This document shows, piece by piece, positions 1-64,000 of a stretch of DNA of 64,000 nt. Source of the DNA: Acidobacteriota bacterium (lineage in GTDB: Bacteria; Acidobacteriota; Terriglobia; Acidiferrales; UBA7541). Each line of letters starts with the position of its first letter. Position 1 is the first letter of the stretch. The stretch lies in contig QHYZ01000058.1 of assembly GCA_003225295.1 (NCBI GenBank), positions 1 to 64,000 on the forward strand, given 5' to 3'. Below the pieces are notes generated by a model that did no database searches, was not told the origin of the DNA, and worked only from the letters and a program-made list of their open reading frames with translations. Position numbers and translations under genes: made by a program.

Positions 1-550
1 CCAGAGTGAGTCCACCGACCGCTTGCACCGGAATCCCGACCGCGTTCACCACCGCATCGAGGTCCGCAAGCGGGCTGAGTCGGCCCCGCCCGGCCGTCGC
101 GAACCCGTTGCGCTCGTCATAACCAGTGTGATGCACGATGTAATCCACTCCTAACTCTTCCATCCTCCGGCTCGCCGAGATCTTGTCTTCACACGCCAGG
201 TTGTCGCCCATCACTTTGATGCCGCGATCCCGGACGGCTCGGACCACAGCCTTGATCGTCTCCTCGTGTGCGCGGGCCATGACCACCACATGCGTGGCGC
301 CTGCCCTGGCCATCATCTCCGCCTCAAGATAGCCGCCATCCATTGTCTTGAGGTCGGCGACGATCGGGTGCTGCGGGAAAGCGAGCCGCAAGGCGCGCAC
401 GCCGTGCAAGCCCTCCGCCAGAAGCAAGGGCGTTCCGGCTTCAAGCCAATCCACGCCCGCCTCGACGGCGATGCGCGCCGTTTGCAGCGCCTCTGCGATA
501 TTCGTGAAGTCCAGTGAAATCTGGACAACCGGCGGATGCGAGTTGGGCAA
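1..550 (-). CDS. hxlA: 3-hexulose-6-phosphate synthase-like protein, partial
   Basis: The gene runs off the left edge, leaving 183 codons. The reading frame gives QISLDFTNIAEAL, then EAGTPLLLAEG, then IVADLKTMDGGYLEAEMM and later VHHTGYDER and QAVGGLTL. This is the order of substrate- and metal-binding motifs in the orotidine-phosphate-decarboxylase superfamily; the ADLKTMD block is typical of hexulose-6-phosphate synthase. That enzyme condenses formaldehyde with ribulose 5-phosphate, in formaldehyde detoxification or the ribulose monophosphate pathway. I chose a TTG start at 550 because GGAGGGAG lies about 9 bases upstream and the protein then begins just before the first beta strand. A GTG at 628 is an alternative. 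Keto-gulonate-phosphate decarboxylase is the nearest alternative family. Confidence 0.8.
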   Translation of the reverse strand, partial: MPNSHPPVVQISLDFTNIAEALQTARIAVEAGVDWLEAGTPLLLAEGLHGVRALRLAFPQHPIVADLKTMDGGYLEAEMMARAGATHVVVMARAHEETIKAVVRAVRDRGIKVMGDNLACEDKISASRRMEELGVDYIVHHTGYDERNGFATAGRGRLSPLADLDAVVNAVGIPVQAVGGLTL

Positions 551-1023
551 AGTTGGAAACTCCCTCCGAGCTCCGCGAATCTGGCGGCACTTCAGTGGGG
601 GCGGCGCAAACGGCCGAAGGCTCGACACAAGACTGTAACAGAAACCAACGGCTCGATGGGAAGCGGCGCCGGCTTGCTCAGGCAGCAAGCGGCAGGCTGT
701 TAGCGTCGACGGCCTGAGGACGTCGTCTGCAGGGAAAAAAGATCTATCCACAGTTTCAAGGTCCGCCGATGGTGGCCAGACTCCTTCGAGAGATTGGGGC
801 GTTGCCCTCCGTGCCAACATATCTGAGACAGGTTCAGTACTCTTAATTAATGAGCAGACGTCATGCGCCTTCGGCGCACCACAAGGCATGAACTTCTGGT
901 CTGGGAGAAAAGATACGATCAGATACGCAGGCGACCGCTGACCATCTCGGCAGAAATAAAAGAGTTCTTCCATTTGTCCCCTCGTGGTTGCGTCGCGAAG
1001 GTTTGGTCACGACTTGACTCTTC
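551..1023. other. intergenic region, no gene seen
   Basis: This stretch separates two divergently transcribed genes. The open frames in it are short, lack ribosome sites and resemble no family I know. It should carry the promoter of the hexulose-phosphate synthase gene, but I could not pick a convincing one. Confidence 0.5.
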
Positions 1024-1051
1024 TTGCGAATAAGAAGGTATCTGTTATAAT
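1024..1051 (+). promoter_or_regulatory. extended -10 promoter of the nucleotidyltransferase/HTH pair
   Basis: TTGCGA at 1024-1029 is separated by 16 bases from TATAAT at 1046-1051. TG one base before the -10 box makes it an extended -10. Transcription should begin near 1058, only a few bases before the ATG at 1062, so the message would be nearly leaderless. This position rules out the upstream in-frame starts at 984 and 1050. Confidence 0.65.
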
Positions 1052-1057
1052 GATACC
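1037..1057. promoter_or_regulatory. operator-like dyad over the -10 box
   Basis: GGTATC at 1037-1042 and GATACC at 1052-1057 form a perfect 6-base inverted repeat with a 9-base spacer that contains the -10 hexamer. A protein bound here would block RNA polymerase. Autorepression by the helix-turn-helix protein encoded downstream is the likely role (inference). Confidence 0.55.
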
Positions 1058-1061
1058 CAAT

Positions 1062-1597
1062 ATGGACACTTACGAGCTTCTCGTCTTGTTTGATCGGTAT
1101 TTGGCTAACCGACATCTTCACTTCGAGGCTGTGGCCATCGGTGGGGCGGCGCTTAACTTACTGGGCGTTGTGTCTCGTTTGACCAAGGACTGCGACATTC
1201 TATATCCCGAAATTCCCAGGGACATCGCAGAAGTCTCGCGGGCTTTTGCGACCGAGGTTCGTGCCAGAGGCGATACACTCCTGAACGATTGGTTGAACAA
1301 CGGACCGGCTTCACTTGCAAACCAGCTTCTGCCGCAATGGCAAGAACGCCTGCAAGCTTTGTTTTCGGGTAATGTCATTCGTCTCCGCAGCCTTGGTCGC
1401 GTGGATCTCCTCTGCGCCAAACTGTTCGCCTTATGCGATCGGGGTATTTAGGAGACTGTATAGCGCTCGCACCGACAACCGATGAACTCGCAAAGGTGCT
1501 TTCATGGCTGGAGCTACAGGACGCCAATCCAGACTGGCCAGCCCAAGTTCGGGCAACGCTTGTAGATCTTCGAAGGAGGCTAGGTCATGGCATTTAG
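1062..1597 (+). pseudogene. nucleotidyltransferase (DUF6036/AbiEii-like), frameshifted
   Basis: The frame from ATG 1062 encodes VAIGGAALNLLG followed by RLTKDCDIL, a glycine-rich turn and Asp-x-Asp metal site like those of minimal nucleotidyltransferases of the DUF6036/AbiEii type. It stops at 1449-1451 just after KLFALCDRG. The expected continuation (GDCIALAPTTDELAKVL, then DANPDWPAQVRATLVDLRRR) is present in another frame up to a TAG at 1595-1597, which overlaps the next start. A 4-base deletion near 1445-1449 would explain the break. The conserved C-terminal half suggests the lesion is recent or a sequencing error. Proteins of this type are often toxins or conflict proteins; the substrate is unknown. 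Confidence 0.7.
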
Positions 1598-2318
1598 CAG
1601 GACTCTCGCCCCCACTCAAACCCCTCAAGCCGATCTGCTCACCTCGTGCATGGCGGGTATCGGCATGAACTTTACAGCGGCTCCGTCGGCCGAGCCGAAT
1701 ATCGAGGATACGATTCTGTTCGCCAGCATTGAAGGCGTGGAACATTACGACCTGCGGGTGCTAGCAGTGTTGGTTACATGGTTTGGCATGCATGCACCCT
1801 GGGTTAATGCTGATCGGCTCACTAAAGTGGTCGAAACGCAAAGCTCGCCGCGGCTTCGTGCGTTCTGGTCCGCGCTGGCGAGCTGGTACAGGAAAGACCG
1901 GCGCTTCGCCCGCCTCGCTAGGTTGTATGTCGGACAACGCCAGGACTTGATCGAGACGGGCACAGATTTTCAGGTTAGGCGTCGCGGCGAAGACCCGCGT
2001 TTTAGGGGAAGCGCAATCCGTGTCGCCGCGAACGTTCTTCGCGATCGAACCAGCGATGTTTTGCAACCGGCAGACCTGGCGCAGCGTCACAACGCCTATC
2101 GGCATCGAGTGATGATGGGACCAAGCTACCGTGCGGATATGTGGGCTGCACTTGAAAGAGAGCCGACACTCTCGGCAGCGGAGCTGGCCCGGAGAACTTA
2201 TGGGTCCTTCGCTACTGCTTGGCACGTAAAGCGTGAGTTCAGATTGCTGTCGCCTAGCGTATCGCGGGCCTCGGGCCGCCACCAAACGCCGCGACCCAAG
2301 CCGGCGAGATCTGCCTAG
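1587..2318 (+). CDS. helix-turn-helix partner protein of the nucleotidyltransferase
   Basis: A 243-residue protein whose ATG lies inside the end of the nucleotidyltransferase gene, with AAGGAGG 7 bases upstream, so the two are translationally coupled. No enzyme motif is visible. Near the C-terminus, TLSAAELARRTYGSFATAWHVKREFRLL reads as a helix-turn-helix, followed by a basic tail rich in Arg, Pro and Lys. The pairing and overlap suggest an antitoxin or cognate regulator that binds the dyad at 1037-1057. The gene order, nucleotidyltransferase first, is reversed relative to classical AbiE systems. I do not recognise a named family for the N-terminal 180 residues. Confidence 0.6.
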   Translation: MAFSRTLAPTQTPQADLLTSCMAGIGMNFTAAPSAEPNIEDTILFASIEGVEHYDLRVLAVLVTWFGMHAPWVNADRLTKVVETQSSPRLRAFWSALASWYRKDRRFARLARLYVGQRQDLIETGTDFQVRRRGEDPRFRGSAIRVAANVLRDRTSDVLQPADLAQRHNAYRHRVMMGPSYRADMWAALEREPTLSAAELARRTYGSFATAWHVKREFRLLSPSVSRASGRHQTPRPKPARSA

Positions 2319-3037
2319 AAACTCGTTAGAGTCTTACCCGAGGGATCAAACCAGCCCGTGGATTTCTACGGATCGCAACACCACCACCAGTGGTCGAAGT
2401 CACCCATACCAGGGCCACAGGGGTTGGATCAGGGATATTCGGCGCATTCGATGTGCGCTACCTTTATCTATGCCAGCTACCAAACCCATTCGCTCAATCA
2501 CCCTACCGGAATCGCGATCACCCCGCCAGGCCAAAAACGTGCCAAATAACGCTGGATTGTAGAGATTGGGGTTAGCTTCGAGCGAAAAACAGATTCCCCA
2601 AATTGTTGAAACTGTTGTTAATTCAAAGCACAGAATAGAAAGGATGGAGCGGCGCGACATGCTTGCAAAGCAGGTGCTCAACTTGCTCCGATCTGAGCCA
2701 CGGGCTTTGGGTCGAGTACACGGCATCGTGTTCCCGATTTTTTTTTGGCCTACAGATGGCCTACGAATCGTCCACTCTGTCGGTTTTGTCGGTTTCTTGG
2801 TGTGACTTTTCTGTAAGTTGCGTGCTTTCAACGCGGCTCTTTGTACGACATCTACTAGTCTTGGTTTAGCTGAAAGCCAATTGGCCCGGGGGCGTGGAAC
2901 CTCCGGGCCTTTTTCTTTTGTAGTTCTTTGTGCCTCCGTAAGCTTGAATTTCCTCCTACGAACGCAAAAGGGCGCAGGACCAAAAAAACTGTAACCATGA
3001 GCGCCAAAAACCAGTAATTAGGTATAGAGAGTGGCAG
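2319..3037. other. 720-base region without a convincing gene
   Basis: Short open frames here have no family resemblance, poor starts and AT-rich stretches. The only clear element is the terminator-like hairpin at 2883-2909, far downstream of the helix-turn-helix gene. A non-coding RNA ending at that hairpin is possible but not shown. Confidence 0.5.
2883..2920 (+). terminator. rho-independent terminator
   Basis: GGCCCGG and CCGGGCC, with extra pairs between GGG and CCT, form a strong GC stem around a short loop. It is followed by TTTTTCTTTT. The T tract lies on the plus strand only. It ends transcripts from the left before the sigma operon at 3038. Confidence 0.75.
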
Positions 3038-3565
3038 ATGGAATTGCTGGAACGGTTCGCGGCGGGCGACCTGGAAGCCTTCGAGGCGCTGTTTCGGCTG
3101 CACCAGAAGGAAGTCTACGCCTGGATCGTCCGCATCGTCCGTGACCACGGAATTACAGAGGATCTTACGGTGGAAACGTTCTGGCGCATTTACCGGTCCC
3201 GATCGCGGTTCGACACGGCCGGCAACTTTCGCGCTTGGGCGCGAAGGATCGCGACCAATGCCGCCCTCGACCATCTCCGGCATTCGCGCCGCGAAACCGA
3301 ACTCCCAGAAGACCTGGCCGGCCCAGCGACTGCGGATCCCGCAGTCCGCCGCGAAGCCCGCGAGCGGATCAGAAAAGCCTTCCAAGAGCTTCCGCCAAAA
3401 TATCGCCTGGTAGCCACGCTGGCCTTGATTGAAGAGGAACCGTACAACAACATTGCTGAAGCCGCGGGCATGTCCGTTGCGCTGGTCAAAGTCCGCGTGT
3501 TCCGGGCCGTCCGCATGCTACGCAAGAAGCTCAATTCCTTGGGAGTGGAGGTCAACGCGAAATGA
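3038..3565 (+). CDS. ECF-type RNA polymerase sigma factor
   Basis: A 175-residue protein with the two-domain plan of extracytoplasmic-function sigma factors. Region 2 runs from about 8 to 85 (EAFEALFRLHQKEVYAWI, EDLTVETFWRIYRS, FRAWARRIATNAALDHLR). An acidic linker follows, then region 4 from about 108 to 165 (ELPPKYRLVATLALIEEEPYNNIAEAAGMS with a helix-turn-helix). It should direct RNA polymerase to a small regulon. The stop overlaps the start of the next gene in ATGA, so it is coupled to a small membrane protein that may be its anti-sigma factor. The signal sensed cannot be read from the sequence. Confidence 0.92.
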   Translation: MELLERFAAGDLEAFEALFRLHQKEVYAWIVRIVRDHGITEDLTVETFWRIYRSRSRFDTAGNFRAWARRIATNAALDHLRHSRRETELPEDLAGPATADPAVRREARERIRKAFQELPPKYRLVATLALIEEEPYNNIAEAAGMSVALVKVRVFRAVRMLRKKLNSLGVEVNAK

Positions 3566-3795
3566 GCAACCCAGTAAATGACCCAGAGATGCGCGCGCTC
3601 CTCAGGGAGGCGATCGCGCGCGTAAAGGACACTGAACTCCGCCGCGACCTCTGGCCGCAAATGCTCCGCAAGCTCGTAGAACAACCGACCCCGGTGGTCA
3701 GCGTCCCCTGGTTCGATTGGGCGCTCGCCGCGATTTTGAGCGCAGTCCTCGTTTTCTTTCCCGGTTCTATCCCGGCGTTGCTGTATCACCTGTGA
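3562..3795 (+). CDS. small membrane protein, candidate anti-sigma factor
   Basis: A 77-residue protein starting in the ATGA overlap with the sigma gene; GGAGG lies about 10 bases upstream. Residues 1-50 are charged and helical (MRALLREAIARVKDTELRRDLW). Residues 52-73 form one hydrophobic segment (WALAAILSAVLVFFPG). A cytoplasmic helix joined to a single membrane span is a minimal anti-sigma architecture, but there is no zinc-binding HxxxCxxC motif, so the role rests on gene order alone. Comparable short proteins follow ECF genes in related genomes as far as I know. Confidence 0.7.
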   Translation: MSNPVNDPEMRALLREAIARVKDTELRRDLWPQMLRKLVEQPTPVVSVPWFDWALAAILSAVLVFFPGSIPALLYHL

Positions 3796-3808
3796 AGCTG
3801 GAGGCCTT

Positions 3809-4222
3809 ATGAATCAGCACATTTATCTTCGCGCGTACATGGCGGGCATCGTGGTGCCCACGATTTTTCTCCTCGTGGTCGTCACCGTCTTTACCATCGC
3901 CCGCTACGTCTACAACATCCCTGTTCCCATGGAGCGCGTCATCGTGTTCCCCATGGCCGTTGTGCCCAACGCCTGGGGCCTTTGGAATGTCCTCTTCGTG
4001 GCCCTGCGCTCTCGCCTGCAACTCCCCATTGGCCTGCACGGCGCGCTCTTGCCCATTTTGCTCGCGCCGCTCGGCATCCTGGTCACCAGTCTTCTGAACT
4101 TCCCCATTCCCAGCTTCGCCGCGCACGCCTTTCCGATCGCCGCACCGATTGGGCTGCTGGTGTACTACTTCGCCTGGAAATACCTCGTCGGCCTGTGCAA
4201 TCGAGTTCAAGGGATCGCTTGA
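3809..4222 (+). CDS. four-helix integral membrane protein
   Basis: A 137-residue hydrophobic protein with about four membrane helices: residues 10-32, 45-66, 75-97 and 108-130. GGAGG lies a few bases before the ATG. It begins 13 bases after the small membrane protein and probably forms the third gene of the sigma operon. No catalytic motif is visible. It may be part of the sensing complex at the inner membrane, or a target of the sigma factor; neither can be decided here. Confidence 0.7.
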   Translation: MNQHIYLRAYMAGIVVPTIFLLVVVTVFTIARYVYNIPVPMERVIVFPMAVVPNAWGLWNVLFVALRSRLQLPIGLHGALLPILLAPLGILVTSLLNFPIPSFAAHAFPIAAPIGLLVYYFAWKYLVGLCNRVQGIA

Positions 4223-4378
4223 AGCTGGGAGCGCCTAACCTGTCCACACGGACAGTGTTTGATCTGCGCAACCAACTACCTTTTCCTGGTTGCTCCGGTT
4301 GCCAGAGCCGAATAGAATCCACGCTGCTCCTCCCACCCGGAGCCGAATCAGCTGTTCTGATCGAATATGGGAGGAAGT

Positions 4379-4840
4379 ATGTGGACCAAGCAACAAACAC
4401 AAACCGAACCACACGCCGCACCGCCGGCGACAGGACCCGCACCTTCAATAGCATCTATTGGCATGCCCTCTAGCCCTCGCTCGAGCAGCTCCACGCCAGG
4501 CAGTTCTGCGCGCCTCGGCTCAAGCTTGCAAATCAAAGGTCATATCACCGGCACCGAAGACTTGCAGATCGACGGCAAGGTAGAGGGTTCGATCACCCTG
4601 CGCGGCCATCAATTAACCGTAGGTTCCACCGCCCTGCTCAATTCCGAGATTCACGCCGGCGAAGTGGTCGTTTACGGCAAAGTGGTCGGCAATGTCCATG
4701 CGCGCGACCGCGTCGACGTCAAGACGGACGGCTCGGTCGTCGGTGACATTTCCACGGCACGGATCAGCATCGAGGATGGTGCCCACTTCAAGGGCCGCAT
4801 TGAGATCGACCCGTCCAAGTCTCAAGCCGTCGTGGTCTAG
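4379..4840 (+). CDS. bactofilin-family cytoskeletal protein
   Basis: A 153-residue protein. The first 45 residues are a disordered Pro/Ser/Ala-rich tail. From about 48 comes the bactofilin beta-helix core: LQIKGHITGTEDLQIDGKVEG, then repeats of the short beta rungs ending near GRIEID. Bactofilins polymerise without nucleotide at the cytoplasmic membrane and scaffold cell-shape or surface-polymer machinery. I chose the ATG at 4379 because GGGAGGAAG lies directly upstream; an ATG at 4367 overlaps that ribosome site. It follows the sigma operon by about 150 bases and may be a separate unit. Confidence 0.9.
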   Translation: MWTKQQTQTEPHAAPPATGPAPSIASIGMPSSPRSSSSTPGSSARLGSSLQIKGHITGTEDLQIDGKVEGSITLRGHQLTVGSTALLNSEIHAGEVVVYGKVVGNVHARDRVDVKTDGSVVGDISTARISIEDGAHFKGRIEIDPSKSQAVVV

Positions 4841-5346
4841 GCCGGGATAACCCCGGCTCCTGTCGAGGGCGCCGCTTTCTACGCCAAGACTTCTTCGGCG
4901 GACGGTCCAGCTGAAACGGGGAGCCGGACCTCCAGGCGCTCGGCCGCATGGCTCACACACGAATCCGGCTAGTCCGCAGCAGAGAAAAAAACGGCAAGAA
5001 AATCCTTCGACTAGGCCTATCAGCAGAAATGCGCCGATGGCCAGACCAGCACGAAGGAAATGATCGCCAGTGTCTCCTCTCTTCTTCTCCATCCGACCCC
5101 GGTAGATCCACGATTTATCCAATGGTGGAAATCAGATGGATTTCGCGCTGGCGGTCCTGGTGTGGCTGCCGGGGTTCGAGGTTAATGACTCCGACGAGCT
5201 TATCTCCGGACAGTACAGGCATTTGGGGGCTTGACCCTGTTGGGATTCGATGATCAGTCCGTCGCGTCGCGAAATGCGCAGCATCGTAAACATGGTCATG
5301 GCGTCCAGGCTCGCGAAATACAGCTGGGGACGGAGCGGCCGCAAAC
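4841..5346. other. 500-base convergent intergenic region, no gene seen
   Basis: The region lies between the end of the bactofilin gene and the end of the TPR gene. A 70-codon minus-strand frame beginning with TTG at 5344 and other short frames were examined and have no ribosome site or recognisable motif. No clear terminator was identified. Confidence 0.5.
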
Positions 5347-7278
5347 TCAGGGATTCTGTCTCACCGTTTCAGAGGAAGACTTCGGGTGCATCTCTGCGGC
5401 CGATTTCGGTGCGGAGATAGCTTGTTTGTCGTCCACGGAGAATAGCAAGTACTTGCTGAAGCTGTGGCGCCGATGAAAGCGCCGTCCTCTCCAGTCGGAA
5501 TACACCTCAGCACTCTGCGGCAGCCACATGTCCAAGTTACGCTCGCGAAAATGTACAGGGCCATATTCGATAGCGGTGTGGTCGGCGGCGAGACGGATTT
5601 CCGGGACCGGCCTGACCAAATCCGTTTCCAGTCTCACGATATGATAACTTTCTGCTTCAATCCAAGCGCGCCCCTTCAGCGAGACCGGGTAGGTAATTCC
5701 GTTGATTCCGACCTTGTAAGAGCGGATGTTATTCGGCCGATCGGCCCTTTGACGAAAATGTAGTTGCCACGCGAGGCCGCCATTCCATCGCGCCAGCCCC
5801 TCGCAAGTCAGGTCGAAACTCCCCACGTTGTAAGGATGAAAAATGAGAACCAATGCAGGCAGACCGTTCGACTCCACGCCGTCCGGAAATTCGCCCAAGG
5901 CATTTCCAACTGTCCGGAACTCTTCAACATTGAAAAATCCCGCTTTTACTTCCTGGATGGAAACCAGGTAGTCAAACTTGCGCGTTTCCGGAGAGGAGGC
6001 CAAACCCCATTTGTTGATCGTTTCGTGTTTCAGGGATTCGGTCGCCGCGAAGCGATCGACGTTGCCGACAAATTCCTCAATCCGCTCGCCTGCCTTCTTA
6101 ATGACTTCGTTGAGGGCACAGCTAGTGTTAGGTTCAACTGGAGGAACTTTCTCATCAATGTCAGGAGGCAACCAACTGGAGGGAAGAGGAAGCGCAGTGG
6201 TCTCGGCAAGCGACCCCGCCTCCAGCAACTCCGCGCTTGCCGCAGCAGCGGCACTCTGCGCCTCCGGGAACTGCAGATTCTCCAGTTGTTTCTTCGCCGA
6301 AGTGTCCGCGGGATGCTCCTGCACGTAGATTTGAAGAACACTTACCGCTTTGTCCCTTTCTCCGCGTTGGGCCAAAGCTGCTGCCAGGAACCGCTGAACA
6401 ACGGCGGCCTGCCCGTGGCCCAGTTCCAGTGCGCGGTCGGCTTGTTTGACGGCTTCGTCTGGCGAACCTTGGCGCAAGTACGCATCCGCGTAGATCGCGT
6501 GAGCTCGCCAGGAGTATGGCTCGGCTCGAACCGCTCTGCCCAAATACGGCAAGGCCTCGCCGGGCTTGTTTTCGTCCAAGAGAGCCTGGCTCAGGGAAAG
6601 CAGCGCGCGAAAGTGTCTTGGATAGAGTTCGAGCGTCCTTGTCCAATAGGACTTGGCCTGCCCTGGATCGCTCATCCGCAGCGAGTAAACGCCAAAAAGA
6701 TAATTGACCTCTGCGCTGGTCGGCGCTACCCGGTAGGCTGTCTCCAGGTGGCTCCGCGCCTCGGGCATTTTATTGCTCCGCAGCGATTCTATGGCCTTGC
6801 CAATTGCCTTCTGCGCTTTCGGAGCGAGTGCAGCCAGCTCCGTATCCGTGAAGGCGTCCTCTCCCTCCGGCGCCGGTTGCAACTCGAGGGTCACCTTCAT
6901 CAGTGTCGTGCCCTGGGCGTGTGTATCGATGAGCTTGGTAGTTCTGCCGAACCCGGGTGCGACCACCAATACGTTGTACTCGGATTGCGGCACTTCGTTC
7001 ATTCTGAGGTAGCCGGCTTTGGCTGTCGACTGTCTATAGATCTGGCCATTAAGCTGGGTCATGGTAACCACTGCCATGCCCTCAATGGGCGCACCATTTG
7101 GTCCCGTAATCTGCAGATCCAAATCAATGATCGCAATCGACCTGGTCAGTCCTCCCGACAGAGGGGTGTTCACGACCATCCCCGATCCGTTGCCTTGAGC
7201 CAACAGCTGGCCCGGTAATATGGCCAGGCAGACAATGGCCAGAACAAAAAAAGCTGATTTCATTTTGCGTACCAGCAT
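5347..7278 (-). CDS. secreted TPR-repeat protein with carboxypeptidase-regulatory-like N-terminus
   Basis: A 643-residue protein. Residues 6-27 (MKSAFFVLAIVCLAILPGQLLA) are a signal peptide. A beta-sandwich resembling a carboxypeptidase regulatory domain follows (IDLDLQITGPNGAPIEGMAV). TPR repeats then run from about residue 140 to 345 (YWTRTLELYPRHFRALLSLS, and similar). The C-terminal 240 residues are a beta-rich domain of unknown role (ARWNGGLAWQLHFRQRAD, SLKGRAWIEAESYHIVRLET) that resembles the lipoprotein-carrier fold seen in outer-membrane proteins. The ATG at 7278 is chosen because GGGAG lies 6 bases upstream; longer starts lack this. It probably acts in the periplasm as a binding scaffold. 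The exact partner is unknown. Confidence 0.8.
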   Translation of the reverse strand: MLVRKMKSAFFVLAIVCLAILPGQLLAQGNGSGMVVNTPLSGGLTRSIAIIDLDLQITGPNGAPIEGMAVVTMTQLNGQIYRQSTAKAGYLRMNEVPQSEYNVLVVAPGFGRTTKLIDTHAQGTTLMKVTLELQPAPEGEDAFTDTELAALAPKAQKAIGKAIESLRSNKMPEARSHLETAYRVAPTSAEVNYLFGVYSLRMSDPGQAKSYWTRTLELYPRHFRALLSLSQALLDENKPGEALPYLGRAVRAEPYSWRAHAIYADAYLRQGSPDEAVKQADRALELGHGQAAVVQRFLAAALAQRGERDKAVSVLQIYVQEHPADTSAKKQLENLQFPEAQSAAAAASAELLEAGSLAETTALPLPSSWLPPDIDEKVPPVEPNTSCALNEVIKKAGERIEEFVGNVDRFAATESLKHETINKWGLASSPETRKFDYLVSIQEVKAGFFNVEEFRTVGNALGEFPDGVESNGLPALVLIFHPYNVGSFDLTCEGLARWNGGLAWQLHFRQRADRPNNIRSYKVGINGITYPVSLKGRAWIEAESYHIVRLETDLVRPVPEIRLAADHTAIEYGPVHFRERNLDMWLPQSAEVYSDWRGRRFHRRHSFSKYLLFSVDDKQAISAPKSAAEMHPKSSSETVRQNP

Positions 7279-7614
7279 GCCTAACTCCCAATAGGCGGGG
7301 AACCTGATTAGTACTGAAATCATACGCCTCAGATGCCCGCGTGGCGAGACGTAACACCCGCCGTTTCGCCGGCCCTCAGCATGCGGGTCTAAGACGCTGG
7401 CTTCCCGGCTACAGGTGTCACGCCAGGCTTGTTATCGATGGTTCCTCACTTGCTCGCCTGAGTTGATGTTGGGCTTGCCGTTCTGTTCTTGGCTGACAAA
7501 CCTTCTCGTGACAATCGCCTGGTGCGTGGATCCGACGTTCTTAATCTATGAGCTGGATTTTCCTTCCCCGCCGGTCCAGAGTATTGAGATCGCCGTTGTG
7601 AGTGGTGGCGTCGC
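7279..7614. other. divergent intergenic region
   Basis: The region holds the upstream sequences of two divergent genes. I see no hairpin or clear promoter hexamers and no supported gene. Confidence 0.4.
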
Positions 7615-8289
7615 ATGTTCTGCTCCCTATTCATGCTGCTTTGCCTGGAGGCCTTTTTTGTTTTTTGCCCGCCCGCGAGGTTCGAACCTCGCCATGTACT
7701 CGCCCCGACCAAAATGGGAAACGCTGAGCCATATCACGTTGAGGCCCAATACGATTGGAACGACGACGGAACGCCGGACCACTTCAGGCTGCGAGTCCAG
7801 AAAGAAGTGGCGCCCCTGGTAGAAGGCTTAGAACAGACGCCCGCAAGAAATCAACACTGGTCGTATCACTGCTGGCTGGTTGTTGATTCCGGCTTCGACC
7901 AGTCGACGCTGTGGGAAGACGAATGGTCTGTCAGGGAGTCCGATCTAGTCTCGTTTCAAGAGATTGTAAGTTTCGGAACTGCCGACGAATTCTTTCCGAA
8001 GTGGTTCACATGGAAGTTCCACGGAGAGCTTAACCAGGACCTGAACCTAAACTCATTCGAGGTGCGGCAATTGGAAGATCGCATAATACATGAGGATGTG
8101 CTGGGAAGTGAAATAAAACGCCTCAAGATCGAAGGTATTACGCCCGCAGAGCTTAAGGTTGAGATACTGGGCAACAAATTATCAAGAATCTTCGTCTATC
8201 GCGGTGGTCGGCGCGAGGACATTCGATGGGCCGTGTATGTTCCGCGCCTGCGCAAGGTCATGATGTTCCTGAACGGATTTGCCGACTGA
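7615..8289 (+). CDS. secreted hypothetical protein
   Basis: A 224-residue open frame with a hydrophobic N-terminus (FCSLFMLLCLEAFFVFCPP) consistent with a signal peptide. Next comes YDWNDDGTPDHFRLR, like the calcium-binding loops of FG-GAP/VCBS-type proteins, and then a mixed alpha/beta body. No family is recognised. Base composition is lower in GC than its neighbours, which could mean horizontal transfer. The ribosome site is weak, and the frame is supported mainly by length and the lack of competing frames. Confidence 0.55.
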   Translation: MFCSLFMLLCLEAFFVFCPPARFEPRHVLAPTKMGNAEPYHVEAQYDWNDDGTPDHFRLRVQKEVAPLVEGLEQTPARNQHWSYHCWLVVDSGFDQSTLWEDEWSVRESDLVSFQEIVSFGTADEFFPKWFTWKFHGELNQDLNLNSFEVRQLEDRIIHEDVLGSEIKRLKIEGITPAELKVEILGNKLSRIFVYRGGRREDIRWAVYVPRLRKVMMFLNGFAD

Positions 8290-8353
8290 AGCTGCCCCGG
8301 CCCGCGCTCTTCAGCAAATCGACTCCTCTGCCCATGGTCAAATCAAGGCTTCA

Positions 8354-8971
8354 TCAACGCCCCGAATACCTTTCCTCTTTCCAAGGATCACCATACGCGT
8401 GATACCCGTTCCGCTCCCAGAAACCCAGCCGGTCATGATCGAACAACATGAACCCGCGTACCCATTTCACGCTTTTCCAGGCATACAGGTGTGGCACGAT
8501 CAGCCGCAAGGGCCCGCCATGCTCCGCTGCCAATGGCTCACCGTCGTGTTCGAACGTAAACAGCACCTCCGGACGCAGCAAATCCGCCAGCGGCACATTT
8601 GCTGTGTAGCCTTCTTCCGCGAGCACCAGCGCGAACTGGGCCTCCGATTTCGGCTTGACCAGCTTCATCACGTCCGTGAACAGCACGCCTTTCCACCGGT
8701 TATCCAGCCGGCTCCAGCGTGTCACGCAATGAAAATCCGAGGTCACCTCCGTCCCTGGGAGCTCGCGAAACTCCGTCCACGTCAGTCGCAGCGGTTCTTC
8801 CAGCAGCCCCGAAATCTTGAAGTCCCACTTCGCCGGATCGAACGTCGGCACAGTGCCGTAGTGCAGCACCGGCCACTTCAGCGTCAGCGACTGCCCAGGC
8901 GGCAGCCGGCCTTCCGCTCTTGCCTTTTTCTCCAGCTCTCTCCGGTTGCCCAAATCCCCAAACAGTGCCAT
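8354..8971 (-). CDS. sulfite-oxidase-like molybdopterin oxidoreductase (YuiH type)
   Basis: A 205-residue protein of the oxidoreductase molybdopterin-binding family. It has WDFKISGLLEEPLRLTW, LPGTEVTSDFHCVTRW with the molybdenum-ligating Cys at residue 82, GVLFTDVMKLVKP, LRLIVPHLYAWKSVKW and the C-terminal GFWERNGYHAYGDPW. These are the blocks of sulfite oxidase and YedY, without the dimerisation domain and without a Tat signal, so the enzyme is probably cytoplasmic. The physiological substrate is unknown. I chose ATG 8971 over longer starts because homologues begin here. The upstream sequence is purine-rich (GGAAAAAAGAAG). Confidence 0.88.
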   Translation of the reverse strand: MALFGDLGNRRELEKKARAEGRLPPGQSLTLKWPVLHYGTVPTFDPAKWDFKISGLLEEPLRLTWTEFRELPGTEVTSDFHCVTRWSRLDNRWKGVLFTDVMKLVKPKSEAQFALVLAEEGYTANVPLADLLRPEVLFTFEHDGEPLAAEHGGPLRLIVPHLYAWKSVKWVRGFMLFDHDRLGFWERNGYHAYGDPWKEERYSGR

Positions 8972-9106
8972 CTTCTTTTTTCCGTTCTTAGCTGCTATAC
9001 AGGCGCACTTCCACTCATCGAAATTACTACTTGCTTGGATGTCGCGGAGAAATAGAAGATGCAGACCGGCCGGGGCGGTCAAACAGGGATTCGAACGCGA
9101 ATCAAC

Positions 9107-9412
9107 CTAGCTGATATCGACTTCGAGCCCGCCCACCCAGCCGGCTGCGAGATTGTACACCGCCGCTCCGACGACCCCGGCGACGCCCCCCACGATGCCG
9201 TACAGAATCGGGAAAAGAATAATGGCGCCGAGGCCAAACCCAAAGCCCAACGCACGCGCGCCGGGTACTCCGCCTCCTGTCAAACTTCCCAAGGATCCCG
9301 CCATCATGGAAAACAGTGCCATGCAAATCCCGACGATTAACCCAAGGATCGCGTATACGACAAGTCCGACCTTGAACGCGGATCCCGGCGCGATTCGCTT
9401 TACGGTGGCCAT
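9107..9412 (-). CDS. small membrane protein (DUF3566-like)
   Basis: A 101-residue protein with a short charged N-terminus (MATVKRIAPGSAFKVG), two long hydrophobic segments near residues 16-38 and 58-88, and a glycine-rich linker (SLGSLTGGGVPGARALGFGFG). The start at 9412 has GGAGG 5 bases upstream. The sequence resembles small DUF3566-type membrane proteins, whose function is not established. It lies between the oxidoreductase gene and folD, in the opposite direction to folD. Confidence 0.7.
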   Translation of the reverse strand: MATVKRIAPGSAFKVGLVVYAILGLIVGICMALFSMMAGSLGSLTGGGVPGARALGFGFGLGAIILFPILYGIVGGVAGVVGAAVYNLAAGWVGGLEVDIS

Positions 9413-9548
9413 GCGTGCCTCCTCTGGCAAATTGGTGGGATGCTAGCAGAATGGGCCTCCTGCCCAAAGTCCTAAATGCGCTTACTCGTTTTTTGCGTGT
9501 GCTATGATTTTCTTTTGCACCGCCCGCGCGGGCGAAAGCGAGCACCGC

Positions 9549-10505
9549 ATGACCGCACGCATCCTCGACGGCACTAAGATTCGTGACCAGATCTTCGCCG
9601 AGCTGAAAGACGAAGTTCGCCTGCTTACGTCCGCCGGTGTGCGGCCGGGCCTTGCTGCAGTTCTTGTCGGTGAAAATCCCGCCTCGCAGCTCTATGTCAA
9701 GAGCAAGATCGCCGCGTGCGAAGAGCTAGGGCTCGCGAGCGCGCTCCTCAAGCCATCGGCCACGGTGACCACTCTCGACCTGCTGGCCGTCGTCGAGGAC
9801 TTGAATCGCGACAACAATGTGGATGGCATTCTCATTCAGCTTCCTCTTCCCTCTCAGGTAGATACCAAGCGTATCCTGGAAGCCGTCGATCCCGCCAAAG
9901 ACGTGGACGGTTTCCATCCCATCAATCTTGGCCGCCTCGTCAGCGGACGCCCCGGACTAGTTGCCTGCACGCCCGCCGGCTGCATGGAAATTCTGCGCCG
10001 CACCGATATCAAGACCGAAGGCGCCAACGCCGTTGTCCTCGGCCGCAGCGACATCGTCGGCAAGCCCATGGCTCTTCTCCTCATGCACGCCAACGCCACC
10101 GTCACGATCTGCCATTCCAAGACGCGCGATTTGCCCGATCTCCTCGGCCGCGCCGACATCATCGTCGCCGCCATGGGCAAAGCCGGCTATGTGGAACCGG
10201 ACTGGATCAAGCCCGGAGCTGCAGTCATCGATGTTGGCACCAATCGTGTTACGGATCCCCAAGAAGCGCAGCGGCTTTTTCACAATTTTCCGGACCGTCT
10301 CGAAAAATTCCGCGCCAAAGGAAGCGCTCTCGTCGGTGACGTCCATCCCGGGGCCGTCAATACTGCCGGAGCGCTCACGCCAGTTCCCGGCGGCGTCGGT
10401 CCCATGACCATCACCACGCTCATGAGCAATACGGTGAAAGCCGCGCGCCTCCGCCGCGCGTCACCCAAATTTTCCGCAACTCGACCGACCGCCACGGCGC
10501 GGTAA
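9549..10505 (+). CDS. folD: bifunctional methylenetetrahydrofolate dehydrogenase/cyclohydrolase
   Basis: A 318-residue protein with all FolD signatures: the catalytic region VGENPASQLYVKSK, DGILIQLPLP, KDVDGFHPINLGRL, the NADP-binding VVLGRSDIVGKPMALLL, DVGTNRV, and the closing PVPGGVGPMTITTLM. It oxidises 5,10-methylene-THF and hydrolyses the methenyl form to 10-formyl-THF for purine and formyl-Met synthesis. It is about 25 residues longer than typical because of a basic C-terminal tail. The ATG at 9549 is preferred; an in-frame start at 9504 precedes it. The coaE gene follows 10 bases later, so they are probably one transcript. Confidence 0.96.
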   Translation: MTARILDGTKIRDQIFAELKDEVRLLTSAGVRPGLAAVLVGENPASQLYVKSKIAACEELGLASALLKPSATVTTLDLLAVVEDLNRDNNVDGILIQLPLPSQVDTKRILEAVDPAKDVDGFHPINLGRLVSGRPGLVACTPAGCMEILRRTDIKTEGANAVVLGRSDIVGKPMALLLMHANATVTICHSKTRDLPDLLGRADIIVAAMGKAGYVEPDWIKPGAAVIDVGTNRVTDPQEAQRLFHNFPDRLEKFRAKGSALVGDVHPGAVNTAGALTPVPGGVGPMTITTLMSNTVKAARLRRASPKFSATRPTATAR

Positions 10506-10515
10506 TCGGGATAAA

Positions 10516-11124
10516 ATGCTCCGACTCGGACTCACCGGCGGGATCGCCAGCGGCAAGAGCGCCGTGGCAGCCATGCTGCGCGAAATGGGCTTTGCTGTCC
10601 TGGACGCCGACTCCCTGGCTCACAGGCTCATCGAGCCGGGCCAGCCGACCTACAACGAGGTCCTCCAGGAATTCGGACAGACGGTGCGCGCCCCGGATGG
10701 CCGCGTTGACCGTGGAAAACTCAGCGCCATTGTCTTTGCCGATCGCTCCAGGCTCGACCGTCTCAACGCCATCGTCCATCCGCGCGTCGCGGAAGTTGTC
10801 TTCCGTCAATTCGAGGACTGGCAGCGTAGCGGCACGCGCGACGCCGCTTTTGTGGAGGCCGCCCTGCTGATCGAATCCGGCATTCACAAGAAACTGGATG
10901 GCCTGGTGGTCGCCTGGTGCGAGCCCGAACAGCAGCTCCAGCGCCTCCTCGCGCGTGGCCTCAGCGAAGCCGAAGCCCGGCGCCGCATCGCCGCCCAGCT
11001 TCCCGTCGAAGAAAAACTTCTTCTCGCCACCGAGAAAATCGATTGCTCCGGATCTCTCGAGCAAACCCACCGCCAGGTCAAAGCCTTGGCGGCCAAGCTG
11101 CGCCGTGGAGCGGTACGAAGCTAA
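10516..11124 (+). CDS. coaE: dephospho-CoA kinase
   Basis: A 202-residue P-loop kinase starting MLRLGLTGGIASGKSAVAAML, the Walker A of CoaE. DADSLAHRLIEPG, GRVDRGKLSAIVFADRSRL, HPRVAEVVF and RRIAAQLPVEEKL are the expected CoA-binding and lid motifs. It catalyses the last step of coenzyme A synthesis, phosphorylating the 3-prime hydroxyl of dephospho-CoA with ATP, in the cytoplasm. Close spacing to folD indicates cotranscription. Confidence 0.95.
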   Translation: MLRLGLTGGIASGKSAVAAMLREMGFAVLDADSLAHRLIEPGQPTYNEVLQEFGQTVRAPDGRVDRGKLSAIVFADRSRLDRLNAIVHPRVAEVVFRQFEDWQRSGTRDAAFVEAALLIESGIHKKLDGLVVAWCEPEQQLQRLLARGLSEAEARRRIAAQLPVEEKLLLATEKIDCSGSLEQTHRQVKALAAKLRRGAVRS

Positions 11125-11279
11125 GTCCATCATTCCGGCGTCGCGAGATACTCTGCGCCGTAGCGGTCTTTGGCGCGATGACCTCTTCGGCCGCCTCTCG
11201 CTTCCGAGCGGCGAGAGGAGAATCTCTTTGATTTTCCTTATACTATGGACATCGAGTGGATCAGGAAGGGACGACACCC

Positions 11280-12449
11280 ATGAACGCAGTAAACGCCTCC
11301 AACCGCGCTCGCATCGCACTGGCCGCGCTGGTGCTAATCCTCGGCGCCTACTGGGCTGGCGAGCGATTCGGGCCGCGCCAGCCCACCCATGTCGAAGCCT
11401 TGCCTCTCGGCGGTTCGCGCTCTCCCGCAGCCATTGCGCAGCGCGATGCCGGCTTGACCGACGATGAATCGATCAATGTGCGCATCTACCGGCAAGCATC
11501 CCCAGCCGTGGCCAACATTCTCACCAAAGCAACAGAATATGATTTTTTCATGGACCCTGTCCCCGTTGAAGGCGCCGGCTCCGGTTTCGTGATTGATGCC
11601 CGCGGCTACATCCTCACTAACTTTCACGTGGTGCAAGAGGCCCAGTCCATTGAAGTTGTGCTGGGCGACCAATCCCGCTTTCCTGCGAAATTCATCGGCG
11701 CCGACCGGCGCAATGATGTCGCGCTCTTGAAAATCGACCCCAAGGGAAAGCACCTCGCCGCGCTGCCGCTGGGAGATTCCGGGACGCTTCAGGTGGGCCA
11801 AAAGGTCCTGGCCATCGGCAACCCCTTTGGCTTTCAGTCCACGCTCACCACCGGCGTTGTCAGCGCGCTCGGACGCACGGTGCAGACCAGCCAAACCACT
11901 TTCATCGACGAGGCCATTCAGACCGACGCTGCCATCAATCGCGGAAATTCCGGAGGACCGCTCATCAATTCGCACGGTGAAGTCATTGGCATCAACTCCG
12001 CGATTTATACGCCCAGCGGCACCACCGCCGGCATCGGCTTCGCCATTCCTATCAACACGGCAAAGAACATCGCCAACGACCTCATGACCGACGGCCGCGT
12101 TCACCAAGCTTTCCTCGGGGTGGTAACTGTTCCCGTCGGCGGCTGGCTAGGCGAAGCTCTGGATCTGCCCGTCAAAGAGGGCTTGCTTGTGGAGAGCGCC
12201 ACGAAGGGCGGTCCGGCCGCTGCCGCCGGCATTCAAGGCGGCAATCGTGTCGCGGAAGCTGGCATGCGCAAGATCGCCATCGGTGGCGACGTCATCGTGG
12301 CCATCGACAGTCAGAAAGTCGCCAGTCAACTCGACGTCAACCTGCTCCTCAACCACAAGCGTCCCGGCGACAACGTGACGGTAACGCTCTTTCGCGGCGG
12401 CAAAAAGATGGACGTTGCCGTCAAGCTTGGCGAACGCACCGGCAACTGA
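11280..12449 (+). CDS. membrane-anchored HtrA/DegP-family serine protease
   Basis: A 389-residue protein with an N-terminal membrane anchor (residues 11-28), a trypsin-like domain and one C-terminal PDZ domain. The catalytic triad is visible: His in NFHVVQEA, Asp in NDVALLKID, Ser in RGNSGGPLI. The PDZ domain includes KEGLLVESATKGGPAAAAG and HKRPGDNVTVTLFRGGK. Such enzymes degrade or refold damaged proteins in the periplasm. The start at 11280 has AGGAAGGGA upstream; a GTG-like start at 11256 lies before that site. The single PDZ places it nearer DegS than the two-PDZ DegP. Confidence 0.93.
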   Translation: MNAVNASNRARIALAALVLILGAYWAGERFGPRQPTHVEALPLGGSRSPAAIAQRDAGLTDDESINVRIYRQASPAVANILTKATEYDFFMDPVPVEGAGSGFVIDARGYILTNFHVVQEAQSIEVVLGDQSRFPAKFIGADRRNDVALLKIDPKGKHLAALPLGDSGTLQVGQKVLAIGNPFGFQSTLTTGVVSALGRTVQTSQTTFIDEAIQTDAAINRGNSGGPLINSHGEVIGINSAIYTPSGTTAGIGFAIPINTAKNIANDLMTDGRVHQAFLGVVTVPVGGWLGEALDLPVKEGLLVESATKGGPAAAAGIQGGNRVAEAGMRKIAIGGDVIVAIDSQKVASQLDVNLLLNHKRPGDNVTVTLFRGGKKMDVAVKLGERTGN

Positions 12450-12499
12450 ATCTATTCCCTTGTAGGGTGCATACTGCCCTCCCGCTGATCGTCCATAAC

Positions 12500-13291
12500 T
12501 CAATGATTGAATTCGGCGCGATGCTTGGCGCGCGCTTCCTCGCCAAGCCAAAACCAGCTCTCCGCAATATCCCGCACGCGTTCCAACTCCCGCTGCATTT
12601 CCGCATGCTTGGCTTCCATGAGCTCTGAACTGGCATCCTTCGGAACATAGATAGGCGTGCCGAAAAACATCAGGGTGCGTGAGAAGGGTCTCGGCAGCAG
12701 AAAATGGTCCCACGTCTTCTCAAACGTCTTCCCACGCTCAACGCCCACGTGAAAGACGAGGATCGGACATCCCGTTTTCCGCGCCAGCATCACTGGTCCC
12801 GGCTTGGCGACGTACCGCGGCCCACGCGGTCCGTCAATGGTGAAGGCGCAATCGAGCCCTTCTTCCAAACGCCGCGCCATCACCGCCAGCCCGCGCAAGC
12901 CTCCCCGCGAAGAACTCCCTTGGGCCGTCCCAAATCCCAGCCACTCGATCACTTGGCGCGTCCACCGCCCGTCGAACGCCGTCGTGTTCATTACCACCAC
13001 GCCGCGGTTGCGCGCCCACCACGCCACCGGGATAATCACACGGTGCCAAAACGCCCAGATACACTGCTTCTTTGCCGCGTACACCTGCTCGGCATGCTGC
13101 CAGCCCAGCACCTCGTAACGAAGCGTCGGACCCAGCATGCGAATCACGCTGTACACCGCCGCAGCAATGATGGGAATCTGGATGCGCCGCGACCATGGCA
13201 AATCCGGCAGCCGGGTGTCGTAATGCACATTCACCGGTTCGTGCTCTGATTTCTTCGAGGTGTCGACCGCTGCGTCAGGTGTCGTCATCAT
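12500..13291 (-). CDS. lysophospholipid acyltransferase-family protein (DUF374)
   Basis: A 263-residue protein with a hydrophobic N-terminal segment. IWAFWHRVIIPVAWWARNRG is the DUF374 version of the acyltransferase His site. GTAQGSSSRGGLRGLAVMARRLEEG, then FTIDGPRGPRYVAKPGPVMLARKTG, are the defining motifs of DUF374. The family is related to lipid A acyltransferases and is thought to acylate a lipid at the inner membrane; the substrate is unknown. It converges with htrA and is divergent from the FecR-like gene. Confidence 0.88.
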   Translation of the reverse strand: MMTTPDAAVDTSKKSEHEPVNVHYDTRLPDLPWSRRIQIPIIAAAVYSVIRMLGPTLRYEVLGWQHAEQVYAAKKQCIWAFWHRVIIPVAWWARNRGVVVMNTTAFDGRWTRQVIEWLGFGTAQGSSSRGGLRGLAVMARRLEEGLDCAFTIDGPRGPRYVAKPGPVMLARKTGCPILVFHVGVERGKTFEKTWDHFLLPRPFSRTLMFFGTPIYVPKDASSELMEAKHAEMQRELERVRDIAESWFWLGEEARAKHRAEFNH

Positions 13292-13368
13292 CTCTATGTG
13301 TCGCCGTTAAGCCGCCGACGTATAGTATAGGCGAGACTTTCTGCCTTCGTGGCGGGGAGGTTCACCGA

Positions 13369-14427
13369 TTGACGGCCTTCTTCAACTCGATCGTATACTG
13401 GCGTCGCGCCACAATGACTGCGGGCTACATGGCCATCCTCTGCGCTGCGCTAATCGCGGGCGCCTCTGCGGGCCCCGATGAATCGTCTTCCGACTCCGTG
13501 GGGATCATCGACGGCGAAGCCATCAGCGTCACTGGACCCATGAGCGTCGAGGTCGTCCACGGCCGGGTGAAAACCGTCCTCGGCAGCGGCAGTGACGTGC
13601 GCGTCAAATCCGGGACCGCGCGCATCGACCTCGTGGAAGGCGGCCAGATCGGCATTTGCGGTCCAGCGCATCTGTCGGTTCTCAAGTCCGGCGGTTCGCT
13701 GACGGTGGCCCTCGATACCGGCACGATTCACGTGCACATCGAGCAAGACCTTGCCCTGACCATCTACACTCCCCAGATTCAGGCGCAAGCCATCGCCATC
13801 GGCGACGCGCCGCGAGATGTCCTCGTCGGGTTCGACGCCTCCAGCGCCATGTGCATCCGCGCGAATAGCGGCGCCGTCCGAGCGGAGCAGCAGCTCACCG
13901 GGCAGAGCGTCCTCGTCCCGCAGACTGGCGACGTGCTCCTCCTCAACGGCCAGCTTGACAGCCTTCGTATTGGTGCCGGCCACTGTGCCTGCAATCTACA
14001 AGCTGCAGGATCAACTCCTCCACCACAACCCGAAGTCAGCCAGGCGGTAACCTCCGAGGAAGCGCACGAGACAGGCCCCCAACCAAAACCGAACACCCAG
14101 CCCCAGCCCGCAACTGTGGAAACGCCCGCCGCTGGGGAAGAACCCGTCTACCAGGTCTTTATCCCACCGCTGATCTACGATGCCAACGCCAAAGTCCAGC
14201 CGGAAGTCGATCCGAGGATGATCGTTCTGGTGCGCCACGTGCGAGTGCGGCCCGCGCTCATTTTCCAAGGCCGCGTAGAAGGCCAAGCCATTGCTGCCGG
14301 CGCACCCCCTCCTGTACCCGCACAGGCTGTCGCTGCGAGTGCTTCGAAGTCGGCTGGCCCCGCCGGCGATTCCTTTGTCGATCGCGTCCGTAACTTCGTC
14401 CGTAAACTTTGGCCCAGCGGCTCCTGA
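13369..14427 (+). CDS. secreted FecR-domain-like protein
   Basis: A 352-residue protein. The TTG start at 13369 is chosen because GGGGAGG lies about 8 bases upstream; ATG at 13414 is a fallback. The N-terminus (AFFNSIVYWRRATMTAGYMAILCAALIAGASA) is a signal peptide or anchor. Residues 45-215 are a beta-rich FecR-like domain with repeating turns (GSDVRVKSGTARIDLVEGGQ, GGSLTVALDTGTIHVHIEQD). A Pro/Gln/Glu linker and a C-terminal conserved block (DPRMIVLVRHVRVRPALIFQ) follow. No sigma factor or TonB receptor is next to it, so the classical iron-signalling role does not apply here. Function is unknown. Confidence 0.72.
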   Translation: MTAFFNSIVYWRRATMTAGYMAILCAALIAGASAGPDESSSDSVGIIDGEAISVTGPMSVEVVHGRVKTVLGSGSDVRVKSGTARIDLVEGGQIGICGPAHLSVLKSGGSLTVALDTGTIHVHIEQDLALTIYTPQIQAQAIAIGDAPRDVLVGFDASSAMCIRANSGAVRAEQQLTGQSVLVPQTGDVLLLNGQLDSLRIGAGHCACNLQAAGSTPPPQPEVSQAVTSEEAHETGPQPKPNTQPQPATVETPAAGEEPVYQVFIPPLIYDANAKVQPEVDPRMIVLVRHVRVRPALIFQGRVEGQAIAAGAPPPVPAQAVAASASKSAGPAGDSFVDRVRNFVRKLWPSGS

Positions 14428-14726
14428 CCGAAGTTTGCTGAGCTTTCAGCACGCTACATGGAAAGCGCGCGGTCATCCTGAGGCGATCCGACAAGGATCG
14501 CTTCAGGAGTTACGTTCAAGGAGAGGGTAATGGCCGACCGATTCCTCGAAGCTCGCTCACCAAGACCTCTGACCACTGTCCGATAGACCAGTCGGACACT
14601 CACGCCCGCGTAGTCTTCCGGCGCCACGTCGTCCGTGATACTTTTTTCGTGAGAGGAAGCACTCTTTGGAGTGGAGCGCTTCCGAGCATTTTCACCGCAA
14701 ATCAGAATCAACCTGAGGGGATCCAC
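14428..14726. other. intergenic region with a REP-like hairpin
   Basis: About 300 bases between the FecR-like gene and the lipoprotein gene. The only structure seen is the hairpin described at 14477-14507. Confidence 0.4.
14477..14507. repeat. REP-like hairpin
   Basis: CCTGAGGCGATCC at 14477-14489 and GGATCGCTTCAGG at 14495-14507 pair over 13 bases with one G-U wobble and a 5-base loop. It follows GTCAT. Such GTCATCCTGAG hairpins recur between genes in acidobacterial genomes in my recollection. No T tract follows, so it is less likely to be an intrinsic terminator. Confidence 0.5.
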
Positions 14727-17630
14727 ATGAAGCGAGCTCTTGGGAATCGCGGTCTGTCGGAATTTCCTTTCGAGGAATTAATCGCTTTGTGCCTCGTATT
14801 TCTGGTGACCGGATGCAATTCCAGCTCTTACACTCCTCCGCCAGATACCCTGGCGCCCTCTGCCCCTTCCGGTTTGATCACGACGATGGTCGCCGCCACG
14901 CAGATAGACCTTCGATGGACGGCTTCAGCCGACAACGTTGGTGTGACCGGCTATACAGTGGAGCGCTGCCAAGGTGTTGGCTGCTCGAGTTTCGCCCAAA
15001 TCGCAACTCCAAACGTAACAACATTTAGCGACACTGGCCTGACCGCTTCGACATCCTATTCCTACCGCGTGCGCGCGACTGACGCTGCAGGAAATCTCAG
15101 CAGTTTCTCTTCTATTTCTACAGCTACAACGTCATCTTCAGACACCACCGCGCCAACCGCGCCGGCCAACCTGACGGCCACGGCCGCTTCCAGCGGCCAG
15201 ATCAATCTCGCCTGGACGGCTGCGACCGACAATGTCGGCGTCACCGGCTATCGGGTGGAACGCTGCCAGGGGGCTGGCTGCTCGAACTTTGCGCCAATCG
15301 CCGCACCCGCCACATCGGCTTTCAACGACACTGGCCTGGCTGCCTCCACTTCTTATTCCTACCGCGTGCGCGCCACCGATGCCGCCGGGAACCTCAGCAC
15401 TTTTTCTTCGACGGCCACGACGACGACGATGCCCACGCCTGATACCACACCACCCAGCGCACCAACGAACCTCACGGCGACCGCTGCTTCCGCCACTCAA
15501 ATCAATCTTTCCTGGACCGTCTCCACCGACAACGTCGGCGTCACCGGCTATCGAGTGGCACGCTGCCAGGGGGCTGGCTGCTCGAACTTCGCGGAAATCG
15601 CCACGCCGACAGCCGCCACCTTCAATGACACTGGCCTGGCTGCTTCCACTTCTTATTCCTACCGCGTGCGCGCCACCGATGCCGCCGGGAATCTCAGCAC
15701 CTATTCGAGTACAGATACGGCCTCAACTGCGGCGGGACCGATCAGTGTGCAGATCACACCGGTGCGCGGCGGAGGGACTCTTTCGCAATCCCTGAATTTC
15801 ACGGCGATCCTTCAGAACGACGTGAGTGCGGCCGGGGTGACATGGACGGCTTCCGGCGGGATTTTCAGCAGTCAGGGAAAGACTACCGCGACGTATGTCG
15901 CTCCGAGCGCCGCAGGCAATGTCACCATTGCAGCCACGAGTGTTGCCGACGTGACCAAGAGCGCCTCCGCGATCTTCGCCGTTACCGACCTCACGGGCGT
16001 CACCACCTATCACCATGATCTCGCGCGCGACGGAGCCAATACCCACGAATTCGCACTGACACCTTCCAACGTCAAGACCGCCACGTTCGGCAAACTCTTC
16101 TCGTGTACCGTGGACGGCGCTATCTACGCTCAACCTCTATGGGTGGCCAACCTCACCATCGGCACCACCAAGCACAACGTCATCGTCGTCGCCACAGAGC
16201 ACGATAGCGTTTACGCTTTTGACGCCGACACCAATGCCAGTCCTTGTGTACCGCTCTGGCAAGCCAATCTGATCGACGCTGCACATGGCGGCACGGCGGG
16301 CGAAGCATCCGTAGCCTCCGGTTCTGGGGGCCTGGTGGGCAGTGGTTTTGGCGACCTCTCTCCCGAAGTCGGTATCACCGGTACGCCGGTCATCGATCTA
16401 AGCACGAACACGCTCTATATCGTCAGCAAGTCGGCGATTGCAAATCCCTCGTCTTTTTTCCAGCGCCTCCACGCGCTGAATCTGACGAGTGGGAATGAAA
16501 AGGCGGGGAGCCCCGTCGCAATCGACAATTCCATATTCGTCGCCGGAACCGGAGACGGGTCGGTGAACGCCAAGGTAGCGTTCGATCCTCAAAATGAACA
16601 TCAGCGACCTGGCCTCGCTCTGGTCAATGGAGTTGTTTATATCGCCTGGGCTTCGCACGAGGACCACGATCCCTATCACGGCTGGATCATCGGATATAAC
16701 GCAACAACCATGGCGCAGGCCTCTGGTGCCCTGTTCAACACGACTCCCAACCATGTGGGGACGGTCCCCTACTCGCGAGGCGGCATCTGGATGGGCGGGG
16801 GTGCCCCGGCAGCGGATAGCAGCGGCAACCTCTATTTCCTGACCGGCAATGGGACCTTTGACGCCGACTCCGGCGGTTCCAACTACGGTGATAGCACCAT
16901 GAAACTCAGCACTACTGCTGGGTTGAGCGTGGCGGACTGGTTCACACCCGCGGACCAGGCCGGGCTGGATGGAGCAGACACAGATCATGGGTCCGGTGGC
17001 GCCGCAATTCTTATCGACCAGCCGAGTGGTCCGCTGCAGCACTTGGTGATCGGCGGAGGCAAGCAAGGAAATTTGTTTCTTCTCAACCGAGACCAGATGG
17101 GTCACTACGGCGCAAGTGTGAATCCGGTGAATTCAAACGCGGTGCAGATCTTCAATGTCGGCAACGGGATCTTTTCCACGTCAGCTTTCTGGAACAACTC
17201 CCTGTACATCGCACCATCCGGGGGGCCGCTGCAAGGTTATCCGTTTAGCACGGCAACGGGGAAATTCAACACCGGCTCGGCAACATCCTCGGCCGTCTCC
17301 TTCGGGTTCCCCGGGGCAACACCTTCCATTTCGGCGAACAGCGCAACAAGCAACGGCATCGTGTGGGCCATAGACGCCAGCATGTACTGTACTCCGCAGT
17401 CTCCAGGCTGCGGGCCGGCTGTGCTTCACGCCTTTGATGCAACTAAACTCTCGCCAGAACTCTGGAACAGTTCCCAAGTCGCTAGCGATAGGGCGGGCTT
17501 TGCGGTGAAGTTCACCGTTCCCACCGTCGCCAACGGCAAGGTCTACATCGGCACACGGGGCAATGATAACGGCAGCGGCACGTCGTCCATCCGCGGCGAA
17601 CTCGACGTTTACGGTCTGCAGCCGAATTAG
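14727..17630 (+). CDS. lipoprotein with three FN3 domains and a beta-propeller
   Basis: A 967-residue protein. The signal sequence ends in LVTGC, a lipobox, with lipidated Cys at residue 30. Three tandem fibronectin type III domains of about 99 residues each follow (unit marker DNVGVTGYxVxRCQGxGC, then TSYSYRVRATDAAGNLS). An Ig-like domain comes next (about 355-425). The rest, from about 430, is a pyrroloquinoline-quinone-type beta-propeller (TTKHNVIVVATEHDSVYAFDAD, GGIWMGGGAPAADSSGNLYF). The FN3 repeats are nearly identical at DNA level. It is probably anchored at the outer membrane and binds surface polymers. The start has GAGGGG upstream; no catalytic residues are evident. Confidence 0.85.
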   Translation: MKRALGNRGLSEFPFEELIALCLVFLVTGCNSSSYTPPPDTLAPSAPSGLITTMVAATQIDLRWTASADNVGVTGYTVERCQGVGCSSFAQIATPNVTTFSDTGLTASTSYSYRVRATDAAGNLSSFSSISTATTSSSDTTAPTAPANLTATAASSGQINLAWTAATDNVGVTGYRVERCQGAGCSNFAPIAAPATSAFNDTGLAASTSYSYRVRATDAAGNLSTFSSTATTTTMPTPDTTPPSAPTNLTATAASATQINLSWTVSTDNVGVTGYRVARCQGAGCSNFAEIATPTAATFNDTGLAASTSYSYRVRATDAAGNLSTYSSTDTASTAAGPISVQITPVRGGGTLSQSLNFTAILQNDVSAAGVTWTASGGIFSSQGKTTATYVAPSAAGNVTIAATSVADVTKSASAIFAVTDLTGVTTYHHDLARDGANTHEFALTPSNVKTATFGKLFSCTVDGAIYAQPLWVANLTIGTTKHNVIVVATEHDSVYAFDADTNASPCVPLWQANLIDAAHGGTAGEASVASGSGGLVGSGFGDLSPEVGITGTPVIDLSTNTLYIVSKSAIANPSSFFQRLHALNLTSGNEKAGSPVAIDNSIFVAGTGDGSVNAKVAFDPQNEHQRPGLALVNGVVYIAWASHEDHDPYHGWIIGYNATTMAQASGALFNTTPNHVGTVPYSRGGIWMGGGAPAADSSGNLYFLTGNGTFDADSGGSNYGDSTMKLSTTAGLSVADWFTPADQAGLDGADTDHGSGGAAILIDQPSGPLQHLVIGGGKQGNLFLLNRDQMGHYGASVNPVNSNAVQIFNVGNGIFSTSAFWNNSLYIAPSGGPLQGYPFSTATGKFNTGSATSSAVSFGFPGATPSISANSATSNGIVWAIDASMYCTPQSPGCGPAVLHAFDATKLSPELWNSSQVASDRAGFAVKFTVPTVANGKVYIGTRGNDNGSGTSSIRGELDVYGLQPN

Positions 17631-17790
17631 GGCGGCGTCTTTTTTCCCGGACAAATCATTCGTTTTGGAGTGCTCCATTCCCAAATACACCGGTACTTGG
17701 TGTGCGGCCGCCAGGCTGCCGCTTTTTCGTCTTTCTCGCCACCATCTCTATAATCCATCCACGCGCTTGGCTTAGAATTGCTGCACTTTG

Positions 17791-19479
17791 CTACATCCCC
17801 TCGTAGTTGGGCCCGCCGCCGCCCTCCGGAACCACCCAGTCGATGATCTGGTAGGGATCGGCGATGTCGCACGTCTTGCAATGCACGCAATTCGCGGCGT
17901 TAATCTTCAGTTTCGCGCTGCCATTTGATTCCTTGGCCATTTCATACACGGCAGCCGGGCAAAAATACTCGCAAGGATTTCCGTACTCCTCGACGCACTT
18001 GGTAGCGCAGACGTTTAGGTCTTTCACCACCAGATGACACGGCTGGTCTTCCTCATGCCGCGTCCCGGAGTGATACACGTCTGTCAACCGATCAAACGTC
18101 AGCGTGCCATCGCCCTTGAATCTTTCAGGTTTACTGTGAGCAGCTTCATCGCCTAGGGCTCCCGTTCTCCCGTTGATCTTGTTGTACGCTTCATGCCCCT
18201 CGTGCGCCCGCATGGGATCGATCAGCCCGCGCCCGCCGGTGATTTGCTGAAACGCGGTGTGAAAGAATCCGCGGAGCATTCCATGTTGAAAGGACTGATG
18301 AAAATTCCGGACCTGCCACAGCTCTTTCTTGATATAGCTCTGCTCGATCTTCTTCGGGAAGGCGCTCAGCGTTTTCGATGAGGTATCGCCCGTTCGCAGC
18401 GCTTCAAAAATCGTTTCCGCTGCAAGCATCCCGCTCTTTATCGCCAGGTGAATGCCCTTCAGCCGCTGCGAATCCAGAAAACTTCCAGAATCCCCGATGA
18501 TCAGACCGCCATCGAGATAATTCCGCGGCATGGCGTACCAGCCGCCGTAGGGCAGCGACTTCGCGCCATAACGCACCAGTTTCCCGCCATCGAGGAGTTT
18601 CCTGAGGAACGCATGCGTTTTCCAAGTCTGAAACGCTGCGTGCGGGTCGAACTGCGGATCCGCATACTCCAACGCGAGCACTAAACCAATGGAGACGCGG
18701 TTGTTCGAGAGCCCGTAAATCCAGCCGCCGCCGTACATGTCCGTCGAAACTGGCCAGCCCAGCGTATGCGCAACGTAGCCCGTCGCGATTCGTCCCGGCT
18801 GCACGTCCCACAATTCCTTGATGCCGATCCCGTAGCTTTGCGGGTTGATGTTGTCGAGCTTTTTCGCCGTCACCAGTTTCTTGGTGAGAGATCCGCGCGT
18901 TCCTTCGGCCAGCACGGTGACCTTGGCACGCAACTCATAGCCTGGCGTGTAGTTGTCTTTTGGCTTGCCGTTCTTGTCGAGGCCTTTGTCTTCGGTGATG
19001 ACGCCGCCGATTCCTTCTCCTTGGTATACCAGCTCCGCCCCGCCAAATTCCTTGAAAACATTGACGCCCGCAGCTTCCACGAGTCCGCCAAGCCATTTGG
19101 TCATTTTGCTAAGTGAAATGACGTAGTTGCCTTTGTTCTTGAACGGCGGCGGCGTAATTGGAAACCGAAACGACGATCCTCGCGTGAAAAGCAGCGCCGC
19201 ATCTTCCGTCACCGGCGTGTCGAGCGGAGCGGATTTCTCAAAATCCGGCACCAGCTCAGCGATCGCTTTGGGGTTCATGATCGCGCCCGAGAGCTGGTGC
19301 GCGCCAATCTCGCGTCCCTTCTCCAGAACGTAAATATTGTCTGCGGAAAGCTCGGGCTTGCCGCCCACGGTATTGTGTTTCTTGATCAGATTGGCAAGAT
19401 GCAGCGCGCAAGCGAGCCCTGCCGGCCCCGCGCCAACAATCAATACATCCGCTTCCAGCAGTTCGCGTTGAACGGTCAT
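17791..19479 (-). CDS. electron transfer flavoprotein-ubiquinone oxidoreductase
   Basis: A 562-residue flavoprotein. The N-terminus has the FAD-binding VLIVGAGPAGLACALHLA. The middle has the ubiquinone-binding region (GWPVSTDMYGGGWIYGLSNN, PYGGWYAMPRNYLDGGLIIG). The C-terminus carries a 4Fe-4S cluster site with CEYFCPAAVYE and NCVHCKTCDIADP. This inner-membrane enzyme passes electrons from reduced ETF to the quinone pool. It follows fixB by 49 bases and closes the operon. The ATG at 19479 gives the usual N-terminus. Confidence 0.95.
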   Translation of the reverse strand: MTVQRELLEADVLIVGAGPAGLACALHLANLIKKHNTVGGKPELSADNIYVLEKGREIGAHQLSGAIMNPKAIAELVPDFEKSAPLDTPVTEDAALLFTRGSSFRFPITPPPFKNKGNYVISLSKMTKWLGGLVEAAGVNVFKEFGGAELVYQGEGIGGVITEDKGLDKNGKPKDNYTPGYELRAKVTVLAEGTRGSLTKKLVTAKKLDNINPQSYGIGIKELWDVQPGRIATGYVAHTLGWPVSTDMYGGGWIYGLSNNRVSIGLVLALEYADPQFDPHAAFQTWKTHAFLRKLLDGGKLVRYGAKSLPYGGWYAMPRNYLDGGLIIGDSGSFLDSQRLKGIHLAIKSGMLAAETIFEALRTGDTSSKTLSAFPKKIEQSYIKKELWQVRNFHQSFQHGMLRGFFHTAFQQITGGRGLIDPMRAHEGHEAYNKINGRTGALGDEAAHSKPERFKGDGTLTFDRLTDVYHSGTRHEEDQPCHLVVKDLNVCATKCVEEYGNPCEYFCPAAVYEMAKESNGSAKLKINAANCVHCKTCDIADPYQIIDWVVPEGGGGPNYEGM

Positions 19480-19528
19480 GGATTTGCTTTCATTGTAACA
19501 AAGTGACCGCGATCCGAAGGGAATGAGG

Positions 19529-20518
19529 CTATGAGGTTTTGGCTTTTTCCAAAGCTTCGGTGAGGGCGGGCATGATTTCGAAGATGTCGCCGACGACACC
19601 GTAATCGGCGATTTCAAAAATCGGAGCGTTGGAGTCTTTGTTGATGGCCACGATGGTGCGCGCGCCCTTCATGCCGACGACATGCTGAATCGCGCCGCTA
19701 ATGCCCAGCGCCAAATACAACTTTGGCGCAACCGTTTGTCCCGAGCTGCCGATCTGCCGCTCCATGGGGAGCCAGCCCTCATCGCAAATCGGTCGCGACG
19801 CGGCAATCTCGCCGCCCAGGGCCTTGGCCAGTGCTACCGCCTGCGGAATATTTTCGGGTGCTTTGATGCCGCGGCCGATGGCTACGATGAGCGACGCCTG
19901 AGTCAAATCCACAGCCGACTTCGCCTCTTTGAAGAGATCAAGCGGCTGGGTGCGAATCTGCTGCGCGCTCACGGCTACGGTCATGGCATTCACGGGCGCT
20001 TTTCCCGAAGGATGCGCCGCGAGCAAATCGGCGCGAAACGCGCCTGATTGAAACGACCCGAACCACGGCGCTGCCCCCGCAAACGTCACATCGGCCACAG
20101 TCTTTCCCTGGAACATTTGCCGTACGAAAATCAGCTTCCCGCCCTCGTTCCGGTAGCCGATGCAGTCTCCGATCATCCCCTTGCCGAGCATGGCCGCGAG
20201 CTTCGGCGCAAAGTCGCGCACCTGATAGGTGTGCGGAAACAAAACCAAATCCGGCTGGGCGCTTTCGATTACTTGTTTCAGCGCGACGCAATATCCGTCC
20301 GGCGTGTACGCTTCGAGCAAGTCATGCTGGACGCTCAGAACTTCGGCGACGTTTTTCGCGGCCAGCTCATCCGCGAACGCTGCCACACCCTTGCCCATCA
20401 CCAGCGCACTCACCGTGCTTGACGTATCTTTCGCAATTTGCTGCGCCGCCGCCAGCGTCTCGAAACTCGCGTTGTTCCACTTCCCCTGTCGCAGCTCCGT
20501 CACTACCAAAATTTTCAT
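19529..20518 (-). CDS. fixB: electron transfer flavoprotein alpha subunit
   Basis: A 329-residue protein starting MKILVVTELRQGKWNNASFE. The C-terminal FAD domain is intact: LIVAIGRGIKAPEN, then ERQIGSSGQTVAPKLYLALGISGAIQHVVGMKG, and INKDSNAPIFEIADYGVVGD. With FixA it forms the ETF heterodimer that collects electrons from acyl-CoA dehydrogenases. It is placed between fixA and the ETF-quinone oxidoreductase, with gaps of about 50 bases on both sides. Confidence 0.96.
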   Translation of the reverse strand: MKILVVTELRQGKWNNASFETLAAAQQIAKDTSSTVSALVMGKGVAAFADELAAKNVAEVLSVQHDLLEAYTPDGYCVALKQVIESAQPDLVLFPHTYQVRDFAPKLAAMLGKGMIGDCIGYRNEGGKLIFVRQMFQGKTVADVTFAGAAPWFGSFQSGAFRADLLAAHPSGKAPVNAMTVAVSAQQIRTQPLDLFKEAKSAVDLTQASLIVAIGRGIKAPENIPQAVALAKALGGEIAASRPICDEGWLPMERQIGSSGQTVAPKLYLALGISGAIQHVVGMKGARTIVAINKDSNAPIFEIADYGVVGDIFEIMPALTEALEKAKTS

Positions 20519-20571
20519 GGTTGGCCTCAATTTCAAAGAAGAAAAGACACCGGCAAGATGCTGGCGCTACC

Positions 20572-21336
20572 TCAGATCACACGCGCTTCAAACTTCAGCT
20601 TCTCCACCAGCTTCGTCGCGATTTCCTTCGGCGTGCCGGTCAGGAACTCCGTCTGCTTCGTTTTTGTCGGCACGTAAATCTTTTCAATCTTCTGCGTTGC
20701 TTCGGCGGACACGCCCAGCGACTCGCGCGATATCGCTGCGATTTCTTTTTTCTTGGCAAGCATGATGCCCTTCAGCGTCGCGTAGCGCACCTTGTTAATG
20801 CCGGACTGAATCGAAAGCACCGCCGGCAGCGGACACTCGATATGCTGAAACCACCCGGCCTCCAGTTCCCTTTTCAATTTCATCTTTCCATCGGCCACCT
20901 CGATGGCCATGATGATCGTGGCGTGCGGCAAATCCAGTAGCGCGGCCAGCAACACGCCGGTCTGCCCGAAGCCGTGGTCGTCGCTCTGCAATCCAGTCAG
21001 GACTAAATCGGCCTTTTCCTTTCGAATGGCGGCCGCCAGGGCCTTCGCGGAGCCGAGCGGATCGAGCTGCGAAAAATTGTCGTCCAAAATATGAATGGCT
21101 CGATCCGCGCCCTTCGCCAGCGCTTCTTTAATCGTCGGCTTCACGCGCTGCGGGCCCATCGACAGCACAACCACTTCGCCGCCGTGCTTTTCCTTCAGCC
21201 GCAGGGCTTCTTCGAGAGCGTAGCTGTCCGGCTCGTTCATTTCGAAGCTGATGTCCGATTCCTTGATCCAGTTTCCGGCAATGGCCAGCGGTGCGTCTTT
21301 CGCCGGAACCTGCTTGATGCACACGATAATGTTCAC
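20572..21336 (-). CDS. fixA: electron transfer flavoprotein beta subunit
   Basis: A 254-residue protein starting MNIIVCIKQVPAKDAPLAI, with the AMP-binding region LTGLQSDDHGFGQTGVLLAALL and the C-terminal signature ARYATLKGIMLAKKKEI-like (VRYATLKGIMLAKKKE). It pairs with FixB. Its start is about 52 bases after the end of fabF, with no visible terminator between, so the ETF genes may be read through from the fatty-acid cluster. Confidence 0.95.
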   Translation of the reverse strand: MNIIVCIKQVPAKDAPLAIAGNWIKESDISFEMNEPDSYALEEALRLKEKHGGEVVVLSMGPQRVKPTIKEALAKGADRAIHILDDNFSQLDPLGSAKALAAAIRKEKADLVLTGLQSDDHGFGQTGVLLAALLDLPHATIIMAIEVADGKMKLKRELEAGWFQHIECPLPAVLSIQSGINKVRYATLKGIMLAKKKEIAAISRESLGVSAEATQKIEKIYVPTKTKQTEFLTGTPKEIATKLVEKLKFEARVI

Positions 21337-21388
21337 GAGATTCTTCCTTCTAATGAAAACCTTGTTGCTGCCCAGACTGATGGGGATG

Positions 21389-22633
21389 CTATTTGCCCGA
21401 CCAATGCTTGAAAATCAGCGCGGCATTGGTGCCGCCGAAACCAAACGAATTCGAAAGCGCGAACTCCACCGACGCCTTGCGCGCATAGTTCGGCACGTAG
21501 TCTAGATCGCATTCCGGATCGGGACTCTCCTGATTGATCGTCGGCGGCAGAATCTGGTCGCGCAGTGCCAGCACGCTGATCCCGGCTTCCAACCCACCCG
21601 CACCGCCCAGCAAATGTCCGGTCATGGACTTCGTGGAGCTTACCGGTACCTGCTTGGCGCGCTCGCCGAACAACCTCTTGAGCGCACGCGTCTCGATCAC
21701 GTCGCCAATGGGCGTCGAGGTACCATGCGCGTTCACGTATCCGATGTCTTCGGGCGTCAGCTTGGCATCCTTGATCGCCGCGCGCATCACGCGGAACGCA
21801 CCATCGCCATTTTCCGCGGGCTGCGTGATGTGGTAGGCATCCCCGGACATCCCGTATCCCACAATTTCAGCGAGGATCGGCGCATTGCGCTTCTGCGCGT
21901 GCTCCAGCGATTCCAGGATCACGATGCCCGCGCCCTCGCCGACCACAAAACCGTCACGCCCGGCATCCCACGGCCGGCTGGCGCGCGCCGGGTCGTCATT
22001 GCGGGTCGAAAGCGCTTTCATGGCCGCGAATCCACCTACGCCCATCGGCGTGATAGTCGCTTCCGTTCCACCGCAGATCATCATCGCCGCTGCGCCGCGC
22101 TCGATGATCTTGAAAGAATCGCCAATCGCATGCGCCGAAGCGGAGCACGCGGTGGCGGTCGCGGAATTCGGCCCGCGTGCGCCGTAGCGAATCGAAATAT
22201 GTCCCGAAGCGAGATTTACAATCGCGGAAGGAATAAAGAATGGCGAAATCTTGCCCGGCCCGCCCTGCACCAGTTTCCAGTGTTCGCGCTCGATGATGTC
22301 GAATCCGCCGATACCGGACGAAACATAGACACCCACTTCATCCAGGTCCGAATCCTCCGGTTTCCAGTTCGCACTCTGCACCGCAAAATCAGCGGCCGCC
22401 AGTGCCACCTGAATAAACCGGCCCATCTTCTTCAGTTCCTTTTTCTCAATCCACCGAAAGGGGTCGAAGTTCTCGATCTCGCCGGCGATTTTGCAATCAA
22501 AACCCGTGGTGTCGAATTGCGTGATGGGCCTAACGCCGCTGTGCCCGGCCACGAGGTTTTTCCAGGTTTCCTCTGTGCCGATGCCCAGCGCGCAGACCAA
22601 TCCAACGCCCGTAACGACTACCCGGCGAGTCAA
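21389..22633 (-). CDS. fabF: 3-oxoacyl-ACP synthase II
   Basis: A 414-residue ketoacyl synthase starting MTRRVVVTGVGLVCALGIG. The catalytic Cys lies in ATACSASAHAIGDSF; the His residues are in YVNAHGTSTPIGD and STKSMTGHLLGGAG. The C-terminal SNSFGFGGTNAALIF completes the family pattern. It condenses malonyl-ACP with acyl-ACP in the cytoplasm. It follows acpP by 38 bases in the order acpP-fabF that is standard in bacteria. Confidence 0.97.
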   Translation of the reverse strand: MTRRVVVTGVGLVCALGIGTEETWKNLVAGHSGVRPITQFDTTGFDCKIAGEIENFDPFRWIEKKELKKMGRFIQVALAAADFAVQSANWKPEDSDLDEVGVYVSSGIGGFDIIEREHWKLVQGGPGKISPFFIPSAIVNLASGHISIRYGARGPNSATATACSASAHAIGDSFKIIERGAAAMMICGGTEATITPMGVGGFAAMKALSTRNDDPARASRPWDAGRDGFVVGEGAGIVILESLEHAQKRNAPILAEIVGYGMSGDAYHITQPAENGDGAFRVMRAAIKDAKLTPEDIGYVNAHGTSTPIGDVIETRALKRLFGERAKQVPVSSTKSMTGHLLGGAGGLEAGISVLALRDQILPPTINQESPDPECDLDYVPNYARKASVEFALSNSFGFGGTNAALIFKHWSGK

Positions 22634-22671
22634 TGTCTTGATGCTCCCTGTTGAGGTGTGAATTCCGTGGC

Positions 22672-22914
22672 TTACTTACCTTTGGCGTGTTTGTCGATGT
22701 ATTCGACGGCATCCTTCACCGTGGTCATCTTCTCGGCGTCCTCGTCGGGCACTTCGATGCCGAACGCCTCTTCAAATGCCATCACCAATTCCACCTGGTC
22801 GAGAGAATCCGCTCCCAAGTCGTCCACGAACGACGCTGTGGGCGTGACTTCCGCTTCATCCACGCCGAGCTGCTCGACAATGATTTGCTTTACGCGTTCT
22901 TCCACGCTGGCCAT
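22672..22914 (-). CDS. acpP: acyl carrier protein
   Basis: An 80-residue acidic protein with the phosphopantetheine attachment site [19 protein letters not shown], the Ser of the DSL motif being modified. Helix II and [15 protein letters not shown] match fatty-acid ACPs. It carries growing acyl chains for FabD, FabG and FabF encoded around it. Confidence 0.98.
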
Positions 22915-23153
22915 TCCCGTATCCTCCGCGATTTGCGTTCGCTTGATGTGCCCCGCTTGCTGATGGTGCTCAGGTCGTGTGTCAAAACTGGTTCGTAAAG
23001 CCCGCCTAATCAGATTCGCGGCCGCCCGGCGCGGTGGCGGACCCCATACCCAAAATTGCTCTCCCCGGATAACCTGCCCATTCTAGTTACCCCGCCCCGT
23101 TAGGTCAACTTGGCCGCTTTGTGACGCGCTCCGCCCGCATAAAGACGGCCGCT

Positions 23154-23900
23154 TCACGCCAAATACATGCCGCCATTTACATCCAGCACATGCCCGGTGA
23201 TATAGCCCGCCTCGTCGCTGGCCAAGAACACGATGGCCGCCGCAACATCGCGTGCTGAACCCATCCGCCCCAGCGGAATCCGGGTCTTCAATTCTTCCTT
23301 CACTTTGTCAGCAAGCGCGTCCGTCATGGGCGTTTCGATGAAGCCCGGCGCAACCGCGTTCACGGTAATATTCCGTGAAGAAATCTCGATGGCCATCGCC
23401 TTGGTCAGCCCGATCAGTCCGGCCTTGGACGCCACGTAGTTCGCCTGCCCCGCGTTCCCCATCTGCGCCACGATGGAAGCGATATTAATGATCCGCCCCG
23501 CTCGCGCCCGCATCATGGTCCCGAGCGCCTGCTGGATGCACAGGTGCGCGCCGGTCAAATTTGTTCGAATCACGGCGTCCCAGTCCTGCTGCTTCATGCG
23601 CACCGACAGGCCGTCATGCGTGATGGCCGCGTTGTTCACCAGAATATCCAGCCGTGCGAATTTTTCGATTACCTGCTTGAATCCCGCTCTTACCTGTTCC
23701 GTGTCGGCCACATCCATCTTTACCGCCAACGCCTGGCCGCCCGCTAACACAATCTCCCCGACCAGCGCCGCGAGCTTCTCTTCATTCCGCGCCGCTACCA
23801 CGACCTTCGCGCCTGCTTCCGTCAGCGCCAGCGCGGTGTCACGCCCGATACCCTGCGACGCTCCAGTGACCAGCGCCACTTTGTCTTTCAAGCTAAACAT
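23154..23900 (-). CDS. fabG: 3-oxoacyl-ACP reductase
   Basis: A 248-residue short-chain dehydrogenase. It has the NADPH-binding VTGASQGIGRDTAL, NNAAITHDGL, the catalytic Ser in INIASIV, and YVASKAGLIGLTKAMA with Tyr and Lys. The end DEAGYITGHVLDVNGGMYL is typical of FabG. It reduces 3-oxoacyl-ACP in the elongation cycle. A gap of about 240 bases separates it from acpP, long for this operon, so an internal promoter is possible. Confidence 0.96.
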   Translation of the reverse strand: MFSLKDKVALVTGASQGIGRDTALALTEAGAKVVVAARNEEKLAALVGEIVLAGGQALAVKMDVADTEQVRAGFKQVIEKFARLDILVNNAAITHDGLSVRMKQQDWDAVIRTNLTGAHLCIQQALGTMMRARAGRIINIASIVAQMGNAGQANYVASKAGLIGLTKAMAIEISSRNITVNAVAPGFIETPMTDALADKVKEELKTRIPLGRMGSARDVAAAIVFLASDEAGYITGHVLDVNGGMYLA

Positions 23901-23944
23901 TGTCTCCGCCTACGACTGCACTTCACGGGCCGCATGCCGTGCTA

Positions 23945-24898
23945 CTAGGCGGCGTCGGATCTGGCGCCGGCGATTTTCTCCACCGTTGCGGCCAAACTTT
24001 TTTCGTCTTCGACGTTCAGGGTTGCCACGGAGCGTTCGATTTGCCGCAGCAGTCCACTTAGGACGCGTCCAGGGCCCACTTCCACAAACGTGTTCACGCC
24101 CTCATCGATCAACAGCCGCACCGACTCTTCCCAACGCACCGGCATGGTGACCTGCCGGACCAGCGCTTCGCGCGCTTCGTCGCCGGATGCAATTGTGTCC
24201 GCATCCACGTTGGTCACCAGCGGCACGCGCAAGACAGCAAACTCCGTTTGCTTCAAGTCCTTTTCGAGCTTCTCCTGCGCCGGCGCCATCAGTGCCGAAT
24301 GGAAAGGCGCGGAAACAGCCAGAATCACGGCGCGCTTCGCACCGAGCTGCGAGGCAATCTCCACCGCGCGTTTCACCGCACTGGCGTGGCCGGAGATGAC
24401 CGTCTGCTCCGGCGAATTCAAATTTGCCGCGGAACAAATTTCGCCCTTCGCCGCGCGCTTGCAGGCATCTGCCACCACGGCTGGCGACAAACCCATGATG
24501 GCAGCCATCGCGCCCACACCGGCAGGAACGGCATCCTGCATATACGACCCGCGCTTGCGCACGAGCTGCACGGCATCCGCAAATTTCAGCGCCCCGGCCG
24601 CCACCAGCGCCGAATATTCACCCAGGCTGTGTCCCGCCACGAAATCCGGCGCCAAGCCCTTCTCCGCCAGCACGCGAACCACGGCGACAGAACACGTCAA
24701 AATCGCCGGTTGGGTGTTCGCCGTCAGCTTGAGGTCCTCTTCCGTGCCCTCGAAGCACATCTTCGAAATCGAGAAACCCAGCGTCTGGTCGGCCTCGCTA
24801 AAAACGGCTCTCGCTGCCGGATATTGTTCCGCCAACTCTTTGCCCATACCCGGGTATTGCGAAGCTTGCCCCGGAAACACGAATGCGACTTTGCCCAT
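23945..24898 (-). CDS. fabD: malonyl-CoA:ACP transacylase
   Basis: A 317-residue protein starting MGKVAFVFPGQASQYPGMG. The nucleophile motif is GHSLGEYSALVAAGAL, with QPAILTCSVAV before it and SAPFHSALM and EVGPGRVLSGLLRQI later. It loads malonyl groups on ACP. The start has AGAAGGA about 6 bases upstream. It follows plsX by 22 bases; FabH, which often lies between these two, is absent. Confidence 0.96.
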   Translation of the reverse strand: MGKVAFVFPGQASQYPGMGKELAEQYPAARAVFSEADQTLGFSISKMCFEGTEEDLKLTANTQPAILTCSVAVVRVLAEKGLAPDFVAGHSLGEYSALVAAGALKFADAVQLVRKRGSYMQDAVPAGVGAMAAIMGLSPAVVADACKRAAKGEICSAANLNSPEQTVISGHASAVKRAVEIASQLGAKRAVILAVSAPFHSALMAPAQEKLEKDLKQTEFAVLRVPLVTNVDADTIASGDEAREALVRQVTMPVRWEESVRLLIDEGVNTFVEVGPGRVLSGLLRQIERSVATLNVEDEKSLAATVEKIAGARSDAA

Positions 24899-24920
24899 CG
24901 TTAATCCTTCTCTGGCGGCC

Positions 24921-25928
24921 TCACGCGACAACCGCGGCGGCCGAGAGCTCCTGTTCGATTTTCTCGTTCATGCGCGCGCGGGCGAGTCCCGCGGCCACAC
25001 GGATGGCGTTTTTCACGGCGTTGGCGTTCGAACGTCCATGCCCGATCACGCAAACGCCGCGCACGCCCAGCAGCGGCGCGCCGCCGTATTCCGTGTAATC
25101 AATGGTCTTCTTCAAACCCTTGAACGCACCCTGTGAAAGCAGGGCGCCAAACTGGGACACCAGCGAGCTCTTCAGTGACTTCTTCAGCAGCCCGAAGATG
25201 CCCACCGCCAGCCCCTCGCAGATCTTCAACGCGATGTTCCCCACAAATCCGTCACAAACAATGACGTCCACGTTGCCGGAAAAAAGATCGCCGCCCTCGA
25301 CGTTGCCCACAAACTGTACCGGGCTTTTCTTGAGCCGCGTATAAACTTCGCGCGTCAGTTCGTTGCCCTTGATTTCCTCTTCACCAACCGAGAGTAATCC
25401 CACGCGCGGGCGCTTGTTGCCAAACGTCGCGCGATAATAGACCTCACCCATCACCGCAAACTGCACCAGATGCTCCGGCTTCGAATCCACATTCGCGCCT
25501 ACATCGAGCAGTACGGAAACCCCGCCTTTGGCGTTCGGAAACGGTGCCGCCAAAGCCACGCGATCCACGGACTCCAGCGCCCCCAGCAGAAATCTCGCCA
25601 CGGTCATCACCGCTCCTGTGTTGCCCGCGCTGACCATTCCGTCGGCTTTCGCCTCGCGGACCAGACGTGCCGCCACATGTACCGAGCTGTCCTTCTTCCG
25701 CCGGAAGGCCTGTGCGGGATGGTCATTCATGGTGATCACTTCGCTGGCGGGCACGATTTCGACGGGCAGGTTCGGGGCGGCATGTTTTGCCAGCTCCGCA
25801 CGCACCACGTTCGGCTGGCCCACCAGCAAGATGCGCACGCCAAACTCCCGCGCGGCCAGCACACTACCTTCGACCTCGGGGCGGGGCGCGTGGTCTCCGC
25901 CCATGGCGTCAACGGCGATGGTGATCAT
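24921..25928 (-). CDS. plsX: acyl-ACP:phosphate acyltransferase
   Basis: A 335-residue protein starting MITIAVDAMGGDHAPRPEVE, followed by GMVSAGNTGAVMTVA, LLDVGANVDSKPEHL, VGLLSVGEEEIKGN and DVIVCDGFVGNIALKI. These are the PlsX signatures. It makes acyl-phosphate from acyl-ACP, the first committed step toward phosphatidic acid with PlsY. The neighbouring order yceD-rpmF-plsX is a classic conserved block. Confidence 0.96.
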   Translation of the reverse strand: MITIAVDAMGGDHAPRPEVEGSVLAAREFGVRILLVGQPNVVRAELAKHAAPNLPVEIVPASEVITMNDHPAQAFRRKKDSSVHVAARLVREAKADGMVSAGNTGAVMTVARFLLGALESVDRVALAAPFPNAKGGVSVLLDVGANVDSKPEHLVQFAVMGEVYYRATFGNKRPRVGLLSVGEEEIKGNELTREVYTRLKKSPVQFVGNVEGGDLFSGNVDVIVCDGFVGNIALKICEGLAVGIFGLLKKSLKSSLVSQFGALLSQGAFKGLKKTIDYTEYGGAPLLGVRGVCVIGHGRSNANAVKNAIRVAAGLARARMNEKIEQELSAAAVVA

Positions 25929-25969
25929 GGGATTCTGTCCGCAGGCTAAGCGAGAAAAACTCGAAATCC

Positions 25970-26149
25970 TTACGACGCCGGTTCTTGTGCCGCTTTGCCC
26001 TTGTAGTGTCCGCAATGCGGGCAAACCTGGTGCGGCTGTTTCATTTCGTGGCAATTCGGACACTTGGCCAGCGCGGGCTTCGACAAAAAGTCGTTGGCCC
26101 GCCTCGTGCTCGTGCGTCTCTTCGAATGCCGTCGTTTTGGGTTAGGCAT
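25970..26149 (-). CDS. rpmF: 50S ribosomal protein L32
   Basis: A 59-residue protein, MPNPKRRHSKRRTSTRRAND, continuing to a zinc-ribbon CPNCHEMKQPHQVCPHCGHY. Four cysteines are kept, so it is the zinc-binding form. It is a small basic protein of the large ribosomal subunit. It lies between yceD and plsX, the usual place. Confidence 0.97.
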   Translation of the reverse strand: MPNPKRRHSKRRTSTRRANDFLSKPALAKCPNCHEMKQPHQVCPHCGHYKGKAAQEPAS

Positions 26150-26212
26150 AGCAATACACCTCGTTCCCGCCTCAGCGGGCGGATTATATCGGGCTTGTTG
26201 GCCCTCGAAAAC

Positions 26213-26746
26213 CTATTGTTTCTTGAACCAGTCCTGTTTGAGGCGCGCGAGAGGGGCCATTCGCGGGTCCGTCGCGTGGGTCTCACAGCGGCACTCTTCG
26301 TGGTTGAGGTTGGCGCCGCAATTCGGGCACAGCCCCCGGCAGTCACTCTGGCAGATTACCTTTAACGGCAGTGCCAGTAGCACCTGCTCCTTGATCACGT
26401 CCGCCAGGAAGAGGCCTTCTCCTTGGTAGAATCCAATTTCCGTATCGTCGTCCTTCAGCCGGTCTTCCTTGGGCTTCGCTTCTTTCGGCAAGGGAGCGTA
26501 AAACAAGTCAAAGGTCCGGCTAACATCTTCCACGACCGGTTCCAAGCAGCGCGCGCACACCAGTTCGATCTTCGTTTCGAGGCTACCCTCGATGCGAATC
26601 TGCGATTCCAGCAGCTCTGCCGTCGCCGTCACTTCGAGCGACTTGATCTGCTTGATCTCCGCCGAATGAAAATCGATGCTGCCCGGGGCATACTTCTTCC
26701 GGATGCGCAGCTTGCGGACGGCCAATTCCTTAACGTCAAGGAACAT
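26213..26746 (-). CDS. yceD: YceD/DUF177 family protein
   Basis: A 177-residue protein with VCARCLEPVVEDVSRTFDLFY, GEGLFLADVIKEQVLLALPLK, and the cysteine pairs CRGLCPNCGANLN and EECRC. This is the DUF177 pattern. YceD is linked to 23S rRNA or ribosome assembly in other bacteria and is almost always upstream of rpmF, as here. Confidence 0.9.
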   Translation of the reverse strand: MFLDVKELAVRKLRIRKKYAPGSIDFHSAEIKQIKSLEVTATAELLESQIRIEGSLETKIELVCARCLEPVVEDVSRTFDLFYAPLPKEAKPKEDRLKDDDTEIGFYQGEGLFLADVIKEQVLLALPLKVICQSDCRGLCPNCGANLNHEECRCETHATDPRMAPLARLKQDWFKKQ

Positions 26747-27074
26747 GTCTTTAGCGCCTCCGGCGCGTACGCTTATGCCCTACCATTATTCAGTCGCCTC
26801 TTCCCCAAGTCAAGGAACCGCCCGTCCCGCCTTCCCATTTTGGCAACCTGTTCGTCACCAACCCGGTCTAGTACCCGCTTCTTCGACAGTCCCGCCGCTG
26901 CCCTGGCACCCGGGGGCGTGGCAGAGTGATTCCGCGTTTTCCGGATCCATCAGCCGATCCTTCGAAAGCGATCCACGCCGGGAACGGCTCCGCTATGCTG
27001 AAGACCGTCGGCGGCGGCACGCTTAAGGTCAGCATCAGGCGTGGTGTTCTTCGACAGCCAGCACCGGCAGGGGC
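26747..27074. other. intergenic region, no gene seen
   Basis: The region upstream of yceD must hold the promoter of the fatty-acid cluster. I could not identify convincing hexamers or a gene. Confidence 0.4.
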
Positions 27075-27236
27075 TCACCCTTTTTGTTTCTGCCCACGGC
27101 CGAGTTCCTTATCTATGATTCGTCGCACGAGTTCAGCAACAAAAATCCCTTTTTTCTTGGCAATCTTTTCCAACACCGTTTTTTGCGGTTTCGAAAGAAA
27201 GATGTCTGTTCGTTCGTATCCCATGCTGTATGACAT
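27075..27236 (-). CDS. small ribbon-helix-helix (CopG-like) protein
   Basis: A 53-residue protein, MSYSMGYERTDIFLSKPQ, then KTVLEKIAKKKG and IFVAELVRRIIDKELGR. A short beta strand with alternating residues followed by two helices is the MetJ/Arc ribbon-helix-helix plan of CopG-type repressors and antitoxins. A perfect 13-base palindrome at 27227-27239 overlaps the start. If the second ATG at 27224 is used, the protein is 49 residues and the palindrome lies just upstream. No toxin gene is adjacent, so it is an orphan regulator or antitoxin. Confidence 0.75.
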   Translation of the reverse strand: MSYSMGYERTDIFLSKPQKTVLEKIAKKKGIFVAELVRRIIDKELGRGQKQKG

Positions 27237-27239
27237 ACA
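27227..27239. promoter_or_regulatory. palindromic operator-like site at the ribbon-helix-helix start
   Basis: TGTATG and CATACA are separated by one base, a perfect dyad at the start codon of the small ribbon-helix-helix gene. Short palindromes of this size are typical targets of such dimers, so autoregulation is plausible. Confidence 0.45.
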
Positions 27240-27329
27240 CCCCTAGGTCCCGAATTGCACGCACTGTTGTAACTGTTTAAGGCTCGCTTACGCCGCCCTG
27301 AAGTGCTGGGCTTGACCTGGCCACTCCGG

Positions 27330-27707
27330 TCAGTGTAATCGTTGCGGATCTATGCCCTGGTCAAGATAAATCCACAGTACGCGCGCGAAGAGCGTGATCG
27401 TTGGCGCGAGCGGCAAGAACAACAGGACCGCCCCGATGATGACTTTGGTGATCCCCCAGCCGGTTAGGGCCCATAGCAGCGCTGCGATTGGCGCCATGAT
27501 CAAAACTCCCAGGAAGTAGCTAATGTACATGGCGCCCAGGAAGTAGCCGGGTTCCCGCTCAAACGTAAGGTCACAGATGGAGCAACGCTCACACATCTTG
27601 GGGAATCCGCGGAAGATGGAATAGCGAAAGATCCTGCCCATGCGGCAGCGGGGACAGCGCTGCGCAAGAATGCTTCCCAGCGTTGACAGTTTTGCGGCGG
27701 TCTCCAT
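27330..27707 (-). CDS. DUF983 membrane protein
   Basis: A 125-residue protein with an N-terminal zinc-ribbon-like cluster (CPRCRMGRIFR, then CERCSICDLTFEREPGYF) and two membrane helices (YISYFLGVLIMAPIAALLWA and ITKVIIGAVLLFLPLAPTIT). This matches DUF983. The family is unassigned; many members lie near cytochrome oxidase genes, which is not the case here. Confidence 0.88.
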   Translation of the reverse strand: METAAKLSTLGSILAQRCPRCRMGRIFRYSIFRGFPKMCERCSICDLTFEREPGYFLGAMYISYFLGVLIMAPIAALLWALTGWGITKVIIGAVLLFLPLAPTITLFARVLWIYLDQGIDPQRLH

Positions 27708-27783
27708 CCAGAGCGGCTTCTAAGCTAACAGATAAGGAACCAACATGGCCCACGGCCGCTACTTTATACTTCCAATTCTTTCT

Positions 27784-28440
27784 TCAACTGTTTCGCCGCA
27801 GCACGAGGCATCCCGCGATCATGTCGTGCAGCGCCTGCTTTTTCTCGGTGAACCCCGCCAGGAGGTATCCGATAAATGCGGGCACCAGGTTGGTGATGAT
27901 CTTGCCAAAGTGCCTTCCCGTGGAGCGCCCGAAGCTCACGCGCTGTCCCGCCATATCCGTGACCACCAGACCCAGCGCCCTTTTCCCGACCGTGGCCTGC
28001 CACTCGGAACTCTCCAACAGCGCGTGGTACAGCCATGTCAAAAGCAAGCTCACCGTGGCGGCAAGAAATATGAGTGCGATGAGCATGAAGATGCCGACAT
28101 CATTCAAGTCCTCATTAGGATGGATCTCGCCGAGGAATCCGCCCAGCCCCGTCAACAACACAAGCGGAATCAATATCAGCACGAACCCCAAACCCAACAC
28201 GACATTGTCAATAAGCAGCGCCAAAACACGCAGCCAGAATCCCGCGTACTCCACGCGCGGTACGGCAGCGTATCCGGCATAGGCGGGAATGGATGCCGTG
28301 CCGCCTCCGCTCGGGGCGGCCACCGAAGCACTCATGATCGGCGCCGGCGGACCCGCGGCGGCAAACGCGAAAGAGTGTCCGCAATTCGTGCAACACGCCG
28401 CCCCTTCCGCTAGCGCTCCGCCACACTTGGAACAATACAA
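27784..28440 (-). CDS. zinc-ribbon RDD-family membrane protein
   Basis: A 218-residue protein. It starts with a double zinc-ribbon (YCSKCGGALAEGAACCTNCG), then a Pro/Ala linker and three membrane helices of the RDD domain (VEYAGFWLRVLALLIDN with the Arg and Asp, and TVGKRALGLVVTD). RDD proteins are small membrane proteins, some with transport roles. I chose TTG at 28440 with GAGGA upstream because the protein then begins at the zinc ribbon; the longer frame to 28539 adds unrelated basic residues. Confidence 0.82.
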   Translation of the reverse strand: MYCSKCGGALAEGAACCTNCGHSFAFAAAGPPAPIMSASVAAPSGGGTASIPAYAGYAAVPRVEYAGFWLRVLALLIDNVVLGLGFVLILIPLVLLTGLGGFLGEIHPNEDLNDVGIFMLIALIFLAATVSLLLTWLYHALLESSEWQATVGKRALGLVVTDMAGQRVSFGRSTGRHFGKIITNLVPAFIGYLLAGFTEKKQALHDMIAGCLVLRRNS

Positions 28441-28723
28441 ATGGGTTCCTCGTTTCTTTCTGACCCTTCTCGACGACTCGCCAGAATCGCACCAAATCCT
28501 ACTTTCAACCAACGGCATGGTCAATGCTCCCGTGTACAACGCCGCGGCGGCAAGAAATTCATAGCACTAGTACCCGATCATTACCGCCAGCCCATTGCCT
28601 GCTATTCCGCGCATCTTTATGATTTCACATGTGTTTATCGGAAAAGAAGATTTTCTTGCAGTTTTGGTTCATTTCTTGCCTCCCTGAAGGGCTCCGGTCA
28701 AGAATCGAAAGGGAGGAAATTCC

Positions 28724-29074
28724 ATGCGATTCCGGACTTCGCTCTGCCTAGCCACCCTGTTTCTGGTTTGTTTCACCATGGCAGCCTGGTCCACCCTGCT
28801 CCCCGCCCCGTCTGCGGCGATTAACGAGCAACCGACCCCCGACCAGCAATCGTTGTGGGGACAAATCGCCTCCGTGGGAGATCGAGAATTCTCCGTACAG
28901 GTGAAGAAGGACCAGGGCGTGAACACCGTCCCATTCCTGGTCGATGGCCAGACGAAAGTCGAAGGCCAACTCGCTGTGGGCGCCGAAGTCACTGTGGAGT
29001 ACCGCTCCGAGGAAGGCAGGAACATCGCCCTGCGCGTCATCGTGACTCCGGGCTCCGGAATGAACTTGTACTAA
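28724..29074 (+). CDS. secreted protein with OB-like beta domain
   Basis: A 116-residue protein with a signal peptide (residues 5-32, LCLATLFLVCFTMAAWSTLL). The mature part has SLWGQIASVGDREFSVQVKKDQ and VEGQLAVGAEVTVEYRSEEGR, like the DUF5666-type small beta barrels common in acidobacteria. GGGAGGAAATTCC precedes the ATG. It lies about 110 bases before the trehalose operon and may be read with it. Function unknown. Confidence 0.75.
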   Translation: MRFRTSLCLATLFLVCFTMAAWSTLLPAPSAAINEQPTPDQQSLWGQIASVGDREFSVQVKKDQGVNTVPFLVDGQTKVEGQLAVGAEVTVEYRSEEGRNIALRVIVTPGSGMNLY

Positions 29075-29186
29075 CGAAACATACCCCGCATACTCTAGAA
29101 GCCGGTCACCAACAACCGTAATTTCAACGCGGCCGCCCGCCCAGCCCTCGCGGCCCGCTTTCATTTTTGAAAACCAAGGAGTCCTC

Positions 29187-31490
29187 ATGCGCACGACTCT
29201 GAAAATCATTCTGCCCTTGATCGTTAGTGTCGCAACGGTATCTCTATTCTTCGCGGCATACCAGGTGCGCACGGAGAAGAGCGCTTTGCGAAGCGACCTT
29301 TCGCACCGCGCGGAAATTCTCGGTGAAAGTCTCCAAGAGAGTGTGGAGCCGTTGCTCGACCGCGCAGCGGATAAAAGCTTGCAGCGTCTCGTCGAGCGCT
29401 TCGGTCAGCGCGAGCATTTGAAAGGCGTCGCGGTGTACAGCAAAGCAGCCGCCGTGCTGGCGATCACTTCCGGTCTCCCGCCGGCCCTCAAGATGCGTCC
29501 AACGGCTGCCACTCGGGCCGCCCAGGAGGACACCGGTGTAGGCGAATTCCTGAGTGCGGAGCAAACCGCTGCCGCCAATGAAGATTTCCATTCCCCGATT
29601 CACATTTATGCGTTGCCGCTTCACCATAACGGTGAAATTGCGGGCACGCTGGTTCTCTTCCACGACACCGGGCACATCGACCGACAAGTCTCCCGCACCC
29701 TTCGCGATTCCCTGCTCAATGCCCTGGTCCAAACGTTTCTGATCACCGGGCTCGCGGTGATTCTTGTCCAGTGGACATTCACCGGTCCGCTGACGCGCAC
29801 GGCAAAATGGCTGCGAACGCTGCGCACCGGCCAGGCAAACGCGCCGCCGGCAGTTTCGAATGGCGAGATTCTCGACGAAATCCATCACGAAGTGAAGCAC
29901 CTCGCCCGTGACCTGGATACGGCACGCGCTGCCGCGGAAGAAGAAGCGCGGTTGCGTGACTCGAGCGCTTCTCTGTGGACTGCCGAGCGCCTGCACGTCA
30001 GCCTGCGCAATAAACTTCGGGAAAAACCACTTTACGTTGTTTCGAATCGCGAGCCCTACATGCACGTCTTCAGCGAGAACGAGAAGTCCATTAACATAAT
30101 CGTTCCGGCGAGCGGCGTAGTCACCGCGCTCGAACCCGTGCTACGCGCCTGCAACGGCACCTGGATCGCCAATGGCTCCGGGAGCGCCGACCGCGAAGTC
30201 GTCGATGCACACGATCGGCTGCGCGTGCCACCCGATCGCCCCAGCTACACGCTGCGCCGCGTGTGGCTCAGCGATGAGGAAGACAAAGGCTACTACGAAG
30301 GTTTTTCAAATGAAGGTCTCTGGCCGCTGTGCCACATCGCGCATACAAGACCAGTCTTCCGGCCCGAGGACTGGCTGCAGTATCAGAAAATCAATCGCCG
30401 ATTTGCCGACGCCGTTTTGCAGGAAATGGAGGGCACGGATTCACCGATTCTTCTTGCCCAGGATTATCATTTCGCGCTGCTTCCGCGGATGGTCAAGGAA
30501 GCGCGGCCTGACGCGCGGGTGGCGATTTTTTGGCACATTCCGTGGCCCAATCCGGAGGTCTTTGGCATTTGTCCGTGGCAGCGCGAACTTGTCGATGGAT
30601 TGCTGGGCGCCGACCTCATAGGCTTCCAGATTCAATCGCACTGCAACAATTTTCTGGAGACCGTGGATCGGGTACTCGAGGCGATCACCGAATGGGATCG
30701 TTTCGCAGTGAATCGACAGGGTCACGTCACGCGCGTGCGCCCATATCCGATCAGCGTGGCGTTTCCGGAGAATTCCCGAGGCGCCAATGAATCGCGCAGC
30801 GCCGGTTCAGAGCGCGCCGCGCTGTGCACCCAGATGGGTATTGAAGCTTCCCTTCTGGGCATTGGCGTTGACCGCGTGGACTACACCAAGGGGATTCTCG
30901 AGCGTTTCCGCGGCATCGAGCGCTTTTTCGACATGAATCCTGCTTACCAGCAGCGTTTCACTTTCGTGCAGATCGGAGCGCCCAGCCGCACGGACATCGA
31001 GCGTTACAAGAATTTCCTGGCTGAAGTCAGCGCCGAAGCCGAACGCATCAACTCGCGCTTTCAAACCTCGCGGTGGAAACCCATCGCGTTTCTCAAGAAA
31101 CACCATTCGCACGAAGAGATCGCACGGTATTACCACGCCGCTTCCTTGTGCATGGTCACGTCCCTGCATGACGGGATGAATCTGGTCGCCAAGGAATTCA
31201 TTGCCTCGCGCCAGGATGAACGCGGCACGCTGATCCTCAGCACGTTTACAGGCGCGGCGCACGATCTTTCCGATGCCCTGCTGGTCAACCCCTACGACGT
31301 CTCGCAACTCTCGGATAGCATCCATCGCGCGCTGGAAATGTCCGAAGAGGAGCAATCGACGCGCATGCAGCGGATGCGTCACAACGTGCGCGAGCGCAAC
31401 ATCTACCGCTGGGCCGCGCATCTACTCTCCGATCTCACCGAAATTCGCATTGAACTTCCGGAACGTGCGGAGATACCTCAATGGTCATAA
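29187..31490 (+). CDS. membrane sensor-HAMP-GT20 fusion (trehalose-6-phosphate synthase-like)
   Basis: A 767-residue protein with an unusual domain order. Residues 7-24 are a membrane helix, 25-177 an extracytoplasmic sensor-like region, 178-196 a second helix, 197-250 a HAMP-like linker, and 281-760 a GT20 catalytic domain. The catalytic part has [42 protein letters not shown] and [13 protein letters not shown], which are GT20 motifs for NDP-sugar and sugar-phosphate binding. It should make trehalose 6-phosphate from UDP-glucose and glucose 6-phosphate. The nucleotide-binding segment reads [11 protein letters not shown] instead of the usual GGLAVAL type, so the product may differ; glucosylglycerol-phosphate is another GT20 product. 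First gene of a three-gene operon. Confidence 0.88.
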
Positions 31491-31563
31491 CCCCGCACGC
31501 TATTTCGCACTTACGACGAGATGGGGTTGCGGCCTCGTCCACCGAACTGGCGGAAGATTTGGT

Positions 31564-32223
31564 ATGAACGTCGCTGAAACCCCGTTCGAATTCGTTACCG
31601 TTTCCTATCTCACGCGGATCGGCAACCAGTCCGCGGGCACACTCGCGGAGTTGCTGACCGGGCTGGAGCATTGCAGCGACGCGTCTATCTTTCATCACAC
31701 CTTTCAGACGCTGGGCAGCCATCATTTTCTTACCGATGGTTTCTCCAACGATTTCGCGCAATGGGCGCTCTCGGACACCAACCGGAATGATCTCGCCGAA
31801 CAGCTCGCGGCGCTGGACATTCGCGACTACGTTTCCATCGCAGCGCTGCGCAGCGATCTCTGCCGTGTTGTCGGTGAATATTGTGCGGCGTATCCAAACT
31901 TTGCGAGCCAGTCCGCGCTCGAGCGTTTTTATTTCTGCGAGAGCGTGGAACTGACCGCACCGCTCGGGCGAAATGCGCGAACGCTCGACGAATTCCGGGA
32001 AGGCATCGAGCACCTCAGCCACTCAGGCTTCTACTTTCATTTCATCTCCTCGCGGCTCAGGCTGCAGCTGCGGACCAACGATTTTTCGCACTGGCTTGCC
32101 GATGGCCTGGGACTCAAATCTCTGGCAGAGAGCGTCAATCACATTGACATTTACACCAACACTTTGGACAGCGCGCGAGCCAAGCTGCTTCGGCTGATCG
32201 ACCGCGAAAGGAGAAAAGCATGA
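31564..32223 (+). CDS. DUF5752 family protein
   Basis: A 219-residue all-helical protein of the DUF5752 type (FEFVTVSYLTRIGNQSAGTL, then ASIFHHTFQTLGSHHFLTDGFSNDFAQWAL, and FHFISSRLRLQLRTNDFSHWL). GGAAGA precedes the ATG at 31564. It lies between the GT20 fusion and TreT-like GT4 and overlaps the latter in ATGA. DUF5752 proteins are found with trehalose or sucrose-type glycosyltransferases, but their function is not known; the position suggests a regulator or subunit of the glycosyltransferases. Confidence 0.8.
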   Translation: MNVAETPFEFVTVSYLTRIGNQSAGTLAELLTGLEHCSDASIFHHTFQTLGSHHFLTDGFSNDFAQWALSDTNRNDLAEQLAALDIRDYVSIAALRSDLCRVVGEYCAAYPNFASQSALERFYFCESVELTAPLGRNARTLDEFREGIEHLSHSGFYFHFISSRLRLQLRTNDFSHWLADGLGLKSLAESVNHIDIYTNTLDSARAKLLRLIDRERRKA

Positions 32224-33449
32224 GTGAGACCCTGGCCCTCAGCCGGATTCCACTGGATCAATATGCCGAACTGCTTGGCGCCAGCGAGATTGAGGAACTT
32301 CGCGCTCTTGCGAAACCTTTGCGCGGCCGCAGCATCGAGATGATTAATTCCACCGCCGTTGGCGGGGGCGTCGCAGAGATTCTGAATCGCCTGGTGCCTC
32401 TCGCGGAAGAGCTGGAAATCAACATCAAATGGGACGTGATGATGGGCGGCGAGGATTTTTTTGAGGTTACCAAGTCCTTCCACAATGCCTTGCACGGCGC
32501 GCCGTATCACGCCAGCCCGAAGGATTTCGAAATTTTTCTCGCTTACAGCGAACGCAATCGCGCGACCCTCCCCCTGGACGCCGAGTTTGTGGTGATTCAT
32601 GATCCGCAGCCCGCCGGACTCATTGAGACCCGCCAGCCCGGGGCGAATCATTGGGTGTGGCGCTGCCATATCGATCTTTCGCATCCCAATCGCACGGTCT
32701 GGGACTTCCTCGAGAAATTCGTCTCGCGATACGACTGCGCCCTGTTTTCTTCGCCGGAATTCTCGCGGCAGCTTCCGATTCCGCAGTATTTGTTCTATCC
32801 GGCGATCGACCCATTGTCGGAAAAAAACTGCGACCTCGATCCGCAGTTCGTATCGCAGGTCCTCGGTCGCTATCACATCGATCCCCAGCGCACCATCCTC
32901 ACGCAAATCTCGCGCTTCGACCGGCTGAAGGATCCGGTCGGGGTTATCCGGGCCTATCGGATCGTAAAGCGTTATTTCGATTGCCAACTGGTCCTCGCTG
33001 GCGGCAGTGCGTCCGACGATCCCGAAGGCGCCATAGTGTTAAAAGAAGTATTGCGCGAAGCGGACAGCGATCCCGATATCAAAGTGCTGGAACTTCCTGC
33101 CTGGGCACCGCTAGAAGTCAACGCGCTGCAACGCGCTGCGACGGTGGTCATACAGAAAAGTTTGCGCGAAGGCTTCGGGCTCACGGTCTCCGAAGCGCTG
33201 TGGAAGAAAAAGCCCGTGGTGGCTTCCGCCGTCGGCGGCATCCCGGTTCAGATCATCCATAAACACACCGGGCTGCTTGCGCATTCCGTGGAAGGCACGG
33301 CGTATCAGATTCGTTTTTTGCTTTCGCATCCGGAAATCGCGGCAAAACTCGGCGAGCATGGGCATCAGCACGTAAAGGAGAATTTCCTCATTACCCAGAA
33401 GTTGAAGCGTTACCTGACGCTCTTTCTGACGCTCGCCCGGGGATCGTGA
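32220..33449 (+). CDS. treT: GT4 trehalose synthase (TreT-like)
   Basis: A 409-residue GT4 glycosyltransferase. INSTAVGGGVAEILNRLVPL at the N-terminus and VIHDPQPAGLIE are characteristic of TreT and trehalose phosphorylase. The C-terminal domain has LTQISRFDRLKDP, LVLAGG and LREGFGLTVSEALWKKKPVV with the catalytic Glu pair. TreT makes trehalose directly from NDP-glucose and glucose, or the reverse. The start overlaps the DUF5752 stop, so expression is coupled. It is a second, independent trehalose route beside the GT20 enzyme; no trehalose-6-phosphate phosphatase is in the window. Confidence 0.87.
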   Translation: MSETLALSRIPLDQYAELLGASEIEELRALAKPLRGRSIEMINSTAVGGGVAEILNRLVPLAEELEINIKWDVMMGGEDFFEVTKSFHNALHGAPYHASPKDFEIFLAYSERNRATLPLDAEFVVIHDPQPAGLIETRQPGANHWVWRCHIDLSHPNRTVWDFLEKFVSRYDCALFSSPEFSRQLPIPQYLFYPAIDPLSEKNCDLDPQFVSQVLGRYHIDPQRTILTQISRFDRLKDPVGVIRAYRIVKRYFDCQLVLAGGSASDDPEGAIVLKEVLREADSDPDIKVLELPAWAPLEVNALQRAATVVIQKSLREGFGLTVSEALWKKKPVVASAVGGIPVQIIHKHTGLLAHSVEGTAYQIRFLLSHPEIAAKLGEHGHQHVKENFLITQKLKRYLTLFLTLARGS

Positions 33450-33688
33450 GAGTCCGCCAAGGCCGCGGCTTATGGCCATGCCCAGTGCCGATCGGCGGAG
33501 ATCCTTGGCTGAGCTCACCATGACCCTGGCGGCAGGAATTGCTCCGGCAGGAGCAGAATTCCCGCTCAAACGGCGTGGCAACTCCAAGTTGCGCGGTCTC
33601 ATCTAAGTGCAAGAAGCAGAACCTTTCCCCGTCCGAAGCCAGCCCTGCTTTCTGCAATTCCTACTATAGCTGTCGAAGGAGAACACCG

Positions 33689-34261
33689 ATGAAGCGTGTC
33701 GCACTTCTGGTACTTCTCGCGGGTTGGCTGGTGCCACTGGCGTGGGCGCAGGATCATTTTCAGGTGGGTGGCTATGGTGATTATTTCCGCATCTCGCAAA
33801 CAAAAACTAACATGGCGGGGTTTGGAGCGCGCGGGGGGTTGAAGGTACTTTCGCACGCCATGCTCGAAGGCGAGATGAGCTATGACTTCAAGCAGGCTTT
33901 CACTGAAAATTTCAACACCACTCCAACAGTGACGCTAGTGAACAGCAACCTCAAAGTTCTGCATGGACTCTTTGGCCCCAAGATCGTGGCCGGGCACGGC
34001 GCGATTCGCCCGTTTCTCACCGTCAAGGGAGGATTTGTCAATTTCCGGCTGGATCCCCGGCCCGCTAGCGTGGGAGCAGCCATTAGCTCAATTGAGAATT
34101 TGCGCGCGCACAACGTCACCGGAATCCTCTACCCCGGCGCGGGCTTGGAGGGACATATCGGCCCGCTAGGTCTACGTCTGGAAGCCGGCGATGAAATCTA
34201 CTTCGCCGGCGGCCGGCACCATAATCCGCGCGTGGCCTTCGGACCATTCCTCCGTTTTTAG
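33689..34261 (+). CDS. outer-membrane beta-barrel-like protein
   Basis: A 190-residue protein with a signal peptide cleaved after WAQ (MKRVALLVLLAGWLVPLAWA). Alternating beta strands follow (FQVGGYGDYFRIS, GFGARGGLKVLS, FLTVKGGFVNFRL, GPLGLRLEAGDEIYF) and the protein ends in FLRF, an aromatic C-terminus as for outer-membrane barrels. Eight-stranded OmpA-like porin-type proteins are similar. The start has AGGAGAA upstream. Ligand unknown. Confidence 0.75.
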   Translation: MKRVALLVLLAGWLVPLAWAQDHFQVGGYGDYFRISQTKTNMAGFGARGGLKVLSHAMLEGEMSYDFKQAFTENFNTTPTVTLVNSNLKVLHGLFGPKIVAGHGAIRPFLTVKGGFVNFRLDPRPASVGAAISSIENLRAHNVTGILYPGAGLEGHIGPLGLRLEAGDEIYFAGGRHHNPRVAFGPFLRF

Positions 34262-34338
34262 GTTCAGGCGGGGCCAGGGGATGGCCCACTTTGTCGATGG
34301 CCGGCGAAATGGGGCACGCTATTCGCAGCGATCCGACC

Positions 34339-35114
34339 TCACACCACATGGCGGTCCGCAGCTTGCAACTGAATATAGGCGCACTGTCCGGTCAGCGGGC
34401 AAACCTCGCATTTCGGCTCGGACCGTTTGCAAGTCTGCTCACCGTGCTTTTTCAGCAATAGGTAGGCCCGCTGTCGCGCCTCAAAGGTCTCCGCCAGCCC
34501 GGCGCTCAAGATATCGCGCGCGGCGCGGTAATCCGCGGCGTAGTTCTTCCCGGGTTTGCCAACCCACAGCCGTGTGGGCACCTCGACGAACGCCGACGGC
34601 ACAGCGGCCACCGGCGCCAACTTTGAAAACAGAAGTATTTTCTCCGCGCTGGGCTCTCCAATCACAGGAAACTCCCGGAGGATCTTTTTTGCGGCGCGCA
34701 CAGCCCTTCCAGGTTGCTGCTTTTCCTCTGGCATCCATCTCATCAGTGCGGCCTGGAGATCCCCGCCATACTCACCCTTCACTCTGCGGGCGATTTCCTG
34801 CCATCTCTCCGCTCGCTGATCCGGGAGGATTCCGCCGAGCCGCAGCAACTTCGCCAGTTTTGCCCTGGGGCCGCCAGAAGCTCTCTCGGACTCAGCCCCA
34901 CTTCCCGCTTCAAAACATCAAATCCTTTCGAACACCATCGATCGCTGGCAGGGTATCCGCAATTCAAGTAGACAATCATTTCGTAAGGATCCGTAGGTCC
35001 GGTTGCCTGCTGCGGTCCGTACGTTTTCTCCAACGCTTCCAAGATTTGGTTCACGTTTGGCAGATGACTTCTCCGATCCTCAATGAAGCGTTGCCGATTT
35101 TCCCTGGCTAGCAT
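34339..35114 (-). pseudogene. endonuclease III-like HhH-GPD DNA glycosylase, frameshifted
   Basis: Two minus-strand frames together give one HhH-GPD protein. The upstream part carries LPNVNQILEALEKTYGPQQ and NCGYPASDRWCSKGFDVLKREVGL. A one-base loss in the run of Cs near 34866-34872 moves into LRLGGILPDQRAERWQEIA. The downstream part has the helix-hairpin-helix-like EFPVIGEPSAEKILLFS and the 4Fe-4S site CKRSEPKCEVCPLTGQC (C-x6-C-x2-C-x5-C). The usual catalytic Lys and Asp of Nth are not at their positions, so the protein is a divergent member. The upstream frame overlaps the end of dgt; the true start may be GTG 35054. Real lesion or sequencing error cannot be told apart. Confidence 0.7.
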
Positions 35115-36207
35115 CGCCAAAATGTTCGTGATGCCGGCGAAGAAGGAATTGGTCGGTCATGCCGGCGATGTAATCGCAAACGACCACGTGGCGTGCTTCC
35201 ATCGGCGCGAGTTCTTCATAGGGAGCGGGCATCGAGCCGCACGCTCCCAGATAGTAGGTGAAAAGCTCTTCGAGACAGTTCACGGAGCGTTCGCGGTCCT
35301 CGGCAATGACCGGATGGTTGTAGATATGTGCGAAGAGGAAGCGCTTGAGCTCACCATTTCGCGCGGCCGCAGCATCGCTGAACCCGGCGAGGCGATGGGG
35401 TGCCCGACGTATGTCTTCCACGGATGAGGCGCCGGAGGCGAGAACGCGCCGCTCGGTAGTTTCCAGGAGATCGGTGGCCAGTGCATCCAGAACGCGTTTG
35501 AGGGCCTCGTTGAACAGGAGTTTTGTGCGCGCACCGCGATGCGCGCCATCGACTTCCGCGTAGATGTCACCAAAAAACGAAACTTCCTTGCGCAAAACGG
35601 CAAGGTCGAGGAGCTCGGCTTCCAGGGCATCGTCAATATCCGCGGTGTTGTAAGCAATTTCGTCGACCCAGTCGATGAGTTGCGCTTCAAGGGGCGGGCG
35701 CAAATCGAGAAGGTATTCGTCGAGCTGCGGAAATTCCGCGGCGGAATAATCGCGCGAATGCTTGATGATTCCTTCGCGAACCTCAAACGAAAGATTCAAC
35801 CCGGGAAAATCGAGATAGCGCTGCTCAAATTGTTCCACGATGCGAAGCGCGTGCAGATTGTGACTGAAATGGCCGCCCCGGGCGAGCATCAATTCATTCA
35901 GTTTTTTTTCGCCGGCATGGCCAAAGGGGGGATGACCGATGTCATGGACGAGAGCTAGGGCCTCCGAGAGCTCGGCGTTCAAGCCCAGGGCGCCGGCGAC
36001 GGTGCGGGCGATCTGCGCGACTTCGAGGGTGTGCGTCAAGCGGTTGCGAAAATGGTCGGAATAGCGCGTGGTGAATACCTGGGTTTTGGCTTCGAGGCGG
36101 CGGAAGGCCCGCGAATGAATAATTCGATCACGGTCGCGAGCGTAGCAACTGCGGTACGGGTGAGCGGGTTCCGGATAGCGCCGGCCGCGGGATTGTTCCG
36201 CTGGCAT
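35080..36207 (-). CDS. dgt: deoxyguanosinetriphosphate triphosphohydrolase-like protein
   Basis: A 375-residue HD-domain phosphohydrolase. DRDRIIHSRAFRRLEAKTQVF, RNRLTHTLEVAQIARTVA, LALVHDIGHPPFGHAGEK and the Asp in LIDWVDEIAYNTADIDDAL give the HD metal site. It hydrolyses dNTPs to nucleoside and triphosphate, controlling dNTP pools. Its end overlaps the start of the broken endonuclease III frame by about 35 bases, a sign of an operon of DNA-maintenance genes. Confidence 0.93.
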   Translation of the reverse strand: MPAEQSRGRRYPEPAHPYRSCYARDRDRIIHSRAFRRLEAKTQVFTTRYSDHFRNRLTHTLEVAQIARTVAGALGLNAELSEALALVHDIGHPPFGHAGEKKLNELMLARGGHFSHNLHALRIVEQFEQRYLDFPGLNLSFEVREGIIKHSRDYSAAEFPQLDEYLLDLRPPLEAQLIDWVDEIAYNTADIDDALEAELLDLAVLRKEVSFFGDIYAEVDGAHRGARTKLLFNEALKRVLDALATDLLETTERRVLASGASSVEDIRRAPHRLAGFSDAAAARNGELKRFLFAHIYNHPVIAEDRERSVNCLEELFTYYLGACGSMPAPYEELAPMEARHVVVCDYIAGMTDQFLLRRHHEHFGDASQGKSATLH

Positions 36208-36294
36208 TGCCCAGGGAGCAGGAGTGGGAACTGGTTCGATGGGCCGCTCCGATATGCTGCAGCTGATCCGCGGAATACTTAAGCGCGGAGCAGG

Positions 36295-37017
36295 TCAGGA
36301 TTTTGGCGAAAGCAGGTCCAGGCCGCGGTCGGCCTGATCCGCGATCGTGGTGTCTGGAAATTCCTTCTTGATTTGCTGGTAGATGCTGGCGGCCTCCTTG
36401 GGATCGGAGTTGCGAAGGATGCCGGCAAGTTCCAGCAGCACAAATGGGCGCGGAACGAGGACGCTGGGCTTGCCCGCCAGAGCACGAAAGATTTTTACGG
36501 CATCATCAGGCTTGCCGGTGCGGGAGTAAATGACCGCCGTCTGATACTGCGCCATGGAGGTGAGCTCTTGGTCGCTGCCGCCGCTGATCTTCTTCAATTC
36601 TTCGATTGCCTGATTGTGGCGCTCCAGATCCTCGAGACAAAGCGCGGAGTAGTAGCGCGCGAGTCTTCCGGGATTCGTGTGCGGATATTTGTTGGCAACC
36701 TTGGTGAACTTTTGCAAAGCGTCTTGGACGCGCGCGGGCTCATCAGGATAGACGGGCTCGCGGGGATCGGCCGGATCAGCGGTCGCGCCAATGCGGCCCT
36801 GGTAAGCCTTCATGCCGGTATCGAAGGCGGCTGAGGCTTCCACCGTCTGGCGATCGACATAAACCCTCCAGCCGCCATAGCCGAGCGCCACCACCAACGC
36901 CACAGACACCACGATGAGCGTGAACTGCGCGTGAGAGATGACGGCTTCGGCGCCATGCTCGATGGTTTCCTTGATTTTGTCCTGCTTCAGCTCTTTGCGC
37001 GAAATATGATCGGACAC
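36295..37017 (-). CDS. YfgM-like membrane-anchored TPR protein
   Basis: A 240-residue protein with a GTG start at 37017 and GGGAGAG 5 bases upstream. A charged N-terminus is followed by one membrane helix (residues 31-50, AQFTLIVVSVALVVALGYGG). TPR-like helical repeats follow (ALQKFTKVANKYPHTNPG, YYSALCLEDLERHNQAIEEL, IFRALAGKPSVL). The plan matches YfgM, a SecYEG-associated periplasmic chaperone helper. It is 87 bases upstream of dgt and may be cotranscribed. Confidence 0.78.
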   Translation of the reverse strand: MSDHISRKELKQDKIKETIEHGAEAVISHAQFTLIVVSVALVVALGYGGWRVYVDRQTVEASAAFDTGMKAYQGRIGATADPADPREPVYPDEPARVQDALQKFTKVANKYPHTNPGRLARYYSALCLEDLERHNQAIEELKKISGGSDQELTSMAQYQTAVIYSRTGKPDDAVKIFRALAGKPSVLVPRPFVLLELAGILRNSDPKEAASIYQQIKKEFPDTTIADQADRGLDLLSPKS

Positions 37018-37180
37018 AGACGCTCTCCCGATTGACCTCGAACCAATAATCGTAACACAGGATCCCCATCGCCGGCGGGTTCGCTAGCCCAGGCTGCGGG
37101 CGCGAAAGAGCAGATTACCTTTGCGCTCGAAAAATGCCTGGCGATCTCCAAAGAGCCTCAGATGGTGCTAATTTTAGACT

Positions 37181-37714
37181 ATGCAGACGGCGTGCATTCA
37201 CTGTGGCACGGAGCACTTGCTGAAAGATGGGCAGTTCGGCGGCCATTCGAAGGTGCAATTCAAATGCTCAAAATGCGGTAAGACCACGATCGTGGAGATC
37301 AAGCGGCGCGTGGATTCCACCGTGGTCATGTCACCGCTTCCCTCCTTTGCTCGCGCGGACGCCAGTACTTCAAACCTGCAATTGCCGCCGGCCGATCCTG
37401 GGCTGCGGCTGCCTGAAAAAACGAAGGTTGTGCTTAGCGTTTTGTCGGGCCCATCGAAAGGCGAGAGCCATACGCTCGCAAAGCCGCGTGTCGTGCTGGG
37501 CCGCAAAGGCGCGGACATTCCGCTAAGCGATCCTGAAATTTCTCGGCATCATTGCCTGCTGGAAGTGCGAGAAACGTACATCAATCTTAAGGACATGGAT
37601 TCGACCAACGGCACCTTCTTCGACGAAGAACGCGTGCGCGCGGCCATGTTGCAGGACGGCACCGAGTTTCGCATCGGCGGAAGCTTGATTCGCGTGAATT
37701 TCCAGCCGAAGTAG
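37181..37714 (+). CDS. zinc-ribbon FHA-domain protein
   Basis: A 177-residue protein. Residues 1-33 form a zinc ribbon (C5, C8, C29, C32: CIHCGTEHLL and FKCSKCGK). A Ser/Pro linker follows. Residues 80-175 are a forkhead-associated domain with VVLGRKGADIPLSDPEISRHH, where Arg, Ser and His bind phosphothreonine, and MDSTNGTFFDEERV. It reads phosphothreonine marks on partner proteins. No kinase is adjacent. The 5-prime leader is very short or absent; no ribosome site is seen. Confidence 0.88.
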   Translation: MQTACIHCGTEHLLKDGQFGGHSKVQFKCSKCGKTTIVEIKRRVDSTVVMSPLPSFARADASTSNLQLPPADPGLRLPEKTKVVLSVLSGPSKGESHTLAKPRVVLGRKGADIPLSDPEISRHHCLLEVRETYINLKDMDSTNGTFFDEERVRAAMLQDGTEFRIGGSLIRVNFQPK

Positions 37715-37807
37715 CTTGCCCCCGCTCCTCCCCGGGGTGGTTGCGCTCGATTCCTCAGATTGGCTTTGTGAGATACTAGCGTCGATTCCAAAATTGTCCG
37801 GAGTCCG

Positions 37808-38584
37808 ATGAATCGTCTCTCCGCCTGCCTGATTACATACAATGAGGAACACAACCTGCCACGCGCATTGACTTCGCTTGCTGGAATCGCCGACGAAATT
37901 GTGGTGGTGGACTCCGGGAGCACCGACCGGACGGCGGAAATTGCCCGTGCGCACGGCGTCTCCTTCTTTGAACGGTCTTTCACCAATCATGCCGATCAGA
38001 AAAACTATGCGGCCTGGTGTGCCAGCAACGACTGGATTTTTCTGCTGGATGCCGACGAAGAGATGAGCACTGAACTGCGTAACTCCCTGCGGGAGTGGAA
38101 GCAGAGCGAGCCGGAATTCGCAGTTTACCAAATGGCGCGCCTGACCTGGTACCTCGGTGCGTGGATTCATCACTCGCGATGGTATCCCGATTTTCAACGA
38201 AGGCTTTACCGCCGGGACCAAGCGAGCTTTTCCGGCATGATCCATTCGGCCCTGCGCTTCGAAGGAAAGGCGGGCTCACTGAATGGGAACTTGCTGCACT
38301 ACACGATCCGCACGTTTGCGGAGCACCAAGCCAAAGTCGAAGGCTACACAACAGTCATGGCGCAAGAATTGTTCTCCCAGGGCCGGCGGAAATGGAGAGC
38401 GGCCATGTGGCTGGCGGCGCCATGGAGCTGGTTTCAGAATTACGTGCTGCACCTTGGGTTTCTCGACGGGCATCGCGGATGGCTCATCTCGCGGATGGCG
38501 GCGCGCGGGACCTGGCTGAAATTCAAGAAGCTCGGAAGGCTTGTCGAGACGGAGCGCCGGGCCAGCGGAGCGCGGACGCCATGA
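37808..38584 (+). CDS. GT2 glycosyltransferase, LPS-core type (WaaE-like)
   Basis: A 258-residue family 2 glycosyltransferase. LSACLITYNEEHNLPRAL, EIVVVDSGSTDRTAEIA and DWIFLLDADEEMS supply the nucleotide-sugar and metal-binding Asp residues. The C-terminal region QMARLTWYLGAWIHHSRWYPDFQRRL is typical of the WaaE/KdtX group that adds glucose to lipopolysaccharide core heptose. Its stop overlaps the next glycosyltransferase start in ATGA, so the two act together. Confidence 0.9.
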   Translation: MNRLSACLITYNEEHNLPRALTSLAGIADEIVVVDSGSTDRTAEIARAHGVSFFERSFTNHADQKNYAAWCASNDWIFLLDADEEMSTELRNSLREWKQSEPEFAVYQMARLTWYLGAWIHHSRWYPDFQRRLYRRDQASFSGMIHSALRFEGKAGSLNGNLLHYTIRTFAEHQAKVEGYTTVMAQELFSQGRRKWRAAMWLAAPWSWFQNYVLHLGFLDGHRGWLISRMAARGTWLKFKKLGRLVETERRASGARTP

Positions 38585-39672
38585 GGGTGTTTTATGCGGA
38601 TCTGGAGCGAGAATGGCGCGGCGGGCAAAGCCAGGCATGGCTGACCCTCCGTGGATTAGGCGAGCGCGGACATGAGGTCGAGCTGCTGGCGGCACGCGAT
38701 TCGCCGCTTGCGAATCGCGTGTTCGAAGCTGGGATCACCGTTCATCAAGTTCCGCGATTCGGTTTGCGCGTCTGGGCTGCTCGCGCCATGCGCAGTTTGA
38801 TCGCCCGCGGACGATTTCAGGTTGTTCATCTTAATGAGCCGCACGCGTTGACCGCGGCATGGCTGGCCGGGACGCACCAGCGGCTTCCGCTGCTGCTCTC
38901 CCGCCGAATTGGGTTCCCGCTTCAGAAAAACGCTGTATCGCAGGCACGCTACCGGGCCGTGGAACGGTTCTTAGCCAACAGCAAAGACGTGGCAAAAAGC
39001 CTGGTCGATTCAGGCATCGCGGGCGAGCGAATCTCCATCGTCAATGAAGGCGTGGAAATCTTTCCATTGCCTACACCGGAGCAACGAAGCAACGCACGGA
39101 AGCACTGGGGCGTGCGAGAAAATGAATTCTTGTTTGGGTGCGTCAGCGTATTTGTCCCGGAAAAAGGACACCGGCACTTGATCGAAGCCCTTCCCCTCGT
39201 GAGAGCGTTGCATCCGGAAGTGCGTCTCCTGCTGGCGGGCGACGGCGCCTGCCGTGCGCAACTGGAGGCGCTTGCAAAGCGTCACGGACAGGCCCAAGCG
39301 GTGCTTTTCCCGGGATTCGTAAAGGATGTCGCCGAAGTGTACGCGGCCCTCGATGCCTTCGCATTTCCGTCGGAGTTCGAAGGTCTGGGAACCGCCCTGC
39401 AAGCAGCGATGGCTGCAGGCCTGCCTTGCATTTCGACGAAGCGAGGGGCGCTCGGCGAAGTAGTGGATGGCGACCGAACTGCTCTGGTGGTTGAGCCCAA
39501 TGGCAAGGAATTTGCCGTCGCCATACTGCGGCTGATCAATGATGCAGTGCTTCGAAAACAACTCAGCGAAGCAGGCCGGCGCGAAGTGCAGGAACGGTTT
39601 TCGGCTGGACGCATGGTGGAAAACACCATTGGTGTCTACCAGGATGTCCTCGAGAAAACGACGCCGGGCTGA
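38581..39672 (+). CDS. GT4 glycosyltransferase
   Basis: A 363-residue family 4 glycosyltransferase. The N-domain has EWRGGQSQAWLTLRGLGERGH; the C-domain has GCVSVFVPEKGHRHLIEALP, RLLLAGDGACRAQLE and FAFPSEFEGLGTALQAAMAAGLP with the E-x7-E sugar-nucleotide site. It is coupled to the WaaE-like gene. The acceptor is probably lipopolysaccharide core or another envelope glycan. A hairpin sits at its stop. Confidence 0.9.
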   Translation: MRVFYADLEREWRGGQSQAWLTLRGLGERGHEVELLAARDSPLANRVFEAGITVHQVPRFGLRVWAARAMRSLIARGRFQVVHLNEPHALTAAWLAGTHQRLPLLLSRRIGFPLQKNAVSQARYRAVERFLANSKDVAKSLVDSGIAGERISIVNEGVEIFPLPTPEQRSNARKHWGVRENEFLFGCVSVFVPEKGHRHLIEALPLVRALHPEVRLLLAGDGACRAQLEALAKRHGQAQAVLFPGFVKDVAEVYAALDAFAFPSEFEGLGTALQAAMAAGLPCISTKRGALGEVVDGDRTALVVEPNGKEFAVAILRLINDAVLRKQLSEAGRREVQERFSAGRMVENTIGVYQDVLEKTTPG

Positions 39673-39684
39673 TCAAGCCCGGCG
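39662..39684 (+). terminator. hairpin at the end of the GT4 gene
   Basis: CGCCGGGCT and AGCCCGGCG form a perfect 9-base stem with a GATCA loop that contains the stop codon. No strong T tract follows, so it may be a weak terminator or a stabilising 3-prime structure. Confidence 0.45.
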
Positions 39685-39762
39685 CTCCAGAGCCGCTTCT
39701 TCCCCGGGGACACCGGCAGATCAAATTCCTAGAACGCAAAACGCTCCGGTGAGGCTCGGCGG

Positions 39763-39814
39763 AAATAAAAAGATGAAGCGCCTGGCAGATCTTTTGAGCT
39801 CCGCCAAGCGCTTC
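39763..39814 (-). terminator. rho-independent terminator of the PilZ gene
   Basis: On the minus strand GAAGCGCTTGGC pairs with GCCAGGCGCTTC (one imperfect pair) across a 16-base loop, followed by ATCTTTTTATTT. It is located about 90 bases after the end of the PilZ gene and ends the GGDEF-PilZ operon. Confidence 0.7.
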
Positions 39815-39900
39815 AGGACTTCTAGTAACTATTGCACCAGTTTTCTGTCTTCTCTTGTTCCAGGCGTTTCCCTCCTATCCGCTCGCCGTTTTACGTCAAG

Positions 39901-40230
39901 CTATCTTGGGGATTGAACAACCCATCGCCCCTTTGGCTCGAGGAACTCCACGCCAATGGCAAAGCCGTCGCCTTGCAATTGTTGGCAGTAAGCAACCCGG
40001 GCCGAGGAACGAAACTCTCCAGTGCGCGAGGCAAATACCAATTGATCGCCTTGTTCCCAGCGGCGCACACTTACCACACGCGCGCCGCGCACACTCACAT
40101 TTTCAGTAAAAGTCGACTCTGAGCCAGGAGCACGGCCGTGGCCTTCGATCAAAACGGGGATTTCCATCAGAATGCGTCGTTCAGTTCTGTTAAGTACAAA
40201 TCTCTTCCGGTGAGCCATGTTCTTGATCAT
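39901..40230 (-). CDS. PilZ-domain protein
   Basis: A 109-residue protein of the PilZ fold with RRILMEIPVLIEGHG, then FTENVSVRGARVVS (the [D/N]xSxxG motif, here NVSVRG) and GDGFAIGVEFLEPKGRWV. The basic residues before the core match the RxxxR c-di-GMP loop only partly (RKRFVLNRTERR). Its ATG at 40230 is set in the TGAGGATG overlap with the GGDEF gene stop; ATG 40218 is an alternative. Coupling to a diguanylate cyclase supports c-di-GMP binding. Confidence 0.82.
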   Translation of the reverse strand: MIKNMAHRKRFVLNRTERRILMEIPVLIEGHGRAPGSESTFTENVSVRGARVVSVRRWEQGDQLVFASRTGEFRSSARVAYCQQLQGDGFAIGVEFLEPKGRWVVQSPR

Positions 40231-40232
40231 CC

Positions 40233-41624
40233 TCACAGGCACGCGGCAATGCGCGCGAGATTTTGAACGCTGCTTCTGCCATGGTTCTTCATGGCATAGA
40301 GCGCGCGGTCCGCAGCGCCGAGAAGTTTCTCGGGCGTGTCGCCATCCTGCGGGAATGCCGCGACGCCCGCGCTAACAGAAACCGCAGGGCGCTCCGTTTC
40401 AGCGGAGAGACGCTCGCGGATTCGAGAGACGACGCGCGAGGTGATGTCCTTGCCGGCTTCCGGCAATACCAGCGCGAATTCATCGCCACCGTACCGCGCG
40501 GCGGTGTCAATCGCACGGGAATGGTTGCGCAGAATCTTGGCGATACGCACCAATGCACGACTGCCGGTCAGGTGTCCGTACTGATCGTTGATGACCTTGA
40601 GGCCATCCATATCGAGAAGCACGATGCTGAATGGGCGCTGCGTGCGGCGTGAACGGTCCAGCTCCGCTTCGAGAACGCTGATGAGCCGCCGATAATTCGA
40701 CAACCCCGTGAGTGGATCGGTGACGGCCATCGTGCGCACCTGCTCGAAGAGGCGAGCCTGATCCAGCAACGCTCCGGAAAGCATAACGACATAGCTGGTT
40801 ATCTTGCTTAACTCCGCCAGAAAAAACGGGCCATCAAAGAGTTGCCGGGAGAAAGCCACCGATGCGTGGCAGACAACATTGAGCGCGGCCACCATAAACA
40901 GCGAGTGATCGAACAGGCTGGCGGCGCTTCTCTTGCCCCCGTCGTTCTTGAGGCGCTGGCGAAAACAGACCGCGGCGATCAGGAACAGCGCCGCCGGGAG
41001 CAGATCCCAAGGACGGGACAGCAAGTTCGCGGCGTGCGCGACGGGCGCGGAGGGTGCGGCCAGAAACGCGGCGCTGGTCAGGTAGGCCGCCAGGGCGACC
41101 ACTAGCATCGCGGCGGCCGTCTCCTTGCTAGGCTGCCGGGCGGTGGGCATGTAGCGCTCCACGGCGATGGCGGCAAGCAACAGAACGGCAAGCAGGGTGC
41201 GGCTCACCATCCAACCCATAGGGATTCGCGAGAGCGCCAGGGCACCGGAGATCAGCGAGTCATTTAGACCAAAACAGCTGACCGTCTCAATGATCCCAGA
41301 AAGCACAAATCCGAAGGCCAGAATCAATGCGGTGCGATCATGGGTCCCGCGGAACCGCACCAGGGCATTGGCGGCATAGGAGAAACACAGTAACGTTCCG
41401 CCAACTTCTAGATATAAATAGCTTTGTGGCGAACCTGCAGCGCTGATTTGCCGCAGGTAGAAGACTGCGGCAAGAAAGAGGAAGAGGGAGACGGCGGCGG
41501 TGGCCATCAGGACACGCCTGTGGGCCTTTCGCGCGGCGACCGAATCGCCTTCGCTGCGGAGAAACCCGATGATCTTGCCCCAACTACCCACAACATCCCC
41601 CAAATACCGATGAAAGACAGTCAA
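40233..41624 (-). CDS. membrane-bound diguanylate cyclase
   Basis: A 463-residue protein with about seven membrane helices between residues 38 and 285, then a GGDEF domain. The active site is RYGGDEFALVLPEAGKD, and RAID five residues before it is the inhibitory I-site. DPLTGLSNYRRL starts the domain. It makes cyclic di-GMP from two GTP and should be product-inhibited. The membrane domain resembles MASE-type sensors. The downstream PilZ protein is the likely local receptor. Confidence 0.92.
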   Translation of the reverse strand: MTVFHRYLGDVVGSWGKIIGFLRSEGDSVAARKAHRRVLMATAAVSLFLFLAAVFYLRQISAAGSPQSYLYLEVGGTLLCFSYAANALVRFRGTHDRTALILAFGFVLSGIIETVSCFGLNDSLISGALALSRIPMGWMVSRTLLAVLLLAAIAVERYMPTARQPSKETAAAMLVVALAAYLTSAAFLAAPSAPVAHAANLLSRPWDLLPAALFLIAAVCFRQRLKNDGGKRSAASLFDHSLFMVAALNVVCHASVAFSRQLFDGPFFLAELSKITSYVVMLSGALLDQARLFEQVRTMAVTDPLTGLSNYRRLISVLEAELDRSRRTQRPFSIVLLDMDGLKVINDQYGHLTGSRALVRIAKILRNHSRAIDTAARYGGDEFALVLPEAGKDITSRVVSRIRERLSAETERPAVSVSAGVAAFPQDGDTPEKLLGAADRALYAMKNHGRSSVQNLARIAACL

Positions 41625-41824
41625 CCACCAAGGAATGCAAGTTTGTGCCCCTTTCGACTGGAAATTCGTGCCCGTAAATAGCTGAAACTACCTAACTTAT
41701 ATAGGCGTGTCGAAGAGGAGGGTGATCTTGGGACCGTTGCGAGACACTGCACTTGCCCACAATCTGAAGGAGTTGGGCATTATCATTGTTGTTTCGTTAG
41801 AGTTACCTGGCGGATAGCCAGTAT

Positions 41825-41864
41825 CAAAGAAAAACTCGAGACTGTCTCAGCCTGAGACAGTCTC
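41825..41864 (-). terminator. rho-independent terminator of the CDGSH gene
   Basis: Positions 41838-41864 are a perfect 27-base palindrome: two 13-base arms (GAGACTGTCTCAG and its complement) round a single base. On the minus strand it is followed by TTTTTCTTT. It lies about 40 bases beyond the stop of the CDGSH gene. Confidence 0.75.
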
Positions 41865-41901
41865 AGCAGTGGCACGGTTAGCTAAGCCGGCCCGGCATGC
41901 A

Positions 41902-42135
41902 CTAAAGCTTGGGCTTTGGGGGAGGCAACTCCCGAGCCGCTACGGTATCGGCGAAGGCACAGGTCTTATGCGAGCCATCGCAGAACGGCTTGTTGGCGGA
42001 GTGCCCACAACGGCAGAGCCCAATGGTGGTGCGTCCGGCCAAGCCAAAGGGCTTGCCTTCGGGATCCAAGATCTCAAAATCGCCTTCCACGCGCAGGGAT
42101 CCGTTGTGATTGACAGTAATTTTCGTGGCCGCCAT
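41902..42135 (-). CDS. CDGSH iron-sulfur domain protein
   Basis: A 77-residue protein with one CDGSH motif: CRCGHSANKPFCDGSH, giving three Cys and one His for a 2Fe-2S cluster. The N-terminal half (ITVNHNGSLRVEGDFEILDP) is a short beta domain often found in bacterial CDGSH proteins. These are redox or Fe-S transfer proteins of uncertain role. It precedes MoeZ on the opposite side of a 116-base gap and ends in its own terminator. Confidence 0.92.
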   Translation of the reverse strand: MAATKITVNHNGSLRVEGDFEILDPEGKPFGLAGRTTIGLCRCGHSANKPFCDGSHKTCAFADTVAARELPPPKPKL

Positions 42136-42251
42136 TTTTTCTCCCTAGCGAAACAGAGTATGCCCACCGTCCTTCCGAGCGCCAAGCACAAATGCGGCCC
42201 GAACGAGGCCGGCGCATTTGTCCTCACCTGGCACCACCTCCTGAGGACCAG

Positions 42252-43436
42252 TCAGTACTTTGGAACAGACGGATCAACCTCGTCGGACCAAGCGAGGATG
42301 CCGCCTTTCAGGTTGAGGATCTTGCGGAAACCAGCCTTGCGCAAGAAGTCCACGGCCTCGGCAGAACGCTTCCCGCTGCGGCAGTGCGCTACGATTTCCC
42401 GCGATGAATCAAGTTCGTGGACGCGCCGCGTCAGCTCTCCGAGAGGGAGGAGATGTCCTTGGAGATTGCAGATCTGGTATTCGTGGGGCTCACGCACATC
42501 GAGAATGAATAAATCATCTCCACGATCGAGCCTGGCTTTAAGCTCGCGTGGAGTGATCTCCGGCACGACGACCGACGGGCCGGGAGCTTCTTCGCCGCGC
42601 ACGCCGCAGAATTCGTAATAATCGATGAGCTTGGTGATCGTCGCATGTGTTCCACACATCGGGCAGTCGGGATTCTTGCGCAGCTTGAGTTCACGGAACT
42701 TCATCCCGAGAGCGTCAAAAAGTAGCAAGCGTCCCACGAGATTATCTCCGCGACCGAGGATCAGTTTGATCGTTTCCATTGCCTGGATGGAGCCGACGAT
42801 CCCGGGCAAAACGCCGAGGACGCCGCCTTCCGCGCAGGAGGGCACCAACCCTGGCGGAGGCGGTTCAGGATAGAGGCAGCGGTAGCACGGGCCATCGGGC
42901 ATTCCGAAAACGGTGGCTTGCCCTTCAAACCGGAAAATCGAGCCGTACACGTTTGGCTTTCGCAGCAAAATGCAAGCGTCGTTGACAAGATACCGCGTGG
43001 GGAAATTGTCGGTTCCGTCGACGATGACATCAAAGTCCTTGAACAGTTCAAGCGCGTTGGCACTGGTCACCTGCGTTTCGAATGACTGAATCTGTATGTC
43101 CGGGTTAAGGTTCGCCAGGCGGGAGCGCGCGGCTTCGCTCTTCGGCTTGCCGACGTCGCTGGTGCCAAAGGTAACCTGACGCTGGAGATTGGTGAAGTCG
43201 ACGACGTCAAAATCAACAAGGCCAAGTTTGCCAACGCCCGCGGCGGCCAGATACAAGCCAAGCGGTGCGCCAAGCCCACCCGTACCGATGAGCAATACCT
43301 TGGCGTTCTTCAGCTTGAGCTGCCCCTCCATGCCGACTTCCGGCATGATGAGATGGCGGCTGTAGCGAAGGATTTCTTCGTTCGAAAGGCTCGCGGCCGG
43401 TTTTGCGCCGGCCGGCGGCTGTGTGGTTGCGGCCAT
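42252..43436 (-). CDS. moeZ: MoeZ: MoeB/ThiF-type adenylyltransferase with rhodanese domain
   Basis: A 394-residue fusion. The E1-like domain has KVLLIGTGGLGAPLGLYLAA, DFTNLQRQVTF and zinc cysteines in CYRCLYPEPPP and DCPMCGTH. From about 290 a rhodanese domain follows with the persulfide Cys in IVAHCRSGKRSAEAV. It adenylates the C-terminus of a ubiquitin-like sulfur carrier and converts it to a thiocarboxylate. In this cluster the carrier is the CysO-like protein encoded just upstream. ATG 43436 has GGAG upstream; an earlier TTG at 43457 is weaker. Confidence 0.93.
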   Translation of the reverse strand: MAATTQPPAGAKPAASLSNEEILRYSRHLIMPEVGMEGQLKLKNAKVLLIGTGGLGAPLGLYLAAAGVGKLGLVDFDVVDFTNLQRQVTFGTSDVGKPKSEAARSRLANLNPDIQIQSFETQVTSANALELFKDFDVIVDGTDNFPTRYLVNDACILLRKPNVYGSIFRFEGQATVFGMPDGPCYRCLYPEPPPPGLVPSCAEGGVLGVLPGIVGSIQAMETIKLILGRGDNLVGRLLLFDALGMKFRELKLRKNPDCPMCGTHATITKLIDYYEFCGVRGEEAPGPSVVVPEITPRELKARLDRGDDLFILDVREPHEYQICNLQGHLLPLGELTRRVHELDSSREIVAHCRSGKRSAEAVDFLRKAGFRKILNLKGGILAWSDEVDPSVPKY

Positions 43437-43485
43437 TGCGTTTCTCTGCTCCTTCAAATTCCAATTCCACTTCGAAAGAACAAGC

Positions 43486-43508
43486 CGCCAAGAGGATTCC
43501 TCTTGGCG
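43486..43508. repeat. intercistronic palindrome between cysO and moeZ
   Basis: CGCCAAGAGGA and TCCTCTTGGCG are perfect 11-base arms with a single central base. On the minus strand GCTTGTTCTTT follows, only moderately T-rich. It may partly terminate transcription or set the cysO to moeZ ratio. Confidence 0.5.
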
Positions 43509-43546
43509 TTTCCCCCGGCTGGTCGAGGGGGCTCGAACCGGCGGCG

Positions 43547-43828
43547 CTAAATGCCGCCGCCCGCGATGGACGGAATAATGCTAATCGTATCGCCATCCTT
43601 CGTGGGCGTGTTCTCCTTCGCCAGATAGCGAATGTCCTCATCGTTGACGTACACATTGACGAAGCTGCGCAGCTTGCCGTCTTCGGTAAAGAGATGTTTG
43701 CGGAGTTCGGCGAATTCCGTGGTCAGATGACCCAGCGCTTCGCCGACAGTCCGTGCACTGAACTCGGCCGAATCACGCTTCCCCGCATAGGGGCGGAGCG
43801 GCGATGGAATCATTACTCTCACGGGCAT
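43547..43828 (-). CDS. cysO: CysO-like ubiquitin-fold sulfur carrier
   Basis: A 93-residue MoaD/ThiS-fold protein (VRVMIPSPLRPYAGKRDSAE, FVNVYVNDEDIRYL, DGDTISIIPSIAGGGI). It ends in GGG followed by one Ile, while an active carrier must end in GG. The extra residue or residues would have to be removed by the JAMM peptidase encoded next to it, as known for QbsE/QbsD and related systems. GGAG lies 7 bases before the ATG. The cluster identifies it as the sulfur donor for cysteine synthesis rather than for molybdopterin. Confidence 0.88.
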   Translation of the reverse strand: MPVRVMIPSPLRPYAGKRDSAEFSARTVGEALGHLTTEFAELRKHLFTEDGKLRSFVNVYVNDEDIRYLAKENTPTKDGDTISIIPSIAGGGI

Positions 43829-43859
43829 CTCATTTCTCCATAGTGCTGAAACCACTGGC

Positions 43860-44348
43860 CTAGACCGCGGCGCGGTGGCGAATCTCGATCCCCTCGGGCG
43901 AAAACTCCGTGCGGTCGTCGTTCAAACGCCAGGAGCTCATGTCCTGGGGCGCGCCGTTCTGTACACTAACGATGATGTAGCTGTACCACGGCCAGGCGTG
44001 CTCGCGGTCATACTCGCTCGGCCGCGCCGGATGGTCGGGATGCGAATGATACCAGCCGACCACTTCAAGGCCTTGTTCGCCTGCCGCCTTCTCCGCCGCG
44101 CGAACGTCCTCTGCGGTCACCGCAAAGCGGTTGTGCGGCGAATCGTCTCGCCGATTAACGAGCGGAAAAAGTTGCAGGATCTCCCGAGCGGGCGTGAGCG
44201 CGTCCCTTCCCCGGTCATTCTCACAGACGGAGGTCGAATCGCGTCCAAGCAACGCGCCGCAGCATTCGTGTGGGTAAGTCTCCGCGCCATGCGCGCGGAT
44301 TTTCTCCGCGAGTTGTCCGCTGATCCACAGTGCTGCTGGGTCCGCCAT
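43860..44348 (-). CDS. mec: JAMM metallopeptidase, Mec/QbsD-like
   Basis: A 162-residue JAB1/MPN metalloprotease. The catalytic Glu is E28 in YPHECCGALLG; the zinc site is HSHPDHPARPSEYD, with H101, H103 and D114. In mycobacteria Mec releases cysteine from the CysO-Cys adduct. It may also trim the carrier tail. The start is ATG 44348, overlapping the end of cysM. Cytoplasmic. Confidence 0.93.
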   Translation of the reverse strand: MADPAALWISGQLAEKIRAHGAETYPHECCGALLGRDSTSVCENDRGRDALTPAREILQLFPLVNRRDDSPHNRFAVTAEDVRAAEKAAGEQGLEVVGWYHSHPDHPARPSEYDREHAWPWYSYIIVSVQNGAPQDMSSWRLNDDRTEFSPEGIEIRHRAAV

Positions 44349-44350
44349 CA

Positions 44351-45322
44351 CTATTCTTCATCCCAGAAACGTTCGTTCAGGTACTTCAAAGCGGAATCCG
44401 CAAATACGGTGACGACAACGGCTTTCGCATCCTGGGGGATTCCCGCGGCAACCCGGAAGCAACCCAGCAGCGACGCCGCAGCGCTGGGGCTGACCAGCAA
44501 GCCTTCTTCCCGCGCCAGGCGTTTCACCAGCCGGTAGGCTTCTTCCGTGGAAACCTGCAAGTTTTCGTCGGCCAGCGTGTCATCGTAAATCGCCGGGCGG
44601 ATGGCCGTGGGCATGTGCTTCCACCCTTCCAGGCCATGAAAGGAGGCGTCGGGCTGCAGGCTCACGCAGTGGATTCCGGGATTAAGCTCTTTGAGCCGCC
44701 GCACCGTTCCCACAAACGTACCGCTGGTACCGAGCCCGGCGACAAAATGCGTAACGCGGCCGGAGGTCTGCTGCCAAATCTCGTTGGCCGTGGTGCGATA
44801 GTGCGCCTGCCAATTCGCAGGATTACTATACTGGTCTGGGTAAAAATATTTGTCAGGATTTCCCGCGACGATTTCGCGCACTTTGCCAATCGCACCGTCG
44901 GTGCCTTCATCGCCCGGAGTGATCACGAGCTCCGCGCCGAAGGCCCCCAGGATCCGCTTGCGCTCGTGCGAAGCGCTGTCCGGAAGGCAAAGCCGCACGG
45001 GAAAACCGAGCGCCGCGCCGATCATCGCGTAGGCAATGCCGGTGTTGCCGCTGGTCGCGTCAATGATGGTCTTGTCCGAGCGCAGTGCCCCGCTGGCCAG
45101 ACCAGCCTGAATCATGCCCAGCGCCGGCCGGTCCTTCACTGATCCGCCAGGGTTGAACCATTCGGCCTTGGCACAGAATGCCACGTTAGGGAATTGCTGG
45201 CCGACGCGTTCCAGCCGCAGCAAAGGCGTGTTCCCAATGCGGTCCAGCAAGGATTCACCCGTCCGGCCCGGCTGAGCCGTTGATTCGCGGGGAGATGCAG
45301 CGATGTGACCCGTGGTGGACAT
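44351..45322 (-). CDS. cysM: cysteine synthase, CysM type
   Basis: A 323-residue PLP enzyme. The PLP lysine is K63 in NPGGSVKDRPALGMI; TSGNTGIAYAM binds substrate and GLGTSGTFVGTVRRLKE binds the PLP phosphate. The sequence is nearest to CysM enzymes that use thiocarboxylated CysO and O-phosphoserine rather than free sulfide, as the neighbouring cysO and mec genes also suggest. The ATG at 45322 starts at MSTTGH; a longer start at 45352 is unlikely. Confidence 0.92.
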   Translation of the reverse strand: MSTTGHIAASPRESTAQPGRTGESLLDRIGNTPLLRLERVGQQFPNVAFCAKAEWFNPGGSVKDRPALGMIQAGLASGALRSDKTIIDATSGNTGIAYAMIGAALGFPVRLCLPDSASHERKRILGAFGAELVITPGDEGTDGAIGKVREIVAGNPDKYFYPDQYSNPANWQAHYRTTANEIWQQTSGRVTHFVAGLGTSGTFVGTVRRLKELNPGIHCVSLQPDASFHGLEGWKHMPTAIRPAIYDDTLADENLQVSTEEAYRLVKRLAREEGLLVSPSAAASLLGCFRVAAGIPQDAKAVVVTVFADSALKYLNERFWDEE

Positions 45323-45624
45323 GCCCTGGTTCGAGTCTCTCCTCCCGGCCAAAACTACCCGGGATATCCGACCATTTTACTCCGAATTGGATGCGTCAGC
45401 CTAGCCCGTAGATATAATCAGCCTTTTCATGAAAACCTGAAACGCCATGACCCTCAACATCACCATATCCATAAGCATCATGGCCGAGCGTCTTCACCAG
45501 CGAGTTAACGGATAGTGCTCATTGCCTTGAATTTGCTGAAAGAGTAGGCTTGGCGCAATTACACTACATGCCACTGGCGCGATCTTCGACGGTCAGCGTG
45601 CAACTGGATTTTTAGAGGGTGCCG
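45323..45624. other. intergenic leader of the CHAT operon
   Basis: TATAAT at 45413-45418 is a consensus -10 box; the best -35 (TTGGAT at 45387) is 20 bases away, so the promoter is moderate. The transcript leader would be about 200 bases. A 22-codon frame at 45447-45515 has no ribosome site and is not called. Confidence 0.45.
45413..45418 (+). promoter_or_regulatory. -10 box of the Trypco1/CHAT operon
   Basis: A perfect TATAAT upstream of the trypsin-co-occurring-domain gene. The -35 element TTGGAT at 45387-45392 has suboptimal 20-base spacing, which may mean an activator or weak basal expression. Confidence 0.4.
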
Positions 45625-45963
45625 ATGTCCCAGCTTGCAAAATTTCCCCTGAAAAATGGCGGCTTCCTGGCAGTGGAAGTCGATGCGGTGGACAGTCCGG
45701 GTAGCCGAGTCATGCGCGGTTCACCTTCGGCGGACGTCCTCGCCGAAGCCAGTGACTCGTTTGAAGCCGCGCTGGAGAAGGTGCGCAGCGCTGCCGAAGC
45801 CATCCTCACTCAGCTTCGCTCACTGGCCCAGCCGCCCGACGAGGTGGCTGTCGAATTCGGCGTGAAGATGAACGCCGAAACGGGAGCGATCATTGCCAAG
45901 GCCTCGGGCGAGGCCAACTTCAAGATCAACCTCATGTGGAAGAAAACTCCAGCAGGAAAGTAA
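45625..45963 (+). CDS. trypsin-co-occurring domain 1 (CU044_2847-like) protein
   Basis: A 112-residue protein. MSQLAKFPLKNGGFLAVEVDA, then SFEAALEKVRSAAEAILTQLRSL and VAVEFGVKMNAETGAIIAKASGEANFKINLMWK fit the short Trypco1 domain, which occurs beside trypsin-like or caspase-like proteases in predicted defence or signalling systems. AGAGGG lies 5 bases before ATG 45625; a GTG at 45619 overlaps that site. It stops just before the CHAT protein start. The domain may be a peptidase target or an effector. Confidence 0.8.
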   Translation: MSQLAKFPLKNGGFLAVEVDAVDSPGSRVMRGSPSADVLAEASDSFEAALEKVRSAAEAILTQLRSLAQPPDEVAVEFGVKMNAETGAIIAKASGEANFKINLMWKKTPAGK

Positions 45964-45966
45964 GCC

Positions 45967-48957
45967 GTGACTATGACGTACGACGATTTCGATCTGCAGA
46001 TTGAGCCAGCCGGCGAGAAGTTTCGCGTTCGCTTGTTGAATGCGCCGACCGGGCAGGCCACCACGGAGTTTGTGCCGCCCTTTACAGAAATCGAAGTCGC
46101 CAATTTCTTGAGCCGCATCGGGCAGGTCCGCCGCACCATGCGTCGCGTGGACGCTCCCGAATTGCAGGCCGCTAAGGAATTTGGCGGCAAGCTTTTCGGC
46201 GCGATCTTTTCCGGCGAAATGATCGCCCAGCTTCGCGGCAGCATGGAGCAAGCTTCCGACAAGGACCACGGCTTGCGGATTCGATTACGCCTTACAGATG
46301 TTCCGTCATTGGCCGACTTGCCGTGGGAATTCTTGTACGATGCGAATCAGAATCATTTTCTGACCACTTCGACTGAAACGCCCGTCGTGCGTTTCCTGGA
46401 TCTGCCGCAGCGGATTGCGCCGCTCCGTGTCGCCTTGCCTCTACGGGTGCTGGTAATGATCGCCAGCCCCAGAAATCTAAAACGCCTTGACACCGAAGGC
46501 GAATGGGCACGGCTCCAGGAGTCGCTTGGGGATTTGGTGAGTGCTGGTCAACTCGTTATCGAGCGTTTGCCTGCAGCTACGCTTGACGCGTTGCGGTTGC
46601 GTGCGCGTGGCGCTCCGTTCCATGTATTTCATTTCATCGGTCACGGAGGTTTTGACGAAGCCGCACAGGACGGCGTACTGCAATTCGAGGATGAATCAGG
46701 GATGTCCTATCCCGTTCGCGGCGAAATGCTGGGCATGCAGCTCCACGATCACCGCTCGTTGCGGCTGGCGGTGCTGAACGCCTGCGAAGGAGCGCGCAGT
46801 TCCAGGCAGGATCCGTTTTCTGGCGTGGCCCAGAGTCTCTTGCAACAACGCGTGCCCGCCGTGATCGCCATGCAGTTTGAGATCAGTGATGCGGCCGCAA
46901 AAGTGTTCGCCCTGGAGTTTTACCGCGCGGTGGCGGAGGGCAATCCGGTGGATGCCGCCGTGTGCGAATCCAGAAAGGCGCTTTTCAAGGAGGAGTTTGG
47001 GCAGGAATGGGCCACTCCTGTCCTGTACATGCGCTCGCAAGAAGGCCAGCTGTTTGAGTTGCAAGCTGTGGTAGCGCCACCGTTTCCTGACAAAGAGCTG
47101 AAGAAGAGGGAACTTGAAGAAGCACAGAAGCAGGCGGCTGCCAAAGCGGAAGATGAGCGCGCTGCGAAAGAGGAAAAAGAACGCCTTACACGTGAAAAGA
47201 AAGAGCAGGAGCAACTAGCCCTAGAAAAAGCAGAGGCTGACCGACAGGCTGCCGCCAAGGCAGAGGCCGAGCGCGTGGCTGCACTTGAGGCAAAAGCAGA
47301 GCGTGCCGCGCAGGCAGAGAGAGAACGCCTTACGCGCGAAAAGAAGGAGCAGGAGCAACTAGCCCTCGAAAAAGCAGAGGCTGACCGGCAGGCTGCCGCC
47401 AAGGCAGAGGCCGAGCGCCTGGCACAAGCCGAGAAACAACGCCGCGAACAGGAAAAGGCCGAACAGGACTTCCTGGCCCTTGCCAGGGTGGAGGCTGAAC
47501 TGCGGACCGCGGAGACAATCGAAGCAGCGCGTGCCGCAAATGCCGAAAAGGAACGCCAGGCCAAAGAAGCAGCAGAAGCCGCGCGATCGCTTCGTCAACA
47601 GGAAGAAGCCCAGCGTCGAGCCAAAGAACGGTTGGAATACGAGCGGCTCCCGCGCGAAAAAGTGGAAGCGGATCGCCGGAGAGGAGAACAAGCAGTGGCA
47701 GGAAGCCGCTCTCCGGGCCTGGTCCGGAGCGCCTGGCTGATCCTCCTGGCCATACCCATTCTCGGGCTGGCTGCCTGGGTTGCGCGCTCCTACCAAGTAC
47801 GCCGCGCCGCCTTGCGAAACCCGGAGCTGCACTTTCAGAACGGCGAGATGCTTCGTGCCCAGAAGAATTTCAGCGGCGCGGTGACCGAATACCGCGAGGC
47901 GATCCGCCTCAAGCCGGACTACCCTGCTGCGCACGCCGGGTTGGCCAACGCCTTGGCAGACACAGGAGAACTTGACAACGCGATTAGGGAATTTCGAGAG
48001 ATTGCGCGGCTGAATCCGAGCGACCCTTCCGCTCACCAAGCGCTGGGAGAGTTGCTCTCGAACAAGGGCGAGCTGGACGCAGCCAAAGCAGAGTTTCTAA
48101 CAGTCATGCAGTTGAAGACGAAAACCTCCGAACCGCTCCGGGAAGCTGCGAACAACCTCGTTGACAAAGAGGAAAACGTCCTGCCCACTCCGGACCCGGC
48201 GGTGGAGACGCCTCCGAAGAAAAGTGCGATCCTGAAGGTGCCTCCAACGCGCGTACGCCAAGGTGGGATCGTACGGCCCGCAAAGCTGCTTCACCGCGTG
48301 GAGCCCACGTACCCGCCGCTGGCAGCTCAGGCGCACGTCTCAGGAACGGTGCGCTTGCACGCCAACGTAGGAAAGGACGGGTCCGTTCTCGAAGTTGAAG
48401 CACTTTCCGGGCCCCCCTTGCTGTTGCAGTCCGCCATGAATGCCGTGAAACAATGGCGCTACAGCCCCGCGCTCTTGAACGGACATCCGGTGGAAGTGGA
48501 TACCACGATCGACGTGGAATTCCATGCCACGGGCGTCGCTCCAAGCCTTGGAGCGGAAACCAAGGGACCAAGCACCGCCTCTGGAAACGGCACTTCAACA
48601 GCAACGACACCGCCTCCGGCGGCCAAGTCTCCCTGCACCTTTGGCAAAGTTGAATTCTCGGAGCAAGGAAACCGGCTGGTTGGAAACGTGCCGTATACCT
48701 ATCAAGGCAGCTATCCTCTGGACGCGGTCGCGCTGCGCGGGATTCCATTGAAGAAGGACAAGCAGCAGGTTTCTGGACTCACTTATGGCCAGTCCACACT
48801 GAAAGCGGCGAGTGGCACGGCTCCCTTCTCCGTGGTGGGCCACCCCACCTTGAACCATCAGGAAGAAGAAAGCTTCTACTTGGTCATCTCCATCGTGGTC
48901 AAGCAAAACAATGCGCTCGTTTGCGGCGAATTGGTGCCCTATCAGCGAAAGTGGTGA
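45967..48957 (+). CDS. CHAT caspase-like protease fused to coiled coil, membrane helix, TPR and TonB C-terminal domain
   Basis: A 996-residue protein with the GTG start preceded by AGGAAAG. Residues about 100-365 are a CHAT protease: H226 in FHFIGHGG and C273 in LNACEGAR. Residues about 378-585 are a charged Ala/Glu/Lys/Arg coiled coil that contains a tandem DNA duplication. Residues 588-608 form one membrane helix (WLILLAIPILGLAAWVA). Two or three TPRs follow (622-718). Residues 763-857 are a TonB C-terminal domain (RVEPTYPPLAAQAHVSGTVR, AMNAVKQWRYSPALLNG). The last 140 residues form a beta-rich domain of unknown type. So the protease is cytoplasmic and the TonB domain periplasmic. I know of no described system with this order; it is coupled to the Trypco1 gene 3 bases upstream. 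Confidence 0.92.
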   Translation: MTMTYDDFDLQIEPAGEKFRVRLLNAPTGQATTEFVPPFTEIEVANFLSRIGQVRRTMRRVDAPELQAAKEFGGKLFGAIFSGEMIAQLRGSMEQASDKDHGLRIRLRLTDVPSLADLPWEFLYDANQNHFLTTSTETPVVRFLDLPQRIAPLRVALPLRVLVMIASPRNLKRLDTEGEWARLQESLGDLVSAGQLVIERLPAATLDALRLRARGAPFHVFHFIGHGGFDEAAQDGVLQFEDESGMSYPVRGEMLGMQLHDHRSLRLAVLNACEGARSSRQDPFSGVAQSLLQQRVPAVIAMQFEISDAAAKVFALEFYRAVAEGNPVDAAVCESRKALFKEEFGQEWATPVLYMRSQEGQLFELQAVVAPPFPDKELKKRELEEAQKQAAAKAEDERAAKEEKERLTREKKEQEQLALEKAEADRQAAAKAEAERVAALEAKAERAAQAERERLTREKKEQEQLALEKAEADRQAAAKAEAERLAQAEKQRREQEKAEQDFLALARVEAELRTAETIEAARAANAEKERQAKEAAEAARSLRQQEEAQRRAKERLEYERLPREKVEADRRRGEQAVAGSRSPGLVRSAWLILLAIPILGLAAWVARSYQVRRAALRNPELHFQNGEMLRAQKNFSGAVTEYREAIRLKPDYPAAHAGLANALADTGELDNAIREFREIARLNPSDPSAHQALGELLSNKGELDAAKAEFLTVMQLKTKTSEPLREAANNLVDKEENVLPTPDPAVETPPKKSAILKVPPTRVRQGGIVRPAKLLHRVEPTYPPLAAQAHVSGTVRLHANVGKDGSVLEVEALSGPPLLLQSAMNAVKQWRYSPALLNGHPVEVDTTIDVEFHATGVAPSLGAETKGPSTASGNGTSTATTPPPAAKSPCTFGKVEFSEQGNRLVGNVPYTYQGSYPLDAVALRGIPLKKDKQQVSGLTYGQSTLKAASGTAPFSVVGHPTLNHQEEESFYLVISIVVKQNNALVCGELVPYQRKW
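47179..47466 (+). repeat. tandem 144-base duplication in the CHAT coiled coil
   Basis: The units begin at 47179 and 47323, each with GAACGCCTTAC. They encode ERLTREKKEQEQLALEKAEA and DRQAAAKAEAER in each copy and are identical except for scattered silent or conservative changes over about 100 bases. The period of 48 residues preserves the heptad register only approximately. Confidence 0.85.
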
Positions 48958-49189
48958 GCAAAGATCGAAACATGCCGAGCGGCGCCGGTCCCTCAACGCT
49001 GCGGCCGAGGTTCCCCAGCGCGGCGCGGGCGCCGGCGCCAATCCGCTAGCCCCTCGCTGCGGCATCAAATCACAACTAGAGGACTTAAGCGACGCCAGTC
49101 CTGTGAATATCCAAGTATGAAGTGGGTCAACGTCCTCACGAACTCCGATCGCTTTACAGGTGGCTCTACATTCATTACTCTCAAAGACC

Positions 49190-49633
49190 ATGTGGAATGT
49201 CGAAGAACGGTTCTCACCGAAAGCCATCGAGAGTCTCGCGGCACTGGGGTTTGCCGTGGGCAGCACACGCGGCGTGGTGCGGGTGGAAAAATACGGCTGC
49301 GGCGCGGAGTTCCGCAAAGGCACCGACGACCTCTACGAGATGACCATTATTCCCACCATCATGCTGAAGGGCCAGTTCACGCGGTTGTGGGATGCCGGCT
49401 ACCAGAAGTTTTTGCTCACCGACGAAGGACTGAAATTGCCGGCGCTCGCGACGCATCTCCACAGTCTGCGGAAGTTCAACGAAGAATTGCGCACCGCTCT
49501 GGGTGTTCCAACCTTCTACAATGAAGCGCTCGGTTCCGTCAGCCAGGTCAGCGTTTACGACCGCGTCAAGGGCCGCAAAGGCGACGTTCCGGACGAAACC
49601 GTCGGCGCACACGTTGCCGGCGGCGGTCACTAG
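49190..49633 (+). CDS. conserved hypothetical protein
   Basis: A 147-residue protein (MWNVEERFSPKAIESLAALG, VRVEKYGCGAEFRKGTDDLYEM, IIPTIMLKGQFTRLWDAGYQKF, LHSLRKFNEELRTALGV). No signal peptide, membrane segment or catalytic motif is seen. The charge and hydrophobic pattern support a folded cytoplasmic alpha/beta protein. The start at 49190 has no good ribosome site; the in-frame ATG at 49160 is an alternative. I do not recognise the family. Confidence 0.7.
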   Translation: MWNVEERFSPKAIESLAALGFAVGSTRGVVRVEKYGCGAEFRKGTDDLYEMTIIPTIMLKGQFTRLWDAGYQKFLLTDEGLKLPALATHLHSLRKFNEELRTALGVPTFYNEALGSVSQVSVYDRVKGRKGDVPDETVGAHVAGGGH

Positions 49634-49659
49634 AATCGCTGATCTTCTTCCGGGAAGTC

Positions 49660-49962
49660 TCAGCTGAAGGTTTCAGCTTGCCCGGCATCCCGAAGCTGGC
49701 GCCGGAACTGCTGCGGATCCACACGATGCTTCGCCGCCTTCCTCTGGCCGATGAAGATCACAGGAATATCCCAACGGTAGCGCTCCTGGAGGACGGGATC
49801 ATCATCTATGTTGACTTCTCGGAGGGTGGCGCCGAACTCTCGCAGGAGCGGCGCGATGACAGTCTTGGCTTCCTCGCAGAGGTGGCACCCCGGACGCGTG
49901 TAGAGAGTTACGTCGCGCGGGCCGCAAGCAGCGAGACGGATGTCTTCGGTATGAGCGCTCAT
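49660..49962 (-). CDS. glutaredoxin-like thioredoxin-fold protein
   Basis: A 100-residue protein of the glutaredoxin/DUF836 type: VTLYTRPGCHLCEEAKTVIAP has the CxxC pair C26 and C29, followed by REVNIDDDPVLQERYRWDIPVIFIG with the cis-Pro. It probably reduces disulfides or binds Fe-S clusters. Start set at ATG 49962, MSAHTEDIRL. It converges with the gene at 49190-49633. Confidence 0.9.
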   Translation of the reverse strand: MSAHTEDIRLAACGPRDVTLYTRPGCHLCEEAKTVIAPLLREFGATLREVNIDDDPVLQERYRWDIPVIFIGQRKAAKHRVDPQQFRRQLRDAGQAETFS

Positions 49963-50073
49963 CGTTGTGCTGCGAAGTTGCATCTTACCGGGGAGCGCGC
50001 ACCGTTGGGAAGAACGGGCGCATAATGATCAGGCAGTCGGTAAGGAGTAGTTCAAAAAAAAAGGCGGAGCGAA

Positions 50074-50424
50074 ATGGGAAGAGTTGTAGCGCTGATGGAC
50101 GATTTGTTCTTCCAGATGAAGCTGGCGGAAACCGCCAAACAGCTGGGCGTGGAAGTAAAGGTGGCCACGAACGGTGAGGCATTGATGGGGCTTATGGCGA
50201 CTGAATTAAGACTCGTCATCGTTGATTTAAACGCTCGGAGCCAGCCGATCGCGGCCATTGAAAAGTTGCGGCAGACGCGCAAGGACGTTCGCGTGGTCGG
50301 CTTCCTCTCGCACGTGCAAACAGAGCTTGCTGCTCAAGCGCAGGCGGCGGGATGCGATGAAGTTCTGCCGCGCTCGAGTTTCACCGAAAATCTGGCGGCG
50401 ATACTGAGCATGGCAAAGGATTGA
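50074..50424 (+). CDS. stand-alone receiver-like protein
   Basis: A 116-residue protein resembling a response-regulator receiver. D9-D10 is the acidic pair, D51 in LVIVDLN the phospho-acceptor position, and S79 in VGFLSH the switch residue. The conserved Lys is replaced by Arg (R100 in VLPRSS). There is no output domain, as in CheY/DivK-type single-domain regulators. GGCGGAGCGAA precedes the ATG. The next gene follows one base after the stop, so they form an operon. No kinase is nearby. Confidence 0.75.
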   Translation: MGRVVALMDDLFFQMKLAETAKQLGVEVKVATNGEALMGLMATELRLVIVDLNARSQPIAAIEKLRQTRKDVRVVGFLSHVQTELAAQAQAAGCDEVLPRSSFTENLAAILSMAKD

Positions 50425-50425
50425 C

Positions 50426-51391
50426 GTGAAATCACGGGAATCGAAGATGCGTGGACGAATCTTTTTCCTCAGCGGCGCCATGCTGCTGGCAGCCGCGAAC
50501 GCCCGTTCCCAAGATTCCAGTTCCAACCCCGGCGGAAGCACCGCGAGCGCGTCGAGCGAAACTACCGCCACAGACGGACCCAGCGTCGCGCTGAAAGCCG
50601 TGCTTTCCGCGGCTTGTTCCCAAAACCAAACCGAGTTTGTGCGCTTTCTCACGGTTCGCAACCGGGAAGCGTTTTCCCGCATGACTTCCCCGGCCCGTGT
50701 CGCGTTGATGAGGCGCTTCGTGCTTTTGGATGAGCCGGGCAAACCCACGGCGTCGGGAAATCCCGTGGGCCGTCCGCTTCTTCGCTGCCAAACCCCCGAG
50801 GTCACCACGGAGATGCAGATTGGCGGTACCGAACTCCGAAACAATATTGCCTTTCTCCCCATGGAAGTCCGCGATGCCAGCGATACCACCGGCGCAAGCG
50901 TCCACCGGATCACCATGGGTATGGTGCGTGAGGACGGAGAATGGAAACTGCTCTCGCTGGGATTGCTTCTCCTGGATCTTCCCGCGCTGGAAGTGGAATG
51001 GGACGCTGCCGAGATGGAAACGACGGAGCGCAACGCCATCGAAGCTCTAAACAAAGTTTCCGCCGCCGTGGAGATCTACCGCAACAAATATTTGCGCTTG
51101 CCCGAATCTCTGGCCAACCTGGGGCCGCCCCTTCACGGCGCGGCGAATGGCCAGGCCGCCGGGCTCCTCGATTCCGACCTCGCCAAGGGGATGAAAAACG
51201 GGTACGCCATTCGTTACGTGATTGTCGGCGCGAGCACGCTTGGCGCTCCGGCAAAATACGAGCTGGCTGCGACTCCGCTGCAGTACGGGCGCACCGGACG
51301 CCGGTCGTTGTTCCGCGATTCGCATGGCGCTCTGCACGCTGCTGACCGGCGTGGTGCGGTCGGCAGCGAAGCCGACCCCAAAGTGGAGTAA
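50426..51391 (+). CDS. secreted protein with pseudopilin-like C-terminal region
   Basis: A 321-residue protein with a signal peptide (RIFFLSGAMLLAAANARSQ). The middle part is mixed alpha/beta and contains MGMVREDGEWKLLSLGLLLLD, like secreted proteins with an NTF2-like or lipoprotein-type fold. The end (NKVSAAVEIYRNKYLRLPESL, AKGMKNGYAIRYVIVG) resembles the DUF of type II secretion pseudopilin relatives. The GTG at 50426 has AAAGGA upstream; ATG 50447 is an alternative. Function unknown. Confidence 0.7.
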   Translation: MKSRESKMRGRIFFLSGAMLLAAANARSQDSSSNPGGSTASASSETTATDGPSVALKAVLSAACSQNQTEFVRFLTVRNREAFSRMTSPARVALMRRFVLLDEPGKPTASGNPVGRPLLRCQTPEVTTEMQIGGTELRNNIAFLPMEVRDASDTTGASVHRITMGMVREDGEWKLLSLGLLLLDLPALEVEWDAAEMETTERNAIEALNKVSAAVEIYRNKYLRLPESLANLGPPLHGAANGQAAGLLDSDLAKGMKNGYAIRYVIVGASTLGAPAKYELAATPLQYGRTGRRSLFRDSHGALHAADRRGAVGSEADPKVE

Positions 51392-51548
51392 GACCGGCCA
51401 GGCATGCAGTTCGGCGAATAAAAGAATGATCCCCAATATTGGCGCGCTTGGCCGTTGGCACCGTCTGAAAATCTCCGCTCAATCCTGGTCATGGCGTGAG
51501 CCTGGTTTGTGCTCCGCAAGACTTGGCGCTACTATCGTGCGATTCGCT

Positions 51549-52625
51549 ATGCCTTCGAGACCGCCAGCGCCATTCTTTTTTCTCTTGCTCGCACTTTCGG
51601 TGCTCGCCCCGGTTCGGGCGGCAGCCCAGTCACAAAACAATTTCGCCTACGGGCCTCTTCCGGTCTTCGAGCTTCATAGCGGGTTCTGGATTAATCTTCA
51701 TCACACCCTCTATCACGAAGCTAGGCAGCGAACCGCCGCCGCGTCCCTGAACAAGAGCGCCGGACCAGCGCTGCACACCGTGCCGGATGCGAAACCCGTG
51801 CTCCCGCCTGCGGAACAGCCCATCTGGGACGAAGCCGTTGCTTACTACGTTTCGAATTACGCCGCCAAGGACTTGCTCTTTTCGAGCGAGCTCATCCAGT
51901 TGAAAGATCAGCTGGGCGATTTCGAGGATTGCGATGAACTCTCTGGCCGGAAGCGAAAATTCTGCGACGCCGGCTTGCCCGCAAAGCTGACGCAGGTCTT
52001 GGAAGCCGCCGCGCCCGTCTACCGCGCACATCTTTGGCCGGACCACGATCGCGCCAACCGCCGCTGGATCATGCGCGTTGCCCCGCTCGTGCGCGAACAG
52101 GGCGTGGGCCTCTCGGAACGGCTTGCCGACATTTACCAGACGCGCTGGCCGCGCGAAAAAATCCGCGTCGACGTTACGGGCTACGCCAATTGGACGGGCG
52201 CCTATACCACCGCCGATCCCTTACGGGTCACCATCTCCAGCCTGGATTCACGCAATCAGGGCGTGGAAGCCCTTGAAGTTCTGTTTCACGAAGGCTCGCA
52301 CGGTATCGCCGAGCCGGTGCAGGCCGCCATTATTCGCGAGTGCCGCCAGCGCGATAAAGCCATCCCCCGCGACCTCTGGCACGCCCTGGTTTTCTACACC
52401 ACCGGTGAAGTTATCCGCCCGGTGCTTGGCTCTTCCGGCGCGACTGCCGGTGACCAGGACAACGGCAGCGTCCCAGGCGGCTACACTCCCTACGCCGTGC
52501 GCGAAGGCCTCTATCAGCGCGGCTGGAACGAGTACTTCAAATTACTGCAGAAATTCTGGCAACCCTACCTTGACGGCAGGGCCTCCTTCGACGACGCTAT
52601 CGCCCGCATGGTCTCTTCCCTATAG
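51549..52625 (+). CDS. secreted HExxH-containing protein, candidate metallopeptidase
   Basis: A 358-residue protein with a signal peptide (MPSRPPAPFFFLLLALSVLA, cleavage near AAA). The mature part has LHSGFWINLHHTLYHEAR near the N-terminus, RIMRVAPLV-like helices (RRWIMRVAPLVREQG), and LEVLFHEGSHGIAEPVQAAI, with H247 and H251 as HEGSH. A third metal ligand may be in PRDLWHALVFYTTGEV. The pattern fits a zincin metallopeptidase of unassigned family; the substrate is unknown. It follows the preceding secreted protein by about 150 bases. Confidence 0.75.
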   Translation: MPSRPPAPFFFLLLALSVLAPVRAAAQSQNNFAYGPLPVFELHSGFWINLHHTLYHEARQRTAAASLNKSAGPALHTVPDAKPVLPPAEQPIWDEAVAYYVSNYAAKDLLFSSELIQLKDQLGDFEDCDELSGRKRKFCDAGLPAKLTQVLEAAAPVYRAHLWPDHDRANRRWIMRVAPLVREQGVGLSERLADIYQTRWPREKIRVDVTGYANWTGAYTTADPLRVTISSLDSRNQGVEALEVLFHEGSHGIAEPVQAAIIRECRQRDKAIPRDLWHALVFYTTGEVIRPVLGSSGATAGDQDNGSVPGGYTPYAVREGLYQRGWNEYFKLLQKFWQPYLDGRASFDDAIARMVSSL

Positions 52626-52687
52626 CAGTCGCTATTTTGCCCGCTCTGTGCCAGCCCATTGAGCGGTCTCGCCCCGCAAACCGCTGC

Positions 52688-54847
52688 TCAATCAATCTTG
52701 CCTCGCAGTACGGTCACCGACGCTTTCGCCAGTGTCACTAGCTCACCGCTCTTCGCGGAATGCGTGGTTCTTGCCGCGGGGCCGTCCGGATCCGCATGGC
52801 TCTTGGCCCCTTCGGGATGCCAGTGGTACTGTTCGGCCCCAAACGTTACCATCGTCAGTGGCCCGCTGAAGTGCGCCGCCTGCTGGCCGTGCGCATCGGC
52901 AAACTCGATCTTCACTGCATGCGCATTCGACGGATCTTTGTTGATCAGCACCAGCGACCATTCACCGCCGGGCCGCTTCACCGCGTAGGCCGTCACCAAG
53001 ACGTGCCCGGCGTCGTCTCTTACGTCCGCTTCGGCCGGAAACAGTTCATGTACGCCCGCGCCATGTTTCACCCATTCCAGGTTAATCATCTGGCTCGCGA
53101 AGTATTGCGAGGTGTGTTGCTGAATTTCCAGCTTCTCGTTCGCTACGAAATTCCCGTAGGTGCTGTATCCATGGCAGCCCGGGCGCAGCGGCTCCGGCTG
53201 AATCGGTGAATGGTAGAACACCGCACCGCCACTGGCGAGAAACGATCCGGCATTGTCCGCCAGCCACAGCGCCGCGAAGGTGTCCGCCATCGGCTGGGTC
53301 AGCCCCCAGGAGACGTTGCTCTCCGTGATCATCAGTGGCACGTTCTCCGGCACGCCGTCCTTGCGCCACTCCTCGAGGAGGTGCTTCACCAGCTCCGGTT
53401 CGCGATAGAGGTCTGACCAATTGATTTCGCAGGGCGGAAAGGGATAGTGCTCGAACGAGACAAACGCCAGGTCCTGCATCCGGCCATGCTCCTTCAAATA
53501 ATCGATGAAGCGCCCCAGCCACGACGTCCTGGCCTGCGCGTCTGGCCACACTTTGATGTCTTCTGTGACGCCTTCAAATACCGGTCCGCCAAGCTTCAGC
53601 TTGGGGTCCATGCGATGCAAAGCCGTCGCCCACTGCAAGTACAGCGCTCCGTAGTCTTCCGGTGAGGTATTCTTCCCGTCCGGCTCTTCTCCTATTTCCA
53701 CATACGAGATTGGATATCCGCGTTTCTCGATGTAAGCGATCTCCGCCACGGAGTCTTCCGGCGTCCCGTAGAGCAAGGAGACCGGGATCATGGCCGGCAG
53801 TTGGTTGGTGATTCCGCTGGTGAAAAACAGATCGAAGCCCGTTTGAACGCGGCTCGGCTCGATGTCCGCAGCCGTGTGCCAGGGATCCGTCGAAGAGACG
53901 TATACCGCCGTTTGGTTTTGCCCGGGCGCATGCGTGATGATGTCGATAAATTCACCGCTGGCCGCAAGATTTCCCGCGTAAATTTCATTCACTGCGTATC
54001 CCGCGCAATTGCGAGGATCATCACTCCCGTGCGTGTCGCAAGTGTTTGACGATTCCGTCATCCAGATCCGCAGGTAGCGCGTTTTCACGGGCGTATCCGA
54101 TAATTTCAGCGCGCTGGTCCCTCCTTTTCCGTCCCGTACCTGGCCCCCGGGGAATAACAACCAGACTCCCCCGAGCGGCTTGCTGAAAGCATCTTCGCCG
54201 ACCCAATATTCGACCGTATACTTCCGAGCATACGGATTCCCCCACGCAATTCGAAGGGCGTCGATCTCCTGCGGCGTTTCGAAATCGACCACCATCCACT
54301 GCGGGTTGCGCGCATCTTCCTCGCCGGTAAATCTCTTTGTGAGGTACGGATTGCTCTTCCAATACGAGGCCGCATCACCATCCGTCAGCCGCGAGTACTT
54401 GCCCTGCGGGGCGTCGCTTCGTGTGCTGCCTCGGTGCGGCAGCGAATATCCAAAGGAGAACCGCAAAAACCCCTGCGGTTCGGCGCTCCCGGTGAAGTAG
54501 CCGCTCTGGTGTGCCGGATCGCTCCACGTTCCAATGGGATTCCAATGCCACGCCGCAATTGTCAGTTCCGTGTTCTGCCGGTAGGTGATCGGTCCCCAGC
54601 CGGCCGAGAGCGACTCTTTAAGGATGGGCTCGCTGTAAACCTTGTCCACCAGGTTCGCCGGCAGGATGTCCATGGAACTGCCCAGTGCCTGGTCGGGATC
54701 GAATCTGATGGCCCGGCCAGCCGTGGTATCCACGCGGATGGTCTGTGCCGGGGCAGCCTTCCCGAGCAGGGCCATAGCGACTAGGAACAGCATGGGAAAG
54801 CCGCTTCGCCCGTTTACGCACCGCGAAGCCATCGTTTCGTTTCTCAT
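52688..54847 (-). CDS. secreted glycoside hydrolase-like protein with F5/8-type C domain
   Basis: A 719-residue protein with a signal peptide (FPMLFLVAMALLGKAAPAQ). Residues about 90-280 form a discoidin/F5/8 type C domain (YSRLTDGDAASYWKSNPYL, PQWMVVDFETPQEIDALRIA, VKTRYLRIWMTES). A TIM-barrel glycosidase-like domain follows with YVEIGEEPDGKNTSPEDYG and MITESNVSWGLTQPMADTF, the two candidate catalytic Glu residues. A beta-sandwich closes the protein. It probably attacks plant or microbial polysaccharide outside the cell. The GH family is not identified. ATG 54847 has a GGGGGTG about 8 bases upstream; 54832 is the alternative. Confidence 0.78.
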   Translation of the reverse strand: MRNETMASRCVNGRSGFPMLFLVAMALLGKAAPAQTIRVDTTAGRAIRFDPDQALGSSMDILPANLVDKVYSEPILKESLSAGWGPITYRQNTELTIAAWHWNPIGTWSDPAHQSGYFTGSAEPQGFLRFSFGYSLPHRGSTRSDAPQGKYSRLTDGDAASYWKSNPYLTKRFTGEEDARNPQWMVVDFETPQEIDALRIAWGNPYARKYTVEYWVGEDAFSKPLGGVWLLFPGGQVRDGKGGTSALKLSDTPVKTRYLRIWMTESSNTCDTHGSDDPRNCAGYAVNEIYAGNLAASGEFIDIITHAPGQNQTAVYVSSTDPWHTAADIEPSRVQTGFDLFFTSGITNQLPAMIPVSLLYGTPEDSVAEIAYIEKRGYPISYVEIGEEPDGKNTSPEDYGALYLQWATALHRMDPKLKLGGPVFEGVTEDIKVWPDAQARTSWLGRFIDYLKEHGRMQDLAFVSFEHYPFPPCEINWSDLYREPELVKHLLEEWRKDGVPENVPLMITESNVSWGLTQPMADTFAALWLADNAGSFLASGGAVFYHSPIQPEPLRPGCHGYSTYGNFVANEKLEIQQHTSQYFASQMINLEWVKHGAGVHELFPAEADVRDDAGHVLVTAYAVKRPGGEWSLVLINKDPSNAHAVKIEFADAHGQQAAHFSGPLTMVTFGAEQYHWHPEGAKSHADPDGPAARTTHSAKSGELVTLAKASVTVLRGKID

Positions 54848-55259
54848 TTCGGAGTGCACCCCCGGCTGCGGAAAGCGCTGGGCCTCGGATAGGACCACAA
54901 ACGCTTGGCAAAGATCGAGCATTATATCGTTTCAATCGAGGAGAATCGCCATCTTGGTTCGGCATTCTCCCTCTTTCTCTGCTGCCCCTGGTTGTCCAGG
55001 ACATACCGCCCGCGCGGCTCGCAATTGTTCGCCGGACACCAATATGCTAGGCTTTCTCTTGCAAGAAATCGCCCGGCCTAGCGCCACGCAAGCCCCTGCG
55101 ACGCGCACGTTTTCTTCAGTTCGTCTCCGAAAGACCCGCTCCCCCGTGGGAAAGTCTCTCTGGGAAAGAGCAAGCCAGGGCGAGGCAGCCGCTTCGCGGT
55201 TGCACGCGAAGTGATCCGGCCCTGCCAGGGTCGCACCTGAAAAGGAAACGAACAAGCCC

Positions 55260-56135
55260 ATGCCTGGCCCACAAACAGCCTCGAAGACCGAAAGAGAGCC
55301 GGTCGAGATCAAGCTGGCGCATTCTCCGGATTCCGATGATGCCTTCATGTTTTATGCCTTGGCCACGCACAAGCTCTCAACGCCCGGATACAAGTACACG
55401 CACGTCCTCTCAGACATCCAGTCCCTGAACGAGGCTGCGCTCACCGAAACATATGACGTCACCGCCATTAGCTTTGCTGCCTACCCCACCCTCCGCGACA
55501 AGTACATCCTGCTCGGTTGCGGCGCCAGCTTCGGCGAAGGCTACGGCCCCATCGTCGTTTCCACCAAGTCCTTGAAGCCAACCGAGCTTGCTGGCAAGCG
55601 CATCGCCGTGCCCGGCCTGAAGACCTCGGCCTATCTCACCCTCAAACTCTACGAGGCAAATTTTGAAGCGGTGGTTTTGCCCTTTGAGAAAATCATCGAA
55701 GCCGTTCAGAAGGAAGTGGTCGAGGCTGGCCTGCTCATTCACGAAGGGCAACTCTTCTTCCCTCAGCTGGGCCTACATCGCGTGCTGGACCTGGGCATTT
55801 GGTGGCAGGAACAAACCCGCTTGCCCCTCCCGCTGGGCGGGAACGCGGTGCGCCGCGCGCTGGGGCCAGTACTCGGCCGTCAGATCTCCAAGACCATTCG
55901 CGACAGCGTGTCCTACGGCCTCGAGCACCGCGAAGAAGCCTTGAATTATGCCATGCAATTCGCTCGCGAGATGGACGCCGAGCTAGCCGACAAGTTTGTG
56001 GGCATGTATGTGAACAAATGGACACTCGGCTACGGCGAAAAGGGCCAGCAAGCGGTAAAAGAGTTGATCAAGCGCGGTACCAAGGCTGGCCTGCTGCCGG
56101 GCCCGCCTACCGTCGACTTCCTCACCGAAGAATAG
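55260..56135 (+). CDS. mqnD: 1,4-dihydroxy-6-naphthoate synthase
   Basis: A 291-residue MqnA/MqnD-family protein (KLAHSPDSDDAFMFYALAT, DIQSLNEAALTETYDVTAIS, GEGYGPIVVSTKSLKPTEL, IHEGQLFFPQLGLHRVLDLG, LPLPLGGNAVRRAL). MqnD converts cyclic dehypoxanthine futalosine to 1,4-dihydroxy-6-naphthoate in the futalosine route to menaquinone. The His at HEGQLFF is a conserved catalytic residue. No other mqn gene is in the window. It implies menaquinone respiration. Confidence 0.92.
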   Translation: MPGPQTASKTEREPVEIKLAHSPDSDDAFMFYALATHKLSTPGYKYTHVLSDIQSLNEAALTETYDVTAISFAAYPTLRDKYILLGCGASFGEGYGPIVVSTKSLKPTELAGKRIAVPGLKTSAYLTLKLYEANFEAVVLPFEKIIEAVQKEVVEAGLLIHEGQLFFPQLGLHRVLDLGIWWQEQTRLPLPLGGNAVRRALGPVLGRQISKTIRDSVSYGLEHREEALNYAMQFAREMDAELADKFVGMYVNKWTLGYGEKGQQAVKELIKRGTKAGLLPGPPTVDFLTEE

Positions 56136-56248
56136 CCCCAGCGATTCTTTTCTCACTGTCTGGCGCTGGATCATTTCTCCTCGGGAGCAAAGCCGCGGCA
56201 GCTCGCCTTGACGGTATCCTGGGAATCACTTAGTGTCTTTGAACCGGC

Positions 56249-58045
56249 ATGAGCATACGAAAGACCGTCTTTCTGTGTGTTTTCGTCGTTGGCCTGGCAC
56301 CGCCGTTGGTTCGCGGCCAAGCTGCGGCAGAATTCCGCGACCGCCACCGCGATGCCCAGGGTTGGCCTGCAGAGGCTATTCGGGCCAGCCATGGCATGGT
56401 CGCTACCGACGAAGAACTTGGCTCTGAGGCGGGAGTCGCAATTCTCAAACGCGGCGGCAACGCTGTGGACGCTGCAGTAGCCGTGGCGTTTGCGCTGGCG
56501 GTCGTAGAACCCGCCGCAGGCAACATCGGCGGCGGCGGCTTCATGTTGATTCGGCTCGCGGATGGCAAGACCACGTTTCTCGATTACCGTGAGGTGGCGC
56601 CAGCAAAGGCCACCCGGGACATGTACATCACCAAAGACGGCCAGCTCGATAAAGAAGCCTCGGTCATCGGCTATCGCTCGATCGCTGTGCCTGGCACGGT
56701 CGCCGGCCTCACTCTGGCTCTGAAATCCTATGGCTCCATGAAGCTCGCCGATGTCATGGCCCCGGCCATTGGCCTGGCCGAAAATGGTTTCCCCATCAGC
56801 AAGAGGCTGGCCCATGAATTCGAAGAGGAGCGTGGCGGTCTCGAGCGTTTCACCGTCAGCCGCCATATTTTCCTGAACGACGGCAAGATGTTTCAACCGG
56901 GGGATACCCTACGTCAGCCGGAGCTGGCCGCCACGCTCAAACGGATTGCCAAGAACGGCGCCACCTCTTTTTACCGCGGCGAAATCGCTCACGTTCTGGT
57001 AGACGATGTGTCGCGCCTTGGGGGTCTGATCACCCTCGACGACCTCGCCAAATATCAGCCCAAAGTCCGCGAAGTTCTGCGCGCGAAATACGAAAGCAAT
57101 GGTCATGCCTGGGAAGTCCTGACGTCTCCCCCGCCCAGCTCTGGCGGTGTGGCGATCATCGAAGCGCTGAACATGCTCGAAAGTGTTCCGCTCAAGGGCT
57201 GGGACGATGTCCAGAGTGTTCACATCGTTGCCGAAGTGATGCGCCGCGTCTTCGCGGACCGCGCCGCCTATCTGGCCGACCCCGACTATTCCAGTGTTCC
57301 CGTCGCCGGGCTCACCGATCCCTGCTACGCCAAGGAAATTTTCACCACCGTGGACCCGCAGCATGCCTCCTCGAGCAAAGTTATCAAGGCGGGCAATCCT
57401 CACACCTGCGGCCTGGCCGCAAGCAACGCGACGGCCGCACAGAACCTGGTCAGCCTCGGCGAAGGCCCGCACACGACTCATTTCTCCGTCGTGGATGGCG
57501 TCGGCAACGCCGTCGCCAGCACCTACACGCTCAACGACAGCTACGGTTCGCACGCCACCTGTTCCGCAGGTTTTCTCCTGAACGACGAGATGGACGACTT
57601 CACCACGCAGCCCGGCGTGCCGAATGCGCTTTTCGGACTGGTGCAATCCGAAGCCAATGCCATCGCTCCCGGACACCGGCCGCTCAGCTCCATGACCCCG
57701 ACGATCCTGCTTCGCGATGGCCAACTCAGCTTCGTCACCGGTTCGCCCGGCGGTCCCACGATTATTTCCGCCACGCTCCTCAGCATCCTGAACTGGATGC
57801 GCCTTGGCATGGAGCCGCAGGCAGCCATCAACGCGCCGCGTTTTCATCACCAGTGGCTCCCCGATCGCGTCTTGTTGGAAACTGCTTTTCCCAGCAGCTT
57901 GGAGAGTGCGTTGAATGCTCGCGGCCACGCGACTCATCGCATCGGAAACCTGGGGCTCGTCAACGCGATCGCCATTGATCCGGTAACTGGTGATCGCCTG
58001 GGAGCAGCCGACCCGCGCGACGACGGCGCAGCCGTGGGATACTAA
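56249..58045 (+). CDS. ggt: gamma-glutamyltransferase
   Basis: A 598-residue secreted Ntn hydrolase. Signal peptide MSIRKTVFLCVFVVGLAPPL. VATDEELGSEAGVAILKRGG and NAVDAAVAVAFALAVVEP begin the large subunit. Autocleavage should occur before T409 in GPHTTHFSVVDGVGNAVAST, the new N-terminal nucleophile. SSMTPTILL and FVTGSPGGPTI complete the small subunit. It hydrolyses or transfers the gamma-glutamyl group of glutathione in the periplasm. Confidence 0.94.
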   Translation: MSIRKTVFLCVFVVGLAPPLVRGQAAAEFRDRHRDAQGWPAEAIRASHGMVATDEELGSEAGVAILKRGGNAVDAAVAVAFALAVVEPAAGNIGGGGFMLIRLADGKTTFLDYREVAPAKATRDMYITKDGQLDKEASVIGYRSIAVPGTVAGLTLALKSYGSMKLADVMAPAIGLAENGFPISKRLAHEFEEERGGLERFTVSRHIFLNDGKMFQPGDTLRQPELAATLKRIAKNGATSFYRGEIAHVLVDDVSRLGGLITLDDLAKYQPKVREVLRAKYESNGHAWEVLTSPPPSSGGVAIIEALNMLESVPLKGWDDVQSVHIVAEVMRRVFADRAAYLADPDYSSVPVAGLTDPCYAKEIFTTVDPQHASSSKVIKAGNPHTCGLAASNATAAQNLVSLGEGPHTTHFSVVDGVGNAVASTYTLNDSYGSHATCSAGFLLNDEMDDFTTQPGVPNALFGLVQSEANAIAPGHRPLSSMTPTILLRDGQLSFVTGSPGGPTIISATLLSILNWMRLGMEPQAAINAPRFHHQWLPDRVLLETAFPSSLESALNARGHATHRIGNLGLVNAIAIDPVTGDRLGAADPRDDGAAVGY

Positions 58046-58129
58046 GAAGACTTAGAGATACACAGGGTGCGCAGCAACATAGTGCACGCTCACGTTGCGT
58101 CCAAGCACTCCGGGGAATTTAACAGGATC

Positions 58130-58993
58130 ATGCAGAGACTACTCTCAACGTACATTTTCGTATCGCGAAAACTGAGGCCCGAACACCTGGAGCAGATTGC
58201 CGGGGCGGGCTTCCAGGGCGTGGAGATCTTTTGCTCGCGCGGGCATTTCGATTACACCGCAAAAACGGAAATGCAGGCCATGGCTGGTGCGCTCGCCCGT
58301 CACGGACTAACCCTTTCCTCGATGCATGCCCCGGTGAGCCGGGATATGAGCTCGACCCGCGAAGGTGGCACGCCGCTTTCTATCTGCGAAGTGGAGCGTG
58401 TAAGGCGGATCGAGGCAATGGACGAACTGAAGCGCGCTATCGACGTGGCGGAAGAACTGCCGTTTCCGCGCATGGTCTTTCACATGGGCAACTCGCGGGA
58501 GACGGCTGATCCGCGGAAGCGCGATGCGGCGTTCAGTTCACTGGAACATCTGATTCTGCACGCCCGCCACGTAGGCGTAACCATTTGCGTGGAGAACACC
58601 GCGAGCGAGATGGGCGATCCGGCTTATCTGCACGCCTTTGTGGAGGAGACGCGCCTGACGGGGCTGCGCTTCAACTTTGACATCGGCCACGCGCACCTTG
58701 CGGAATTGCCGGAAGAAGAACGCCTCAAAAAAAGTTTCGCGCCCCTTCGCGGACTGGTTTCCTCCGTGCATCTTCACGACAACCACGGCGAAAAAGACGA
58801 GCACCTTCCGCCCTTTGACGGCACCATCGATTGGCCCGCAGCCATCAAACTACTAAAGACGGGGCCGCAAGCCAATTTGCCGCTGGTGCTGGAATTGAAG
58901 GGAAAGACCGGGCCGGAAGCTCCGGGCACCGTGGAGCAACTTGACGCCGCCCGCAAGTCCTTGGATCGCTTTGAGAAAGCCTGGTCCGCGTAA
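58130..58993 (+). CDS. sugar phosphate isomerase/epimerase-like TIM-barrel protein
   Basis: A 287-residue protein of the xylose-isomerase-like AP-endonuclease-2 superfamily. It has GFQGVEIFCSRGHFDYT, LSSMHAPVSRDMSS, RMVFHMGNSRE, GVTICVENTASEMGDPAYL, FNFDIGHAHLAEL, VSSVHLHDNHGEKDEHL and LPLVLELKG, supplying the His, Glu and Asp metal ligands. Substrate is unknown. ATG 58130 with AGGA upstream is preferred to the start at 58067. Confidence 0.85.
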   Translation: MQRLLSTYIFVSRKLRPEHLEQIAGAGFQGVEIFCSRGHFDYTAKTEMQAMAGALARHGLTLSSMHAPVSRDMSSTREGGTPLSICEVERVRRIEAMDELKRAIDVAEELPFPRMVFHMGNSRETADPRKRDAAFSSLEHLILHARHVGVTICVENTASEMGDPAYLHAFVEETRLTGLRFNFDIGHAHLAELPEEERLKKSFAPLRGLVSSVHLHDNHGEKDEHLPPFDGTIDWPAAIKLLKTGPQANLPLVLELKGKTGPEAPGTVEQLDAARKSLDRFEKAWSA

Positions 58994-59147
58994 GGCCGCT
59001 GGTTACCGCCAACAACCGCCTGTGGGCCTCGGAAATATCAACACCTTGCCGAAACCAGCGCACCCGCCGCGCTGCGCTCCGGCGGCATGAGCAACAGGGC
59101 TTCTCTGCTAAACTGATGATTTGATTCTCCACTCCAAAAACCTCACC

Positions 59148-60449
59148 ATGACGACCATCACCATTGAGCAGGTAGAAAAGCACGACGGACAGGAAGTCAC
59201 CCTGAAGGGATGGCTATACAATCTGCGCGAATCAGGAAAATTGCTGTTTCCGATTTTTCGCGACGGCACGGGCATTATCCAGGGGGTCTGCGCGCTAAAG
59301 GAAAATCCGGAGGCCTTCGAAGCGCTAAAAGGTCTGACGCAGGAATCCAGCGTCATCGTTATGGGCAAGATTCGCGCGGAGAAGCGCGCGCCTGGCGGCT
59401 ACGAAATCGGCGTAACGAAAATTCAGATCGTGCAAAAGGTCCCAGAAAGCACGCCCTTTCCTATCCAACTCAAAGAGCACGGCGTCGATTTTCTTCTCGA
59501 TCATCGGCATCTGTGGATTCGAACACCGCGCCAGGCAGCCATACTGCGCATTCGCGCGGAAGCCATCCGCGCCGCCCGCGAGCACATGGACGGGCAGGGC
59601 TACACCCTCACCGACGCGCCGATGTTCACGCCCGCGGCTTGCGAAGGCACTTCCACTCTTTTCGAAGTGAATTACATCGATGACCAGAAAGCCTATCTGA
59701 CGCAGAGCGGACAGCTATACATCGAAGCCACGGCCATGGCCCTCGGCAAGGTCTATACCTTCGGGCCGACGTTTCGCGCGGAAAAATCAAAAACGCGTCG
59801 CCACCTCACCGAATTCTGGATGCTCGAACCAGAAGCGGCTTACGTCGAGATGGACGAAGCCATGGGGCTCGGCGAAGGACTCGTTAGCGCCATCGTGCGA
59901 TCCGTGCTGAAAAACAAATCGCGCGAATTGGAAATACTCAAGCGCGATACCACCAAGCTTGAAAACGTGAAGCCTCCGTTTCCCCGCATCACCTATGAAC
60001 AAGCAGTCGCTGTCCTCAACAAGCACGGCCATCCCGCGAAATTCGGCGACGACTTCGGCGGCGACGAGGAGACCATCATCTCCGGCTCCTTCGACCGTCC
60101 GGTCTTGATCCATCACTATCCTTCGTCGATCAAGGCCTTTTACATGCAGCCCGACGCGGTGCGGCCGGAGCTGGCGCTGGCCTTCGACATGATCGCCCCG
60201 GAAGGTTACGGCGAGATCATCGGCGGCAGCCAGCGCATCCACGATTACCATTTGTTGCTGAAGCGCCTGCGCGAGCACAACTTGCCGGAAGAATCCTTCC
60301 AGTGGTATCTCGATCTGCGGCGCTACGGCAGCGTGCCGCATTCCGGCTTCGGAATGGGCCTGGAGCGCACCGTCGCCTGGATTTGCGGGACCGAGCACAT
60401 TCGGGAAGTGATTCCCTTCCCGCGCATGATTTACCGGGTATACCCTTAG
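59148..60449 (+). CDS. asnS: asparaginyl-tRNA synthetase
   Basis: A 433-residue class II synthetase. The N-terminal OB fold ([20 protein letters not shown]) binds the anticodon. Motif 2 is [20 protein letters not shown] and motif 3 is [20 protein letters not shown]. The AsnRS/AspRS split is resolved by the N-type YDDQ-like and length; AsnS is favoured. It charges tRNA-Asn in the cytoplasm. ATG 59148 begins MTTITIEQV. Confidence 0.92.
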
Positions 60450-60473
60450 TGTTCAGCTCGGGAAGAGACGACA

Positions 60474-61385
60474 ATGGCGCAAAAAGTTCGAATTATCGGT
60501 GTGCCCATGGACCTGGGACAGAGCCGCCGCGGCGTGGACATGGGCCCCTCCGCTATGCGCGGCGCGGGCCTGCAGGCCAGTATCAAGAAGCTCGGACTGC
60601 AGGTCGAAGACATCGGCAATCTCTCCGTCAAGCAACCGGAAGAGCTGCCCGTAGGTGAAAAACGCGCCAAGTATTTGCAGGAAATTGCCGAAACCTGTGG
60701 CGACATCGCTGCCGCCGTTGAAAAATCCTTGGGCGAAGGTTTTCTCCCACTCGTTCTCGGGGGCGATCATTCCATCGCCGCGGGTGTAGCCGCCGGCGCC
60801 GCCAGCCATTTCCGTAAAGAGAAAAAGGAGATCGGCTACCTCTGGCTGGACGCGCACGGTGACATGAACACCCCGGAATCTTCTCCTTCAGGCAATGTCC
60901 ACGGAATGCCCCTCGCTGCCATCATGGGCTACGGCGCTCCCGAACTCGTCGACCTTCTGGGTTTCAAGCCCAAAGCCGAACCCGGCAACATCGTCATCGT
61001 CGGGGCCCGCGATCTGGATGCCCAGGAACGCAAAATCGTCAAGAAATCCGGGGTTCACGTCTTCACCATGCGTGACATTGACGAACGCGGCATGCGCGAA
61101 GTCATGTCCGATGCCCTCAAGTACGCCATGGACGACACCGGTGGCGTCGCCGTCAGCCTCGATATGGACTTTGTGGATCCCGCCGATGCACCCGGTGTGG
61201 GCACTCCGGTCCGCGGCGGCGTCACCTACCGCGAAGCCCATCTGGCCATGGAAATGATCGCCGATACCGAATCCATGGTTTCTCTCGAAGTCGTCGAGAT
61301 CAATCCCATTCTCGACGAACACAATCGCACCGCGCTCCTCGGCGTGGAGCTCGTCCTCTCCGGCCTCGGGCAGAAAATCCTGTGA
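60474..61385 (+). CDS. rocF: arginase
   Basis: A 303-residue binuclear manganese enzyme. The signature motifs are LVLGGDHSIAAGVAAG, WLDAHGDMNTPESSPSGN and SLDMDFVDPADAPGVGTPV. MAQKVRIIGVPMDLGQSRRG is typical of RocF-type arginases. It splits arginine into ornithine and urea. GGAAGAG precedes the ATG. It follows asnS by 24 bases. Confidence 0.94.
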   Translation: MAQKVRIIGVPMDLGQSRRGVDMGPSAMRGAGLQASIKKLGLQVEDIGNLSVKQPEELPVGEKRAKYLQEIAETCGDIAAAVEKSLGEGFLPLVLGGDHSIAAGVAAGAASHFRKEKKEIGYLWLDAHGDMNTPESSPSGNVHGMPLAAIMGYGAPELVDLLGFKPKAEPGNIVIVGARDLDAQERKIVKKSGVHVFTMRDIDERGMREVMSDALKYAMDDTGGVAVSLDMDFVDPADAPGVGTPVRGGVTYREAHLAMEMIADTESMVSLEVVEINPILDEHNRTALLGVELVLSGLGQKIL

Positions 61386-61503
61386 ACAGTTTTATGCCTG
61401 CGTTGTCAATTCAGAACGCGCCGAGAAACAACCACCCCACCATTCTTCGGTTTTCACTTATAACTAAAAACTGATAACTGACTACCGTGAAAGAGTTCAT
61501 CCC

Positions 61504-62634
61504 GTGACCCCAGAGAAAAAAAGACTCAGAGTCGGTGTTATGTTCGGCGGACGGTCCGGCGAACATGAAGTCTCGCTTGCCTCCGCGGCTTCCGTCGTTC
61601 GTGGCCTGGACCCGGACAAGTACGAAGCCGTGCCAATTGGCATCACCAAAGAAGGCCACTGGCTCATCGGCGCAGGCGCGCAAAAAATGTTGCCGGAGGT
61701 CTTGAAGAGTGGCCAGCGCGTCATGATGACCGCGGACCCCACCGACGCCGCCCTCGTGAAACTGGACGGCAGCGGCGGCGGCCAGCGCATCGACGTCGTT
61801 TTCCCGGTGATGCATGGCACCTTCGGCGAGGACGGCACGATTCAGGGTTTGCTCGATCTTGCCGGGTTGCCCTTCGTCGGTGCAGGCGTTCTCGGCTCTG
61901 CCATCGGCATGGACAAAGACGTCGCCAAGCGCTTGCTTCAAGTTGCGAAGATTCCGGTGGTGCCCTGGATCGCTGTTCACCGTCACGATTGGGAAAGCAA
62001 CCCGGAAGAAATCCAGGGCGCCGTCGAACTCAAGTTCCGTTATCCCGTCTTCGTGAAGCCTGCCACGCTCGGCTCTTCCGTCGGCATGAGCAAAGTTCAA
62101 TCGCCCGCCGGACTAGCGCCCGCAATGAATCTAGCCGCCGAGTTCGCCATGAAAATTCTCGTCGAGGAGTCCGTTACCGCGCGGGAAATCGAAGTTTCCG
62201 TCCTCGGCAACCATAATCCAAAAGCGTCGGTTCCTGGCGAAATCGTCCCGCATCGCGAATTTTACGACTATGCCGCGAAATATCTCGAAGAAGGCACCCA
62301 ACTCCTGATTCCCGCGAAGCTCAAGCCTGCGGAGGTGAAAAGAATCCAGACTTACGCGGTCGAAGGGTTTCGCGCGCTCGAACTCAGCGGCATGGCGCGG
62401 GTCGATTTCTTCCTGGAAAAAGAAGGCGGCAGGATTTATCTCAACGAAGTGAACACCATCCCCGGCTTCACCTCCATCAGCATGTATCCCAAGCTCTGGG
62501 AAGCCAGCGGCATCTCCTTCCGCGAGCTCATCGACAGATTGATTGAGCTGGCTCTCGAACAGCACGCCGAAAAAGCGCGCACCAAATATCAGATCGAGCT
62601 CCCCGCCGGCTCGGGAGGCGCACTACATGTCTAG
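61504..62634 (+). CDS. ddl: D-alanine--D-alanine ligase
   Basis: A 376-residue ATP-grasp ligase. VGVMFGGRSGEHEVSLASAA, DVVFPVMHGTFGEDGTIQGLL, VKPATLGSSVGMSKV, EIEVSVLGN, and FFLEKEGGRIYLNEVNTIPGF with the metal-binding Asn/Glu, then ISMYPKLWEASGI. It makes D-Ala-D-Ala for peptidoglycan. The GTG start has GAAAGAG upstream. The omega-loop type indicates the D-Ala, not D-lactate, form. Confidence 0.93.
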   Translation: MTPEKKRLRVGVMFGGRSGEHEVSLASAASVVRGLDPDKYEAVPIGITKEGHWLIGAGAQKMLPEVLKSGQRVMMTADPTDAALVKLDGSGGGQRIDVVFPVMHGTFGEDGTIQGLLDLAGLPFVGAGVLGSAIGMDKDVAKRLLQVAKIPVVPWIAVHRHDWESNPEEIQGAVELKFRYPVFVKPATLGSSVGMSKVQSPAGLAPAMNLAAEFAMKILVEESVTAREIEVSVLGNHNPKASVPGEIVPHREFYDYAAKYLEEGTQLLIPAKLKPAEVKRIQTYAVEGFRALELSGMARVDFFLEKEGGRIYLNEVNTIPGFTSISMYPKLWEASGISFRELIDRLIELALEQHAEKARTKYQIELPAGSGGALHV

Positions 62635-62899
62635 GCCGGCAATGCCGCGACCATGACCCCGACCGCTCCGCTGGTCTCATTCGAGCCTTGGCCGACTGAG
62701 TGTCACCAACTCTCTACCGTCAAACGAGCCGTCGCCATTATCCAATCATGTGAATTTCCAAAGAACTCCGCGATTTCACCCGCCCACGCGAGTAAATTAT
62801 TATTAGCTCTGCTGCTTCCGGGAGCTATGCGGGGCCAATTTCGAAATCGGCCCGCACGACACGGAGCCCGCGCACCACAAGGTTCCCCGAAAGGTAGTC

Positions 62900-64000
62900 A
62901 TGAAAAAACCGCTGTGGATACTCGTTGCGATGCTGTGTTTTTCCGTGTCCACGTGCGGTCAGGACCTCGATGGAAAGCTCCTGGAGGCGGCTAAGGCAAG
63001 AAATACTGCGGAAGTGCAGAAGTTACTCGGAGAGGGCGCAAACGCGAACGCCAAGGATAATGCGGGATGGACGGCGCTGATCTGGGCCGCCTATTTCGGC
63101 CGCACCGATACCGTGCGCGCCTTGCTCGAGAAAGGCGCGGATGTCAATGCCAAGGGCAAAGACGGAATGACGGCGTTGATGAACGCGGCCTCTGCAGATT
63201 ATCGGGACATCGTGCATTCTTTGCTGGAAAAACGTGCGGATGTGAATGCTAAGGACAACGATGGATGGACGCCGTTGTTCTGGGCAGCCTTCTCGGGCCG
63301 TGCCGAGATTGTACGCGCCTTGCTCGAGAAAGGTGCGGACGTCAATGCCATGGATGACAGCGGAAAGACGGTGTTGATGAGTGCGGCGGTTAGGGGCCAT
63401 GCCGACACCGTGCGCGCCTTGCTGGAGAAGGGTGCCGACGTCAATGCGAAGAGCAAGGCCGGGCGGACGGCCTTGATGAGCGCCGCCGATTTGGGCCACC
63501 TAGATACCGTGCGCGCCTTGCTGGAGCAAGGAGCGGATGTGGATGCGAAGGATAAGAAGGGAGACACGGCCCTTCGGCTGGCGGAAAAGTACAAGTATTC
63601 GAGCATTGTTGCCCTGCTTCGGCGCGCTCCTCCCATGGCGCCGAAAACAGGTGTAAAGAACAGAACCGCGAGCGTGCCAAGCACCTCTCCGGCCGCCACG
63701 GGCCCCCCTGCAGCTTCCGAACCGCAACCAGCCTCGCCAGCCTCCGCGGGCAGTCAGGACCTCAATAAAAAGCTGCTGGATGCGGCCGAGGCCGGGGATA
63801 CTGCCGAAGTACAGGGCCTCCTTAGGGAGGGCGCGAACCCCAATGCCAAGGGTGGTTATGGAAACACGGCGCTGATGGGCGCAGCGGTCAGAGGCCATAC
63901 GGAAACCGTGCGCGCCTTGCTGGAGAAGGGTGCGGAGGTCAATGCCAAAGGTAACACCGGGAGGACGGCCTTGATGGAGGCGGCGCTGGAGGGCTACACG
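62900..64000 (+). CDS. secreted ankyrin-repeat protein, partial
   Basis: The gene is cut by the right edge; 367 codons are present without a stop. The start ATG 62900 has GAAAGGTAG upstream. MKKPLWILVAMLCFSVSTCG is a signal peptide. Six or seven ankyrin repeats follow (GWTALIWAAYFGRTDTVRAL, then LLEKGADVNAK), each about 33 residues. A Pro/Ala/Ser linker (about residues 245-290) separates a second block that restarts with SQDLNKKLLDAAEAGDTAEV, so the protein looks like a duplication of the same module. Ankyrin stacks bind proteins; an extracytoplasmic role is inferred from the signal peptide. Confidence 0.85.
   Translation, partial: MKKPLWILVAMLCFSVSTCGQDLDGKLLEAAKARNTAEVQKLLGEGANANAKDNAGWTALIWAAYFGRTDTVRALLEKGADVNAKGKDGMTALMNAASADYRDIVHSLLEKRADVNAKDNDGWTPLFWAAFSGRAEIVRALLEKGADVNAMDDSGKTVLMSAAVRGHADTVRALLEKGADVNAKSKAGRTALMSAADLGHLDTVRALLEQGADVDAKDKKGDTALRLAEKYKYSSIVALLRRAPPMAPKTGVKNRTASVPSTSPAATGPPAASEPQPASPASAGSQDLNKKLLDAAEAGDTAEVQGLLREGANPNAKGGYGNTALMGAAVRGHTETVRALLEKGAEVNAKGNTGRTALMEAALEGYT

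Follow-up and report, generated by a model that had tools for sequence, protein, structure and literature searches.

A putative membrane sensor fused to a GT20 trehalose-6-phosphate synthase in Acidobacteriota

The fusion gene and its neighbours

We analysed a 64,000-nucleotide stretch of DNA (the window) from an Acidobacteriota genome of 8.1 Mb in 385 contigs that is 96% complete. The close relatives of this genome are Acidobacteria MAGs, mostly labelled 'gp2'. All genes and features of the window described here lie on the forward strand. A single open reading frame (29187-31490) encodes a putative membrane-bound trehalose-6-phosphate synthase (TPS) of 767 amino acids, a fusion of a sensor and a GT20 domain. 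The domain order is transmembrane (TM) helix, extracytoplasmic Cache-type domain, second TM helix, degenerate HAMP domain, linker and GT20 TPS domain. The only match of the fusion protein in the genome was itself (E <= 0.001). A ribosome-binding-site-like AAGGAG motif (29176-29181) precedes the ATG.

An earlier note on this DNA proposed that a membrane sensor and a GT20 enzyme are joined in one protein. The open reading frame, Pfam, hydropathy and structure comparison agree with this architecture and enzyme family. The note also named what would speak against it, a start codon near 30000. Most homologues align from residue 1, with the start codon at the same place. The in-frame starts between 29493 and 30060 are TTG and GTG only, and the in-frame ATG at 30060 corresponds to residue 292, so that a protein begun there would be missing the first part of the GT20 domain, Arg288 included. 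A short soluble form as the sole product was therefore rejected.

Upstream lies a gene for a small DUF5666 protein (28724-29074, by Pfam) with an N-terminus that looks by eye like a signal peptide. It recurs in this position at many loci of the genus, and every locus from outside the genus lacks it. This protein is a possible extracytoplasmic partner of the sensor. The next gene downstream encodes a DUF5752 protein (31564-32223, PF19027), and its stop codon overlaps the start (ATGA) of a gene for a TreT-type GT4 trehalose synthase (32220-33449), which matched the TreT entry 6zj4 with E 4.3e-123. No match was found between the sensor and TreT by hhalign.

Sensor and HAMP-like region

Hydropathy located the two membrane helices claimed by the earlier note at residues 7-25 (TM1, 29205-29261, within a model helix of residues 2-58) and 176-194 (TM2, 29712-29768). 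A third, weaker hydrophobic stretch (residues 301-319) lies inside the GT20 domain. The note's sensor-like region was also recovered, since structure prediction gave an alpha/beta domain between the helices, and structure comparison assigned it to the Cache fold. This domain (about residues 28-172, 29268-29702) resembles the sensor domains of WalK, KinD, DctB and CitA. The AlphaFold2 models had a mean pLDDT of 85.9 and pTM of 0.66 for the whole protein, and 87.1 and 0.68 for residues 1-265. In the models of the sensor, TM1 is a long helix that continues into the alpha/beta domain; TM2 is also long, and beyond it comes a second helix on the cytoplasmic side.

The best structural match of residues 1-265 was WalK (9a5d; Z 16.9, rmsd 3.5, 257 of 265 residues), an entry that is a full-length integrative model and not a crystal structure. 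The sensor crystal structures of WalK, KinD, DctB and CitA gave Z scores of about 13-15, and chemoreceptor Cache domains matched as well (Z 12-15 together with the sensor crystal structures). A Cache fold between two TM helices was thus found by comparing a predicted model with solved structures. The comparison with chemoreceptors in the earlier note stands to this extent; Cache/HAMP sensor kinases such as WalK are the better parallel.

Sequence searches gave fainter signals. No match to a Pfam Cache model was obtained for the window protein. In the set of 52 homologues, SMP_2 matched 17, sCache_3_2 11 and dCache_1 10 at E <= 0.1, and SMP_2 is given as a Cache family in the accessible part of the Cache survey PMC4822843. 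When the sensor profile was compared with the PDB by sequence only, four weak matches were obtained (best E 0.026), all to histidine-kinase sensor domains and including 5is1 (YycG/WalK) and KinD. An NCBIfam WalK match over residues 5-256 (E 4.6e-7, far under the model cut-off) was a lead that the fold comparison later bore out.

Pfam HAMP (PF00672) found no match in the window protein, and among 52 homologues it matched one full-length sequence at E <= 1 and, when the N-terminal parts were searched, five at E <= 0.1. Since Pfam misses the region, we used profile-profile comparison against 13 HAMP matches from the window genome itself (12 over the Pfam cut-off and one under). Residues 185-265 matched this HAMP profile with a probability of 88 and a score of 33.0 over 60 aligned columns. 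The highest score among 60 column shuffles was 14.2, reversal of the profile gave 8.6, and four control regions scored 8-13. With residues 195-262 only, the score was 28.5, against at most 12.6. These controls exclude a chance resemblance. The region directly follows TM2 and forms two helices (model helices 162-213 and 227-264). Together with the profile similarity, this supports the assignment of about residues 197-250 (29775-29936) as a degenerate HAMP domain. The HAMP linker of the earlier note therefore holds by its likeness to the genome's own HAMP domains, far over the shuffled controls, though not by a Pfam call. In the clade-ii sequences inspected a stretch after TM2 is absent.

The HAMP-like unit leads into a linker (AEEEARLR...WT, residues 251-279, 29937-30023), whose Trp264 is invariant in all 52 aligned fusions. 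Trp264 is also present in 6 of 17 sensor-less close relatives, so the linker is no hallmark of the fused form.

Catalytic domain and its acceptor

The GT20 domain covers about residues 280-752 (30024-31442) by Pfam, OtsA alignment and structure model. PF00982 matched residues 283-751 (E 9.3e-120), which corresponds to the full-length domain, and the model superimposed on 456 residues of the TPS from M. thermoresistibile (5jio) with a Z score of 46.4.

We compared 18 positions with OtsA from E. coli MG1655, in gene numbering. The positions were aligned, and the catalytic and phosphate-binding roles are those that we take them to have in OtsA. Fourteen of them are retained (R288, G310, Y370, W379, D426, H450, R563, K568, R601, D662, E670, W326, Y427 and N665). 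Among these, Arg288 and Arg601 are presumably the arginines that hold the acceptor phosphate. The other four are altered: OtsA Gly22 is Ser309, Trp42 is Asn329, His130 is Gln425 and Arg361 is His661. The earlier note was right that the substrate loop differs from the usual GGL type, as AGGL in OtsA is ASGV in the window protein.

The altered positions are mostly common to relatives that have no sensor. In 17 sensor-less relatives of the same clade, Ser309 is found in 16, Gln425 in 17, His661 in 16 and Trp at position 329 in none, and a relative from Aminobacter agrees with them at these positions, Ser309 included. They are therefore marks of the clade and not of the sensor. At position 329, a tally of 38 further fusions (the 51 others that were aligned, minus the 13 nearest) gave His in 27 and, among the residues listed, never Trp. 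We claim no link between Asn in place of His at this position and phosphatase loss, since phosphatase-less congeners have Asn, His and Ser.

The protein scored 426.3 bits with the NCBIfam OtsA equivalog model TIGR02400, under its cut-off of 564.85. It is a GT20 enzyme and likely, from its sequence, a TPS, though no OtsA equivalog by the TIGR02400 rule. This score and the four replaced residues could also mean that the glucosyltransferase uses another acceptor, such as glycerol 3-phosphate or a different sugar phosphate, with the sensor acting as in a receptor. OtsA Trp42, we believe, may contact the acceptor, with some doubt about its numbering, and because of this one position the substrate is given here as a prediction. 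We nevertheless regard another acceptor as improbable. Both arginines are retained, the glucosylglycerol-phosphate synthase model TIGR02398 scored lower still (296.3 bits, cut-off 569), and a PF02358 trehalose-phosphatase gene lies within 5 kb at 25 of 35 sensor-type loci (from 32 genomes; three loci are partial, with query starts at 81, 173 and 332). A change of substrate read from the loop itself was unsupported, as Ser309 is shared with 16 of the 17 sensor-less relatives and the arginines are kept. The neighbouring phosphatase genes, the two arginines and the clade-shared Ser309 favour glucose 6-phosphate as the predicted acceptor.

A trehalose locus with and without phosphatase

DUF5752 was found within 5 kb at 6 of the same 35 loci. 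When open reading frames adjoining the fusion were picked by eye for a phosphatase motif, 8 of 8 matched PF02358. In 38 loci from named genomes, 24 have DUF5752 and 27 have TreT, the latter count including fragments. Seventeen of these loci belong to near relatives; the other 21, several of them truncated, have DUF5752 in 7 and TreT in 10. DUF5752 adjoins TreT-type genes in several phyla, and in one locus (L014:1375-4232) the reading frames of both DUF5752 and TreT are broken in two, by a frameshift or an assembly error. DUF5752 is likely a functional partner of TreT; the open-licence literature searched contains no mention of it.

The window genome has no PF02358 match, even at E 10. TreY and TreS were also not found over their cut-offs, and the best sub-threshold score was 276 bits to TreS (cut-off 678). 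The putative operon here pairs two trehalose-related glucosyltransferases in a genome lacking the usual phosphatase (PF02358). Across 25 genomes of the genus, including this one, PF02358 was found in 4 (E <= 0.001). It is absent from 20 of the 24 sampled congeners, and 14 of the 21 genomes without it, our own counted, are at least 90% complete.

This absence raises the question of what the product serves. A sensor-driven TPS in a phosphatase-less lineage could make trehalose 6-phosphate as an intracellular signal and not as an osmolyte precursor, while TreT makes trehalose separately; this would be a new class of receptor with a Cache/HAMP sensor. The catalytic residues looked at are unchanged in the phosphatase-less genomes, the adjacent TreT can make trehalose, and the architecture is that of second-messenger receptors. 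The closest likeness is to cyclase-linked receptors, whose product is a cyclic nucleotide. We give this reading little credence, as regards both the signal and the new receptor class. Other HAD phosphatases can act on trehalose 6-phosphate: in S. acidocaldarius there is no canonical TPP and another HAD enzyme serves instead, according to the accessible part of PMC7688234. Moreover, the reading names no effector of trehalose 6-phosphate, and the phosphatase stays beside the gene in most other lineages.

Distribution and history of the fusion

A match to the fusion was found in 37 of 41 genomes, the window genome included. In the phylum, 123 of 297 genomes had a match, with at most three candidates scored per genome and many of the matches confined to GT20. 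Beyond Acidobacteriota, several other bacterial phyla have the fusion. By record titles, the full-length form occurs in NC10/Methylomirabilota, Omnitrophota, Elusimicrobia and Bacteroidota or Bacteroidales, and further in Melainabacteria, Deltaproteobacteria or Thermodesulfobacteriota, Curtissbacteria and Sungbacteria.

Two N-terminal hydrophobic helices were counted by eye in 75 of 82 homologous open reading frames of at least 300 bits. This set was collected by whole-protein similarity and leans to fused forms, so the count is no rate for the family. Six of the seven exceptions (L012, L014, L030, L036, L092 and L095) are truncated, masked, split or offset, and the seventh, L037, has one helix. 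The earlier note had held that absence of the sensor region in homologues would count against it. Most of the collected homologues keep the two helices, and sensor-less relatives exist as well. Among 20 sensor-less GT20 loci, selected because their match covered the catalytic part alone, 19 have no N-terminal stretch over a hydropathy of 1.5; the other, L123, has a stretch of 1.84 in an extension that perhaps precedes its start.

Over 58 and 54 representatives, mean identity to the window protein is 64% in the GT20 domain and 38% in the extracytoplasmic part. In 13 comparisons with congeners, where synonymous sites are near saturation and the values are rough, pN/pS of the Cache domain was 0.25-0.63 and below 0.4 in 11, and that of GT20 was 0.10-0.25. 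The dN of the Cache domain was the highest of the regions in 12 of the 13. Three variants (L066, L079 and L032) keep both TM helices and the linker, with the Cache domain replaced by a short loop, and L037 keeps one TM helix. These natural Cache-less variants are ready-made material on the question of gating. On a plasmid of Aminobacter aminovorans (L115:4782-6599), a GT20 relative has a hydrophobic stretch at residues 8-26 (score 2.7), and genes for a GT4 glycosyltransferase and an amylo-alpha-1,6-glucosidase lie nearby.

Such proteins point to the main rival of a receptor, a membrane tether with a vestigial sensor. The N-terminal region would do no more than hold the synthase at the membrane as a dimer, close to transport or to glucose pools linked to the envelope, and the Cache domain would be a structural leftover or a stabiliser of the fold. 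The Cache-less variants retain one or two TM helices, the Aminobacter relative has its hydrophobic stretch but no room for a Cache domain, and the HAMP domain is degenerate. However, a Cache-sized region has been kept, under constraint and over deep divergence, in the other full-length aligned homologues, and a HAMP-like unit with a fixed linker exceeds the needs of an anchor. We consider the tether unlikely, yet an explanation to be taken seriously.

A quick tree of 77 GT20 domains, which leaves 19 forks unresolved and joins some long branches, gave six changes among the sensor, soluble and TM-only states and placed three sensor clades around one soluble clade. By hhalign, these clades have sensor regions that are homologous to each other (probability 98.0-99.9). 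The sequences are therefore most simply explained by a single old fusion followed by losses.

Proposed mechanism

We favour, as somewhat more probable than its rivals taken together, a one-protein transmembrane receptor in which an extracytoplasmic signal would directly gate the TPS output. The earlier note's suggestion that an external signal controls the enzyme directly, with no kinase involved, is the best inference from the sequence. The domain order, its conservation, the retained catalytic residues and the gene neighbourhood are observed; dimerisation, the signal, the direction of control, the substrate and the product are what we infer.

In this model, a dimeric Cache domain outside the membrane would bind or sense a cue. 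The change would travel through TM2, the HAMP-like unit and the conserved helical linker to the GT20 domain. There it would shift the rate at which trehalose 6-phosphate is made from NDP-glucose and glucose 6-phosphate. In most lineages the neighbouring trehalose-phosphatase would finish trehalose synthesis, and in the lineage of the window, which has no such gene, trehalose may arise via another phosphatase or the adjacent TreT. An osmotic cue as the signal is a guess. Against the receptor we count the Cache-less homologues, the high Cache dN, the sensor-less relatives, the four altered OtsA positions, the lack of a Pfam match to HAMP or Cache in the protein and of PF02358 in the genome, and the clade-ii gap after TM2.

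If the receptor model is true, the cell could adjust a protectant in one step, without phosphorelay or transcription, and the output of a HAMP domain could be tested with a simple assay of sugar phosphates. The model may also be relevant to the response of soil Acidobacteriota, most of them uncultured, to drying and rewetting.

Comparison with known systems

We found no description of a Cache- or HAMP-fused GT20 in the accessible parts of the open-licence literature searched, and an architecture of this kind may well be annotated in domain-architecture databases without having been discussed. In its accessible part, the Cache survey PMC4822843 names chemoreceptors, kinases, cyclases, phosphatases, transcription factors and channels as outputs; it lists no glycosyltransferase there, and 'glycosyl' appears only in a reference. 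A biosynthetic enzyme as output would extend this list. The accessible text of PMC3164672 describes trehalose genes of Ramlibacter without HAMP, and that of PMC1183210 contains nothing on a sensor-GT20 fusion.

The catalytic fold is that of the OtsA/GT20 synthases of E. coli and M. thermoresistibile, with 14 of the 18 compared OtsA positions shared, whereas E. coli OtsA has no N-terminal extension and differs at the other four, the substrate loop among them. The GT20 relatives that have no sensor, those in Acidobacteriota and the one from Aminobacter, share the clade residues but have no Cache/HAMP region. The downstream gene matches archaeal TreT (GT4; 6zj4, from Thermoproteus uzoniensis by its title), but in the window it sits in a putative operon together with a sensor-fused TPS and DUF5752.

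Receptors with cyclase, c-di-GMP enzyme or serine phosphatase outputs likewise join an extracellular Cache domain to a cytoplasmic enzyme. Unlike GT20, these outputs synthesise or degrade second messengers or have proteins as their targets, as far as the accessible part of PMC4822843 describes them. The WalK-type histidine kinases have the same order of TM1, Cache, TM2 and HAMP, and the shared fold extends over 257 of 265 residues, but the output of the fusion is a GT20 enzyme and no kinase domain was found in the window protein. The fusion combines known parts, and in it a TPS replaces the kinase behind the domain order of a Cache-HAMP receptor.
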